Positions 1 to 47,473 of a stretch of 47,473 nucleotides of DNA are shown here, in pieces. The position numbers were made by a program, and so were the translations under genes. The DNA lies in contig JAIPKD010000017.1 in the NCBI GenBank assembly GCA_021733835.1, positions 1-47,473 of the forward strand. Direction: 5' to 3'. Below the pieces are notes generated by a model that was not told where the DNA came from, did no database searches, and worked only from the letters and a program-made list of their open reading frames with translations. The DNA comes from Verrucomicrobiota bacterium (GTDB lineage: Bacteria; Verrucomicrobiota; Verrucomicrobiia; Limisphaerales; JAIPKD01). The stretch's first letter is position 1, and each line of letters opens with the position of its first letter.

Positions 1-235
1 GGGTATTTTCATTTACCCCTATCAGGACGAGAAAAAGCCTATATTTGAAGCCGACCGACCAATTACAACCTGATTTTTATGGGAGAAACCAACTAAACGC
101 TCCAAAGTATTCATTGATTTCTTATGCTGATTAGCCAAATCTCTCCTCAAAACCCCTTCATGAATTAGCGCTGGCGGCAGCGCCGTTGGCCAAAAGAGAG
201 ATTGCGGAACAGGACTCAAGGAGTAGAATACTGAC

Positions 236-442
236 ATGACAATTACTGAAAAAATTTTGCAACTGCCTAAAGAAGAGAAGCTTAGAGTCATGGAAGCACT
301 CTGGGAAGATTTGAGCGCGAAGGCTGCTTTTGAGTCGCCCTCGTGGCACGGAGAAAAATTAAGGGAAACCCAAGAGCGTCTGGACCGAGGGCAAGAGGAA
401 GTTGTCAATTGGGAAGAAGCCAAGAATAGGCTCAAAAAATGA
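236..442 (+). CDS. Antitoxin, addiction module component family
   Basis: This is a 68-residue acidic/basic mixed protein starting MTITEKILQLPKEEK and containing VMEALWEDL, which matches the small 'putative addiction module component' family that pairs with RelE/ParE toxins. It would bind and neutralise the toxin encoded next and repress the shared promoter. An AAGGAG-type site lies at about 219-225, ten bases before the ATG. Its stop overlaps the toxin start by four bases (ATGA), so the two are co-translated. Family assignment is from motif recognition. The direct pairing with a ParE-like ORF makes it firm. Confidence 0.85.
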   Translation: MTITEKILQLPKEEKLRVMEALWEDLSAKAAFESPSWHGEKLRETQERLDRGQEEVVNWEEAKNRLKK

Positions 443-735
443 AGGAATTAAGAATTGTTTCGTCCGGGATCGATGACCTCGAAAACGGAAGAGAATTCTA
501 CAATGCCTCAGCAGAAGGTATTGGTGAATATTTTCTAGATTCCTTATTTTCCGATATAGAGTCACTTAGGTTGTACGGTGGAATTCATTCGAAACAATTT
601 GGATTTCACAGAATGTTATCAAGAAAGTTTCCCTTCGCTATCTATTACCTTGTTAAGGGGAATGAAGTTGTCGTCTATCGGGTTTTGGACTGCCGAGAGA
701 ATCCCAGTAAAAGGAAAAAGCAATTGAAGATATAG
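439..735 (+). CDS. RelE/ParE-family toxin
   Basis: This 98-residue protein has the usual length of RelE/ParE toxins. The C-terminal half carries the typical core: a basic stretch, then FPFAIYYLVKGNEVVVYRVL and a final CRENP, as in many ParE-like toxins. It is expected to act in the cytoplasm on gyrase (ParE type) or on ribosome-bound mRNA (RelE type); the sequence alone does not decide which. It overlaps the antitoxin gene by four bases, forming a compact two-gene operon. The location next to an attC-like site suggests carriage on accessory DNA; that is inference. Confidence 0.87.
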   Translation: MKELRIVSSGIDDLENGREFYNASAEGIGEYFLDSLFSDIESLRLYGGIHSKQFGFHRMLSRKFPFAIYYLVKGNEVVVYRVLDCRENPSKRKKQLKI

Positions 736-750
736 GCCAACAAGTCGCTG

Positions 751-1173
751 GTGGTGACAGTCTGGATGAGCTTACCCGGCATCGAACGGTGGGGAGTTGG
801 CATTCACCAGAAGAGCGTCACGCGTTCCTTGGCTGCTTGGGGCGTAGAGGACGCGCGGATTACCAACGACTCGTCAGCTATCCATGCGGCTGAGATGGTC
901 GGGTATATCAGTTCCTACTATGTGCCGGGTCCAGGATACCGCGGCCCGCTGGAAGTTGAGGCTGCGTTGGAGAGGCAGCGTCGCGAGAGCATCGAGCGCA
1001 TTGTTGCATCATTGGAGCGATACACCGGCCTCAATTATGGCACGAACGTGGAGCGATGGACTGAGTGGGCAGAAGAGCGAAAAAGCAGCGAACCAGACGG
1101 TGCAGCGAATCGGAGCCAGCCGATTCGCGCTGAGACAAATCGAACGTCAGTGACGGCTGTCTCCGATCGCTGA
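751..1173 (+). pseudogene. Fragment of a HEAT-repeat-like protein ending in an attC-like site
   Basis: The frame opens with GTG at 751 without a clear ribosome site and begins mid-fold. Residues 95-110 (YTGLNYGTNVERWTEW) resemble the C-terminal motif of HEAT-repeat type proteins common in Verrucomicrobia and Planctomycetes, where a phrase like 'TGxxFGtdxxxWxxW' closes the domain. The N-terminal part of such a protein is absent, so this is probably the tail of a gene truncated just upstream, where the toxin-antitoxin pair ends 15 bases away. The last roughly 28 codons lie inside the palindromic attC-like site and are not expected to be protein-conserved. Function is unknown. Confidence 0.5.
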
Positions 1174-1187
1174 CCTTTACGTTCGGT
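1088..1187 (+). other. attC-like integron recombination site
   Basis: Two nested imperfect inverted repeats span about 100 bases. The outer arms are GCGAAC (1088-1093) and GTTCGG (1181-1186). The inner arms are 1099-1115 and 1161-1175, which pair along almost their whole length but with single unpaired bases on the left arm, near 1102 and 1108. Unpaired (extrahelical) bases in one arm are the hallmark of folded attC sites. The central part carries a further hairpin (GCGAATCGG at 1105-1113 with CCGATTCGC at 1120-1128). In one frame the site encodes a peptide of the form NQTVQRIGASRFALRQ, a tail seen at the ends of many unrelated environmental bacterial ORFs. No integrase gene is in the window. 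The R boxes deviate from the textbook GTTRRRY, so this is attC-like, not proven. Confidence 0.65.
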
Positions 1188-1201
1188 GCTGTAGCACGTT
1201 C

Positions 1202-1441
1202 ATGCATATGGACTACACAAAGAAACAGGGACAGTACTTGGCATTCATCTATTATTACACGAAGCTCAACCGGCGTGCGCCAGCTGAGGCGGATATTCAG
1301 CGATACTTTCAAGTATCGCCGCCGTCGGTTCATCAGATGATTGTGACGCTGGAATGCCAGGGATTGATTTCCAGAGTTCCGGGTCAGGGGCGATCGATTT
1401 CGTTGCGATTGACTAGAGATCAATTACCGGATTTGGAATAA
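1202..1441 (+). CDS. LexA-type winged-helix DNA-binding protein
   Basis: This 79-residue protein consists only of a DNA-binding domain like the N-terminus of LexA: an N-terminal helix (QGQYLAFIYYYTKLNRRAPA), the AEADIQRYFQVSPPSVHQMI helix-turn-helix with the typical SPPSVHQM recognition helix, and a wing region around ISRVPGQGRSISL. The LexA protease domain is absent, so it cannot self-cleave. It may be a stand-alone regulator. Two ATGs (1202 and 1208) are in frame. It starts 15 bases after the attC-like site, the position of a cassette gene, and small LexA-like HTH proteins are frequent passengers of such sites. Target genes are unknown. Confidence 0.75.
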   Translation: MHMDYTKKQGQYLAFIYYYTKLNRRAPAEADIQRYFQVSPPSVHQMIVTLECQGLISRVPGQGRSISLRLTRDQLPDLE

Positions 1442-1770
1442 GACAATAAAGGCATTGATCACCAAAACATGCAGTGGAGGCAATCTTTGACCCGCTTTGC
1501 AGTTGATACATAAAGAATAATCCGATACATATTAAAGTATCGAATCCCCGCTGCCGGTCAGCGGTGCCTTACTTTAGGTGGACGTTTGGATTGGGGTCAC
1601 GTCTTAACATTTAACATTTGGTATTGCATAATTATCTTTAAAAATCAACGGATGGTTTGAATAAACGACCAAGGAATCACTGAGATAAATTAAGCCTACA
1701 TTCCTGATTTAATATGTTAAATGTTGAGACGTGACCATAATATACACAGATCGACACGTTCCGCCGGCTG
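1442..1770. other. Intergenic region with a small inverted-repeat element
   Basis: I see no gene in this stretch. Its second half is the terminal-inverted-repeat element listed at 1595-1736; the first half (1442-1594) shows no recognisable motif. The base composition is clearly more AT-rich than the flanking glycosidase gene. No second attC-like palindrome follows the LexA-like gene. Confidence 0.6.
1595..1736. mobile_element. MITE-like element, complete copy
   Basis: The element is 142 bp with 23-bp terminal inverted repeats: the left arm (1595-1617, starting GGTCACGTCTTAACAT) and the right arm (1714-1736, ending GAGACGTGACC) differ at one position. The AT-rich interior has no ORF. A second, shortened direct copy lies at 4468-4583, beyond the glycosidase gene. 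Short non-coding elements with long terminal repeats present in several copies are mobilised in trans by a transposase; none is in the window, so the partner family is not known. Confidence 0.8.
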
Positions 1771-4404
1771 GTGATGCTGGCGTTTGGCAGAAAGAAATCG
1801 TTTATGGCACGAATCACGGGAACTCTATTGATTGCGCTCAACTTTGTCACACTGGCTAGCGCGGGGGATCTAAGACAGGAATTCATCGAGCCACCTCTGG
1901 AATATGCCACCCGCCCTCTGTGGTTCTGGAACAACACCACTGTCACCAAGGAGGGTGTCGTAAAACAGATGCGGGAGGCCCGCGACCGGTGCGGCTACGG
2001 GGGGTTGGGAATTCTGCCGTTCGGCAAGAACTTCAAACCCACCTACCTCACCGAAGACTACTTCAAGGTCTACGGCGTGGCCCTGGAAACCGCCAAAGAA
2101 CTGGGCATGACCATGTGTCTCTACGACGAGTATGGATTCCCGAGCGGAAGCGCTGGAGCCATCCACGGCGACGGCGTACGGCGGTTTGCGGACAGGCACC
2201 CGGGGCACACAATCAAACGGCTCGACAAATTCGAGCAGAAAGTGAGCGGCCCGGCCGACTGGTCCCAGGAGATCCCCCCGGGTCGCCTGATGAGCGTCGT
2301 GGCCATGAATATGGACAGCAGGGAACGGGTTGACCTGTCGGGCCGGGTCAAGAACGGCCGAGTCGCCTGGCAGGTGCCCGAGGGGACCTGGAAGATTATG
2401 ACCTTTGTTTGCGTGACGGACGGCGATCCCAACGTGGACTACCTGGAACCGGAATCGGTAAAGTGCTTCGTCGAGATGACGCACCAGCAGTATTACAACC
2501 GCTTCAAGGACTACTTCGGCAGCACTATCGACGGTGCATTTTTCGACGAACCGACGATGTATCGAGCCAAAGGCCGGATGTGGACCGGGGCGTTCAACGG
2601 GAAGTTCAAGGAAAAGTACGGCTTCGACCCGGCACCGTACTACCCCGCGTTGTGGTACGACATCGGCCCGGAAACCCAGGCGGCCCGCAATTACCTGTTC
2701 GGGTTCCGGACGGAGCTATATGCGACAGCCTTTCCCAAGGTAATCCAGGATTGGTGCATGAAGCACGGCATCTCAGCCACCGGGCACCAGGATCAAGAAG
2801 AAGTGGTCAACCCGGTCAGCGTGTCCGGCGACCTTATGAAATGCTTCAAATACCTGGACATTCCGGGGGTGGACAAGATCGGCGGCAGGCGGCCTGCCGA
2901 ACGGTTCTACAAAATAATCAGTTCCGCGGCCTACAACTGGGACAAGGCCTTGGTCATGTCGGAAACCTACGGGGCCATGGGCGACATCGGCTGGGACACG
3001 ATTTACCATGTGGCCATGGAGCAGTACACCAAGGGCATCAACCAGCTAATTCCCCACGCTGTCTGGTACGACGATAAACAGGTTAAGTTCAGGCCGGAAC
3101 TTTCCTGGCGGAACAAGAAGTATGCGGACGGACTGCCGCAATATAAAAAATACATGAGCCGGCTGAATCTGATGCTGCAGAATCACGGTCGGCATATCGC
3201 AGACATCGCCGTGCTTTACCCGATAGCCACCCTGCAGGCCGGTCACTATCTGGACGGCAAACTGGGGTCTTACAGGGGTGGCGTAACTATTCCCGAAGCG
3301 GACTATGTGGATATCGGAGAATATTTGGCAACGCAAATCGGCCGTGACTACACCTTCCTGCATCCGGAAGTTCTGGACGAGAAGTGTGCCGTAGACGGGC
3401 ATACGCTTCGAATGAGCAACCCCGTCAATTTCGAAAACTACAAAGTGATGATCGTTCCGGGACACAAGACGATCAACTGGAGCAATCTGAAGAAGATCAA
3501 AGAATTTTATGATAGCGGCGGAAAGGTGATTGCCACCGGGACTTTGCCTTGCAAGTCTGCTGAATTCGGGTACGACGAGGACATCGTAGAAGCGATTGAT
3601 GCCCTGTTCCCCGGGGCACGGAAACATACCTCAAAAGGCGGGACCATCACCGCATCCAGTTCCTGGCCGGGGTACGGCCCAGAGCTGGTTGCCGACGGTT
3701 CCATGGAAACCCGATGGAATGCCCGGGACGGCACTGGGGGGGATCAGTGGCTAGAGATTGATTTCGACAAGGAGAAAACCTTCCAGTGGGTTGAAATCAG
3801 CGAGGTGTTCGACCGGGTGAATTCCTACAGTGTGCAGGTTCTTCAAAACGGCGACTGGGTGGACTGTGCGGGTGGCACGACACTCGGGCACAAGGTGCAT
3901 ACCTTTAAACCGGTCACCTCAACCGCTCTCCGCTTGTATATTCACGGTATCAAATCGGACAGCGCTTCAATTGCCGAATTGCATGTAGGCTCAGGCTCCA
4001 AGAGGAAACCGCTCATCTTCAACCGGAATAAACAAGGCGGCATGACGGCCTTTCTAAGGAGGCCTACGGCAAAAAATCTGCGCGAGACACTTGACCGCAT
4101 GCTCGATGTCTATGATGTGGAATTCGAAGTCGGCAAAGAGCTTCGCTACATCCACAAGGTCATAAACGGAAAGGAAATCTATCTTTTTGCCAATCTGTGC
4201 AAAACAACGATTGACACCTGGGTGGAACTCAGAGGCAAACTGTCCCCGGAATCCTGGGATCCTCATACGGGAGATATTTCAAAGGCTGAGTTTTCGCATG
4301 AGAAAAGGGGGTTGGCCGATGTTACCAAAGTGAAGATCGAGTTGCCGCCGACTCAATCATTATTTATTATCGCCGAACAAACGAATCCATCTGACAAGAA
4401 ATAG
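1771..4404 (+). CDS. GH106-like glycoside hydrolase (alpha-L-rhamnosidase type) with F5/8C domain
   Basis: This secreted 877-residue protein probably removes terminal rhamnose or a related sugar from plant or algal polysaccharide. After a signal peptide (ending near ASA, residue 31) it has the GH106-type start PLWFWNN (residues 49-55), a region GGLGILPFG and the strongly typical YDEYGFPSGSAG (118-129). Residues 623-740 form a discoidin-like (F5/8 type C) carbohydrate-binding domain, with DGSMETRWNARDG. ORF coordinates start at GTG 1771; ATG 1804 (MARITGTLL) gives a cleaner signal peptide and may be the true start. It stands alone, between two copies of a small mobile repeat. The exact substrate cannot be read from the sequence, and GH106-like proteins vary in specificity. 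Confidence 0.8.
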   Translation: MMLAFGRKKSFMARITGTLLIALNFVTLASAGDLRQEFIEPPLEYATRPLWFWNNTTVTKEGVVKQMREARDRCGYGGLGILPFGKNFKPTYLTEDYFKVYGVALETAKELGMTMCLYDEYGFPSGSAGAIHGDGVRRFADRHPGHTIKRLDKFEQKVSGPADWSQEIPPGRLMSVVAMNMDSRERVDLSGRVKNGRVAWQVPEGTWKIMTFVCVTDGDPNVDYLEPESVKCFVEMTHQQYYNRFKDYFGSTIDGAFFDEPTMYRAKGRMWTGAFNGKFKEKYGFDPAPYYPALWYDIGPETQAARNYLFGFRTELYATAFPKVIQDWCMKHGISATGHQDQEEVVNPVSVSGDLMKCFKYLDIPGVDKIGGRRPAERFYKIISSAAYNWDKALVMSETYGAMGDIGWDTIYHVAMEQYTKGINQLIPHAVWYDDKQVKFRPELSWRNKKYADGLPQYKKYMSRLNLMLQNHGRHIADIAVLYPIATLQAGHYLDGKLGSYRGGVTIPEADYVDIGEYLATQIGRDYTFLHPEVLDEKCAVDGHTLRMSNPVNFENYKVMIVPGHKTINWSNLKKIKEFYDSGGKVIATGTLPCKSAEFGYDEDIVEAIDALFPGARKHTSKGGTITASSSWPGYGPELVADGSMETRWNARDGTGGDQWLEIDFDKEKTFQWVEISEVFDRVNSYSVQVLQNGDWVDCAGGTTLGHKVHTFKPVTSTALRLYIHGIKSDSASIAELHVGSGSKRKPLIFNRNKQGGMTAFLRRPTAKNLRETLDRMLDVYDVEFEVGKELRYIHKVINGKEIYLFANLCKTTIDTWVELRGKLSPESWDPHTGDISKAEFSHEKRGLADVTKVKIELPPTQSLFIIAEQTNPSDKK

Positions 4405-4467
4405 CTGCGCCATTTCTTGCAGGTGATTCAAGCGTTCGGCACGGGAGAATCATGGCTTGTGGATTGG

Positions 4468-4583
4468 GGTCACGTCTTAACATTTAACATTTATTATTGC
4501 ATAATTATCTTTAAAAATCAACGGATGGTTTTAATAAAAGACCATTGAATCACTGAGATAAATTAAGCCCACATTCCTGATTT
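4468..4583. mobile_element. MITE-like element, truncated copy
   Basis: This is a direct repeat of the 1595-1736 element. It has the same left 23-bp arm (4468-4490) and nearly identical interior, with scattered substitutions, but similarity stops after CCTGATTT near 4583 and the right inverted repeat is missing. What follows instead is a short segment with a terminator-like hairpin and then a group II intron. The shared flank GGATTGGG just before both copies suggests the repeat unit may extend a few bases further left. Confidence 0.8.
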
Positions 4584-4594
4584 TAAACTAAAAG

Positions 4595-4640
4595 AAACAC
4601 CGAGTGCGGAAGTGAATTTACGGACGGCTCGGTGTTTTTT
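4595..4640 (+). terminator. Rho-independent terminator-like hairpin
   Basis: The stem AAACACCGAG (4595-4604) pairs with CTCGGTGTTT (4629-4638), with a loop of about 24 bases and a run of seven T starting in the right arm and ending at 4640-4641. It lies downstream of the plus-strand glycosidase gene and could end its transcript. Its distance of about 190 bases from the stop, with a mobile repeat in between, suggests it may belong to older sequence displaced by insertions. The large loop weakens the call. Confidence 0.6.
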
Positions 4641-5248
4641 TATCACGGAGTGTACGGAATCATATATTTATTTAACCACGGAACACACGTCGCGACAGGA
4701 AAGCCCGGAGTACCGGGAAACATGGAACCGTATAACATGAAGAAAGGTACACTGATACCCGGCGGGCAATCACTCCCGCCCGGCAGAGGCTGGCCACCAG
4801 CCGGAAACGAACATTGCGTCGTCGTACCGCAAGGGCGGCACGAAGCGTATGGAGTAGGTACTGAAGCCGTGATGATAGAACCTCGAAAATTCGATGATTG
4901 TCAGGGTCCTGCTGATCGTGTTAGGCGGGACAGCACCGGTATGCCTGTTTTGGCTATGGGCATATCGGCCGGATCGGGGTCTGAGAGCAGGGCAGAGGTG
5001 CATGTGGGTATCCCGGGAACCTGTGAGAGCCTGCCGTTTCCTGAAGAGACTCGGAATGGGGTGAAACCGAGTGACCAACATCCCGGCCCGCAATCGAACC
5101 TTCCTCGAACTGCGGGAGCGAACATTGAGAAGGAATCAGGGTGCCGTTGCTCAAGTCTGAGGCAAGAGTGGCGGGAGGAAACGGCAGGCAGTCTTAGTCG
5201 GTTCATAGTAGCGAATGAAAGCAGGGAAACTCTTCTTGGGAGGAGCCT

Positions 5249-6637
5249 GTGAGTAGCCAAGGAACACGACTGAAATATAACAGTGCAACTGGCCGACACG
5301 GGGCGGAGAAACGGCCGCTGACAAGCGTGAGAACGAGGCAGGAGCACATTGCACACATAGCGAGGAAGTATACGGACAGTCCTCTGACCACACTGAGTTA
5401 CCATATGGATATGCTGTGGATGCGAGAAGCATTCGCCGGTTTGCGGAAAGACGCATCTCCCGGAGTAGATGGGACAACGGTGGACGAATATGCGATGGAT
5501 CTTGAGGCCAATCTGGCGGATCTGCTGGAACGGGCCAAGAGCGGTCGATATCGCCCCCCGCCAGTGAAACGGGGATACGTGCCGAAAGGCGAACACGAAT
5601 CGCGCCTTATAGGCATACCAACAACGGAAAACAAAGTGTTGGAAAGAGCCGTGGCGATGCTGTTGGAGCCACTCTATGAATGCGACTTCATGGAGAGTTC
5701 ATACGGTTTTCGCCCGCACCGTTCACCCCATCAGGCATTGGAAGCCCTGCGAGGCAGCCTGAAGGAAATGAAGGGTGGCTGGGTGCTGGATGTTGATATT
5801 CGGAAATTTTTCGACAGCATCCCGCATTGCCAATTGATGGAGATTCTTCGCTTGCGAGTGAAAGACTCAGTCATACTGCGCCTGGCAGCCAAATGGCTGC
5901 GGGCCGGAGTGATGGAAGACGGAGGCATGCGCTTCAGTGACGAAGGCACGCCGCAAGGGGGTGTTGTATCCCCATTGCTTAGCAACATCTACTTGCACCA
6001 TGTGCTGGATGGATGGTTTGAAACGATGATTAAACCTCGGTTGAGAGGGCCGGCCCAACTCATTCGGTTTGCCGATGATTTTGTAATGGTCTTCAAACGC
6101 CTCGACGATGCACAACGGGTATTCGATGTGCTTCCGAAACGGTTTGAGAAATACGGTCTGGCCATTCATCCGGGAAAAACGAAACTGGTGGACTTTCGCC
6201 ATCCTTGGGATAGCGGAAAGAAACCTGATACCTTCACGTTCCTTGGATTTACCCATTACTGGGGGAAGACGAGGAAAGGCGGGTATTCGGTGAAGAAGAA
6301 AACCTCATCGAAGAAAATGCGTCAGAAGTTGAAGGATATGCATCAGTGGTGCAAGAAGAATCGTCACAGACCTCTTGAGTGGCAACACTCAAAGATCTGT
6401 CAGAAACTGTTGGGACATTATGCTTTCTATGGAGTTACCGGGAATTTCGCTTCCATTGCGATCTTCCGCTACAAGGTGCTGTATACCTGGCGATACTGGC
6501 TCAACAGACGATCTCGGAAGAGAGACGGTATGGAATGGGACAGGTTCAGGATGTTGTTGGCCAGCAAGTTCCAGATTCCTCCACCGCGCATTGTCCATGG
6601 CGCTACCGGGTGTATGCAGACAGGCTGGAGCTTTTAG
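5249..6637 (+). CDS. ltrA: Group II intron reverse transcriptase/maturase
   Basis: This 462-residue protein helps splice its host intron and copies it into new DNA sites. It shows RT motifs in order: PGVDGTTVDEYAMD near residue 70, RYRPPPVKRGYVPKGE, the SYGFRPHRSPHQAL motif, DIRKFFDSIPH, the TPQGGVVSPLLSNIYL motif (about 234-249) and the catalytic FADD (274-277; most relatives have YADD). A maturase (X) region follows, including GHYAFYGVTGN and the WLNRRS tail. There is no HNH endonuclease domain at the C-terminus, so it is an En-minus type that probably uses nascent replication-fork DNA. The GTG start is preceded closely by GGGAGGAG (5238-5245). Domain V follows the stop by 17 bases. The ORF is intact. 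Confidence 0.95.
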   Translation: MSSQGTRLKYNSATGRHGAEKRPLTSVRTRQEHIAHIARKYTDSPLTTLSYHMDMLWMREAFAGLRKDASPGVDGTTVDEYAMDLEANLADLLERAKSGRYRPPPVKRGYVPKGEHESRLIGIPTTENKVLERAVAMLLEPLYECDFMESSYGFRPHRSPHQALEALRGSLKEMKGGWVLDVDIRKFFDSIPHCQLMEILRLRVKDSVILRLAAKWLRAGVMEDGGMRFSDEGTPQGGVVSPLLSNIYLHHVLDGWFETMIKPRLRGPAQLIRFADDFVMVFKRLDDAQRVFDVLPKRFEKYGLAIHPGKTKLVDFRHPWDSGKKPDTFTFLGFTHYWGKTRKGGYSVKKKTSSKKMRQKLKDMHQWCKKNRHRPLEWQHSKICQKLLGHYAFYGVTGNFASIAIFRYKVLYTWRYWLNRRSRKRDGMEWDRFRMLLASKFQIPPPRIVHGATGCMQTGWSF

Positions 6638-6653
6638 CATGTGTGTATTTCAA

Positions 6654-6688
6654 GGAACCGGATGCATTAATTGTGCTTGTCCGGGTCT
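6654..6688 (+). ncRNA. Group II intron 1 domain V
   Basis: This 35-base segment starts GGAACCGGATGCATTAATTG and ends CTTGTCCGGGTCT. It folds into the small two-part hairpin typical of group II intron domain V, the catalytic centre that binds the two metal ions. The outer stem pairs GAACCGGA with TCCGGGTC, and the inner stem pairs GC with GC around an AUUAAUU loop. It sits directly before the domain VI hairpin, as required. Confidence 0.75.
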
Positions 6689-6732
6689 GTGGGGGTGCCT
6701 CTCGGGCAACCGGAGGCACTACCCGGAAAAAC

Positions 6733-6978
6733 GTGGATTTTGAATCAGGAAAAAAGGGGTTTCTGATTTGAGGAATAATGTAGTTGCGGGGCAAGAGTTG
6801 TGGGAATCCACCCCAGCTTTTCTGGGGAGGGGAACGGATGTGTGTTTTTCAAAGCCGGTGCAATCACGGAAGGTATGCTCTTTATGAATGAAAGTGTTTG
6901 CAAAGCATTGAAATATTTGTTAAGTGACCCAACAATAAACCAAGTAAGAGAGAAATGTAAAAAACAAGGAGTGTCGAG
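6733..6978. other. Short intergenic stretch after the intron
   Basis: There are two hairpins: AATCAG (6743-6748) with CTGATT (6763-6768), just after the intron, and CCCCAGC/CTGGGG around 6813-6829. No convincing gene is present; a 60-codon frame (6800-6982) reads into the next start and lacks any recognisable feature. AAGGAG at 6965-6970 is the ribosome site of the next gene. Confidence 0.5.
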
Positions 6979-8544
6979 ATGAACTCAATAAAAAAATATC
7001 CTGTTGCGATAACTATAATCGTAACAGCCGTTGCCGCTGCTCTTTATTTAATGCCAAAAGCCCATGCCGCAGTTGAACCGGGCACCGAAAACTGGAAGTT
7101 TGAAACGGGATACGGTGTGCAGACCTCCCCGGCCATCGCCGAAGACGGGACGGTCTACATAGGATCACACGACAACTACCTGTATGCGGTCAACCCCGAC
7201 GGCGCCGAGAAGTGGCGGTTCGAGACGGGAGCCAACATCTATTCCTCGCCGGCCGTCGCGGAGGACGGGACGATCTACGTGGGATCCGATGATAATTATC
7301 TATACGCCGTGAACCCGGACGGGAGCGAGAAGTGGAGTTTTGAGACGGGGGATGACGTGGCTGCATCTCCGTGCATCGGGGAGGACGGCACCATTTACGT
7401 GGGATCGGACGACAATTATGTGTATGCGATTAACCCGGACGGCAGCCAGGAGTGGAGGTTCGAGACGGACACCGATGTGGTTTCATCCCCGGCGATCGCC
7501 GAGGACGGTACGCTCTACGTGGGGTCCTGGGTCGGCAGCAGTGCTAGTGACTTTTACGCGCTAAACCCGGACGGCACAGAAAAGTGGAGTATTGACGGTG
7601 GCACAGCCGGGACACCGGCCATCGGTGATGATGGAACCGTCTACGCTACAGTAGCCCGCGAACTGCGCGCGCTTAGCCCTGATGGGAGTGAATTGTGGGC
7701 TTTCGACCCGCCGGGCATCGATAGTCTCCACCAAGCCCCAGCGATTGGGCCGGACGGGATGATCTACGTGGGGAGCGGTAAGGGAAACGTGTTTGCGGTG
7801 AATCCGGATGGGAGCGAGCAGTGGAATTTTGAGACGGGTAATCCCTCGGGCGGAGTGGAATCCGCCCCGGCTATCGGGGCGGACGGGACGATCTACGTGG
7901 GGTCGTCCGATGCGAACCTATACGCGTTCAACCCGGACGGCACTGAGAAGTGGCGGTTCGAGACGGGGGGCGATGTGGACTCCTCTCCGGCGATCGGGCC
8001 GGACGGGACGGTCTACGTGGGGTCCATGGACAGCTGTCTGTATGCTATAAATGGAGAATCGGGCGGGCTGGCCGATGCCCCGTGGCCGATGTTCCTCCAC
8101 GACTTGCAGCACACGGCGCGAGTTGGTGGTCAGGAAATCGACACCGACGAAGATGGTCTGACCGACGCCGAAGAAGAAACCCTTGGTACTAGTCCAACAA
8201 ATCCCGATACTGACGGAGACGGCTTTGATGACGGGTTTGAGGTTGGCAAGGGATGGAATGCCGTGGATGGCGACGACAGCGATGTAACGGTTTATGTGGT
8301 CAACCGTATTAGCGACGATGCTACGGAAATGGAGACCTTCGGCTTATACACCGAAGAGGCAATCGGCTATGTTTATCCCGGCGTGCCGTTGATCGATGTC
8401 AGCAATGGACAGGTGACACTGGAGCTCCAGCTTCAGAAATCCGATGACTTGGAGAATTGGGCGCCATTTGGCGATCTTATTCAGCGGAGCGAAGACGCCG
8501 CGGATAAGTGCTTCTACCGCATTATGCTCGATCTGAAGAAATGA
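6979..8544 (+). CDS. Secreted eight-repeat PQQ-type beta-propeller protein
   Basis: This exported 521-residue protein has a signal peptide (cleavage likely after AHA, residue 30) and then eight repeats of about 40 residues (roughly 33-365). Each follows W-FETG-SSPAI-EDGTIYVGS-D-YLYAVNPDGSEK. This is the pattern of PQQ-like/BamB-like propeller blades. No quinone-dependent dehydrogenase residues are evident, so a binding or scaffold role is more likely than catalysis. Residues about 387-420 are calcium-binding thrombospondin-type-3-like repeats (DTDEDGLTDAEEE, DTDGDGFDDGFE). The last 60 residues (SDDLENWAPFGD) resemble a short C-terminal module seen on many PVC secreted proteins. AAGGAG (6965-6970) supports the ATG. 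The ligand is unknown. Confidence 0.85.
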   Translation: MNSIKKYPVAITIIVTAVAAALYLMPKAHAAVEPGTENWKFETGYGVQTSPAIAEDGTVYIGSHDNYLYAVNPDGAEKWRFETGANIYSSPAVAEDGTIYVGSDDNYLYAVNPDGSEKWSFETGDDVAASPCIGEDGTIYVGSDDNYVYAINPDGSQEWRFETDTDVVSSPAIAEDGTLYVGSWVGSSASDFYALNPDGTEKWSIDGGTAGTPAIGDDGTVYATVARELRALSPDGSELWAFDPPGIDSLHQAPAIGPDGMIYVGSGKGNVFAVNPDGSEQWNFETGNPSGGVESAPAIGADGTIYVGSSDANLYAFNPDGTEKWRFETGGDVDSSPAIGPDGTVYVGSMDSCLYAINGESGGLADAPWPMFLHDLQHTARVGGQEIDTDEDGLTDAEEETLGTSPTNPDTDGDGFDDGFEVGKGWNAVDGDDSDVTVYVVNRISDDATEMETFGLYTEEAIGYVYPGVPLIDVSNGQVTLELQLQKSDDLENWAPFGDLIQRSEDAADKCFYRIMLDLKK

Positions 8545-8604
8545 CTTGATGCGAGAGCTGCCTTATATATCTCTATGTGTTCGTAGCTCTGAATTAATCG
8601 GAAT

Positions 8605-9765
8605 TCAAGGATTGATCTTAACGTTAAGTTCAAGATTTACCTCTAGGCCTGTATCAGGCGCTACGAGGAGGTTTTCGACGCGATAGGGTAATGCTGCTTT
8701 CTCCCGTTCCTTGTCGATGTCTTTGTTGCACTTGATACGGGCGAGGACGGTCTTGCCGGCGGGCAGGGTGATGTGTCCCGGCCCGGAGACTTCGCCGGCG
8801 TTACCGTTCGCGGTTAGAATGAAATCGAGTTCGCAGCGGTTGTGAATACGGATATATGTATCGTTGCCGGGTCTGAGTGATATTATCTCGGGAGTAATCT
8901 CAATGGACTTTTTGAAGATAGGTTTGAGAAACTTCTTGTTACCGATGAGTTTATTTTCCCAGTAGACGGCCGTTCGGCGCGCGAACAGGGCTTCCTTGAT
9001 TGAATTCTGAGATTGGTCTTTTGCGAACACGAGGGTCATGGGGCGGTGTTCGCCCTTTGCAAAATCGTAATCCATGGAAATGGGGAGATGCACATCGGAG
9101 TTCCCTATTATGGCCAGGTTTTTTTCCATGCACCATTTATGGGCCTTGGGGTAATAGGTATAACCGTTAACGGTCTCGATGCCGTGCGTCCATCCGTTGG
9201 TGAAGAGTATTTCCTGTTCGTCGTACCAAACCGATTTATGTCCGGGTTGTTTCCAGCCCGGGTGGTTCCAGAAGACGAATGCGCCTTGATCGATTGCAGC
9301 CTTAACGGCCTCTTTGTAATCGGACTTCTTTAGAGGCGCGATTTCTTTCAGGAACAGCGCGTTGAAGTGTCCGGGAGGTTCGCCATGGGTGAGTTCCGCG
9401 CTTTTGATCAATGTGATACCGTAAGTATGCGCCGTCGAGCGAGCGATTTCGTAGGGTCTGGAGTAATCGGTGGATACATCATCCTTATGCGGCTGATACT
9501 CGATGTGGTCGCTTATGGCGATAGCGTCGAGGCCTTCCTTCCATGCCTCGATTATCCTAATAGTCGGCCATACCCTGCCGTCGGAGAATACCGTATGTGT
9601 ATGAAAATCGCACTTAAGCGTTTTGTAATTATCGAAGTCCGGGAATTGTAATTCCTTTCTGACGTGTTTTTGCGCATTGGCGCAAAAAGTGAAGGCCATG
9701 ATCAGCGCAACGGCCAGGCCGGTACGGATACAGATCGACGTTTTGTTGGTGTATGTATTTTTCAT
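8605..9765 (-). CDS. Exported PHP-domain phosphoesterase (Sb-PDE-like)
   Basis: This 386-residue protein has an N-terminal signal peptide (cleavage after ANA, about residue 31). The catalytic PHP signature CDFHTHTVFSDG (52-63) supplies metal ligands H55 and H57; ISDHIEY (84-90), AELTHG, the FWNHPGW segment and NSDVH complete the usual ligand set. Proteins of this form in Bacteroidetes and Verrucomicrobia are annotated as Sb-PDE family phosphodiesterases and are expected to hydrolyse phosphate esters outside the cytoplasm. The C-terminal 100 residues form a beta-rich domain with no clear assignment. It is the last gene of a minus-strand series, 85 bases after the peptide transporter. The substrate is not evident. 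Confidence 0.85.
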   Translation of the reverse strand: MKNTYTNKTSICIRTGLAVALIMAFTFCANAQKHVRKELQFPDFDNYKTLKCDFHTHTVFSDGRVWPTIRIIEAWKEGLDAIAISDHIEYQPHKDDVSTDYSRPYEIARSTAHTYGITLIKSAELTHGEPPGHFNALFLKEIAPLKKSDYKEAVKAAIDQGAFVFWNHPGWKQPGHKSVWYDEQEILFTNGWTHGIETVNGYTYYPKAHKWCMEKNLAIIGNSDVHLPISMDYDFAKGEHRPMTLVFAKDQSQNSIKEALFARRTAVYWENKLIGNKKFLKPIFKKSIEITPEIISLRPGNDTYIRIHNRCELDFILTANGNAGEVSGPGHITLPAGKTVLARIKCNKDIDKEREKAALPYRVENLLVAPDTGLEVNLELNVKINP

Positions 9766-9850
9766 GGTTCCGTATATTTCATGGTTTGCATGGTTTCAAC
9801 TGGATGCCAATGATCCTTTTTTCAATCGAGCTTTGTCAAGCGTCAAACCC

Positions 9851-11329
9851 TCATTTCACGCCGTGCATCAGGCGCTTGATCGGTTTGGTAAAGATAATCA
9901 GGAGTAACGCCGTACCGCATGTGGTCAAGACGATCTGAAAGAAGTTCGAGGACATTTGATCGACGAGTTCCTTTCGAAACTGGCCTGCGAGCAGGCCGGC
10001 GAAGAGGTTGCCTAGCGAGGTTGCCAGGAACCAGACGCCCATCATTTGTCCGACCAGCCGTTTCGGCGCGAGCTTGGTGACCGAGCTGAGTCCGACCGGG
10101 CTGAGGCAGAGTTCACCGACTGAGTGGAGCAGGTAAGTTGTGATCAACCAGACCGGCAGGACTTTTATTCCTTTTGCGACGCTGATGGAGGCGATGGCGA
10201 TAGTCAGGAATCCCATACCAAGAAGGAACAGGCCCATGGCGAATTTGACCGGGAGCGAAGGTTCGAGATTGCGTTTGGCCAGGGATATCCAAATCCAGGC
10301 CACGACGGGCGCGAGCGTGATAATGAATACCGGATTAAGCGACTGGAACCAGCCTGCGGGGATGGTAAACCAGTCTTCTCCGATCACCCTGTCGGTGAAC
10401 CGCTCAGCGAACAGATTCAATGATGAGCCGGCCTGTTCGAATCCCGACCAGAACATGGCGGAGGCGATAAAAAGAATGGCGATCACGCCGATCCTTTTGC
10501 GTTCGGTCTTATCAAGCTTGTAAAAGATGAGTATATAGGCGAAATAGAGAACGGCGACTGCGACGATAAATCCGGCGGTGCTTTGAGCAATGCGTAGTGC
10601 GTTAAGCTTGAGCACGCCGCTCCATGTCAACACGACCAACATGGAGATGATGCCGAGCCCGCCGGTGAAGAACGTCCAGTCCAGCTTCTTCGATACATCC
10701 GGTTTATCCGGGTGTTTACCCGCCTCCCCGAGATGTTTGACTGTAAGCTTGTATTGGATCAGACCGAATATCATACCGACGCCTGCGGCGCCGAAGCCGT
10801 AATGCCAATTCATTTTTTCGCCGAGCGCGCTGCAGATGAGAGGGCCGATGGCGGCGCCGAGGTTTATGCCCATGTAGAATATTGTAAAACCCGCGTCGCG
10901 TCGCGCGCCGCCCTCGGGGTAGAGCTGTCCGACTATTGCGCTTATATTTGGTTTGAGCAGGCCGGTACCTACAACCAACAGTACCAGCCCGAAGTAGAAA
11001 GAGTGTTTGTCCGGGATGGCGAGCGTGAAGTGTCCGGCGGCGATTATTATGCCGCCGATCCAGACGGCGCGCTGTGCGCCGAAGAGCCTATCAGCGGCCC
11101 ACCCGCCGGGGAGGGCGGCCAGGTAGACGCCGGCGCAGTAGAGTCCGTAAATTGCGGTGGCGGTTTTGTCGTCCAGACCGAGACCGCCCGTTGCAACGGC
11201 ATCGACCATGAAGAGCACGAGGAGCGCGCGCATACCGTAGTAACTGAAGCGCTCCCACATTTCAGTGAAGAACAGGGTGTAGAGTCCGCGTGGCTGTCCT
11301 TGCTTTTTGGTATTCGGTTCATGTGCCAT
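9851..11329 (-). CDS. POT/PTR2 family proton-coupled peptide transporter
   Basis: This 492-residue inner-membrane protein imports di- and tripeptides with protons. The N-terminus has the family signature FFTEMWERFSYYGMRALL, including the ExxERFxYY motif that couples protons and binds peptide. The rest is a series of about 12-14 hydrophobic helices with GGWAADRLFG (MFS loop motif) and the second POT signature around FYMGINLGAAIGPL. It lies 16 bases after the S9 peptidase and is transcribed in the same direction, so the cell likely imports the peptides that its secreted peptidases release. It is close in type to DtpA/DtpT; the exact orthologue is not determined. Confidence 0.95.
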   Translation of the reverse strand: MAHEPNTKKQGQPRGLYTLFFTEMWERFSYYGMRALLVLFMVDAVATGGLGLDDKTATAIYGLYCAGVYLAALPGGWAADRLFGAQRAVWIGGIIIAAGHFTLAIPDKHSFYFGLVLLVVGTGLLKPNISAIVGQLYPEGGARRDAGFTIFYMGINLGAAIGPLICSALGEKMNWHYGFGAAGVGMIFGLIQYKLTVKHLGEAGKHPDKPDVSKKLDWTFFTGGLGIISMLVVLTWSGVLKLNALRIAQSTAGFIVAVAVLYFAYILIFYKLDKTERKRIGVIAILFIASAMFWSGFEQAGSSLNLFAERFTDRVIGEDWFTIPAGWFQSLNPVFIITLAPVVAWIWISLAKRNLEPSLPVKFAMGLFLLGMGFLTIAIASISVAKGIKVLPVWLITTYLLHSVGELCLSPVGLSSVTKLAPKRLVGQMMGVWFLATSLGNLFAGLLAGQFRKELVDQMSSNFFQIVLTTCGTALLLIIFTKPIKRLMHGVK

Positions 11330-11345
11330 AATAAATCAACCGGTG

Positions 11346-13919
11346 TTATTGTGTGTCCGGGTTCCAATGCGTCTCTATATTCAGCAGGTTTTCGACGAAA
11401 TAGGCCATACGTCGTTTATTGCCGTACTCGGTTTCGGCGGCGCCGTGACCTTGGCCGGGGATAACGAGCATATCGAAGTCTTTTCCGGCCTTGATGAGCG
11501 CGTCGACGACTTGCATTGTTGAAGCGGGATCGACGTTTTCGTCCATTTCCCCAACGATCAGGAGGAGATCGCCTTTGAGCTTATGCGCCTTCTCGACATT
11601 CGAGGCTTTGACATAATGGTCGTCCACCGGCCAACTCATGTAGAGTTCGTTCCACCAAATCTTATCCATCCTGTTATCGTGACAACCGCAGTCCGCGACT
11701 GCGACGTCATAGAAATCGTTATGCGCTATCAGCGCGCGCATGGCGTTTTGTCCACCGGCGGAGCCGCCGTAGATGCCGACACGGTCGATGTCCATGTAGG
11801 TATATTCCTTGGCGGCTGCCTTGATCCATTTGATCCTGTCGGGGAATCCGGCATCGCCGAGGTTCCGCCAGCTTACATCATGGAATTTCTTGGAGCGGTT
11901 GGATGTGCCCATTCCGTCTATTTGGACGACAATGAATCCGAGTTCCGCCAGGCATTGCATCTTGTAGTATGCGCGGAATGACTTGGGTACGAACGAGCCT
12001 TGCGGGCCGGCGTAGATATGTTCGATGACGGGATATTTCTTGTCGGGATCGAATCTCCGCGGGCGAATTATAATTCCGTAGATATCCGTTTTGTCGTCAC
12101 GCCCCTTTGTCTCGAAGCGAATGGGGGGGTTCCAGCCGGTATCGATTAACGCCGACCAGTCGGCTTCTTTGAGCCTGCAAACGAGTCTGCCGTCACGCGA
12201 GTCTCGAAGAACGGTAATCGGCGGTTTATCCACGCGCGACCATGAGTCAATGAAGAACCGCTTGTCCGGCGAGAACTCGATCGAATGCGACCCGTTTCCC
12301 TCGGTAAGAATGGTAAAATCCGAGCCGTCGAGATTAATCTCTGCGTAGTGGATATAGTACGGGTCCTGCGCCGGGTGGACACCGCTTAGGCGGAAGCGAA
12401 TTCGGCGGGTATCCGGATCGACTTGTTCCATGCCGCGGACAACCCAGTGGCCTTTGGTGATTTGATTCTTCAGCCGCCCGATTTTAGTGTCGTAGAGGTA
12501 TAAGTGATTCCATCCGTCGCGCTCGGACATCCAGATGACTTCATCGGTATCGGGAAGGTATCGGATGAACTTTTTGTGTGCGTAGTCGAAGTAGGTTTCC
12601 GGTTGCTCGTCGATTATGGATTTTGTTTCACCGGTCTCGGCGTTTATGAAGATCAGGCGCATGACACGGTGGCCGCGTTGGTTGTATAGAAAGAAGAAAC
12701 CCTTCGAATCCGGGCGCCAGTGGATATCGGTTATACTCCAGGGATTAGGAAATAATTCGTCGCTTATCGGAATTTTCTTACGGGAGTCGACGTGAAACAA
12801 CTGCGGCCTCGGCTGCGGGATACGGTCGCCGGGCTTCAGGTACTCATAGGAATGCAGTTTCGGCTGTAATCGGTCGTTCGGAGAGGACTCGATATAATAG
12901 ACCTTGCGGTCGCCGCCTTGTCGCGTGCGCAGAGAGACGAGTTTTTGTGAATCCGGAGACCAGCGTATTCGACCGGAGTATTGCGCCTCTGCGGTGCCGT
13001 TGGTGCTGAGCTGGAAGACGTCGCCGGATTCGGTTTCTTCTATAAACAGGTTGTAATCGCGGAAGAACGCGCGCCACCCGCCGTTTGGCGAGATGAATCC
13101 ATCACGGCGTGTATCTTCGCGGTCGTCGATTTGTTCGGGGGCGATGCCGTCCTTTATTACCGCCGTACGTTCGTCCTCCACTGCCTTGAACACGGCCAGT
13201 GGCTCGCCCTCCGGTTCCGTCACCAGCCATACATGGCCTTCGAACGTATGCTGTCTTCGCCTGTCTCCCGGCGGGATGCTGCCGTAACTGCGTCGTTGCC
13301 CGCTTCCGGTGATCCAGAAGATTTTTACCGTATGCTCCAATTGGTTGGTGAAGGTGATGAACGTCTCCTCGCCGGTATGGCGTGTTTGGAGGACTCGTTT
13401 CTCCGGTGGGAGTGAGGAAGGAACCGGTTCCTTGCGGGAGACCTTTTGGAGCTTGTAGTTATTTGTATTACATTTCCATGCGCCGGCCGGGCCATTGATG
13501 ATAAAACGTGCCGAACCCGGTTCGAATTCCAGGTCGTCGATGGGCAGCGCGCCGGGACTCACTTCTTCGCCCGTGGCCACTTCGAGTGCATCGGCGAGCT
13601 TTACATGGTCGAATGCGTGTTTCCTGACGCTGTTTTCCGCATCGACTAGGATAAATTCGTCGGTGTCCGCACGCGGTTCACTGCGATACCAAAACTTGGA
13701 ATTGCCGTCGAACCAATGCGGTCTTACGCGGTCGTTTAAGACCTTGTTTTGCGTGATATTCCGGAGTCCGATCGCTCTTTCATAGTCCGCGCGTGAACCC
13801 TGTGCCGGCGCCTGAAGGGGCTGACAGACGGTCAACAACGATGCGATAATGAACGAGGTGAATGCATATTTAACGTGCGCCGTCGGTTTTGATGTTTTCA
13901 TTACCGATGCAAATATCAT
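11346..13919 (-). CDS. S9 family dipeptidyl peptidase (DPP IV type)
   Basis: This secreted serine peptidase of 857 residues cleaves dipeptides, typically after proline, from peptide N-termini. It has a signal peptide near residues 15-40, an N-terminal eight-bladed propeller region (about 120-560, blades such as SPDSQKLVSLRT and WRPDSKGFFFLYNQ), and a C-terminal alpha/beta hydrolase domain. The catalytic triad is visible: S720 in YGGSAGG, D793 in GEMDENVDP, H825 in PGQGHG. Its start overlaps the end of the DUF885 gene by four bases, so they are translationally coupled, and the POT transporter follows 16 bases downstream. Confidence 0.93.
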   Translation of the reverse strand: MIFASVMKTSKPTAHVKYAFTSFIIASLLTVCQPLQAPAQGSRADYERAIGLRNITQNKVLNDRVRPHWFDGNSKFWYRSEPRADTDEFILVDAENSVRKHAFDHVKLADALEVATGEEVSPGALPIDDLEFEPGSARFIINGPAGAWKCNTNNYKLQKVSRKEPVPSSLPPEKRVLQTRHTGEETFITFTNQLEHTVKIFWITGSGQRRSYGSIPPGDRRRQHTFEGHVWLVTEPEGEPLAVFKAVEDERTAVIKDGIAPEQIDDREDTRRDGFISPNGGWRAFFRDYNLFIEETESGDVFQLSTNGTAEAQYSGRIRWSPDSQKLVSLRTRQGGDRKVYYIESSPNDRLQPKLHSYEYLKPGDRIPQPRPQLFHVDSRKKIPISDELFPNPWSITDIHWRPDSKGFFFLYNQRGHRVMRLIFINAETGETKSIIDEQPETYFDYAHKKFIRYLPDTDEVIWMSERDGWNHLYLYDTKIGRLKNQITKGHWVVRGMEQVDPDTRRIRFRLSGVHPAQDPYYIHYAEINLDGSDFTILTEGNGSHSIEFSPDKRFFIDSWSRVDKPPITVLRDSRDGRLVCRLKEADWSALIDTGWNPPIRFETKGRDDKTDIYGIIIRPRRFDPDKKYPVIEHIYAGPQGSFVPKSFRAYYKMQCLAELGFIVVQIDGMGTSNRSKKFHDVSWRNLGDAGFPDRIKWIKAAAKEYTYMDIDRVGIYGGSAGGQNAMRALIAHNDFYDVAVADCGCHDNRMDKIWWNELYMSWPVDDHYVKASNVEKAHKLKGDLLLIVGEMDENVDPASTMQVVDALIKAGKDFDMLVIPGQGHGAAETEYGNKRRMAYFVENLLNIETHWNPDTQ

Positions 13920-15685
13920 TGGTTCTCAATCTTGAGTTCGCGTCTTACTAGCTCCGGCAGAAACCGCACCGGAACGGGGCCCACGCGTAAGACGGCCTCG
14001 TTGAATTCGCTTAGATCGAACCGTTCATTCAACGTGTTTTGGATGTTGCGACGGAGATTATCCATTGCTTTGCGTCCCGCGAAGTATGTGGATAACTGAC
14101 ACGCGCTCTGTTTTGACCTAATCACCTTCAGGCGCGCTTCGCCTTCGGATTGGAAGGCGCGGTCTACGAGCAAGCGCATGGCCTCTTCATCGGTCATATC
14201 GCCACAGTGCATTTTATGATCGAGTATGGCATTGCCGACGGCGCGGAGGTAGAACTTCAGTTGGGTCAGGCGCAGGGCGGGACTGCCGTCACCATACCCC
14301 TGGTCGAGCATTGTTTGTTCCGTATAAACCGCCCAACCTTCGATATAGACACCGGAGCCGAGGATGCGGCGGATTGCGGATGCGTGCTCGTTTGCGTACT
14401 CGAATTGGACATAATGCCCCGGATAAGCCTCGTGGATGGCCAGGATTTGGATCATGTAATGATTGTATTCTTCGAAGAAACTCTCGATCCTTTCGGCGCT
14501 CCAGTCCGACGGCGGTGGGCTGACCGCGAAATACGCGTCGGCATTCGGGTCCAACGGCGGCGGCGAATTCATGTATGCGGTTGAATTTCCACGCTGGAAC
14601 TCGGGCATTTCGATGATATTGCAGCGGTCGGGATCGGGTAAGTGTAGTATCCGGCGGGATTCGATGAATTCTTTTATCCCGGACACAGTTGAACGCACGT
14701 CACCGACGATGGTTTCCGGTGTGCTGTGATTGGACGCGATCTGGTCGAGAACAAGCTTTATTACCTTGCGCCTACCTTGTGTGTCGTCAGGCGGCATAGG
14801 CTTTTCAGGGAAAAAACGTCCCCAGAGCTGTCGGGCGATGATATACATTTCGTATTCGACTTTTTCAAACTCGGATTCAGCTGCGGCAAGAAGCTCACCG
14901 GGGGACATATCCATCCCTAATTGCAGATCGAACTTCTGTGCGAATTTATCTGCGCCTAGACGCCATTCGCCGTCGGCTTTCGGCAATAGCTCGTTTTCGA
15001 GAAACTCGTCGTAGTCTTCCAGGGCTGCGACGACGCTATTGGCGGCGGATTCAAGCGCTGTGCTGTGCCGTGTATCGCCTATTATCCGGTAGATGTCGTT
15101 CTTGTAGAATTCAATGGCGCCGCGGTTTTGTTTGATCGCCGTTTCGACCTTGACGCGTGGTGGATTCTCGAGATTTTTCCGGGCCTCGACAATTATCCCG
15201 GGGATTTGCTTCATCCGCGCGATTACGTTCGTAACATTTTGTTCTTTGGGCAGTGTGGATTGGGACAGCGGTAAGTATACACTATCGCTGATATACGAAT
15301 TATATGTTCGTGGGTCGTTTTTGAAGGGATGCAAATTCTCGGACATCCAGATCGACTCTTTAAGCTCGTGCTCGAATATTCTGTAATCGATCTTCTTGTG
15401 CTTGCTCAGCCTGTTGAAGTCGATTTGCCGCCGGAGCTTCCCGAGCGTCGCGCGGTCGAGCTCAGTCCATTTATCCCGTGACTCAGACGATAGGTCATCA
15501 AGTAAATGATCGAAACGATGGTCTCCCAGGTAGGTTGCGGTGAGAGGTTGCATACGGAACTTGGCATCGAGGTAATCGCTGAATATAGCGTCGAGTTCCG
15601 TGTTTGTATTTGCAAGCGCTGCGCAGACGGATATGCAGGTAAGCAGGAGCGCGACAACTGACTTGATTGATATCCGAAACTTCAT
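13916..15685 (-). CDS. Secreted DUF885 family protein, probable metallopeptidase
   Basis: This protein of about 589 residues belongs to the DUF885 family of likely zinc carboxypeptidases. I place the start at the ATG at 15685 (MKFRISIKSVVALLL), which gives a clean signal peptide; the frame extends upstream to 15724. The family motif HEAYPGHYVQFEYAN gives the HExxxGH-like metal site, followed by YIEGWAVYTEQTM, whose glutamate is also conserved. A pair of residues YxxG near GRKAMDNLR is usual as well. It is first in a coupled cluster with an S9 dipeptidyl peptidase and a peptide transporter, which supports a role in peptide degradation. Biochemical activity of DUF885 proteins is poorly known. 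Confidence 0.85.
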   Translation of the reverse strand: MKFRISIKSVVALLLTCISVCAALANTNTELDAIFSDYLDAKFRMQPLTATYLGDHRFDHLLDDLSSESRDKWTELDRATLGKLRRQIDFNRLSKHKKIDYRIFEHELKESIWMSENLHPFKNDPRTYNSYISDSVYLPLSQSTLPKEQNVTNVIARMKQIPGIIVEARKNLENPPRVKVETAIKQNRGAIEFYKNDIYRIIGDTRHSTALESAANSVVAALEDYDEFLENELLPKADGEWRLGADKFAQKFDLQLGMDMSPGELLAAAESEFEKVEYEMYIIARQLWGRFFPEKPMPPDDTQGRRKVIKLVLDQIASNHSTPETIVGDVRSTVSGIKEFIESRRILHLPDPDRCNIIEMPEFQRGNSTAYMNSPPPLDPNADAYFAVSPPPSDWSAERIESFFEEYNHYMIQILAIHEAYPGHYVQFEYANEHASAIRRILGSGVYIEGWAVYTEQTMLDQGYGDGSPALRLTQLKFYLRAVGNAILDHKMHCGDMTDEEAMRLLVDRAFQSEGEARLKVIRSKQSACQLSTYFAGRKAMDNLRRNIQNTLNERFDLSEFNEAVLRVGPVPVRFLPELVRRELKIENQ

Positions 15686-15900
15686 AATACCTGAAGACCT
15701 TACAGGTTTTGGATATGGTGCCAAGGATATTTCGTTTACAAAGTATTTTTGGGAGATGGTGGTTATCAGTCTTGGTGTTGCGTTAATATCGTTCTTTATC
15801 TGATGTTTGGCAAGAATAGTGCTGAGTGTTGATGTTTAACAGTTGTAGTGAGTGTGGCATCGGAATTATTCCAATCGGTCGCACTTAAGAGAAACAAGTA

Positions 15901-17733
15901 ATGGAGATGATTGAGATGCGAGTTAATAAGTGTATTGGATGGTTTTTATTGAGCGTTATGTCTTCGGCTGTATTGACGGCCACGGCCGGTCAATGGCGGA
16001 TGGAAAACCTCGATCGCGGTCTTATTGCCTTGAGGAATTCTGCGGATACCGTATTCATCGGCTGGCGGTTGCTTGGCAAGGATTCGGAGGATACAGTGTT
16101 TAATCTATACCGCGTTTCCGACGGGGGCGATGAGGTTAAACTGAATGATCAGCCGCTGACGAATGCAACGTGTTACATTGACGCAAACGCGGATTTCACC
16201 GGTGCGAACGAGTATTTTATCCGCCCCGTTTTGAACGGTGGTGAAGGTGATCGAGCTGATTCGGTCAAGCTCAATCCGAATCCTTCGATACGCTCATATA
16301 TCCCCGTGCCTTTGGAAACGCCGCAGGGATACCGTCCAAATGACGCCTCCGTGGGCGACTTGGACGGCGACGGCAAATACGAAATCGTGCTTCACCAAGC
16401 GGGCAGGGGACGCGATAACTCGCAGGATGGCTTCACTGATTCGCCTATCCTTCAGGCGTACGAGTTGGACGGGACATTACTGTGGACGATCGACTTGGGA
16501 CGGAACATACGCGAGGGCGCGCATTACACACAATTCATGGTGTATGATTTGGACGGCGACGGCGCGGCCGAGGTGGCCTGCAAGACCGCCGACGGTACGG
16601 TGGATGGAACGGGTGAAGTGATCGGCGACCGTGACGCCGATTACCGGGGCTCGGACGGATATATTCTCGAGGGCCCGGAATTTCTCACTGTTTTCGATGG
16701 GCGTACCGGGGCGGCATTGGCGACGGCGGATTATATCCCTGCACGCGGTGATATTGAATCCTGGGGCGACGACTACGGGAATCGGGTCGACAGGTTCCTT
16801 GCGTGCGTAGCGTACCTGGATGGTGAACGGCCGAGCCTGGTCATGTGCCGTGGTTATTATGAGCGGACGACGTTGGCGGCGTGGAATTGGAGGGACGGTA
16901 TGTTGACGAATATCTGGACGTTCGACACAGGCGACGGTTCCGACGCGCGAAAAGAGTACGCCGGCCAAGGCGATCATTCGTTGTCGGTCGGTGATGTGGA
17001 CGGCGATGGGCGTGATGAGATTGTGTACGGCGCGTGTACGATCGACAATGATGGAACCGGATTGTATTCTACGGGCTTGGGGCATGGCGACGCGTTGCAT
17101 ATGTCGGATATGGACCCGACACGGCCGGGGATGGAAATCTTCAATATCCATGAGCGCCCCCGACACAGGCACGGTGTGGAACTGCGCGACGCCGCCACAG
17201 GCGAGTTGATTTGGAGTAAAGAAGCCTCCGATCCCGGTCGAGGATTGGCGATGGATATCGATCCGCGATATCCCGGGTATGAAGCATGGGCCTACGGCGG
17301 TGGTGCGCGGGGGCTTTGGGATATTCATGGCGAGACTATTTCTATAAAACGCCCGCGCTCATGCAATTTCGGTGTTTGGTGGGACGGCGATTTACTCCGT
17401 GAACTGCTGGATCGCAACTACATTGCCAAGTGGAATTGGGAGGAAGGCACCGAGACGCGCCTGTTGACGGCGGAGGATTGCGTGTCGAATAACGGGAGTA
17501 AAGCGAACCCGTGTCTATGCGCGGATATTCTCGGGGATTGGCGCGAGGAAGTGATTTGGCGGACAAGGGATAATGACGAGCTCAGGATATTCACCACGAC
17601 TCTTCCGACCAACCATCGGATGCCGACCCTTATGCACGACCGCCAATATCGTTTGAGCATCGCCTGGCAGAACGTAGGATATAACCAACCGGCGCACCCC
17701 GGGTTTTACCTGGGCGCGGATATGGATGATTAA
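15901..17733 (+). CDS. Rhamnogalacturonan lyase, PL11 family
   Basis: This secreted 610-residue enzyme cuts the rhamnogalacturonan I backbone of pectin by beta-elimination. After a signal peptide (cleavage after TATA, about residue 29) the mature protein starts GQWRMENLDRGLIALR, typical of PL11. Calcium-binding propeller repeats follow (DLDGDGKYEI, DLDGDGAAEV, DVDGDGRDEI), with a conserved central region that includes CKTADGTVDG and GHGDALHMSDMDP. Length is normal for the family, and no truncation is seen. Three start codons are possible (15901, 15907, 15916). It is transcribed away from the peptide-use cluster. A GH106-like glycosidase in the same window could act on the rhamnose-rich products. 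Confidence 0.95.
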   Translation: MEMIEMRVNKCIGWFLLSVMSSAVLTATAGQWRMENLDRGLIALRNSADTVFIGWRLLGKDSEDTVFNLYRVSDGGDEVKLNDQPLTNATCYIDANADFTGANEYFIRPVLNGGEGDRADSVKLNPNPSIRSYIPVPLETPQGYRPNDASVGDLDGDGKYEIVLHQAGRGRDNSQDGFTDSPILQAYELDGTLLWTIDLGRNIREGAHYTQFMVYDLDGDGAAEVACKTADGTVDGTGEVIGDRDADYRGSDGYILEGPEFLTVFDGRTGAALATADYIPARGDIESWGDDYGNRVDRFLACVAYLDGERPSLVMCRGYYERTTLAAWNWRDGMLTNIWTFDTGDGSDARKEYAGQGDHSLSVGDVDGDGRDEIVYGACTIDNDGTGLYSTGLGHGDALHMSDMDPTRPGMEIFNIHERPRHRHGVELRDAATGELIWSKEASDPGRGLAMDIDPRYPGYEAWAYGGGARGLWDIHGETISIKRPRSCNFGVWWDGDLLRELLDRNYIAKWNWEEGTETRLLTAEDCVSNNGSKANPCLCADILGDWREEVIWRTRDNDELRIFTTTLPTNHRMPTLMHDRQYRLSIAWQNVGYNQPAHPGFYLGADMDD

Positions 17734-17835
17734 TGTATAAATGGCGCTTCTGAATGCTGACCCAAATACCACAATGAACACCTGTCGGCGCAGCAGTATG
17801 AAGAAGGCGTTGGCCCCTGTTAAGCGGATGGAGGT

Positions 17836-17882
17836 GTAGCGTTCGGTGCCACTGCGGCTGATCCTTCGACCAGCCGCGCTAC
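17836..17882. repeat. REP-like palindromic repeat, copy 1
   Basis: This is a 47-base nested palindrome in the gap after the PL11 gene: outer arms GTAGCG (17836-17841) and CGCTAC (17877-17882), inner arms CGGCTG (17855-17860) and CAGCCG (17871-17876), around ATCCTTCGAC. A reverse-complement relative sits at 46641-46686. Dispersed short palindromes between genes are typical of REP families mobilised by RAYT transposases; no such transposase is in the window. Confidence 0.75.
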
Positions 17883-17950
17883 TTCAAATACAAGTGCAGA
17901 GTTTATTTTGGTAAATTCGGTTAATTATTAGCTTTTTAAGCAGTTTACCA

Positions 17951-19450
17951 TTAGCGAATAACCTTTATGTTTATCCCGAGGATGGCGGCGAGCTTGGTCA
18001 ATTTTCCCGTGATATGCCCTGTACCGATGGCGCAATGGTGTGCGGGGCCTTCTACGTTCCAGGCCTCGATAAACTTCTTTGCGCCCATTGGAAAGCGGTA
18101 TCGGCTGTTTGTATTGCCTATTTCGAGGATTGGACCTGAGACGGATTTACCTTCTGCAACCAAAAAGCTGTACTCACCGTCCGCGCCTTGAACCACGGCC
18201 AGTAATGTGACGGGGCCTGTCTTGACCTTCATCTCGATGGATACGCCTTTACCCGGTTTCCCGTGGAACACGCCCAGTGGTTTCAATATCGGCTTGCCTT
18301 CCGCAATGCCGGGGTGTCCCGGGCCATCGTGACCGAGCAACACCACGTCTTCATCGTAATCCGCCACATAAAATTCCGAAAACGATCCGCCGGCGCCGAA
18401 TAAGTCCATGATTTTCATCGCCATAGCGTTCTTGACCTCGCACTCTCCGGCTACCGGCACGTGTTGCGCCGTAAGCAGCGAGGTTCCGGCGATTATTGAT
18501 GTAACGATATTCTCCTCGTGGCTGCCCGGCGTCCCTTCATAGTAATACGCTATGGCGCCTAATCGATTTTCCTCGGCCAGCCGATCCAGGGCGCAAGCTG
18601 TACGCGCCGCGCGTTCAAGTTCCGATTCCTTGCATTCATCCAAGACTTCAAAGCTCGAGTAGAACTCGCCCAACTTTTCCTGTATGGCGTCGGCGCTTAC
18701 TTGCCGGCGGTAAGCTTGTAGTTCGCTCATTTCCAGATGAACCACGTGCGTTCCGAAAGTCGAGGTTACGCGTGTAGGATCGGAGTATACATCCAGCATC
18801 CCGTTGTAATAATGTCCTAAAATACCGAGGCGCGTATGTTCGAGCGAACAGTCCACCCGCGCGGCCTCGACCCATTGGTCTATTTCCTTCCATACCTCCG
18901 GTTCCTTCAGCGTGCCGGTGATTTGATGGAAGGGGATACCCGAGCGATGGAATACATTTGATATTTCTGGCATCGAGCATGCTTGACACCAAGCCAGCCA
19001 TTCGCCGGTCATCTTTCCGCGATCATTCATTGCATTGAAGGATTCGTAGTCAATAGACGAGCCGGGCTGGAGGTTGAGGACTACCACGGGAACGTTCAAT
19101 TCTTGAACCACAGGAAGGATTGTCGAAGACAACGCGTATGTCGATACATACAAGAATACGATGTTTACACCTTCACTTCTGAAAAGGTCTGCCGCTGCAT
19201 TAGCCCTATCCACCGTATCTACCAGTCCGGCGCTTACAACATTGACGCCCGGACGCTTGAGACGCTTCTCGATCCCGCGCCTGTATTCGTTCAAGCGTGA
19301 CTTGAGCCCGTCGAACTGCTCCCAGTATGTGTCTAGTCCGACGCTGAAAATCCCGACCTTGACTTGCGCGGTCTCAGGCTCTTCTTCAGGCGTCGCCGCC
19401 CATCCGGATAAGCCGATAATAAAGATGCTCAACGCGAGGATATGTTTCAT
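17951..19450 (-). CDS. Exported L-arabinose/L-fucose isomerase family protein
   Basis: This 499-residue protein is about as long as E. coli AraA and shows the same layout: an N-terminal Rossmann-like half (FLYVSTYALSSTILPVVQ, VVVLNLQPGS) and a C-terminal catalytic half. Likely metal ligands are retained: E305 in YYYEG, E336 in GECEV, H374 in LGHDGPGHP and H471 in GPAHHC, matching E306, E333, H350 and H450 of AraA by position. Unusually, it starts with a clear signal peptide (MKHILALSIFIIGLSGWAA), so it should leave the cytoplasm. The start at 19450 is preferred to an upstream start at 19492 because of that signal. It follows the sensor kinase by 38 bases. It may isomerise a pentose in the periplasm or only bind sugar. 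Confidence 0.8.
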   Translation of the reverse strand: MKHILALSIFIIGLSGWAATPEEEPETAQVKVGIFSVGLDTYWEQFDGLKSRLNEYRRGIEKRLKRPGVNVVSAGLVDTVDRANAAADLFRSEGVNIVFLYVSTYALSSTILPVVQELNVPVVVLNLQPGSSIDYESFNAMNDRGKMTGEWLAWCQACSMPEISNVFHRSGIPFHQITGTLKEPEVWKEIDQWVEAARVDCSLEHTRLGILGHYYNGMLDVYSDPTRVTSTFGTHVVHLEMSELQAYRRQVSADAIQEKLGEFYSSFEVLDECKESELERAARTACALDRLAEENRLGAIAYYYEGTPGSHEENIVTSIIAGTSLLTAQHVPVAGECEVKNAMAMKIMDLFGAGGSFSEFYVADYDEDVVLLGHDGPGHPGIAEGKPILKPLGVFHGKPGKGVSIEMKVKTGPVTLLAVVQGADGEYSFLVAEGKSVSGPILEIGNTNSRYRFPMGAKKFIEAWNVEGPAHHCAIGTGHITGKLTKLAAILGINIKVIR

Positions 19451-19488
19451 TTCTAAACGAAGGGTAAGATATTTAGAATCAATTGCAA

Positions 19489-22400
19489 TCATTCACTGAT
19501 TAGCACTTCATGTACTTTATTCGCGATAGCTTTTATGGTGAAAGGCTTTTGAATGAAGTTCACGTTTTCGTCAAGTACACCGTGATGAGCGATTACATTG
19601 GATGTGTAACCTGACATGAACAACACCTTGGTCTCGGGGTTTAAGGACTTAATCTCAGCGGCCAATTCCTTTCCGTTCATCTGCGGCATTACCACATCGG
19701 TGATCAGTAGATTAATAGGCGTAGCATACTTTCGAACATACTCGACGGCTTCAATTGGATTATTTGCCATAACAACGTAATATCCCAGGGTTTCGAGCAT
19801 CATTTTTCCAATGGTCGAGATACCCTTATCGTCTTCTACTAAAAGGATTGTTTCTCCTCGGCCATGGGGTGTGTCTGACTGGTGCGACTCTTCCGTGACG
19901 GAGACGGCACCTTCATGTTTTGGTATATATATCTTGAAGGTAGTACCATGTCCGGGTTCGCTGTACACATTGATGAGTCCATTATTCTGTTTGACTATAC
20001 CGAAAACCGTGGCCAGTCCTAGTCCGGTGCCTTTCCCCATTTCTTTTGTCGTAAAGAATGGTTCAAAAATGAATCCCCGCATTTCATTGTCTATGCCGTG
20101 ACCGTCGTCGCTTACAGCCAGCATAATGTACTGCCCTGGAACGAAGTCGGCATGAATTGCGCAATATGCCTCGTCGAACTCGACATTCTCTGTTTCGATG
20201 GTTATAGTCCCAGTGCCGGATATGGCGTCCCTGGCGTTCACGCAAAGGTTGGCCAGGATTTGATCTATCTGAGACGGGTCCATGTTTATCGGCCACAAGT
20301 CCGCGTCCGGTTTCCATATCAGATCAATATCTTCTCCGATTAGGCGTCGGAGCATCTTGAGCGTTCCATCCACGGTATCGTTGAGATTCAACACGCGAGG
20401 AGCGATTGTCTGTTTCCGCGCGAACGCCAGAAGCTGCCGGGTCAGGTCCGTGGAACGTTTAGCTGCTTTTTGAATTTCCATTAAATCTTCATAATTGGGG
20501 TCATTGTGCCGGTTTTTCATGAGCATCATTTCGGTTCGGCCGAGAATCACCCCCAACATATTATTGAAATCGTGAGCAACTCCACCTGCAAGTCTCCCAA
20601 CCGACTCTAATTTCTGGGATTGTATCAATTGCTCCTGCAGTTTTTCTCTATCGGCTTCAGCGGTCTTGAGTTCTGTAATGTCGTTGAACACGGTGGAAAA
20701 GCACCCAGGTTTTGGGCTCCCGACTGTGACATAAAGATATTTCTGAATGGGTTCAAAGTATGCTTCGAAAGCGGCCGGTTTACCTGTTTCGGCTACTTTA
20801 CTATAAACATCAAGGAAAGGCGCCTTACCTGTTCCATAAGCTACAGACGCTAATTGGCCGACAGCCTCATTATAACCGATTCCGGTTATTTGTTCGAAGG
20901 CGGGGTTGATATCCAGGATGCGGTAGTCAATAGGTTTATCATTTTCGTAAATCAACTCGTCTACACAACTTGCCGATGCCATGCTTTCGAACATCGATCT
21001 ATATTTAGCCTCGCTTTCTTCGACAGCCTTTTGAATTCGACGTTCATTAGTGACATCCCTAATCATGCCGATAAACCCCTCGATTTCACCTCGATTATTT
21101 CTTAAGCAGGACACATTGGTTTCGCCCGGAAAGACTTCGCCGTTTTTCTTTTTATATAAAACAGTCAGCAAGAAATTAGGATTATTGATGTTATCACTGA
21201 TTTTTTTCCCCATCTCTTCATACTCATTTAAGTCCTTGTAAATAAGAGATGTTTCTCTACCGATCACTTCATCTTCAGAGTATCCGAACAAATCGGTAAA
21301 AGCGGTATTGAGCTGGGTAATTATGCGATTTGTGTCGGCAACCAAAATAGAGTCACGGATACTATTGAAGAGGTTTATAAATCTCGCTTCGCTATTTTGA
21401 ACTGCTTCCTCGGCTTGTTTGCGTTCGATAATATAACCTATTAATGTGGCGGATTTCTCGAGTCGTCTTTTAGCTATGTCTATAATGAATTGCGGACGAC
21501 TTTGGTATGCATTAGCCTGTATCCGTAAGTCTTTAATAGGGACTTGATATTTTTGAGAAAGCTTTTCGAGCGTAGCTTCATCTTTAGGCGGATCACCGTA
21601 GCCGAAATTGATAGCGCCTATTATATTGCCCCCGGCCCGTACGGGCACTGAATACATATTAATACCGCCGTGACATGCAATATCCACGGGTTTGCCTTCT
21701 TCTATTGATTTGAGCGCAGCATCTTTCCAGCATGATTCGTGGCATAGCCATTTCCCGCTGTTAAGCGCTTCTCGGTTGCACGGGGTATTACAAAGCTTCC
21801 TTGAGCTCGCGTCCATTAACTGGCACCAGCTAGAGGTGAATAATCCAAGCGCATAATCGCCGTTGCGTTCATAGACGGCGGCGGAGGTCTCGAGTAAATC
21901 AAGATACTCCGAAGCGATGTCCCTTAGTTGCCTTTTGCCTATCGAGGACAATATCAATCCATTTTCATTCAGCAGGCTTAAATCTCCGTATTCTGGGACA
22001 TAATCCGATTTGTTCTCAAGGTTTTTACTTTTCAGCATCCATTCAATCGCGTGTAAATTCTTCTCAGCCTTTTTGCGATCGGTGATATCTTCGAGCGACG
22101 CCATGATCCCAATTACCTCGTCATTATCATCTAAAATGGGGGCTGTAGAAATACTGACATCAATCAAGTCACCGTTTTTCTTCTGCCTAACGAGCTCGAG
22201 GCCGGTAAAGCCACCTTCATTGGTCACCCTTTTCATGAGTGTTTCAAACTCGTGTTTACTATTATGAGGGACGATAGGAAGCGGTTTTCCGATTACTTCT
22301 TCGGCATTCCATCCTAATATATTCTCGGCCGATGAGTTCCATGTTAACACTCTCCCTTCAAGGTTCAGAGTAAAAATAGGCAGCGGGGAACTTTCAATAA

Positions 22401-23757
22401 TTGCCCTCCTGAGCTTATCGCTTTTACGTCTCTCTACCTCAGCCTTTTTGCGTTCAAAAAAATGCCCCAGACTTTTTGCAATGCCGTTGATCAAGTATCG
22501 CTCTTCTTTCAGGAACGGCCCTTCGTAGATTTCAGGCATTTGTTCGAGATAGAAAACTTCGATAACGCCTCTCTTTTCGTTGTTTATGTATATTCCCGAG
22601 GATTGCCTCCATGGGGTTTCTTTGAAGTATTTTGTTTTAAATTCGAGTGAGTCCAATCGAATACGAGCGCAAGTAATTTCAGGATAATGCCAAGATGGTG
22701 GGATGATTTCGACGAGTGACTGCAATAATTCCCCGGAGGAGATTCCCGGCTTTTCTGTAAGCCTGAAGAGTTCGTACAGACAATTCAATTCCTTTATCCG
22801 TTCGCCGAGTCTACCGGTTTGTTCCTCGACAAGTGATTGGAGGTTGGCTTGGTGTTGTCGTAATTCTCCGTATGTGAGGGAAGCAGAGTATGAAACAAAG
22901 ACCATGGCCAGCATGAACACTGTCAGTTCAAAGAAGGCCTTTGGGCCTGTGTGTTCCCCGAAGAGTCCGACACCATTGGCTGTGCCCACGCTGAATACAA
23001 TGGCGGCGGCCAGTGTGACGACAACCGTGTCCATTAAACAGCCTCTGCGCGCTAAGATGAACAGCAGTGGAAATACCCCAATCGCCAGAACGGGGAGCCA
23101 AACAAAAGATGCCAGGAGTATTGCAACCGGCAACAAAACCTTGAGGCCGGCGAGTCCGAAGCCTGCGTGAGGCCGTGAATTTTGCATCTGCCATGCCCAA
23201 TAAAGCGGCGCAACCAGTAACAATCCTAAGGTATCTGATGTGGTGATATAGAGCGTTTGCTGCAATAGCAGTTTTAGGCTTATGGTTTCCGGCGCGGCGA
23301 AACTTGTCACCGAAACCAGAAACCAGCAGGTGGCCAATGGAGGTAATAGGCAGACAAAAAGAAAAAAGGGAACCATGTGAGTGCTCTGAGTGAGTAGAGG
23401 TTGTTTCACACGGTTTTCCAATTGACGGGTCATACGCCAAGCAAGAAAAGATTGTGCCATATCAGCACCAGCAACCATAAGCGCCGGCAGAAAACCGTAA
23501 AGTACCACGTTGAGCTGGGATTCTTGGATTAGGAAGGGAGCGTTGATGATAAAGCTTGATAACAGCACCCAAGGAAGCGCGGCGCGTCCCAGAATGAGAC
23601 ACATTATCAATCCGACGCCGGAGGGTAGCCAAACCAGTGTGAGATTGCCCGGTGACAGGCTAACCTGAGAAATACCAAAGAAGCCCAACGCTACATATAT
23701 TAACGAGAATGCCAGTGCGATTATTAAGAATCCCCATGGTCTGAATGGCAATTTCAC
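19489..23757 (-). CDS. Hybrid sensor histidine kinase with MASE1, PAS, PocR and receiver domains
   Basis: This 1422-residue membrane sensor has, in order: an N-terminal multi-helix MASE1 region (about 1-305); a linker and GAF-like region (320-450); PAS (about 455-565); a cysteine-rich PocR ligand-sensing domain (about 590-755, with CNTPCN and CHESCW); two more PAS domains (770-1015); HisKA with phospho-acceptor H1062 in GGVAHDFNN; HATPase (GLGLATVFGIV region); and a C-terminal receiver with D1354 in LITDVVMP. It would autophosphorylate and pass phosphate to its own receiver and then to a partner that is not encoded nearby. PocR suggests small-molecule sensing, perhaps hydrocarbons, diols or aldehydes. 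It is followed 38 bases later by the exported isomerase-like gene. Confidence 0.93.
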   Translation of the reverse strand: MKLPFRPWGFLIIALAFSLIYVALGFFGISQVSLSPGNLTLVWLPSGVGLIMCLILGRAALPWVLLSSFIINAPFLIQESQLNVVLYGFLPALMVAGADMAQSFLAWRMTRQLENRVKQPLLTQSTHMVPFFLFVCLLPPLATCWFLVSVTSFAAPETISLKLLLQQTLYITTSDTLGLLLVAPLYWAWQMQNSRPHAGFGLAGLKVLLPVAILLASFVWLPVLAIGVFPLLFILARRGCLMDTVVVTLAAAIVFSVGTANGVGLFGEHTGPKAFFELTVFMLAMVFVSYSASLTYGELRQHQANLQSLVEEQTGRLGERIKELNCLYELFRLTEKPGISSGELLQSLVEIIPPSWHYPEITCARIRLDSLEFKTKYFKETPWRQSSGIYINNEKRGVIEVFYLEQMPEIYEGPFLKEERYLINGIAKSLGHFFERKKAEVERRKSDKLRRAIIESSPLPIFTLNLEGRVLTWNSSAENILGWNAEEVIGKPLPIVPHNSKHEFETLMKRVTNEGGFTGLELVRQKKNGDLIDVSISTAPILDDNDEVIGIMASLEDITDRKKAEKNLHAIEWMLKSKNLENKSDYVPEYGDLSLLNENGLILSSIGKRQLRDIASEYLDLLETSAAVYERNGDYALGLFTSSWCQLMDASSRKLCNTPCNREALNSGKWLCHESCWKDAALKSIEEGKPVDIACHGGINMYSVPVRAGGNIIGAINFGYGDPPKDEATLEKLSQKYQVPIKDLRIQANAYQSRPQFIIDIAKRRLEKSATLIGYIIERKQAEEAVQNSEARFINLFNSIRDSILVADTNRIITQLNTAFTDLFGYSEDEVIGRETSLIYKDLNEYEEMGKKISDNINNPNFLLTVLYKKKNGEVFPGETNVSCLRNNRGEIEGFIGMIRDVTNERRIQKAVEESEAKYRSMFESMASASCVDELIYENDKPIDYRILDINPAFEQITGIGYNEAVGQLASVAYGTGKAPFLDVYSKVAETGKPAAFEAYFEPIQKYLYVTVGSPKPGCFSTVFNDITELKTAEADREKLQEQLIQSQKLESVGRLAGGVAHDFNNMLGVILGRTEMMLMKNRHNDPNYEDLMEIQKAAKRSTDLTRQLLAFARKQTIAPRVLNLNDTVDGTLKMLRRLIGEDIDLIWKPDADLWPINMDPSQIDQILANLCVNARDAISGTGTITIETENVEFDEAYCAIHADFVPGQYIMLAVSDDGHGIDNEMRGFIFEPFFTTKEMGKGTGLGLATVFGIVKQNNGLINVYSEPGHGTTFKIYIPKHEGAVSVTEESHQSDTPHGRGETILLVEDDKGISTIGKMMLETLGYYVVMANNPIEAVEYVRKYATPINLLITDVVMPQMNGKELAAEIKSLNPETKVLFMSGYTSNVIAHHGVLDENVNFIQKPFTIKAIANKVHEVLISE

Positions 23758-23847
23758 GTCAATAAAGTACAGACTATTCAGTCTGTTGGCAAACTTAACG
23801 TACGTGATCGGGTGTTTGCTTTCTGTTAGGGAATTGAATATCGGTAT

Positions 23848-26800
23848 TTATTTTCCGCAGCATTGTTTATATTTCTTGCCGCTGCCGCAAGGGCATGGGT
23901 CGTTACGGCCTACCTTTGGCCCTGACCTGACGGGGCGTGCTTTCGTATTTTTCTCTGCGGCTTCGGAGACCATATCGCTTGGATTAGATTGTGCTTGTCT
24001 GGCGGCGGCCGCTTTGTTTCCGAAGGCGCTCGAGGATTGATGAACGGCATTGCGTTGGGACAGGTTGTAAAGGAATTTTTCGAATGCCATGAGGCTGGAC
24101 GCGCTGCGGAATATGTTGTGGCATATCTCGGTCTTGATATTGAGCATTAAGTCCTCGAAGGTCTTAAACGCCTCGGCCTTGTACTCGATCACGGGGTCTC
24201 TTTGTCCGTAAGCGCGGAGTCCGATGGCGTTGCGCAGGCTGTCCATGAAGTAAAGATGCTCCTGCCAGAGCTTGTCGATGGCGGAGAGGATGGTATAACG
24301 TTCGACGGCCTGGATGGCTTCGGCGTTTTCGTATTTCGCCTTCAGTTCGTATGCTTCGCGGACGCGATTGGAGATTTCGGTACAGACGGCGAATTGCGCT
24401 GGGTTGAGTCCGTCGAAGATCGAGTTGGGCACAGGGGTTTCGGATGCGTCCTTTGTGTAATTGGTGATTTCTGCTTCGGTGATACCGATGGGGAAATTGA
24501 GGTTCACCCAATCGGCGAGCTGGCGAATCTTCCAGTCGGACGGTTCCTTGTCGGTGGAGGTATATTGCTCGACTTTCTGGATGACGACTTCTTCCATGAT
24601 GTCCATAAGGCGGTCGCGGACATCGGGTGTATGAATAATTTCATTGCGGAAGCCGTAGATCACTCCCCGCTGCTTATTCATGACGTCGTCGTACTCAAGG
24701 GTACGTTTCCGCATCTGGAAGTTGTGTTGCTCGACACGTTTCTGCGCGGTTTGGATGGAACGGTTTAGGAGCGGGTGCTCCAGTTCCTGGCCTTCCTCGA
24801 GCCCGACACGTTCCATTACCTTGACTATACGATCGGAGCCGAACAAGCGCATGAGGTCGTCTTCGAGTGATATAAAGAAGTGCGAGGAGCCGGGGTCGCC
24901 TTGACGCGCGCAGCGGCCGCGGAGCTGCCTATCGATACGCCGTGACTCGTGACGTTCGGTAGCCATCACATGGAGTCCGCCGGCTTCGGCTATACCGGGG
25001 CCGAGTTTGATATCGGTACCGCGTCCGGCCATATTCGTGGCGATGGTAACCGCGCCGCGTTGACCTGCTCTTGATATGATTTCGGCTTCTTGTTGGTGGA
25101 ATTTGGCGTTCAGAACCGAGTGGACTATACCTGAGCGCTTGAGCATTCTCGAGATGAGCTCGCTTGTTTCCACGGAAATGGTGCCGACGAGTATCGGGCG
25201 TCCTTGGTTATGGATTTCGATTATTTCCTTAAGCACCGCGTTGAACTTCTCGCGTTTGGTCTTATAGACCGAGTCATTGTAATCGTGGCGTTGCACCGGT
25301 TTGTTTGTTGGGATTACCATGACGTCGAGGTCATAAATATCGAGGAACTCGTTTGCTTCCGTTTCCGCGGTACCGGTCATACCGGCCAGTTTATCGTACA
25401 TCCGGAAGTAGTTCTGGATGGTAACGGTGGCCAGGGTTTGGGTTTCGCGTTCGATCTCGACACCTTCCTTGGCCTCGACGGCTTGATGAAGGCCGTCGCT
25501 CCACCTGCGTCCGGTCATCAGGCGGCCTGTGTGTTCGACAACGATTATGACTTTATTATCCTGGATGACATATTCGACATCGCGTTCGTAGAGGCAAAAA
25601 GCCTTGAGCAGCTGTGAGATGCAATGGATTCGCTCGGCCTTGGCCTCGAATTCGGATTGAACCCTCGATTTGGCCTCCATTCGTTTCTTGACGTCTTCTT
25701 CGGAGCTTGAATCGATTTCATGGAAGGCTTCGGTTAAATCGGGCAGGACGAAGGCCTCCGAGTCGTCGGGGCTGAGGAAGGCGCGGCCTTTTTCCGTTAA
25801 GTCGGCGTCGTGTCCTTTTTCGTCTATTGCAAAGTACAAGTCCTCCTTTTGTCCGTAGAGCGCCTTTTTGCTTTGGTCGGCGTGAAGCTCGAGTTCGGCT
25901 TGGTTCATGTACCGCATGTTTTCGGGTTCTTCAAGGAGCCTGAGGAGGTTAGGTGATTTTGGATGTCCCTGTTTTATTTTGAAGAGAGTAAGGCCGAGTT
26001 CGCGCTGAAGTTCTTCGGGATTGGGAGCGCCGTTCTTGATCTTGCTAAGCAGTTCTTCGCTTTTCTCGACGTATTCCTTGCACAGGCGTTGTTGGGCGCG
26101 GACGATTGATTCGACGGAAGGTTTGTATTTGGCGAAGATCGTATTATCCGCGTTAACCACCGCCGGGCCGCTGATGATCAACGGTGTTCGCGCCTCATCG
26201 ATAAGGATCGAGTCGACTTCGTCGATTATTGCGTATGCGTGACCGCGCTGGACCTGGTCTTCGGCGCGTGAAGCCATGCCGTTGTCACGGAGGTAGTCGA
26301 AGCCGAATTCGGCGTTTGTGCCGTATGTCACGTCGCATTTGTACTGTTCGCGTCTGACATGCGGCGATTGATCGTGTTCTATGCATCCGACCGTGAGGCC
26401 GAGGAATTTGTAGACCGCGCCCATCCACTCGCTGTCACGGGCGGCGAGGTAATCGTTTACTGTAATAATATGCACGCCGCGTCCGGATAATGCATTCAGG
26501 TACACGGGCATGGTGGCGACGAGGGTTTTGCCTTCGCCGGTGGCCATTTCCGCTATTTTACCCTCGTGCAGGGCTATGGCGCCCACCAACTGGACGTCGA
26601 ATGGGATCATGTCCCATTTCATGGTATGCCCGCGGACGATGATTTCCTTGTTCATCATACGTCTGCAGGCATTCTTGACCACGGCGAACGCTTCCGGAAG
26701 GATTTCATTCATCGTGTTCTCGAGTTCGGCTGTGTCCTCGATTGCGCCGAGCCGTTCTTTCCATGCGGTTGTCCTCTGGATCAACGCCTCATCGGGTTCG

Positions 26801-26907
26801 CTTTGCAGGGATTCCTCGATTTGCTTGATTCTCTTAACGGTCGGCCACAGTTTCTTGGCTTGGCGTTCGTATTTGGTGCCGAAGATTTTCTTGATTATTT
26901 TGATCAT
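23848..26907 (-). CDS. secA: Preprotein translocase ATPase SecA
   Basis: This 1019-residue motor drives proteins through SecYEG. Walker A is MATGEGKT (121-128), Walker B is IIDEVDSILIDEA, followed by the SAGMTGTAETEA-like segment (LAGMTGTAETEANEF), MAGRGTDIKLG and the RGRCARQGDPG motif. The C-terminus has the zinc-binding SEC-C motif CPCGSGKKYKQCCG. It is longer than E. coli SecA (901) because of an insertion of over 100 residues after about residue 240, in the preprotein cross-linking region, similar to SecA of Bacteroidetes and PVC bacteria. It lies 90 bases upstream of the sensor kinase on the same strand. Confidence 0.98.
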   Translation of the reverse strand: MIKIIKKIFGTKYERQAKKLWPTVKRIKQIEESLQSEPDEALIQRTTAWKERLGAIEDTAELENTMNEILPEAFAVVKNACRRMMNKEIIVRGHTMKWDMIPFDVQLVGAIALHEGKIAEMATGEGKTLVATMPVYLNALSGRGVHIITVNDYLAARDSEWMGAVYKFLGLTVGCIEHDQSPHVRREQYKCDVTYGTNAEFGFDYLRDNGMASRAEDQVQRGHAYAIIDEVDSILIDEARTPLIISGPAVVNADNTIFAKYKPSVESIVRAQQRLCKEYVEKSEELLSKIKNGAPNPEELQRELGLTLFKIKQGHPKSPNLLRLLEEPENMRYMNQAELELHADQSKKALYGQKEDLYFAIDEKGHDADLTEKGRAFLSPDDSEAFVLPDLTEAFHEIDSSSEEDVKKRMEAKSRVQSEFEAKAERIHCISQLLKAFCLYERDVEYVIQDNKVIIVVEHTGRLMTGRRWSDGLHQAVEAKEGVEIERETQTLATVTIQNYFRMYDKLAGMTGTAETEANEFLDIYDLDVMVIPTNKPVQRHDYNDSVYKTKREKFNAVLKEIIEIHNQGRPILVGTISVETSELISRMLKRSGIVHSVLNAKFHQQEAEIISRAGQRGAVTIATNMAGRGTDIKLGPGIAEAGGLHVMATERHESRRIDRQLRGRCARQGDPGSSHFFISLEDDLMRLFGSDRIVKVMERVGLEEGQELEHPLLNRSIQTAQKRVEQHNFQMRKRTLEYDDVMNKQRGVIYGFRNEIIHTPDVRDRLMDIMEEVVIQKVEQYTSTDKEPSDWKIRQLADWVNLNFPIGITEAEITNYTKDASETPVPNSIFDGLNPAQFAVCTEISNRVREAYELKAKYENAEAIQAVERYTILSAIDKLWQEHLYFMDSLRNAIGLRAYGQRDPVIEYKAEAFKTFEDLMLNIKTEICHNIFRSASSLMAFEKFLYNLSQRNAVHQSSSAFGNKAAAARQAQSNPSDMVSEAAEKNTKARPVRSGPKVGRNDPCPCGSGKKYKQCCGK

Positions 26908-27171
26908 CTCAGTCCCGGTAAATTATGTTAGAATAAAATCCAAACTTAAATCCTACTTTAATATGGTATACACGTCAAAGTGTTTCAAAGCATACAAATA
27001 TACCTGAATGCGTCGGGTTTTTCCAGGTTTCGGCAGTCAGTGTATTTAAAGATTTTGGAGATTCAGATTTGGAATAGGGAATTACACATCTCTCCGGAGA
27101 CACAGAGGTTGCAAAGCGAATAGCCGGTGGGTTGTGCTCTGCCGAAGTCGAATAGGGGTTGAGAAAACAGG

Positions 27172-27666
27172 TTAAAACTGAAGGCGTTCGTCCTTATCAA
27201 GCATGGTCTCGAGGTTTTCCCATTCCGTGTCGTTCGTGTTACAGAACATGTGTAAATAGACGATTACCTTCTCCTTGGGATACTTTTCAAGGAGCTTATC
27301 TACGGCGGCATTGATCTTGTCGTCATCGACCGACTCGGGCATATCCTCGGTTATCCCATCCTCATGAGGGATATCAAGGGCATCCAGGAAGTCGGAGAGC
27401 ATACTGTTTTCTCCTTTGACGAGCCAGGTTCGGATCAGGTCGGAGGCGGTCAACTCGAGTCTTGGGCGTGAAAGCATTTTCAGCATTTCGGCGTGCCGTT
27501 CTTTTCTCGGTTTTTTTTCCATATACACCGGCCTAACCTTCTTTGCCTCGGCGATAGCCGCGACGGTCAGGCGGTATATCTGTTTTTCGTTTAAAAACGC
27601 CCATTCCATTATTTCATCACCCAGTTCAGGCGACATGAAACCGAAAAGTTCAAAACACTTTATCAT
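27172..27666 (-). CDS. Hypothetical protein
   Basis: This 164-residue soluble protein starts MIKCFELFGFMSPELGDEI. I do not recognise a family. It is mixed alpha-helical with a basic segment (VYMEKKPRKERHAEML) and an acidic middle (HEDGITEDMPESVDDDKI); no signal peptide or membrane segment is seen. Codon use matches its neighbours and the length suggests a real gene. It lies between secA and the divergent FmdB-type gene, with no close operon partner. Confidence 0.7.
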   Translation of the reverse strand: MIKCFELFGFMSPELGDEIMEWAFLNEKQIYRLTVAAIAEAKKVRPVYMEKKPRKERHAEMLKMLSRPRLELTASDLIRTWLVKGENSMLSDFLDALDIPHEDGITEDMPESVDDDKINAAVDKLLEKYPKEKVIVYLHMFCNTNDTEWENLETMLDKDERLQF

Positions 27667-28154
27667 AGTATGTATGCTTAAATGCGATTGCCGGATAACT
27701 TCAAGATCACTTACCGTCCGCGACGGCCGGTTGACGCATATCCAGTTCCGAGCGCGGCGTTGGAGTCAAAATCCAAAACTTATTCTTTATTGCCGGCGAC
27801 GATACCGCGGCTGTCGGTTCTCCGGTACTGTTCTGCTCGGCATAGCGCCTCGAACACTCCACGAATTATTAATTCCAATCCGCCGCAGTTTCAAGTCGAA
27901 TACAGTAGAATGTCATGAACAGTGATAGGGCGGGTATAGAGTGATTACTCTTGCTCATCGTCGTGGGGTGTCTTAATATTGATTGCGTCTGTCAGATGAC
28001 GCGACTATTCCGTTGATGGGTGGGCGAGTGATTGGATTTTGTTCCCGAACCCCGCAAGAGTGGGTGTTTCGATGTTCTGATCATCTTTGGGGGGTTTTTC
28101 GGATTAAGACTTTGTGCCGCTTGGAGCGGATTACCGTACACATGGAATATTATT
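27667..28154. other. Intergenic region, no gene recognised
   Basis: This divergent gap of 488 bases separates the minus-strand hypothetical protein from the FmdB-type gene. Several short frames cross it but none has a recognisable product or start site. It should contain promoters for both neighbours; I could not identify their boxes with confidence. Confidence 0.5.
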
Positions 28155-28499
28155 ATGCCGACATACGAATATCATTGTGAGAAGTGCGACCATACCTTCG
28201 AGGTCTTTCAATCGATGTCCGACGAGCCTTTGGAATATTGCCCGGAGGATCAATGTAAACTTAGTAAGTGGGGCAGGGGTAAGGTGAAGCGCTTGATTGG
28301 GCCGGGCGCCGGATTAATCTTTAAGGGCTCGGGCTTTTACATAACCGATTACCGGAGCGAAAGTTACAAAAAGGACGCCAAGAAGGCCGAGCAGGCGCAT
28401 TCTGCGTCGAGTTCGGAAAAAACGTCTACACAATCCTCGAACTCAGACAAGGCCGGCGCAAAATCCGAGAAGAGCGGGAAGAAAAAGGCGGCCGAGTAA
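28155..28499 (+). CDS. FmdB-type zinc ribbon protein
   Basis: This 114-residue protein starts MPTYEYHCEKCDHTFEV, the classic opening of FmdB family regulators. The zinc ribbon uses C8-x2-C11 and C29-x4-C34 (CPEDQC; most relatives have CPxC). KRLIGPGAGLIFKGSGFYITDY follows, also typical, and then a low-complexity Ser/Lys-rich tail. The start at 28155 is chosen because MPTYEY is the family N-terminus; the open frame extends upstream to 28032 without similarity. The family is linked to regulation of amidase or formamidase genes, but for most members, including this one, the role is unknown. Confidence 0.9.
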   Translation: MPTYEYHCEKCDHTFEVFQSMSDEPLEYCPEDQCKLSKWGRGKVKRLIGPGAGLIFKGSGFYITDYRSESYKKDAKKAEQAHSASSSEKTSTQSSNSDKAGAKSEKSGKKKAAE

Positions 28500-28525
28500 G
28501 ACCGCTCATGCCGCCTTTGGTATAA

Positions 28526-29434
28526 TCAACTTATTGCCTGTTGTTTCTGGGTTGCAGATGGCTCGCCTAGTTGTACCAGGTAGCCGGCGTTGGGTGGCAG
28601 GACTTCGACCGTCGCGTTGGATTCGAGCATCTTCTCGGTTTCCATTACTTGGATGACGGCTTCCAGTACCTCGGGGTCTCTTCTTGCGATTTCGTTCAAC
28701 GCGCGGCCGACTACATTCGGGCGCGTGGAGGCCGCTTCCGCCATTTTTTGGGAGACATTGAAGGCGGTTTCGCTTTTGATCAGTCCGACGCGGTTTTCGC
28801 CGTCTTGTTTCATTGCGCTTGTGACCTGGATCAGACGTTTAACGACCTTTTCGGTGATATTATCGACCATATGTTTATCTGTGAACGCGACCTTCCTGAT
28901 GTAAACGGAGCCGAGCCGGTACCCCCATTTTTCGGAGAGCGGTGACACGGCCTTTCGTACCGTGCGGCTCAGGCTATGGCGGTCTTCGAGCATCTTTTCC
29001 ATTTCGAGGTTGCTGAGAGTGGATATAGTTGAGCTGGCGACGTTGGCTTCTAGTGACCCCTCCGGATTGGTGTTGGTGAACAAGTATGAAACCGGATCGG
29101 TTACCTGCATTTCGTACCAGATACCCACCCCCATGGGCGTGCCCTCTTCGGAATTTACCATCTGTCCCCTTAAATAATGCTGTTTTAGCGCTGTACTCAC
29201 TTTGTATCGTTTTCCGAAGAACGGAATGAGGAACGCGCGCAGACCGAATTTTCGAATAGGATGACGGAGCCCCGGTTCGTCGATCGTGCCGATTACTTTT
29301 CCGAATAGCGTGAAAACGATTGTTTCGCACTCGTTGACGATCATATACAGGCCGAATGCGCGCGCGAGACCGAGAATTACCGGTATGCACGCGAGGCCGA
29401 TTATTCCTGCAATAATGAAGCTAAACCATGTCAT
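28526..29434 (-). CDS. SPFH/band 7 domain protein (HflC-like)
   Basis: This 302-residue protein has an N-terminal membrane anchor (residues 3-27) and an SPFH domain (about 40-230), including the segment VSPLSEKWGYRLGSVYIRKV and the AMKQDGENRVGLI helix. Such proteins form large membrane-bound rings or cages that organise proteases or lipid patches. It overlaps the upstream SPFH gene by four bases, so both are probably made together and form a hetero-oligomer, like HflK/HflC. No FtsH gene is close. The C-terminus (ending GEPSATQKQQAIS) is short. Confidence 0.85.
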   Translation of the reverse strand: MTWFSFIIAGIIGLACIPVILGLARAFGLYMIVNECETIVFTLFGKVIGTIDEPGLRHPIRKFGLRAFLIPFFGKRYKVSTALKQHYLRGQMVNSEEGTPMGVGIWYEMQVTDPVSYLFTNTNPEGSLEANVASSTISTLSNLEMEKMLEDRHSLSRTVRKAVSPLSEKWGYRLGSVYIRKVAFTDKHMVDNITEKVVKRLIQVTSAMKQDGENRVGLIKSETAFNVSQKMAEAASTRPNVVGRALNEIARRDPEVLEAVIQVMETEKMLESNATVEVLPPNAGYLVQLGEPSATQKQQAIS

Positions 29435-30453
29435 GACGCCCTCACTTTTGGTTGAATTTGTGTTTGTCCGGTAACTTCGACAATCCGCCGTGCGCGACCG
29501 AGCAAGGGGATGCGCATGTTTCGCACATACGCCTTCAACGCATCCGATTTACCCTCTTCCTTAATACTGGTTAATATGGCGGCCAATTCCTTGAGCGGCG
29601 CCACCTCGGCCTGCGCGTTGTTACTGGCGATATCGACGGCGCGCTTACTCATGGTGATCTGTTGTTCTGCGTCCGCCCTGGCGGTACTGATATCGGCGGC
29701 GACCTGGTTCCGCGTGCTGTTGATGGCCGAGAGCGCGCGATCGACCTCGGGTGGCGGGTCTATCTCGGTGATCAATGCCGCGTCGAGTTCGATGCCGTAA
29801 CGTTCCGGTGTCGACCGGCATTGTGCTTCCATGTACTCGTTGAGGACATGGAGGTTCTTTCTTAAGTCATTGATGGATACGCCTTCGGAGAGCTCCACAG
29901 TCTCATCTGCTTCGTTTTCATCGTTTTTTACCCCCGTATCCGCTATGAGGCTTGCACCTTTCGGGTCGGTAAAATTCGCGATTCGCTCACGGAGCACCGA
30001 GATAAAATAGCCCATTACGTGTTCGAGCGGGCTTTCCACACCAAACAAGTAGGCGTACAAATTGTTTTCGCTGACCCTGAATCGAATTTGGCCGTTGACG
30101 CCGGTTGTCAGGTTATCCTTTGTCACAGCCTCGATGGTCGTCTGCATTTTAGTCGGGTCCCAGACGAGATTTACTGCCTGCGTCGCCGAACTCACTTTGT
30201 GTAATTTCTGCCACGGCCATTTGAAATAAGGCCCGCCAGGCTGAATAACGCGTACATTAGGGTAATTGTAACGCTCCTGCTCGTCCTTGGTAAGCTGCGA
30301 GTCTTCGTCTTTCTCGGCCGACGGCAACCGCTCTGCACGGCCGAATGAGGTCAATACAGCGCGTTCGTCGGGTCGGACGACGTAGAACCCCGTTGCCAGG
30401 ACGCGCACGAGCGCGTATAAGATAACCCCGGCAAGAAACGGTATTACAATCAT
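29431..30453 (-). CDS. SPFH/band 7 domain protein (HflK-like)
   Basis: This 340-residue protein has one N-terminal transmembrane segment (MIVIPFLAGVILYALVRVLA) and then a band 7 domain: VVRPDERAVLTSFG, PGGPYFKWPW, and ELDAALITEIDPPPEVDRAL. A coiled-coil-rich stretch (about 240-300) mediates assembly. The order of the domain and its pairing with a second SPFH gene recall HflK, which controls membrane protease FtsH in other bacteria; orthology is not certain. AGGAG stands about six bases before the ATG. Confidence 0.87.
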   Translation of the reverse strand: MIVIPFLAGVILYALVRVLATGFYVVRPDERAVLTSFGRAERLPSAEKDEDSQLTKDEQERYNYPNVRVIQPGGPYFKWPWQKLHKVSSATQAVNLVWDPTKMQTTIEAVTKDNLTTGVNGQIRFRVSENNLYAYLFGVESPLEHVMGYFISVLRERIANFTDPKGASLIADTGVKNDENEADETVELSEGVSINDLRKNLHVLNEYMEAQCRSTPERYGIELDAALITEIDPPPEVDRALSAINSTRNQVAADISTARADAEQQITMSKRAVDIASNNAQAEVAPLKELAAILTSIKEEGKSDALKAYVRNMRIPLLGRARRIVEVTGQTQIQPKVRAS

Positions 30454-30665
30454 AAACTTTCTCCTTTCTGATTTTTTCTCCGTCTTGAGTTATTGACTAG
30501 CATCTGATCATTATTCAGAAAACTGGTTTTAAGGCAAGTTAAATGGGCATTATTCTAAATCGGCTTGTGTGAATGTTGTGTTGTGCAATTATAAAAATCG
30601 AATAATAATCCGTTGTATGCGGCGGTATAAGACGAAAATCAAATGGAACGACGGCAAGAATTCCA

Positions 30666-31337
30666 ATGATCAATAGTATAATAAAGGAGTTGAAACACCA
30701 CGCTCCGTTCACGGCATTCGGCGCGCTTACCGGCGTCCTGGTATTCGTTGTTTCGATTTATATTCCCAAGGATATATCCTACAATATTTTTTATATATTG
30801 CATCCAATGCATGTTGTGTTGAGCGCTATGGTGACTGCATCGATCTATAGAATGCATACATGCGATAGATTCTGTGGTAAATGTATTAAATGCTCCTGTA
30901 ATCTCTGGATGTTATTATTGATTGGATACATCGGTTCGATCGGGATAGCGACTTTGAGCGATTCACTTATACCTTACCTGGCGGAAGTGCTGCTGGATAT
31001 GCCGAATCGCGAGGTTCACCTCGGTTTCATAGAAAAATGGTGGTTGGTTAATCCGTTGGCCATAGCAGGTGTGTTTTTGGCGTATTTCGGGGCTTCAACA
31101 AAGATTCCGCACGGCGGTCACGTGCTTCTGAGCACCTGGGCGTCTTTATTCCATATCATAATGGCGGCGGGCGAGAGCTTGAGCTGGATGGCGTATGCGA
31201 TGGTGTTTGTTTTCTTGTTTATCGCCGTGTGGACGCCGTGCTGCCTAAGTGACATCGTTTTCCCCTTGTTGTTTGTGAGACAAAACAAGGGCATGAGTGA
31301 CAGCGAAGGCGATAACGACAGCAACTTCGCGGCATGA
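30666..31337 (+). CDS. Conserved membrane protein with cysteine cluster
   Basis: This 223-residue protein has about five or six membrane helices. Between the second and third lies a cysteine-rich loop, C66-x3-C70-x2-C73-x2-C76-x-C78, that could hold a metal ion. Histidines also occur in membrane segments (HPMHVV, PHGGHVLLSTWASLFH), and there is a CC pair in TPCCLSD. I recall similar uncharacterised proteins in other bacteria but no function. It runs convergent with the next gene, whose stop is 13 bases away. A role in metal handling is a guess from the residues only. Confidence 0.75.
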   Translation: MINSIIKELKHHAPFTAFGALTGVLVFVVSIYIPKDISYNIFYILHPMHVVLSAMVTASIYRMHTCDRFCGKCIKCSCNLWMLLLIGYIGSIGIATLSDSLIPYLAEVLLDMPNREVHLGFIEKWWLVNPLAIAGVFLAYFGASTKIPHGGHVLLSTWASLFHIIMAAGESLSWMAYAMVFVFLFIAVWTPCCLSDIVFPLLFVRQNKGMSDSEGDNDSNFAA

Positions 31338-31350
31338 AGATGGGGTTAAA

Positions 31351-33870
31351 TCAGCGCCCGCGAATCTGAATCTCGGTAAACGCACCCTGACTGGAATTAT
31401 AGAATGAGCCGGCGCCGGTTGTTTTAAGCCGGACACTGCGTACTTGGTATGTAACGGTTGAGTCCGAATGGGGCGTGGCGTCGATAAATTCTGTTTTATT
31501 GACGGGTGAATTATTCAATTTGATGAAGGGCGAATTGATGCCGTTTGTTGACATATAGATATCGTATGTGGCGAATGGTACGGCGCCCCAGGAGAGGCGC
31601 ACCTTATTTTCGATTAATTCTGCGCGGAGTGAAGACGGTTCCGGCTCGATGTTCAACCGGAGTGTCGGGTCGCCGAGAAACTGGGCGGTGAGAATTCTGG
31701 GGATGCCTCGCGGCGGATTGTTTATGGTTTTGCGGATGAACTCGCCCACGGGCGCGCCGAGCCCGGTCTTATCGAAGTCCCAAGTCATGGCCCGGGAATA
31801 GACTACGCCGAGTCCTGCGCGTGGTATGCCGATGGCGGCGCGGAGCAGGTTGTTTGTTGTGTGCCATTCGCCGAAGAGTGATCCGTCGAGTCCGTAGAAA
31901 GCGACCGGCGTGATGTTTTGTCTCCCGGCGAGGTACGATGTATCGACCTGGTTGGGGCCGGAGCTGTCGACACGGTCGCGACCGCCGAACCCGGACATCC
32001 ATCCCCAGAGGCCGCCTGAGTCGCCGTTTCTGAAGCAGACGCCTTCCAACACGCGTGCGGGTTGCGCGCCGAAGAGGCGGCCGGCGAGGTTGTATGCGTT
32101 ATGGAAGGTGGTGTTATTGAGGTTTTCGATTCCCTTGACGCCCCAGAAAAGGCCTGATACGAGGATTCTTTCCTGGAACTCGAGCCGGCCGTGGCGGTAG
32201 AGGTGGTCTTTTTCGAGATAGCGCTTCAGCAGATCGGACTCCGTCAGCGGCCGGAAAGCGGGCATACTCGCGAAGTCCACCCGGCCGAAGGCGAGTTCGA
32301 CCTCCGAAGGCGGCAGGTTCTGATCGAATACGCCGTCGTCCGGCTCGTTTTTGGAGTGCGAGCCGTACAGCCGTTTTGCATCCGTCCAAGGCTCCTGCTC
32401 GAGCGCGTCTGCGTAATAAACATCAGTGGGCCAGGGTCTGAAGGAATGTCCGTCGGGATTCATATTCCCCGAGAACGGTATAGCGACGTGGCCGATGATG
32501 AACAATGTCTCGGGTACTACTGGGGAATTGGTGAAGTCGCCGGTGATCAGGGACTTGATTTGTTTGATATTCGGAATATTCGCCTGGTGGTTGGTGTCGA
32601 TGTGTCGGGGTACATCGTGGCGGATGACGAACCAGCCGTCGCCGATGAGGTCGCGTTCAAGGCGTTCGAGGTCGGGCTTGAGGGTTTTGGTAAGGGTTTG
32701 ATCGACCAGGAGAATGACGCCGCCCCGTTGTTCTGTGGCGGGCAATTGGATTCCGGCGGTTAATTTGCGCGAGTTTACTCGGTATTCGAAGGTGGTGCCC
32801 GATGAAACATTGGTGTCATGGAACTCTGACTTCAGGGGATTGACGGCGAGCGTATTCCAGCTCGAGTCGCCGTGTTTGCGTTTTTCGACGACAACCCGGT
32901 TTTCCCGGGCGGCGCGCCAATCGAGGTGGACGGCCGGCGGCGATGTGGTCACGGAGGCGCTGATCAATGATTCGTTGGCGGCGAGTGCGGCGATGGACTT
33001 AGGATAATTGAATGCCAGTGGATGTTTGAGATGGCCTTTATTGAAACCCAGTGGATAATTGTAAAATTCCACATTATCGATGAATCCTTTTGCGGGATTA
33101 TCGCCCGACGGGTCTCCGCCGAGACGAACGCGGAGTGATTCCGGGGCTTGGTCCGACACCACATTTGCGGTACCTTCACCGATGCCCATGCGATTGTTGT
33201 TTATATAGAGTATTGATTTTGATTTGTCGTAGGCGATGATTACTTCATGCCAAGCTTTTGGGGCGGGATTGAATTCTGCGGATAACAACGTCGATTTGCC
33301 GTCTTCGTTGTATCCGTAAAGCTCGATAGCCGAGTCCGACGGGATGACAGAGAGCTGTAATGTCGGGTGTTTGTTTTTGTTTGTACCTGGATACAACGAC
33401 AGGATGGCGGCCGGGTTTAATAAATCGTCCTCGTTTGTTGATTCAGAGTTCCACATTGGTTTATACCAGAGTCTGATTGAACCGGCGGCAATGGGGTTTG
33501 ATCCGTGCAAATCCGCTTTTTCGAACAAGAAATCAGCGAAGGTGGTGTCGGTTGCGGGGAATAATGCGGCGACTCCGTCCATTTCGGGTAAACGCACCGA
33601 ATTTGTGGCGGCTATTTTAATGGGGATTGCATTCGGTTGTCCGGGCGGCGTGTCGAAGGTGATGGTTCCGATCCGTCGCGGCGAGTATGGCGTTGGATCA
33701 CTCTGGGCATGGAGGTTCCAGGAGAAAGCCGTGGCTGCCAGGTATACGGCGATGATCACGATGTGCAGACGTGTACGGTATTGCACCGGCCTGTTATGTC
33801 GAGGTGGATTATCGGCAAGGGAATGCCGTTTTGGTGAAGGTTGTTTTCGGGTTTTGTGTTGAATCCACAT
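31351..33870 (-). CDS. Secreted LamG/fibronectin protein with C25-like region
   Basis: This protein of up to 839 residues is exported: a signal peptide ends near LHAQ, residue 55. GTG at 33786 (residue 29) would give a signal of normal length and may be the true start. Domains: a LamG/concanavalin-like fold (about 85-270, GTANVVSDQAPESLRVRLGG), a fibronectin-type segment (290-375, SGTTFEYRVNSRKL), a gingipain-like region (about 380-740, with LFIIGHVAIPFSG and WPTDVYYADAL, similar to C25 peptidases), and a second fibronectin-type end (YDIYMSTNG). The usual His-Gly and Ala-Cys catalytic elements of C25 are not clear, so it may be an inactive relative. The role is unknown. Confidence 0.7.
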   Translation of the reverse strand: MWIQHKTRKQPSPKRHSLADNPPRHNRPVQYRTRLHIVIIAVYLAATAFSWNLHAQSDPTPYSPRRIGTITFDTPPGQPNAIPIKIAATNSVRLPEMDGVAALFPATDTTFADFLFEKADLHGSNPIAAGSIRLWYKPMWNSESTNEDDLLNPAAILSLYPGTNKNKHPTLQLSVIPSDSAIELYGYNEDGKSTLLSAEFNPAPKAWHEVIIAYDKSKSILYINNNRMGIGEGTANVVSDQAPESLRVRLGGDPSGDNPAKGFIDNVEFYNYPLGFNKGHLKHPLAFNYPKSIAALAANESLISASVTTSPPAVHLDWRAARENRVVVEKRKHGDSSWNTLAVNPLKSEFHDTNVSSGTTFEYRVNSRKLTAGIQLPATEQRGGVILLVDQTLTKTLKPDLERLERDLIGDGWFVIRHDVPRHIDTNHQANIPNIKQIKSLITGDFTNSPVVPETLFIIGHVAIPFSGNMNPDGHSFRPWPTDVYYADALEQEPWTDAKRLYGSHSKNEPDDGVFDQNLPPSEVELAFGRVDFASMPAFRPLTESDLLKRYLEKDHLYRHGRLEFQERILVSGLFWGVKGIENLNNTTFHNAYNLAGRLFGAQPARVLEGVCFRNGDSGGLWGWMSGFGGRDRVDSSGPNQVDTSYLAGRQNITPVAFYGLDGSLFGEWHTTNNLLRAAIGIPRAGLGVVYSRAMTWDFDKTGLGAPVGEFIRKTINNPPRGIPRILTAQFLGDPTLRLNIEPEPSSLRAELIENKVRLSWGAVPFATYDIYMSTNGINSPFIKLNNSPVNKTEFIDATPHSDSTVTYQVRSVRLKTTGAGSFYNSSQGAFTEIQIRGR

Positions 33871-34106
33871 ATACGTGTATTGATTTGAAAATTTTCGACG
33901 CGCGCCTAGGCATACAAGTCATTGTCCGGCAAAAGGAAACCAATACCGTCGGTATCCCATATGCCGTGAGTTCCAATTTTGCTGTGACTTCGGTGCGAAG
34001 GCAATGTTAATAACTTATCGGCCTGAATTGAAAAGAGTGTATTGAAATCCTCGAAAAATGAGTCATTCTCAATTCGATTTCTGAGAGCGAATTTTGGATT
34101 GGGATT

Positions 34107-35540
34107 ATGATCGACAGAGTTGATTTACAGAAGGCGAAGCGCAAGAGGAGCAAGCGCGATTCGTCGCAATTGAACAGGGTGCCGCCGCATTCGATTGAGG
34201 CCGAACAAGGTGTGCTTGGCTGCCTGATGTTATCGCCGAACGATAAGATAGGTATTACAGTTGAGAAGCTGAAGACCGGATCGGAGGCGTTTTATGACTT
34301 GCGACACAAGCAATTATACGAATTGCTTCTGGAGATGTACGATAAGAACGATGTGATCGATCCTATCACCGTTCCGCAGAAGTTAAAAGACCGGAACCAG
34401 CTTGAGATGGTCGGGGGGCTTGCGTACCTGACGTCGTTGGTGGACGCCGTGCCGTCGGCCGCGAACCTGCCGTATTATCTTGATATAGTCCGCGAAAAGC
34501 TGCTTTTACGCAGGTTGATTCAGGCGTGTGACGACGTGGTCAACCGCGTTCACGATTACGAGGGGGATGTGGACGAATTGGTCGACGAGGTTGAGAGGGA
34601 CATATTAAGGATCAGCGAGCAGCGTGTGGAGTCCGATTCCACGACGATAAAGGACCTGGTATTCAAGGCGATCAACACGATCGAGTTGTACCATCAGCGC
34701 CAGGGCTTGCTTACGGGCATCGGCACTGGGTTCAGGGATTTGGATAAACTGACCAGCGGCTTTCACCCCGGCGAGATGGTTGTATTAGCGGCAAGGCCCA
34801 GCGTAGGTAAGACGTCGCTTGCGATGAACATGGTGGAACATATCATTGCCGAGCAAAAACTGCCGGTGGGGGTGTTCAGCTTGGAGATGACCGCCGAATC
34901 CCTGGTTTTACGGATGATTTGTTCCATGGCGCGCGTGAATTTACGGAGTATACGCGAGGGATTCGTCCCGAAACGCGATTTTCCGAAATTAACGGCCGCT
35001 GCAGGCAAGCTTGCAGGCGCGCCGTTGTATATAGACGACACGCCCGGTTTATCGATTCTCCAACTTCGCGCCAAGGCCAGACGGATGTCTCAACAATATG
35101 GAACGAAGTTGTTTGTGATTGACTACTTGCAGCTGCTGCATTCTACTTCTGTGCGTCGGAGCGATAACAGGCAGCAGGAAATAGCCGATATTTCCAACGG
35201 CATCAAGGCGCTTGCCAAGGAACTCGAAGTTCCGGTTATCGTATTGAGTCAGTTGAACCGGGAAATGGAGAGGGATAAAAGCCGAAAGCCGCGCTTGTCG
35301 GATTTGCGCGAGTCCGGCGCAATCGAGCAAGACGCGGACGTAGTGGGGCTTTTGTATAGGCCGAGTGACAGCGATAATGATCAGCCGCCGGCCGACGAGC
35401 ATAGCACCGAGCCTGTGGATTTAATAATTGCAAAACAGAGGAATGGTCCGACCGGTGATGTGAACCTGATGTTTTTCAAGCATTTCACCAGGTTCGAGAG
35501 CGCGGCGAAGATAAGCACCGAGGATATGCCGGACCAATAA
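34107..35540 (+). CDS. dnaB: Replicative DNA helicase DnaB
   Basis: This 477-residue hexameric helicase unwinds DNA at the replication fork. The N-terminal domain has PPHSIEAEQGVLGCLML; the ATPase domain has GIGTGFRDLDKLTSGFHPGE, Walker A ARPSVGKTSLA (about 229-239), the VFSLEM stretch, Walker B LFVIDYLQLLH, and SQLNREMERDKSRKPRLSDL; then DLRESGAIEQDADVV and IIAKQRNGPTG near the C-terminus. All are standard for DnaB. It starts a plus-strand run: bamA begins eight bases after its stop. No intein is present. Confidence 0.98.
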   Translation: MIDRVDLQKAKRKRSKRDSSQLNRVPPHSIEAEQGVLGCLMLSPNDKIGITVEKLKTGSEAFYDLRHKQLYELLLEMYDKNDVIDPITVPQKLKDRNQLEMVGGLAYLTSLVDAVPSAANLPYYLDIVREKLLLRRLIQACDDVVNRVHDYEGDVDELVDEVERDILRISEQRVESDSTTIKDLVFKAINTIELYHQRQGLLTGIGTGFRDLDKLTSGFHPGEMVVLAARPSVGKTSLAMNMVEHIIAEQKLPVGVFSLEMTAESLVLRMICSMARVNLRSIREGFVPKRDFPKLTAAAGKLAGAPLYIDDTPGLSILQLRAKARRMSQQYGTKLFVIDYLQLLHSTSVRRSDNRQQEIADISNGIKALAKELEVPVIVLSQLNREMERDKSRKPRLSDLRESGAIEQDADVVGLLYRPSDSDNDQPPADEHSTEPVDLIIAKQRNGPTGDVNLMFFKHFTRFESAAKISTEDMPDQ

Positions 35541-35548
35541 CAACTGAG

Positions 35549-37894
35549 ATGAAGTTTTCACTGAGACCATACGCGATTCTTACCGCCCTGTTGCTGGCCG
35601 TTGTGCCTGCGGTACAAGGGCAGACCGCCGATTCGACGGTTATCAAAGATATAAAGGTCGAATACGTCGGGCCGCCCGCCACGAGCAGATCCCTTATCAA
35701 GGCGAATATCCAAAGCCGCGAGGGCGAGACGTTCAATCCCGAGTACATTGACGACGACGTACGGAATCTTTATAAGACCGGGTATTTCTACAATATCCGC
35801 GTAGGCCAGGATCGAACCGACGAAGGTGTTACGTTGACCTATGTAGTGCAGGGCAAGCCGGTGCTGACCGATATCCAGTTCTCGGGAAACGAAAAATTCG
35901 ATCGCAAAGATTTCATGAAGAATATCTCGTCCAAGACCGGCGAACCCCTGGACGAGAAGAAGCTGTTTTTCGACACGCGCGCGATCCTGAAGATGTACCA
36001 GAAGAAGGGGTTTTATAGGACGAAGGTCGATTATACACTCAGCATAGACGAGGAGGCCGGGCGTGGTTCGGTGACATTCGAGATTACCGAGAGCCCGAAG
36101 GTCAAGATCGAGCGGATAGACTTTCCCGGGGCGGAGGCGTTTTCGGAGGGTGATCTGAGGGACGTGATCGAGACACACCGGCGCTGGTTGTTCTCTTGGC
36201 TTACCGGCAGCGGGTATTTAAAAGAGGATGTCTTTGAGGAGGATAAGCAGCGGCTAGTCGTTTTTTACAAGAATCACGGGTACATCGATTTTACGATCGA
36301 AGACATCGAGTTCGATTACATTGACCCGAAATGGATGGTTGTCAAGATATCCGTCAACGAGGGCAAGCAGTATCATGTGGGTAACGTCGAATTCGAGGGC
36401 AACGAACTGTTTTCAGATGCGGAAATACTGGAAGGCGTTCGCGTAAGCAGGCGGACGATCAAACCGGGAATGACCATCGGTGAGGTGTTTTCGCCGAAGG
36501 GGCTTTCTGCGGATATTTCCGCCATTGAGGATATTTATGGGAGTAAGGGGTATATCGACGTAAATATCATTGCGCATAAGCGTCCGAACATCGAGACCGG
36601 TACAATGGACCTCGTTTACGAGGTGATTGAAAATGACAGGTCTTACATCGAACGGATAGACATCAAAGGTAACGTCAAGACCAAGGACAAGGTAATTCGG
36701 CGGGAGCTGGCGGTTACGCCCGGCGAGGTGTTTGATATAACCAGGGTTGACCTGAGCGAGCAGCGTCTGAGGGGATTGAATTATTTTTCCAAGGTCGAAA
36801 CCAAGCCGGAGCCGACGGATGTGCCGGAACGTAAGGATTTAGTTGTCGCGGTAGAAGAGAAGAATACGGGCAACTTCGTCATGGGCGCCGGATTCAGCAC
36901 TGTCGATGACGTGGTAGGTTATGCCGAGGTTACACAGGGGAACTTCGATCTCTTCAGACCGCCGTATTTTACAGGGGGCGGCCAGAAGTTTAGACTACGG
37001 ACGCAGCTGGGAACAAAGCGGCAGGACTACCTGCTCTCGTTTATCGAGCCGTGGTTCATGGGCAGGAAACTCAAGCTCGGCGTCGACCTGTATCACAGGG
37101 AGCTGAACTTCTTGAGTGATGTGTTTGACGAGCGGCGCACCGGCGCGAAGGTGGGATTAACCCGCACTTTGGGGAGCGATTATCTTGTCGGTGGTGTCAG
37201 CTATACGATTGAGAATATCGGGATAGTTAATGTGGATCACCCGCGTGCGTCGAATCGGATACTCGAAGAGGAGGGGAACAGGCTTGTTTCTAAGATGGGT
37301 TTATCAATTTCATACGATACCAGGGATAATGCGATGATGCCGACTCGCGGGCAGCGCACCGAGCTCCTTACCGAGCTGGCGGGCGGGCCGTTTGCAGGTG
37401 AAACGGATTTCTATAAACTCGAATTGCACTCGGCATGGTATTTCCAGGGGTTGATGGACAGTCATATAATCGAGGTACTGGGAAGGACGGGTGTTGTTGA
37501 AAATTACGGGGGCTCGGACAGGGTGCCATTGTTCGACCGATGGTTCCTGGGCGGTATGTACTCGCTGCGTGGATACGATTATCGTGAAGTCGGGCCAAGG
37601 GATAACTTTAACGAACCGATCGGCGGCAATACTTACTGGTTCGGATCGGTTGAATACAGTGTCCCGATTATTGAACGTCTGCGGTTCGCGGTTTTCTATG
37701 ATATAGGCATGGTTTATCGTGACGCATACCGATACGATTTCGACCACTACAACGATAACTGGGGTGTCGGATTCAGATTAAACCTTCCCATCGGACCGTT
37801 GCGATTCGATTATGGGATACCGATTACGAGTGACCCCGAGAACGATGGAAGCGGCCGGTTCAATTTCGGTATTGGGTATACACGTGAATTCTAA
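35549..37894 (+). CDS. bamA: Outer membrane protein assembly factor BamA
   Basis: This 781-residue core protein of the BAM complex inserts beta-barrel proteins into the outer membrane. It has a signal peptide (cleavage near VQGQ, about residue 25), five POTRA domains (about 29-425), and a C-terminal surface-antigen barrel (430-781) with the conserved GGMYSLRGYDYREVGPR segment. The last residue is Phe (GIGYTREF), the usual BAM signal. It is followed 18 bases later by skp/ompH, a classic arrangement. It proves a Gram-negative type envelope with an outer membrane. Confidence 0.97.
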   Translation: MKFSLRPYAILTALLLAVVPAVQGQTADSTVIKDIKVEYVGPPATSRSLIKANIQSREGETFNPEYIDDDVRNLYKTGYFYNIRVGQDRTDEGVTLTYVVQGKPVLTDIQFSGNEKFDRKDFMKNISSKTGEPLDEKKLFFDTRAILKMYQKKGFYRTKVDYTLSIDEEAGRGSVTFEITESPKVKIERIDFPGAEAFSEGDLRDVIETHRRWLFSWLTGSGYLKEDVFEEDKQRLVVFYKNHGYIDFTIEDIEFDYIDPKWMVVKISVNEGKQYHVGNVEFEGNELFSDAEILEGVRVSRRTIKPGMTIGEVFSPKGLSADISAIEDIYGSKGYIDVNIIAHKRPNIETGTMDLVYEVIENDRSYIERIDIKGNVKTKDKVIRRELAVTPGEVFDITRVDLSEQRLRGLNYFSKVETKPEPTDVPERKDLVVAVEEKNTGNFVMGAGFSTVDDVVGYAEVTQGNFDLFRPPYFTGGGQKFRLRTQLGTKRQDYLLSFIEPWFMGRKLKLGVDLYHRELNFLSDVFDERRTGAKVGLTRTLGSDYLVGGVSYTIENIGIVNVDHPRASNRILEEEGNRLVSKMGLSISYDTRDNAMMPTRGQRTELLTELAGGPFAGETDFYKLELHSAWYFQGLMDSHIIEVLGRTGVVENYGGSDRVPLFDRWFLGGMYSLRGYDYREVGPRDNFNEPIGGNTYWFGSVEYSVPIIERLRFAVFYDIGMVYRDAYRYDFDHYNDNWGVGFRLNLPIGPLRFDYGIPITSDPENDGSGRFNFGIGYTREF

Positions 37895-37912
37895 CTCATA
37901 TACGATTAATTT

Positions 37913-38590
37913 ATGAAATTTTACAAATCACATATTCTATTGGTTTTTGTAGCGCTGTTCGTTGCCGGGCTTACACTACAGGCGGAGGTTAAGGTAGGAG
38001 TTATAGACCTTCGGAAGGTTTTCGATAATTATTGGAAGACCAAGGAGGCCGATAAGCAATTGAAAGAACGCGCAAAGGGCTTTGAAGAGCAGCGTAACAA
38101 GCTCCTTGATTCATACAAAACGGCCAACGAAGATTACAAGAAACTGGTTCAAGAAGCGAATGCGCCCATAGTGTCCGAGGAAGAGCGAACCAAGCGCAAA
38201 GACGCAGCGGAGAAAAAGTTGCGCGAGATTCAGCAGCTTGAAACACAGATTCAGCAGTTCGACAGATCAGCAAGGTCGACATTGGGCGAGCAGCAGCGGA
38301 GGATGCGCGATGACGTCCTACGTGATATACGTAAGGTGATAGACCGCCTTGCCGAGCAGTCGAATTACACATTGGTAATCGATATCGCCGCCGAGAGTGT
38401 CAATAATACCCCTGTAATCCTGTACAATAATACTCAGAATGATATGACGGAAAAAGTGCTCGAGGAGCTTAATTCCACGGCGCCGGTCGGATTGTTGAAA
38501 GAGGAGGGGAGCGCTGAAGGAGAGTCGGGGCCTATGGAGCTTTCTCCCGAGACAAATACTCTTCCGGATGATCTGTTCGATACGCCGTAG
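37913..38590 (+). CDS. skp: Skp/OmpH family periplasmic chaperone
   Basis: This 225-residue protein has a signal peptide (cleavage near LQAE, residue 24) and the OmpH start VKVGVIDLRKVFDNYWKTK. A long charged coiled-coil (about 45-150) forms the tentacles, and the terminal beta strand residues TLVIDIAAESVN complete the body. It carries unfolded outer-membrane proteins across the periplasm to BamA, whose gene is immediately upstream. The last 40 residues are an acidic, low-complexity extension beyond the usual Skp length of about 160. Confidence 0.93.
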   Translation: MKFYKSHILLVFVALFVAGLTLQAEVKVGVIDLRKVFDNYWKTKEADKQLKERAKGFEEQRNKLLDSYKTANEDYKKLVQEANAPIVSEEERTKRKDAAEKKLREIQQLETQIQQFDRSARSTLGEQQRRMRDDVLRDIRKVIDRLAEQSNYTLVIDIAAESVNNTPVILYNNTQNDMTEKVLEELNSTAPVGLLKEEGSAEGESGPMELSPETNTLPDDLFDTP

Positions 38591-38632
38591 CGGCGCTTTT
38601 TGACACCCGGCGTGTAATGTTATAACCAAACG

Positions 38633-39532
38633 TTGAGCATGCTTGCTTTCGGGCGCGAGTACTTAGGATCGATTGTTCATGCCGCCGAGAAAGAGGGTGA
38701 TAACAAGGTACGGGAATTCCATTTAGGCGGCAGTTTTTTTGATTTCAACTCGAAGCCGCGAATAATGGGCGTAATAAACCTCTCGCCCGATTCATGGTAC
38801 CGCGAGAGTGTGTGTCCGGATACGGATCAAGCGGTGAAGCGCGCACATGTCCTTACCGCGCAAGGCGCCGCAATGATAGACTTGGGCGCGGAGTCTTCGT
38901 TATCTTATACTCAACGGAGATGTGCAGAGGAGCAGAAGGCACGCTTATGTCCGGTGGTCAGCGAACTCGCTGCATCGGGAATAATTACGTCCGTCGAGAC
39001 GTACGACCTTGGAGTCGCCGAAGCGGCGCTTGAAGCGGGCGCGAAGGTCGTCAATTTCACCGGCACACGGGATACTGCGCGATTGTACGGTCTCGCCGCC
39101 GAACACGACGCCGCGGTGATAATATGTTTTATTCGGGGCGAACACATACGTGCGGGTGATGAGTCCGATAAGTTAAGCGGTTCGATGGATGCGATCATCG
39201 AATACTTCGTGCGCGAGCTGGATAAGGCCAAGGGCGCCGGGCTTGATAAGGTATTCATCGATCCGGGCATCGGATTCTCTTACGTGAATTCGCCGACGGG
39301 TGTTGAACGTGTTAAGCGTCAGGCTGAGATTCTTCTTCATTCATTCAAATTTCACCGCCTCGGCGCGCCGGTGTGTAACGCGCTGCCGTGCGCGTTTGAA
39401 TTTTTCGGTGACGAGGTAAGAACGGGGGAGGCGTTTTTTTCAGTCCTGGCCGGCATAGGTGGGACGCATCTATTCAGGACGCACGAAGTTGCAAAGGTCA
39501 AAGGTGTTCTTGATATTCTTAGTCTATTTTGA
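38633..39532 (+). CDS. Divergent dihydropteroate synthase-like protein
   Basis: This 299-residue TIM-barrel protein resembles FolP. Kept elements: GVINLSPDS (pterin-site loop), GAAMIDLGAES, and FIDPGIGFSY. The lysine loop SRK of true DHPS is replaced by NALPCAFEF, and INDxSG by VNFTGTRD. The lost Lys contacts pterin and the substrate pABA in real enzymes, so canonical folate synthesis may be impaired or the substrate may differ. It sits 42 bases after skp and six bases before the CotH gene. I do not give the folP symbol because of these losses. Whether another DHPS exists elsewhere cannot be seen. Confidence 0.75.
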   Translation: MSMLAFGREYLGSIVHAAEKEGDNKVREFHLGGSFFDFNSKPRIMGVINLSPDSWYRESVCPDTDQAVKRAHVLTAQGAAMIDLGAESSLSYTQRRCAEEQKARLCPVVSELAASGIITSVETYDLGVAEAALEAGAKVVNFTGTRDTARLYGLAAEHDAAVIICFIRGEHIRAGDESDKLSGSMDAIIEYFVRELDKAKGAGLDKVFIDPGIGFSYVNSPTGVERVKRQAEILLHSFKFHRLGAPVCNALPCAFEFFGDEVRTGEAFFSVLAGIGGTHLFRTHEVAKVKGVLDILSLF

Positions 39533-39538
39533 GACTTT

Positions 39539-42500
39539 ATGATGATGAGCAATAGAAATTCCGGAGCTGTAATACGGAGTGGTCTGCGTCTGTTTTCGTT
39601 ATTATTAAGTGTGATACTCACAATTTCCGCTGAGTATCATGTCCTGGCTCAGTCTGTTTTACGCGAGTACTGGTTGGGGATTGATGGAACAAGCGTAGGG
39701 AATCTTACTTCGGCGCCGGAATACCCTGATAACCCGTCTGGGAGGTCGTACCCTGAGATATTCGAGGCGCCGTCGAATTGGGCTGATTTCTACGGTACGC
39801 GTATGCGTGGTTACGTGCACCCGCCGGAGACGGGAGAGTATATTTTCTGGATAAGCGGCGATGACAACTCCGAGCTGTATCTGGGTAAGGATGAAAGTCC
39901 GGTCAGCAAGAAACTGATAGCGCAGGTGTTGAACTGGACGTCGTTCCGCGAGTGGGAGGAGAGGGATCGCGGCAATTACGCGGTGCAAAAGTCTGATCCG
40001 GTGGTTCTGGAGAAGGGTAAGAAGTATTATATAGAAGCGCTCCAGAAAGAGGGCAGCGGCGGTGATCATTTATCGGTCGGATGGCAATTGCCGGGCGGCG
40101 AATTCGAGCGTCCGATCCCGGGGGAACGTTTGTCGCCGTACCATGTTTCTACAAATCCGCCGTCCATTATCACGCAACCGGCGGATGCGAGTATTGCGGA
40201 GGGCGAGTCGGTGACGTTCCGCGTGAGCGTCGAGGGTATGACTCCCATGTCGTTTTTATGGCTGCGTAACAGTAAAGAGATGAGCGGTGAAGTCGGCGCG
40301 GAGTTATATCTTCCGGGGTTGCAGCTGGACGACGACGGTGATGTCTTTAAATGCATTATATCGAATTCACTGGGGACGGTGGAAAGCAGGGAGGCGACGC
40401 TGGATGTGCATCCTGAGCGTATCCCGCCGGAACTGGTATCAATTAGTCCCGAACCGGGCGCAACCGTTCGCAATCTCGAGGGCTTGAAAGTTATGTTCAG
40501 CGAGATGGTCAGTGGTGTGGATGCCGGTGATTTATTGGTCAACGGCAAGCCTGCGCTGGGCATGGAAGGGATTGCACCCGGGCCTTTTGTGTTTCGGTTC
40601 CCTGCGCCGGACGATGGGCGTGTGACGGTGGCATGGCGCTCGGATCATGAAATATACGACTATTCCAGCGCTCCCAATCGGTTCGAGGGCGGGAGCTGGT
40701 TTTACGAGCTGCGCTCGGATTTGCCGTTACCCGACTTGGTGATAAATGAGTTTATGGCCTCGAATGACAGCGAGAACGGCCTGGCCGACGAGGACGGACA
40801 GCAGCAGGATTGGATCGAGATTTATAATGCCGGGTCGGATTCTGTGGATATGGGCGGGATGTCTTTAACTGATGATGCGGACATCCCCGGACAGTGGGTG
40901 TTTCCCGAGCGCACGCTGAATCCGGGTGAGTATCTAGTGGTCTTTGCTTCCGGTAAAGACAGACGTCCCACAGGCGCTGATGCGCCGTTACATACGAACT
41001 TCAGACTCGCGCTCGGGGGCGAATACATCGGGCTGTACGACAGCAGTTTCCCACGGGCGGTTATAAGCGAGACTGACTTTCCCGGACAACGGAATAACTA
41101 CTCTTATGGATTAAATGCAAATGAGGAAATGGTGTATTTCGCCGAGCCGACGCCGGGGCGTATAAACGGGGACAGCAATATAGCGACTACTTTACCTCGC
41201 GTGAATTTCAACGCGCGCAATGGCATTTATGAGAATGCATTCGATCTATACATGAGCGTTGACGACGAACAGGCGGATATTTTTTATACACTCGATGGAA
41301 GCGTGCCCGATATGACCGAAGGTATCAGGTACACGGGTCCGATTCGGGTTACTTCGACAACGGTCATCCGCGCGGCTGCGTTCAGGAATGGATGTCTGCC
41401 GTCGCCGGTGGTCACGCGTACATACCTGCTGGATGTAAGTGAGACACTAAAATCGTTGCCCGTGATGTCGATAGTTACTTCGCGCGATAATCTGTATGGT
41501 CCCAACGGAATAATGGGGATAAGCGGCGGAACCTATGCCAACGGCGCCTGGCAGCCGGTGAATCCCGGGGATTACCATAATCCATCGAAACACGGCATTG
41601 AATGGGAAAATCCGGTTAACGTCGAGTATTGGAATCCGGATACCGGCGACGGTTTTAACGTGAATTGCGGCATTCGCATACATGGAAGCGATTATTTCAG
41701 ACCCAGGTACCGTCCCGATACCAAGTTTTCGTTCCGCTTGTATTTTCGTGGGGATTACGGCCCCGGAAGATTGAACTATCCGTTGTTTGAAGGTTCATCG
41801 GTCGAGTCTTTCAATCAGATAGTATTGCGCGCCGGAAACAATGATCCCGTAAATCCCTTCATAATAGACGAGCTCGTCAGACGCCTGTTGATAGATACCG
41901 GGCAAGTGGGCGTTCACGGTTGCTTTGTCAATTTGTTCATCAACGGCGAGTACAAGGGTTATTATAATCCTACCGAGCGGCTCAGGGAGGAGTTTTTCAT
42001 GGATTGGCACGGCGGTGGTGAGCAATGGGATATAATCAATCAAGGCAGTCAGGTCAAGAGCGGTGACGGTCGGGCCTGGGCTGAATTACGCAACCTGGCC
42101 GGGTCAAGAGACCTCGCGATCGATTCGAATTACAAGGAAGTTGCAAGAAGGCTCGATATAGTCAATTTCATCGATTATCTGCTAGTAAATATCTATGCCG
42201 ACACGGGCGACTGGCCGCATAACAACTGGTGCGCCGCGCGCGAGAAAAGGGAGGGCGCGAAGTTCCGGTTTTATGTCTGGGACGCGGAGCACGCATTCGG
42301 GCATTACAATATCGACCGTGTAAACCGGAATACGTTTAACGTGCAATTATCCGGCGGCGGTGAGATACCGGGCTTGTACCAGGCATTGGCGCGCAATGAC
42401 GAGTTTAAGCGCCTGTTCGCCGACAGGATTAATAAGCACTTCTTCAATCGGGGGGCGCTGACCGATGCGAACGTCCTTCGTAATTTCAACGAAATGCAGC

Positions 42501-45439
42501 GCGAGCTTCGAAGCGTTATTCCAAACATGGAAACTGATATACCGCGAATCTGGGTTCCCGGTCGACGTGGGAATCTTATGCAGTTCTTCCAGGACGAAGG
42601 CGTAGACGCGTTTATGACATCGCCGGAGTTTTCAAAGCATGGCGGTTCGGTGCCTGCGGGATTCGAATTGAGCATGTATGTGCGCGAAGGAGATATCTAT
42701 TACACGATAAACGGCCCTGATCCGCGAACTCCCTTTACCGGCGAAACAGCGCAGGAAGCGATTCTGTATGAGGAGGGCGATAAAGTGGTGCTCGAGGATA
42801 ACGCCCTAATACGGGCACGAACATTCATCGACGGGGAATGGAGCGCGCTGACGGAGGCTTCATTCGACGTAGGACACTCCTCGCCGCCCATAGTTGTATC
42901 CGAACTGATGTATCATCCCGCTGTTTCCGAGTGTTATGAGTTTATCGAGATTTATAATGCCGGGAATATGCCGTATGACATCGGCGGTTACATGCTCGAA
43001 GGAATAGATTTCAAGTTCCCGACCGGTACGATTATAGGGGGCAAGGGCGTTATCGTATTGATCCCGGATGACGATGTCGAGGCGTTCAGACTGCGATATC
43101 CGGGGGTGAATGTCTTCGGCGAGTATGAGGGTAAACTTTCAAACGGCGGCGAGATGATAACCATTACAGACCGTAACGGCGTTACTTTCTATGGCGTGAA
43201 TTACGGAGACGAAAATGGTTGGCCGGAAGAAGCCGATGGTAATGGTCCATCTCTGGAGCTGGTTGATCCATTTGGAAATCCGAACGATCCCGGGAATTGG
43301 CGGGCGAGCGGAAGCCCGGGCGGAACCCCCGGAACAGTGGTTCTGGGCGCAGCACCGTCGCATGATATCAGGATTAATGAAGTAAAAGTCGGCGGCGCAG
43401 GCGTATCAGCGCTTGACAGCGTTGATCCCGGCTGGATTGAAATATTGAATACCGGCAACTCGACAGTGGACTTGGGACAGTGGCGTATGTTGAATACCGA
43501 TTCCGGGCGGGAATTTATATTTCCCGCGGATACCTCTCTGGACGCCGGCGAACACCTGGTCGTCCGGTGCGGTGACGGTGTAGCGGCCGGATTGGATTCG
43601 GACTTCACGCTTAATCCGTTTGGCGGCGGACTCGTGCTTTACAACTTGGATTCGATGCGAGTAGATGCATTTTTCTACGGGCCTGTGGTTGGCGAATGGT
43701 CGATCGGATGTCTTGACTCGAGTAAAGCGTTGACAACACCGACGCCGGGCAAAGCCAATATCGCCGCGGAATACGGCGAGCAGTCGAGGCTGGTTATAAA
43801 TGAATTCGTCGCCAATTCCGTACCGGGTGAATCGGATTGGATCGAGATATATAATACGGATACCAATCTCCCCGTGCCGTTGCGCGGACTTTATTTCGAA
43901 ACGCCGGATGCGGTTTATTATTACGGATACGACGGGTATATACGACCGGCCGGACTTTTGGTGTTTACCGCCGACGGTCGTTCCGGCCCCGGCAATATGC
44001 GCTTCACATTACCGGCCGAAGGCGGCGAGGTAGTAATACGCGACGGCATTGGGACACGGATAGACTATGTGCGATTCAATCGTCAGGATGAGAACGTCTC
44101 AAGAGGTAGATACCCCGACGGCGCTCTCGGATTCCTAAGGTTCAGAAACGGCGGCACACCGGGGGAACCTAATGTAAATGTGTTTTGGGACGGCCCGCGG
44201 ATTAACGAGATCATGGCGTTTAATAACGGTGCGGTTGCGAACCCCAAGGGCCATGTCGTGTCATGGATCGAATTGGCGAACACGAATTCCGTTGATTGGG
44301 ATATGACCGGTATGAGTGTCGGCAACGCGACCGATGAAGATTCGCGCTGGAGTTTTCCCGATGGATTTATAATGAAACCACACGATAAGATCGTCCTATG
44401 GTGTGATCCGCTGAATAGGGTCTCGATTACGAACTACCAATATTTGAATACCGGCTTGAATATATCAAAGGACGGCGACAGCGTACGTCTGTTTGATGAG
44501 AATGGAGTAATAGTCGATGAGGTCAAGTTCGGTTTTCAGGTGCCCGGATTATCGATAGGTGAGACCGCCGGCGCATGGATGCTATTGGCGGAACCGACGC
44601 CCGGCACGGAGAATTCGACTAAGGCAAGCCTGGGAACGGGGGAATACCTCAAGATAAACGAATGGATGCCCTTGTCCGATGTCGATGACGACTGGTTCGA
44701 AATATATAATCCGGAGAATTTGCCTGTGTCATTGTACGGTTACTATTTGAGCGATGACGCATCAATATCGGGCCGGCAGAAGTTCAGGATAAGCAGGCTC
44801 AGTTACATCGGCGCACATGGCTATGCGGTTGTAATAGCAGACGAGCAAACACAGGCTGGACCGAATCATGCGAATTTCCGGCTAGACGGATCGGGGGAAA
44901 TGATTTGCCTCAGAACACCGTTCGGCAACGTGGTGGATACGATCGGCTTCGGCGGTTCTACGCCGGGCGTGTCTCAGGGGCGTTATAAGGATGGACGCCC
45001 TACTGTCTATTCTTTTCCGAATACCCCCACACCCGGTGCTTCTAACCAGTTGGACGATGACAATGATAGTATCCCCGATTACTGGGAAGTTAGATTCGCA
45101 ATGGACCCCGATGACCCGGCCGATGCCTTCCTTGATTCCGACGATGACGGATATTCGAACTTCGAGGAATTCATTGCGGGAACAAACCCGAGGAATCCCA
45201 ATGATCATCTTCGGCTTGAGGCGGTAAGAGATGATGAAGGCGTGAAACTGAGATTTAAGGGAGTTCAAGGACGCTCTTATTTAATCGAATATAAGGATGA
45301 TGTCTCGGATACCGAATGGAAAAGATTCATCCATATCCCCACGAGGAACGTCACTACCGAGGTTGTAACGTATGATCCGGTCGCCGAACTGACGGGGAAG
45401 AGGTTCTTCAGGATTCTTGTGCCGGCAACGAACGAGTGA
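39539..45439 (+). CDS. Giant secreted PA14/lamin-tail/CotH kinase protein
   Basis: This 1966-residue surface or secreted protein has a signal peptide (cleavage near VLAQ, residue 38). The order is: PA14 (about 41-205); Ig-like (208-297); Ig-like bacterial (298-395); lamin-tail domain 1 (399-544); chitobiase-C-like (553-630); CotH kinase (about 639-1010, with DWPHNNW near 890 and WDAEHAFG near 913-920); chitobiase-C-like (1030-1112); then five further lamin-tail domains (1116-1836), each starting near INE and containing WIEI or WFEIYN. A calcium-binding acidic repeat (DDDNDSIPDYWE, about 1838-1884) and a terminal module follow. CotH proteins phosphorylate secreted proteins; the rest should bind carbohydrate or matrix. 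It starts six bases after the DHPS-like gene. Confidence 0.85.
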   Translation: MMMSNRNSGAVIRSGLRLFSLLLSVILTISAEYHVLAQSVLREYWLGIDGTSVGNLTSAPEYPDNPSGRSYPEIFEAPSNWADFYGTRMRGYVHPPETGEYIFWISGDDNSELYLGKDESPVSKKLIAQVLNWTSFREWEERDRGNYAVQKSDPVVLEKGKKYYIEALQKEGSGGDHLSVGWQLPGGEFERPIPGERLSPYHVSTNPPSIITQPADASIAEGESVTFRVSVEGMTPMSFLWLRNSKEMSGEVGAELYLPGLQLDDDGDVFKCIISNSLGTVESREATLDVHPERIPPELVSISPEPGATVRNLEGLKVMFSEMVSGVDAGDLLVNGKPALGMEGIAPGPFVFRFPAPDDGRVTVAWRSDHEIYDYSSAPNRFEGGSWFYELRSDLPLPDLVINEFMASNDSENGLADEDGQQQDWIEIYNAGSDSVDMGGMSLTDDADIPGQWVFPERTLNPGEYLVVFASGKDRRPTGADAPLHTNFRLALGGEYIGLYDSSFPRAVISETDFPGQRNNYSYGLNANEEMVYFAEPTPGRINGDSNIATTLPRVNFNARNGIYENAFDLYMSVDDEQADIFYTLDGSVPDMTEGIRYTGPIRVTSTTVIRAAAFRNGCLPSPVVTRTYLLDVSETLKSLPVMSIVTSRDNLYGPNGIMGISGGTYANGAWQPVNPGDYHNPSKHGIEWENPVNVEYWNPDTGDGFNVNCGIRIHGSDYFRPRYRPDTKFSFRLYFRGDYGPGRLNYPLFEGSSVESFNQIVLRAGNNDPVNPFIIDELVRRLLIDTGQVGVHGCFVNLFINGEYKGYYNPTERLREEFFMDWHGGGEQWDIINQGSQVKSGDGRAWAELRNLAGSRDLAIDSNYKEVARRLDIVNFIDYLLVNIYADTGDWPHNNWCAAREKREGAKFRFYVWDAEHAFGHYNIDRVNRNTFNVQLSGGGEIPGLYQALARNDEFKRLFADRINKHFFNRGALTDANVLRNFNEMQRELRSVIPNMETDIPRIWVPGRRGNLMQFFQDEGVDAFMTSPEFSKHGGSVPAGFELSMYVREGDIYYTINGPDPRTPFTGETAQEAILYEEGDKVVLEDNALIRARTFIDGEWSALTEASFDVGHSSPPIVVSELMYHPAVSECYEFIEIYNAGNMPYDIGGYMLEGIDFKFPTGTIIGGKGVIVLIPDDDVEAFRLRYPGVNVFGEYEGKLSNGGEMITITDRNGVTFYGVNYGDENGWPEEADGNGPSLELVDPFGNPNDPGNWRASGSPGGTPGTVVLGAAPSHDIRINEVKVGGAGVSALDSVDPGWIEILNTGNSTVDLGQWRMLNTDSGREFIFPADTSLDAGEHLVVRCGDGVAAGLDSDFTLNPFGGGLVLYNLDSMRVDAFFYGPVVGEWSIGCLDSSKALTTPTPGKANIAAEYGEQSRLVINEFVANSVPGESDWIEIYNTDTNLPVPLRGLYFETPDAVYYYGYDGYIRPAGLLVFTADGRSGPGNMRFTLPAEGGEVVIRDGIGTRIDYVRFNRQDENVSRGRYPDGALGFLRFRNGGTPGEPNVNVFWDGPRINEIMAFNNGAVANPKGHVVSWIELANTNSVDWDMTGMSVGNATDEDSRWSFPDGFIMKPHDKIVLWCDPLNRVSITNYQYLNTGLNISKDGDSVRLFDENGVIVDEVKFGFQVPGLSIGETAGAWMLLAEPTPGTENSTKASLGTGEYLKINEWMPLSDVDDDWFEIYNPENLPVSLYGYYLSDDASISGRQKFRISRLSYIGAHGYAVVIADEQTQAGPNHANFRLDGSGEMICLRTPFGNVVDTIGFGGSTPGVSQGRYKDGRPTVYSFPNTPTPGASNQLDDDNDSIPDYWEVRFAMDPDDPADAFLDSDDDGYSNFEEFIAGTNPRNPNDHLRLEAVRDDEGVKLRFKGVQGRSYLIEYKDDVSDTEWKRFIHIPTRNVTTEVVTYDPVAELTGKRFFRILVPATNE

Positions 45440-45440
45440 T

Positions 45441-46127
45441 TCATTCGCCGTGCGTTGCCGCGGAAAGGCGCCTTATCAATTCGCGTTTATCAGACGCCGC
45501 CAGATCGGAGGCCGCGATCTTGTCGGTGTAATACACACTTATCGTGTTCAGCGCTTGCTCGGCTATGCGTGTAGGCGAATCCATGCCGTCCAGAATTTCG
45601 ATGTACAGCTTGTTAATTGAAAGAAAGACATTTCGTACTCGCTCGAGTTGTTCCTCTTGCTCGAATAAATTGACCTCGGTGTTCCTATTGGTGATCCTTG
45701 ATCTGCATAGCCACGGCGGTATGTCGATAAGAAGGACGAGATCAGGCTCAGGCGCGAATGCCTCGTTGGCCGCGATTATCGATTGCGGGTCTATGCCGCG
45801 CGCGCCCTGATAAGCCGCGGTCGAAAAGTAATACCTGTCGGTTATTACTATTTTGCCATCCGACAATGCCGGATTAATGACATTTTCAACATGCTCCTTG
45901 CGGTCGTTGATGAATGCTTCAAGTTCCTCGTCTGCCGAAAGACGTCCGTGCTCGGCGCTTTGCCTGAGGATCAGACCCCATTTACCATCCGTCGGTTCGC
46001 GGGTACGGACTACGTCCAATCCGCGTTCGGCGAGGATATCGGCAACGGAATTTACCAATGTCGACTTTCCCGATCCATCAATGCCTTCGACCGCAATGAA
46101 AAATCCATCGGGTATCATTATTTTCAT
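45441..46127 (-). CDS. tmk: Thymidylate kinase
   Basis: This 228-residue enzyme phosphorylates dTMP to dTDP for DNA synthesis. The P-loop is EGIDGSGKSTLV (about 14-25), followed by TREPTDGKWG (substrate-binding), ITDRYYFSTAAYQG (the DRY/Tyr motif), and a LID-like stretch after LLIDIPPWLC. It is convergent with the CotH gene, with only one base between the two stops, and so lies outside the bamA run. The start MKIMIPDGFF is the first in frame. Confidence 0.95.
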   Translation of the reverse strand: MKIMIPDGFFIAVEGIDGSGKSTLVNSVADILAERGLDVVRTREPTDGKWGLILRQSAEHGRLSADEELEAFINDRKEHVENVINPALSDGKIVITDRYYFSTAAYQGARGIDPQSIIAANEAFAPEPDLVLLIDIPPWLCRSRITNRNTEVNLFEQEEQLERVRNVFLSINKLYIEILDGMDSPTRIAEQALNTISVYYTDKIAASDLAASDKRELIRRLSAATHGE

Positions 46128-46330
46128 TTCGCATACGCAAGATGTGTCCGTTTGTTGTCCAAGTCAAGAATAGTCATTAACCTCAGCGATGGTTCCGATG
46201 TTGAGCTGTTAAGTGGTTAAGTTTTAGGTGATTAAGTGATTAAGGGAAAAACTATCTCTCGCCCGCTCGATGACTCGCTAGAGGCGCAGAGCACGCGGAG
46301 TAAGGATTCTAACTACGGATAAGTATTTCA

Positions 46331-46422
46331 ACCACAGAGGACTCAGAGTATGCAGAGTAAGAAGGTAAAAGTAGATTTGGCGAGAGGTTGTTTTTCTCTG
46401 TGTTCTCTGTGATCTCTGTGGT
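46331..46422. repeat. Inverted repeat around a 56-base core
   Basis: The left arm ACCACAGAGGACTCAGAG (46331-46348) pairs with the right arm CTCTGTGATCTCTGTGGT (46405-46422), with a few mismatches. Such ACCACAGAG sequences recur between genes in many environmental genomes. A transcript could fold into a long hairpin. Confidence 0.65.
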
Positions 46423-46590
46423 GAATCCTGACCATCGACTGCTGATAAGTTTTAAGTGGTTAAGTGGTCTGAGCTCGGATGTCGTTCACGTTCGCATTCC
46501 CAATTTCCGTGGTCTTGTTTCGGTCATTTCTAATTCGGTGATTCGAATTTGTTTCGGATTTTGTGCTTAGAGTTTCGAATTTATTAATCC

Positions 46591-46626
46591 GAACATGAAC
46601 GCGAACGCGAACGTGAACGCAAACGG
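46591..46626. repeat. Tandem hexamer repeat (GAACRY)n
   Basis: Six successive six-base units fit GAACAT, GAACGC, GAACGC, GAACGT, GAACGC and AAACGG. A reverse-complement piece (GTTCACGTTCGCATT) lies near 46484-46498, so the two could pair. No coding role is seen. Confidence 0.75.
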
Positions 46627-46640
46627 GAGGGGATTACGGA

Positions 46641-46686
46641 GCGCGGCTGTGTCCGAAGGATCAGCCGCAGCGGCTTCGGATGCTAC
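46641..46686. repeat. REP-like palindromic repeat, copy 2
   Basis: The sequence GCGCGGCTGTGTCCGAAGGA continues into TCAGCCGCAG and ends at GCTAC. Read on the other strand it matches the 17836-17882 element: the same GCGCGGCTG, CGAAGGATCAGCCGCAG core and a GCTAC end. The arms GCGGCTG and CAGCCGC form the inner stem. Confidence 0.75.
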
Positions 46687-46888
46687 AGTTGTATTCGATT
46701 ACCGAGTGCAACGGCTAGTTTCAAGAAAAGGCCTTCTTAACGAAAATTAAACAATGCGCCCTTTTCTTTGCCGTTAAATTGCTGGTGTGCTAATAGGTCT
46801 ATACGCTTAATTCACGATTTTTTTAATCGAATTAGACAAATTCCGGTGTTTGAAGTGTCTAATAAGTAAATGAAGTAATAGAATCGGT

Positions 46889-47275
46889 ATGGATAACGAC
46901 ATAGAAAACACGGACTTTGAAGAAAAATTGCGGCGTCACAAGTTTCGCGCAATCCCTCCTGAATGGCGAGAATCTGTTCTTGGGCGAATTTCCGCCAAGC
47001 ACGAGAGTAAAAAACGAAAAATGAACTTCGGCATGGAATCGTTCTTATGGCCGACAAAAAAGGCATGGGCAAGCCTGGCCGTCGTTTGGGTGTTCATGCT
47101 CGGACTGCATCTTGGTTTCTATTTCGGAACATTGGATTCATCGACATCGCAGGCGACAAAGGCCCGGATTTCCCATGATACGCTAAATACACGGGATTCA
47201 CAGTACCTTACCTTGATGGAATCATTCTTTCAGGAAATCAATGCACATGATAAGTCGAGCGATAACGAATCACGA
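46889..47275 (+). CDS. Anti-sigma-like membrane protein, 5' exon interrupted by an intron
   Basis: Exactly 129 codons can be read before a group II intron begins at 47276, so the intron lies between codons. The soluble N-terminal part (FEEKLRRHKFRAIPPEWRESVL) and the single membrane helix after FLWPTKKAWASLAVVWVFML (about 59-80) match a small membrane-protein family found next to sigma factors in Verrucomicrobia, likely anti-sigma factors. No sigma factor gene is upstream here. The open frame appears to continue to the window end, but those codons are intron RNA. The rest of the gene should lie beyond the window if the intron splices. Confidence 0.7.
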
Positions 47276-47473
47276 GTGCGCCAAGAAAGCTTGGCTTCTC
47301 TGAGGGTGAAAGTCCCTCATGATGGAAATGATGGAAAAAATCATGGAAGTGTTAATTACGAAAGGAAATTAATGGAAAGGCCTAACCAGCCATCCCATAC
47401 CGAGTGTTGCAGAGGCAAAGGAGAGGGTGAGCTGTCCAATGGCAGCATATACGCCCGAACAATGTCTTTGAAG
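47276..47473 (+). mobile_element. Group II intron 2, 5' part, runs off the window
   Basis: The start GTGCGCC (47276) is the canonical GUGYG intron end. A stem (GCCAAG with CTTGGC) follows, then the widely shared AGGGTGAAAGTCCCTC stem-loop (about 47307-47322), GGCCTAACCAGCC and CATACCGAGTGTTGCAGAGG, all standard pieces of group II intron domain I. It differs clearly from intron 1, so it is another lineage. Its maturase and 3' end are outside the window. Confidence 0.85.

Follow-up and report, generated by a model that had tools for sequence, protein, structure and literature searches.

The imperfect palindrome at positions 1086–1189 of the window (47,473 nucleotides, one whole contig, C62, of a Verrucomicrobiota MAG) is very probably an integron attC site that forms part of a degraded cassette cluster without an integrase (CALIN). 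The data show the fold, membership of an attC family, the linkage of that family to the integron integrase (IntI) in relatives, the cassette boundary at GTT and the covariation of the stem; that an IntI has acted on this copy in the past, and that the cluster has since become inactive, we infer.

Sequence and fold of the palindrome

The textbook attC site is an imperfect palindrome bounded by an inverse core (RYYYAAC) and a core (GTTRRRY). The following elements correspond to it in the window:

1086–1189, + strand: attC site 1, assigned by its covariance-model score (103.1 bits), its fold and 93% identity to the attC site at L140:10928
1087–1093, + strand: R'' box of site 1, AGCGAAC
1181–1187, + strand: R' box of site 1, GTTCGGT

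The initial annotation had described an imperfect palindrome of about 100 bases with unpaired bases on one arm only, which is indeed present, with a true start (1086) two bases further 5' than had been given. Two extrahelical bases, G1102 and A1109, lie six bases apart on the same arm; on the bottom strand they appear as C and T in the arrangement T-N6-C, between cores AAC...GTT. The T-N6-G/C spacing is the arrangement found in attC sites that are efficiently excised by IntI1 (PMC3053210). The fold is more stable than those of 200 out of 200 shuffled sequences on either strand (z -4.2 and -4.7), and the crossover is expected between G1181 and T1182. The description of the R boxes as divergent was half right: AAC and GTT themselves are retained between 1087 and 1187, and it is the base beside them that is relaxed here, as in most family members, being frequently G or C in the family instead of the Y or R of RYYYAAC and GTTRRRY.

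The identification as an attC site, proposed earlier from the fold, was borne out by a covariance model (R2). Trained on 50 further sites under a stated structure, and without the copy in the window, this model matched site 1 with an E-value of 1.9e-30 (E-values of the models built here are rough, and nearly all genomes compared are MAGs). R2 replaced a model whose structure had been chosen by RNAalifold (R1), which contained only 11 pairs and misaligned R''.

A second attC site and the state of the cluster

The palindrome had been regarded as an orphan, which proved incorrect: a second site lies 3.2 kb away, and there are three more in the genome.

4371–4442, + strand: attC site 2
4371–4378, + strand: R'' box of site 2, CGCCGAAC
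4434–4440, + strand: R' box of site 2, GTTCGGC
1590–1741, + strand: mobile repeat of ~150 bp, lying between sites 1 and 2 and bounded by 28-nt inverted ends

Site 2 has perfectly complementary R boxes and a bottom-strand fold with z -5.5; its extrahelical bases, C4387 and A4394, read T-N6-G in the bottom-strand sequence. It scores 34.8 bits with R2, being detected only with the filters off, and 43.6 bits (rough E-value 2.2e-9) with a broader model, R3; its sequence encodes the final 11 codons of a GH106-like ORF. The three further sites are found on contigs C13, C46 and C30, and in two of these sites the R' box has decayed; the 2.84-Mb MAG (91.9% complete, 114 contigs) thus contains five attC sites in total. 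The initial annotation had recommended looking for an IntI-type integrase elsewhere in the genome; our search of this 91.9%-complete MAG with the integron integrase profile TIGR02249 (cut-off 265 bits) identified none above the cut-off, the best partial matches scoring 80 and 77 bits, and hence no IntI was found to adjoin the array.

A CALIN is reportedly, following Cury and coworkers in 2016, a cluster of attC sites that lacks an integrase. In IntegronFinder 2.0 the minimum is two attC sites (PMC9024848), and 1086–1189 together with 4371–4442 reach this number without an IntI, within the limits set by the nearby contig end (site 1 lies ~1.1 kb from the contig start) and the 92% completeness. 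The region also carries mobile insertions. The repeat between the two sites, whose inverted ends read GGGGTCACGTCTTAACATTTAACAT..., has a second copy at 4460–4583 (94% identical, right end truncated); a few further contigs of this genome carry fragments of the repeat, which looks like a MITE or REP-type element. Downstream of site 2 there is a group II intron (~4604–6770; Rfam group-II-D1D4-6 at 4770–4989) with a maturase/reverse transcriptase at 5249–6634 (TIGR04416, 326 bits) and a possible 5' start, GTGCG, near 4604.

The attC sites of this genome are dispersed over four contigs, mostly singly, and no IntI was detected, a picture which would also fit a trans-acting integrase that placed single cassettes at secondary (attG-type) positions of the chromosome, instead of the remains of an array once present at this locus; such insertion is a described process (Loot et al. 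2024, as cited in PMC11023631). We regard this as a minority possibility, given that two same-direction attC sites and at least two other cassette-type remnants occur within 4.4 kb of one contig, and that this contig begins 1.1 kb before site 1, so that other parts of an array could lie beyond it. Somewhat less probable again is a complete integron in the living organism, with an IntI that was lost in assembly or binning: the MAG is incomplete and fragmented (91.9%, 114 contigs), on each of C62 and C13 an attC site occurs close to the contig start, and the authors of IntegronFinder 2.0 point out that integrons in draft assemblies are broken up by repeats (PMC9024848), but the whole 2.8 Mb yielded just five attC sites, the R' box being decayed in two, and the repeat and the intron inserted between and beside attC sites suggest decay. 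For the CALIN that we favour, the integrase may have been lost, may lie beyond the contig end, or may have acted from elsewhere.

The attC family and its integrases in the order

BLAST searches with the palindrome revealed matches in 14 of 58 relatives from the order, apparently Limisphaerales/Pedosphaerales, plus one further copy in the same genome, and an exact 21-mer of the 3' arm occurs in 70 stretches of named contigs, mostly labelled Verrucomicrobiota, several of which hold two copies, always on the same strand. The consensus of the window-type attC is GCCGAACCAGACGGTCCAGCGAACGGGAGCCAGCCGATTCGCTCAGAGACAAATCGAACGTCATCGGCGGCTGGCTCCCGTCGCTGACCTTTGCGTTAGGC. With R2 we found members in at least 134 of 313 genomes and at least 76 of 118 genera of the order, both figures being lower bounds because 12 candidates per genome were scored. 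A lack of further copies with the same fold, which the initial annotation had named as evidence against its own reading, is thus not what the order presents.

The loops of attC sites are usually variable. The apical part (~35 nt) of the window-type attC is similar in many genera. Window-type sites were also seen in five stretches from MAGs labelled Deltaproteobacteria, Nitrospirae/Nitrospira, Planctomycetota and Kuenenia; these occurrences outside Verrucomicrobiota-labelled MAGs could reflect either cross-phylum transfer of cassettes or binning errors.

Because the 50 sites behind R2 were picked by a fixed 21-mer and cannot, by construction, reveal covariation in the stem, we assembled a second, diverse set of 35 sites, with apical loops swapped for TTTT and the structure stated by us. 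In this set 90% of cells are paired, the covariation score is 0.477 and double changes number 147, compared with at most 0.11 and at most 48, respectively, in a control where the partner was slid by 1–3 columns; what is conserved in these sites is pairing rather than sequence.

IntI above the curated TIGR02249 cut-off was identified in 99 of 320 genomes of the order and in 0 of 14 control genomes. Nine contigs carry both IntI and a member of the attC family, in divergent orientation in all nine cases and at a spacing of 1.0–2.1 kb; divergent IntI and attC at a short distance are the textbook layout of an integron. One relative (L140, G251:C24:97000–115000) possesses an intact integron, with IntI (447 bits) followed by an array of same-strand attC sites that includes the one 93% identical to site 1. 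Beside its single IntI this array mixes attC sites of several unrelated sequence types, which indicates that the type of attC goes with the cassette and not with the host.

Cassette boundary, upstream gene and recurring peptide

751–1173, + strand: 5'-truncated cassette gene, with a conserved part at 762–1086 and a 3' end read from the attC

Alignment of window positions 762–1183 with a homologous locus in another MAG (L077, JACQHI010000476) gave 78% identity over the gene and the whole palindrome, and the homology ends exactly at GTT (1183), i.e. at a cassette boundary. This is the right boundary, the only one that the window itself shows; relatives supply more. In their arrays we compared R'' and R' boxes by scoring four variable bases: where the cassette is no longer than 700 bp, R'' agrees at 4/4 bases with the R' that opens the same cassette in 23 of 31 cases (mean 3.65), whereas it agrees at 4/4 with the R' of its own site in only 6 of 31 (mean 2.68), and the maximum mean in 5000 random draws was 2.84. 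Such agreement characterizes circular cassettes that have been joined at G|TT. The signal disappears for cassettes above 700 bp, most simply because intervening sites would be missing among the matches listed.

As first described, a truncated gene precedes the palindrome and has its end encoded there, the ORF 751–1173 entering and terminating in it. Searches of Pfam and NCBIfam with this ORF returned no matches. Mismatches to the homologous locus are distributed over the codon positions as 13/8/44, which argues for constraint at the protein level in this frame. In the two genomes the gene enters the attC in different frames and thereby acquires unrelated tails. The peptide NQTVQRIGASRFALRQ (NQTVQR...) is encoded in another ORF (884–1153), in a frame other than that of the conserved gene, and ORFs run into attC sites in all three frames (17, 52 and 29 sites). 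With three frames in use and one gene entering the attC in different frames, we conclude that the peptide is an attC read by chance, in agreement with the earlier proposal that it is an attC translation and not a protein domain; copies that always lie inside genes with conserved amino acids, the other contrary observation named at the outset, are not seen. Peptides like NQTVQRTGASRFAQR at protein ends in this order therefore represent chance translation of attC and do not warrant annotation as a domain.

That ORFs enter the palindrome and a peptide recurs might hint at a conserved C-terminal domain or a transcription terminator instead of a recombination site, but the use of all frames, conservation of base pairing up to GTT and the absence of a T-run after the palindrome leave these readings practically no credibility. 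Equally negligible is an origin as the hairpin terminus of some other mobile element (REP/MITE or IS): such elements can yield dispersed imperfect palindromes, but same-strand arrays with one gene between sites, an adjoining IntI and neighbouring sites that have exchanged R boxes are specific to integrons.

Neighbouring genes

236–442, + strand: antitoxin-like gene (Unstab_antitox, PF09720, E-value 1.2e-12)
439–735, + strand: RelE/ParE-like toxin gene, partner of the antitoxin (weak PF05016 match, E-value 0.12)
735–758, + strand: candidate 5' half of a broken attC, recognized by eye (R'' GGCCAAC at 736–742, then AAGTCGCTGG)
1202–1441, + strand: winged-helix (LexA/DtxR-type) DNA-binding protein of 79 aa, the first ORF after site 1
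1771–4404, + strand: GH106-like glycoside hydrolase with an F5/8 C domain (PF17132, E-value 5.6e-37; PF00754, E-value 2.5e-14), ending inside attC site 2

The toxin-antitoxin pair is probably the remnant of a cassette. Related toxin genes have an attC directly 3' in 4 of 29 loci, and in the window the stop codon of the toxin is followed by GGCCAACAAGTCGCTGG, which by eye resembles half an attC; neither R2 nor R3 gave a match at 735–758. GTTGGCC at 188–194 could be the left boundary that matches R'' at 736–742. A left-hand attC for the pair at 120–195 was supported by neither model.

The small helix-turn-helix gene reported right after the palindrome is confirmed as the winged-helix ORF, which starts 18 bases past GTT (1181–1183) and matches PF01726 with 24.0 bits (cut-off 23.7) and PF01325 with 28.2 bits (cut-off 26). 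Its status as an established cassette gene was not supported: the covariance models found no attC 3' of it at 1441–1770, and none lies within 1.5 kb of its LexA-like relatives at 14 loci in 13 other genomes of the order. Likewise, no attC was found near 17 loci related to the GH106-like gene, which we rejected as a recurrent cassette gene. Neither gene is thus a demonstrated usual cassette gene. Capture of the whole 3.25-kb segment 1182–4434, DNA-binding protein and full-length GH106-type glycoside hydrolase included, as a single very large cassette seems unlikely to us; if it happened, the integrons of this order would be able to mobilize enzymes that degrade polysaccharides, and the order-wide attC family, with its conserved apical loop of ~35 nt, would be a VCR-like exchange currency that genera have in common.

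Proposed history and relation to known integrons

While single-stranded, the bottom strand of site 1 should form a hairpin from which two extrahelical bases protrude, and an IntI tyrosine recombinase would bind this hairpin and cut at G|TT (1181/1182), whereby the upstream gene with its attC would be joined or released as a circle. The cluster would comprise the two same-direction attC sites (1086–1189 and 4371–4442), the truncated cassette gene and the probable toxin-antitoxin remnant, and would subsequently have been disrupted by the mobile repeat and the group II intron. Several points speak against this explanation: the genome lacks a detected IntI, the next complete attC is 3.2 kb off, some genes in between are atypical of cassettes, and the R boxes deviate from strict RYYYAAC/GTTRRRY at one position.

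With the attC sites of known gene cassettes (VCR, attCaadA1 and others) the window sites share the imperfect hairpin, the AAC/GTT cores, an upstream cassette gene, two extrahelical bases on one side at 6-nt spacing and the G|TT crossover boundary; they differ in that the core-adjacent base is often G or C, and the window-type subfamily retains a similar apical loop over many genera of one order. Two same-strand sites in a genome without detected IntI are shared with CALINs, but here 3.2 kb separates the sites, a stretch that holds a large enzyme gene and a mobile repeat, and a contig end is nearby. Verrucomicrobiota have already been listed as carrying integrons (The Natural History of Integrons, PMC8618304), and complete IntI and attC arrays occur in the relatives studied here, unlike in the genome of the window. 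The locus therefore adds a well-documented case to a known kind and is not a new system.

Our analysis documents that integrons are abundant in an order of uncultured Verrucomicrobiota, and supplies a structure-based model of its attC sites.
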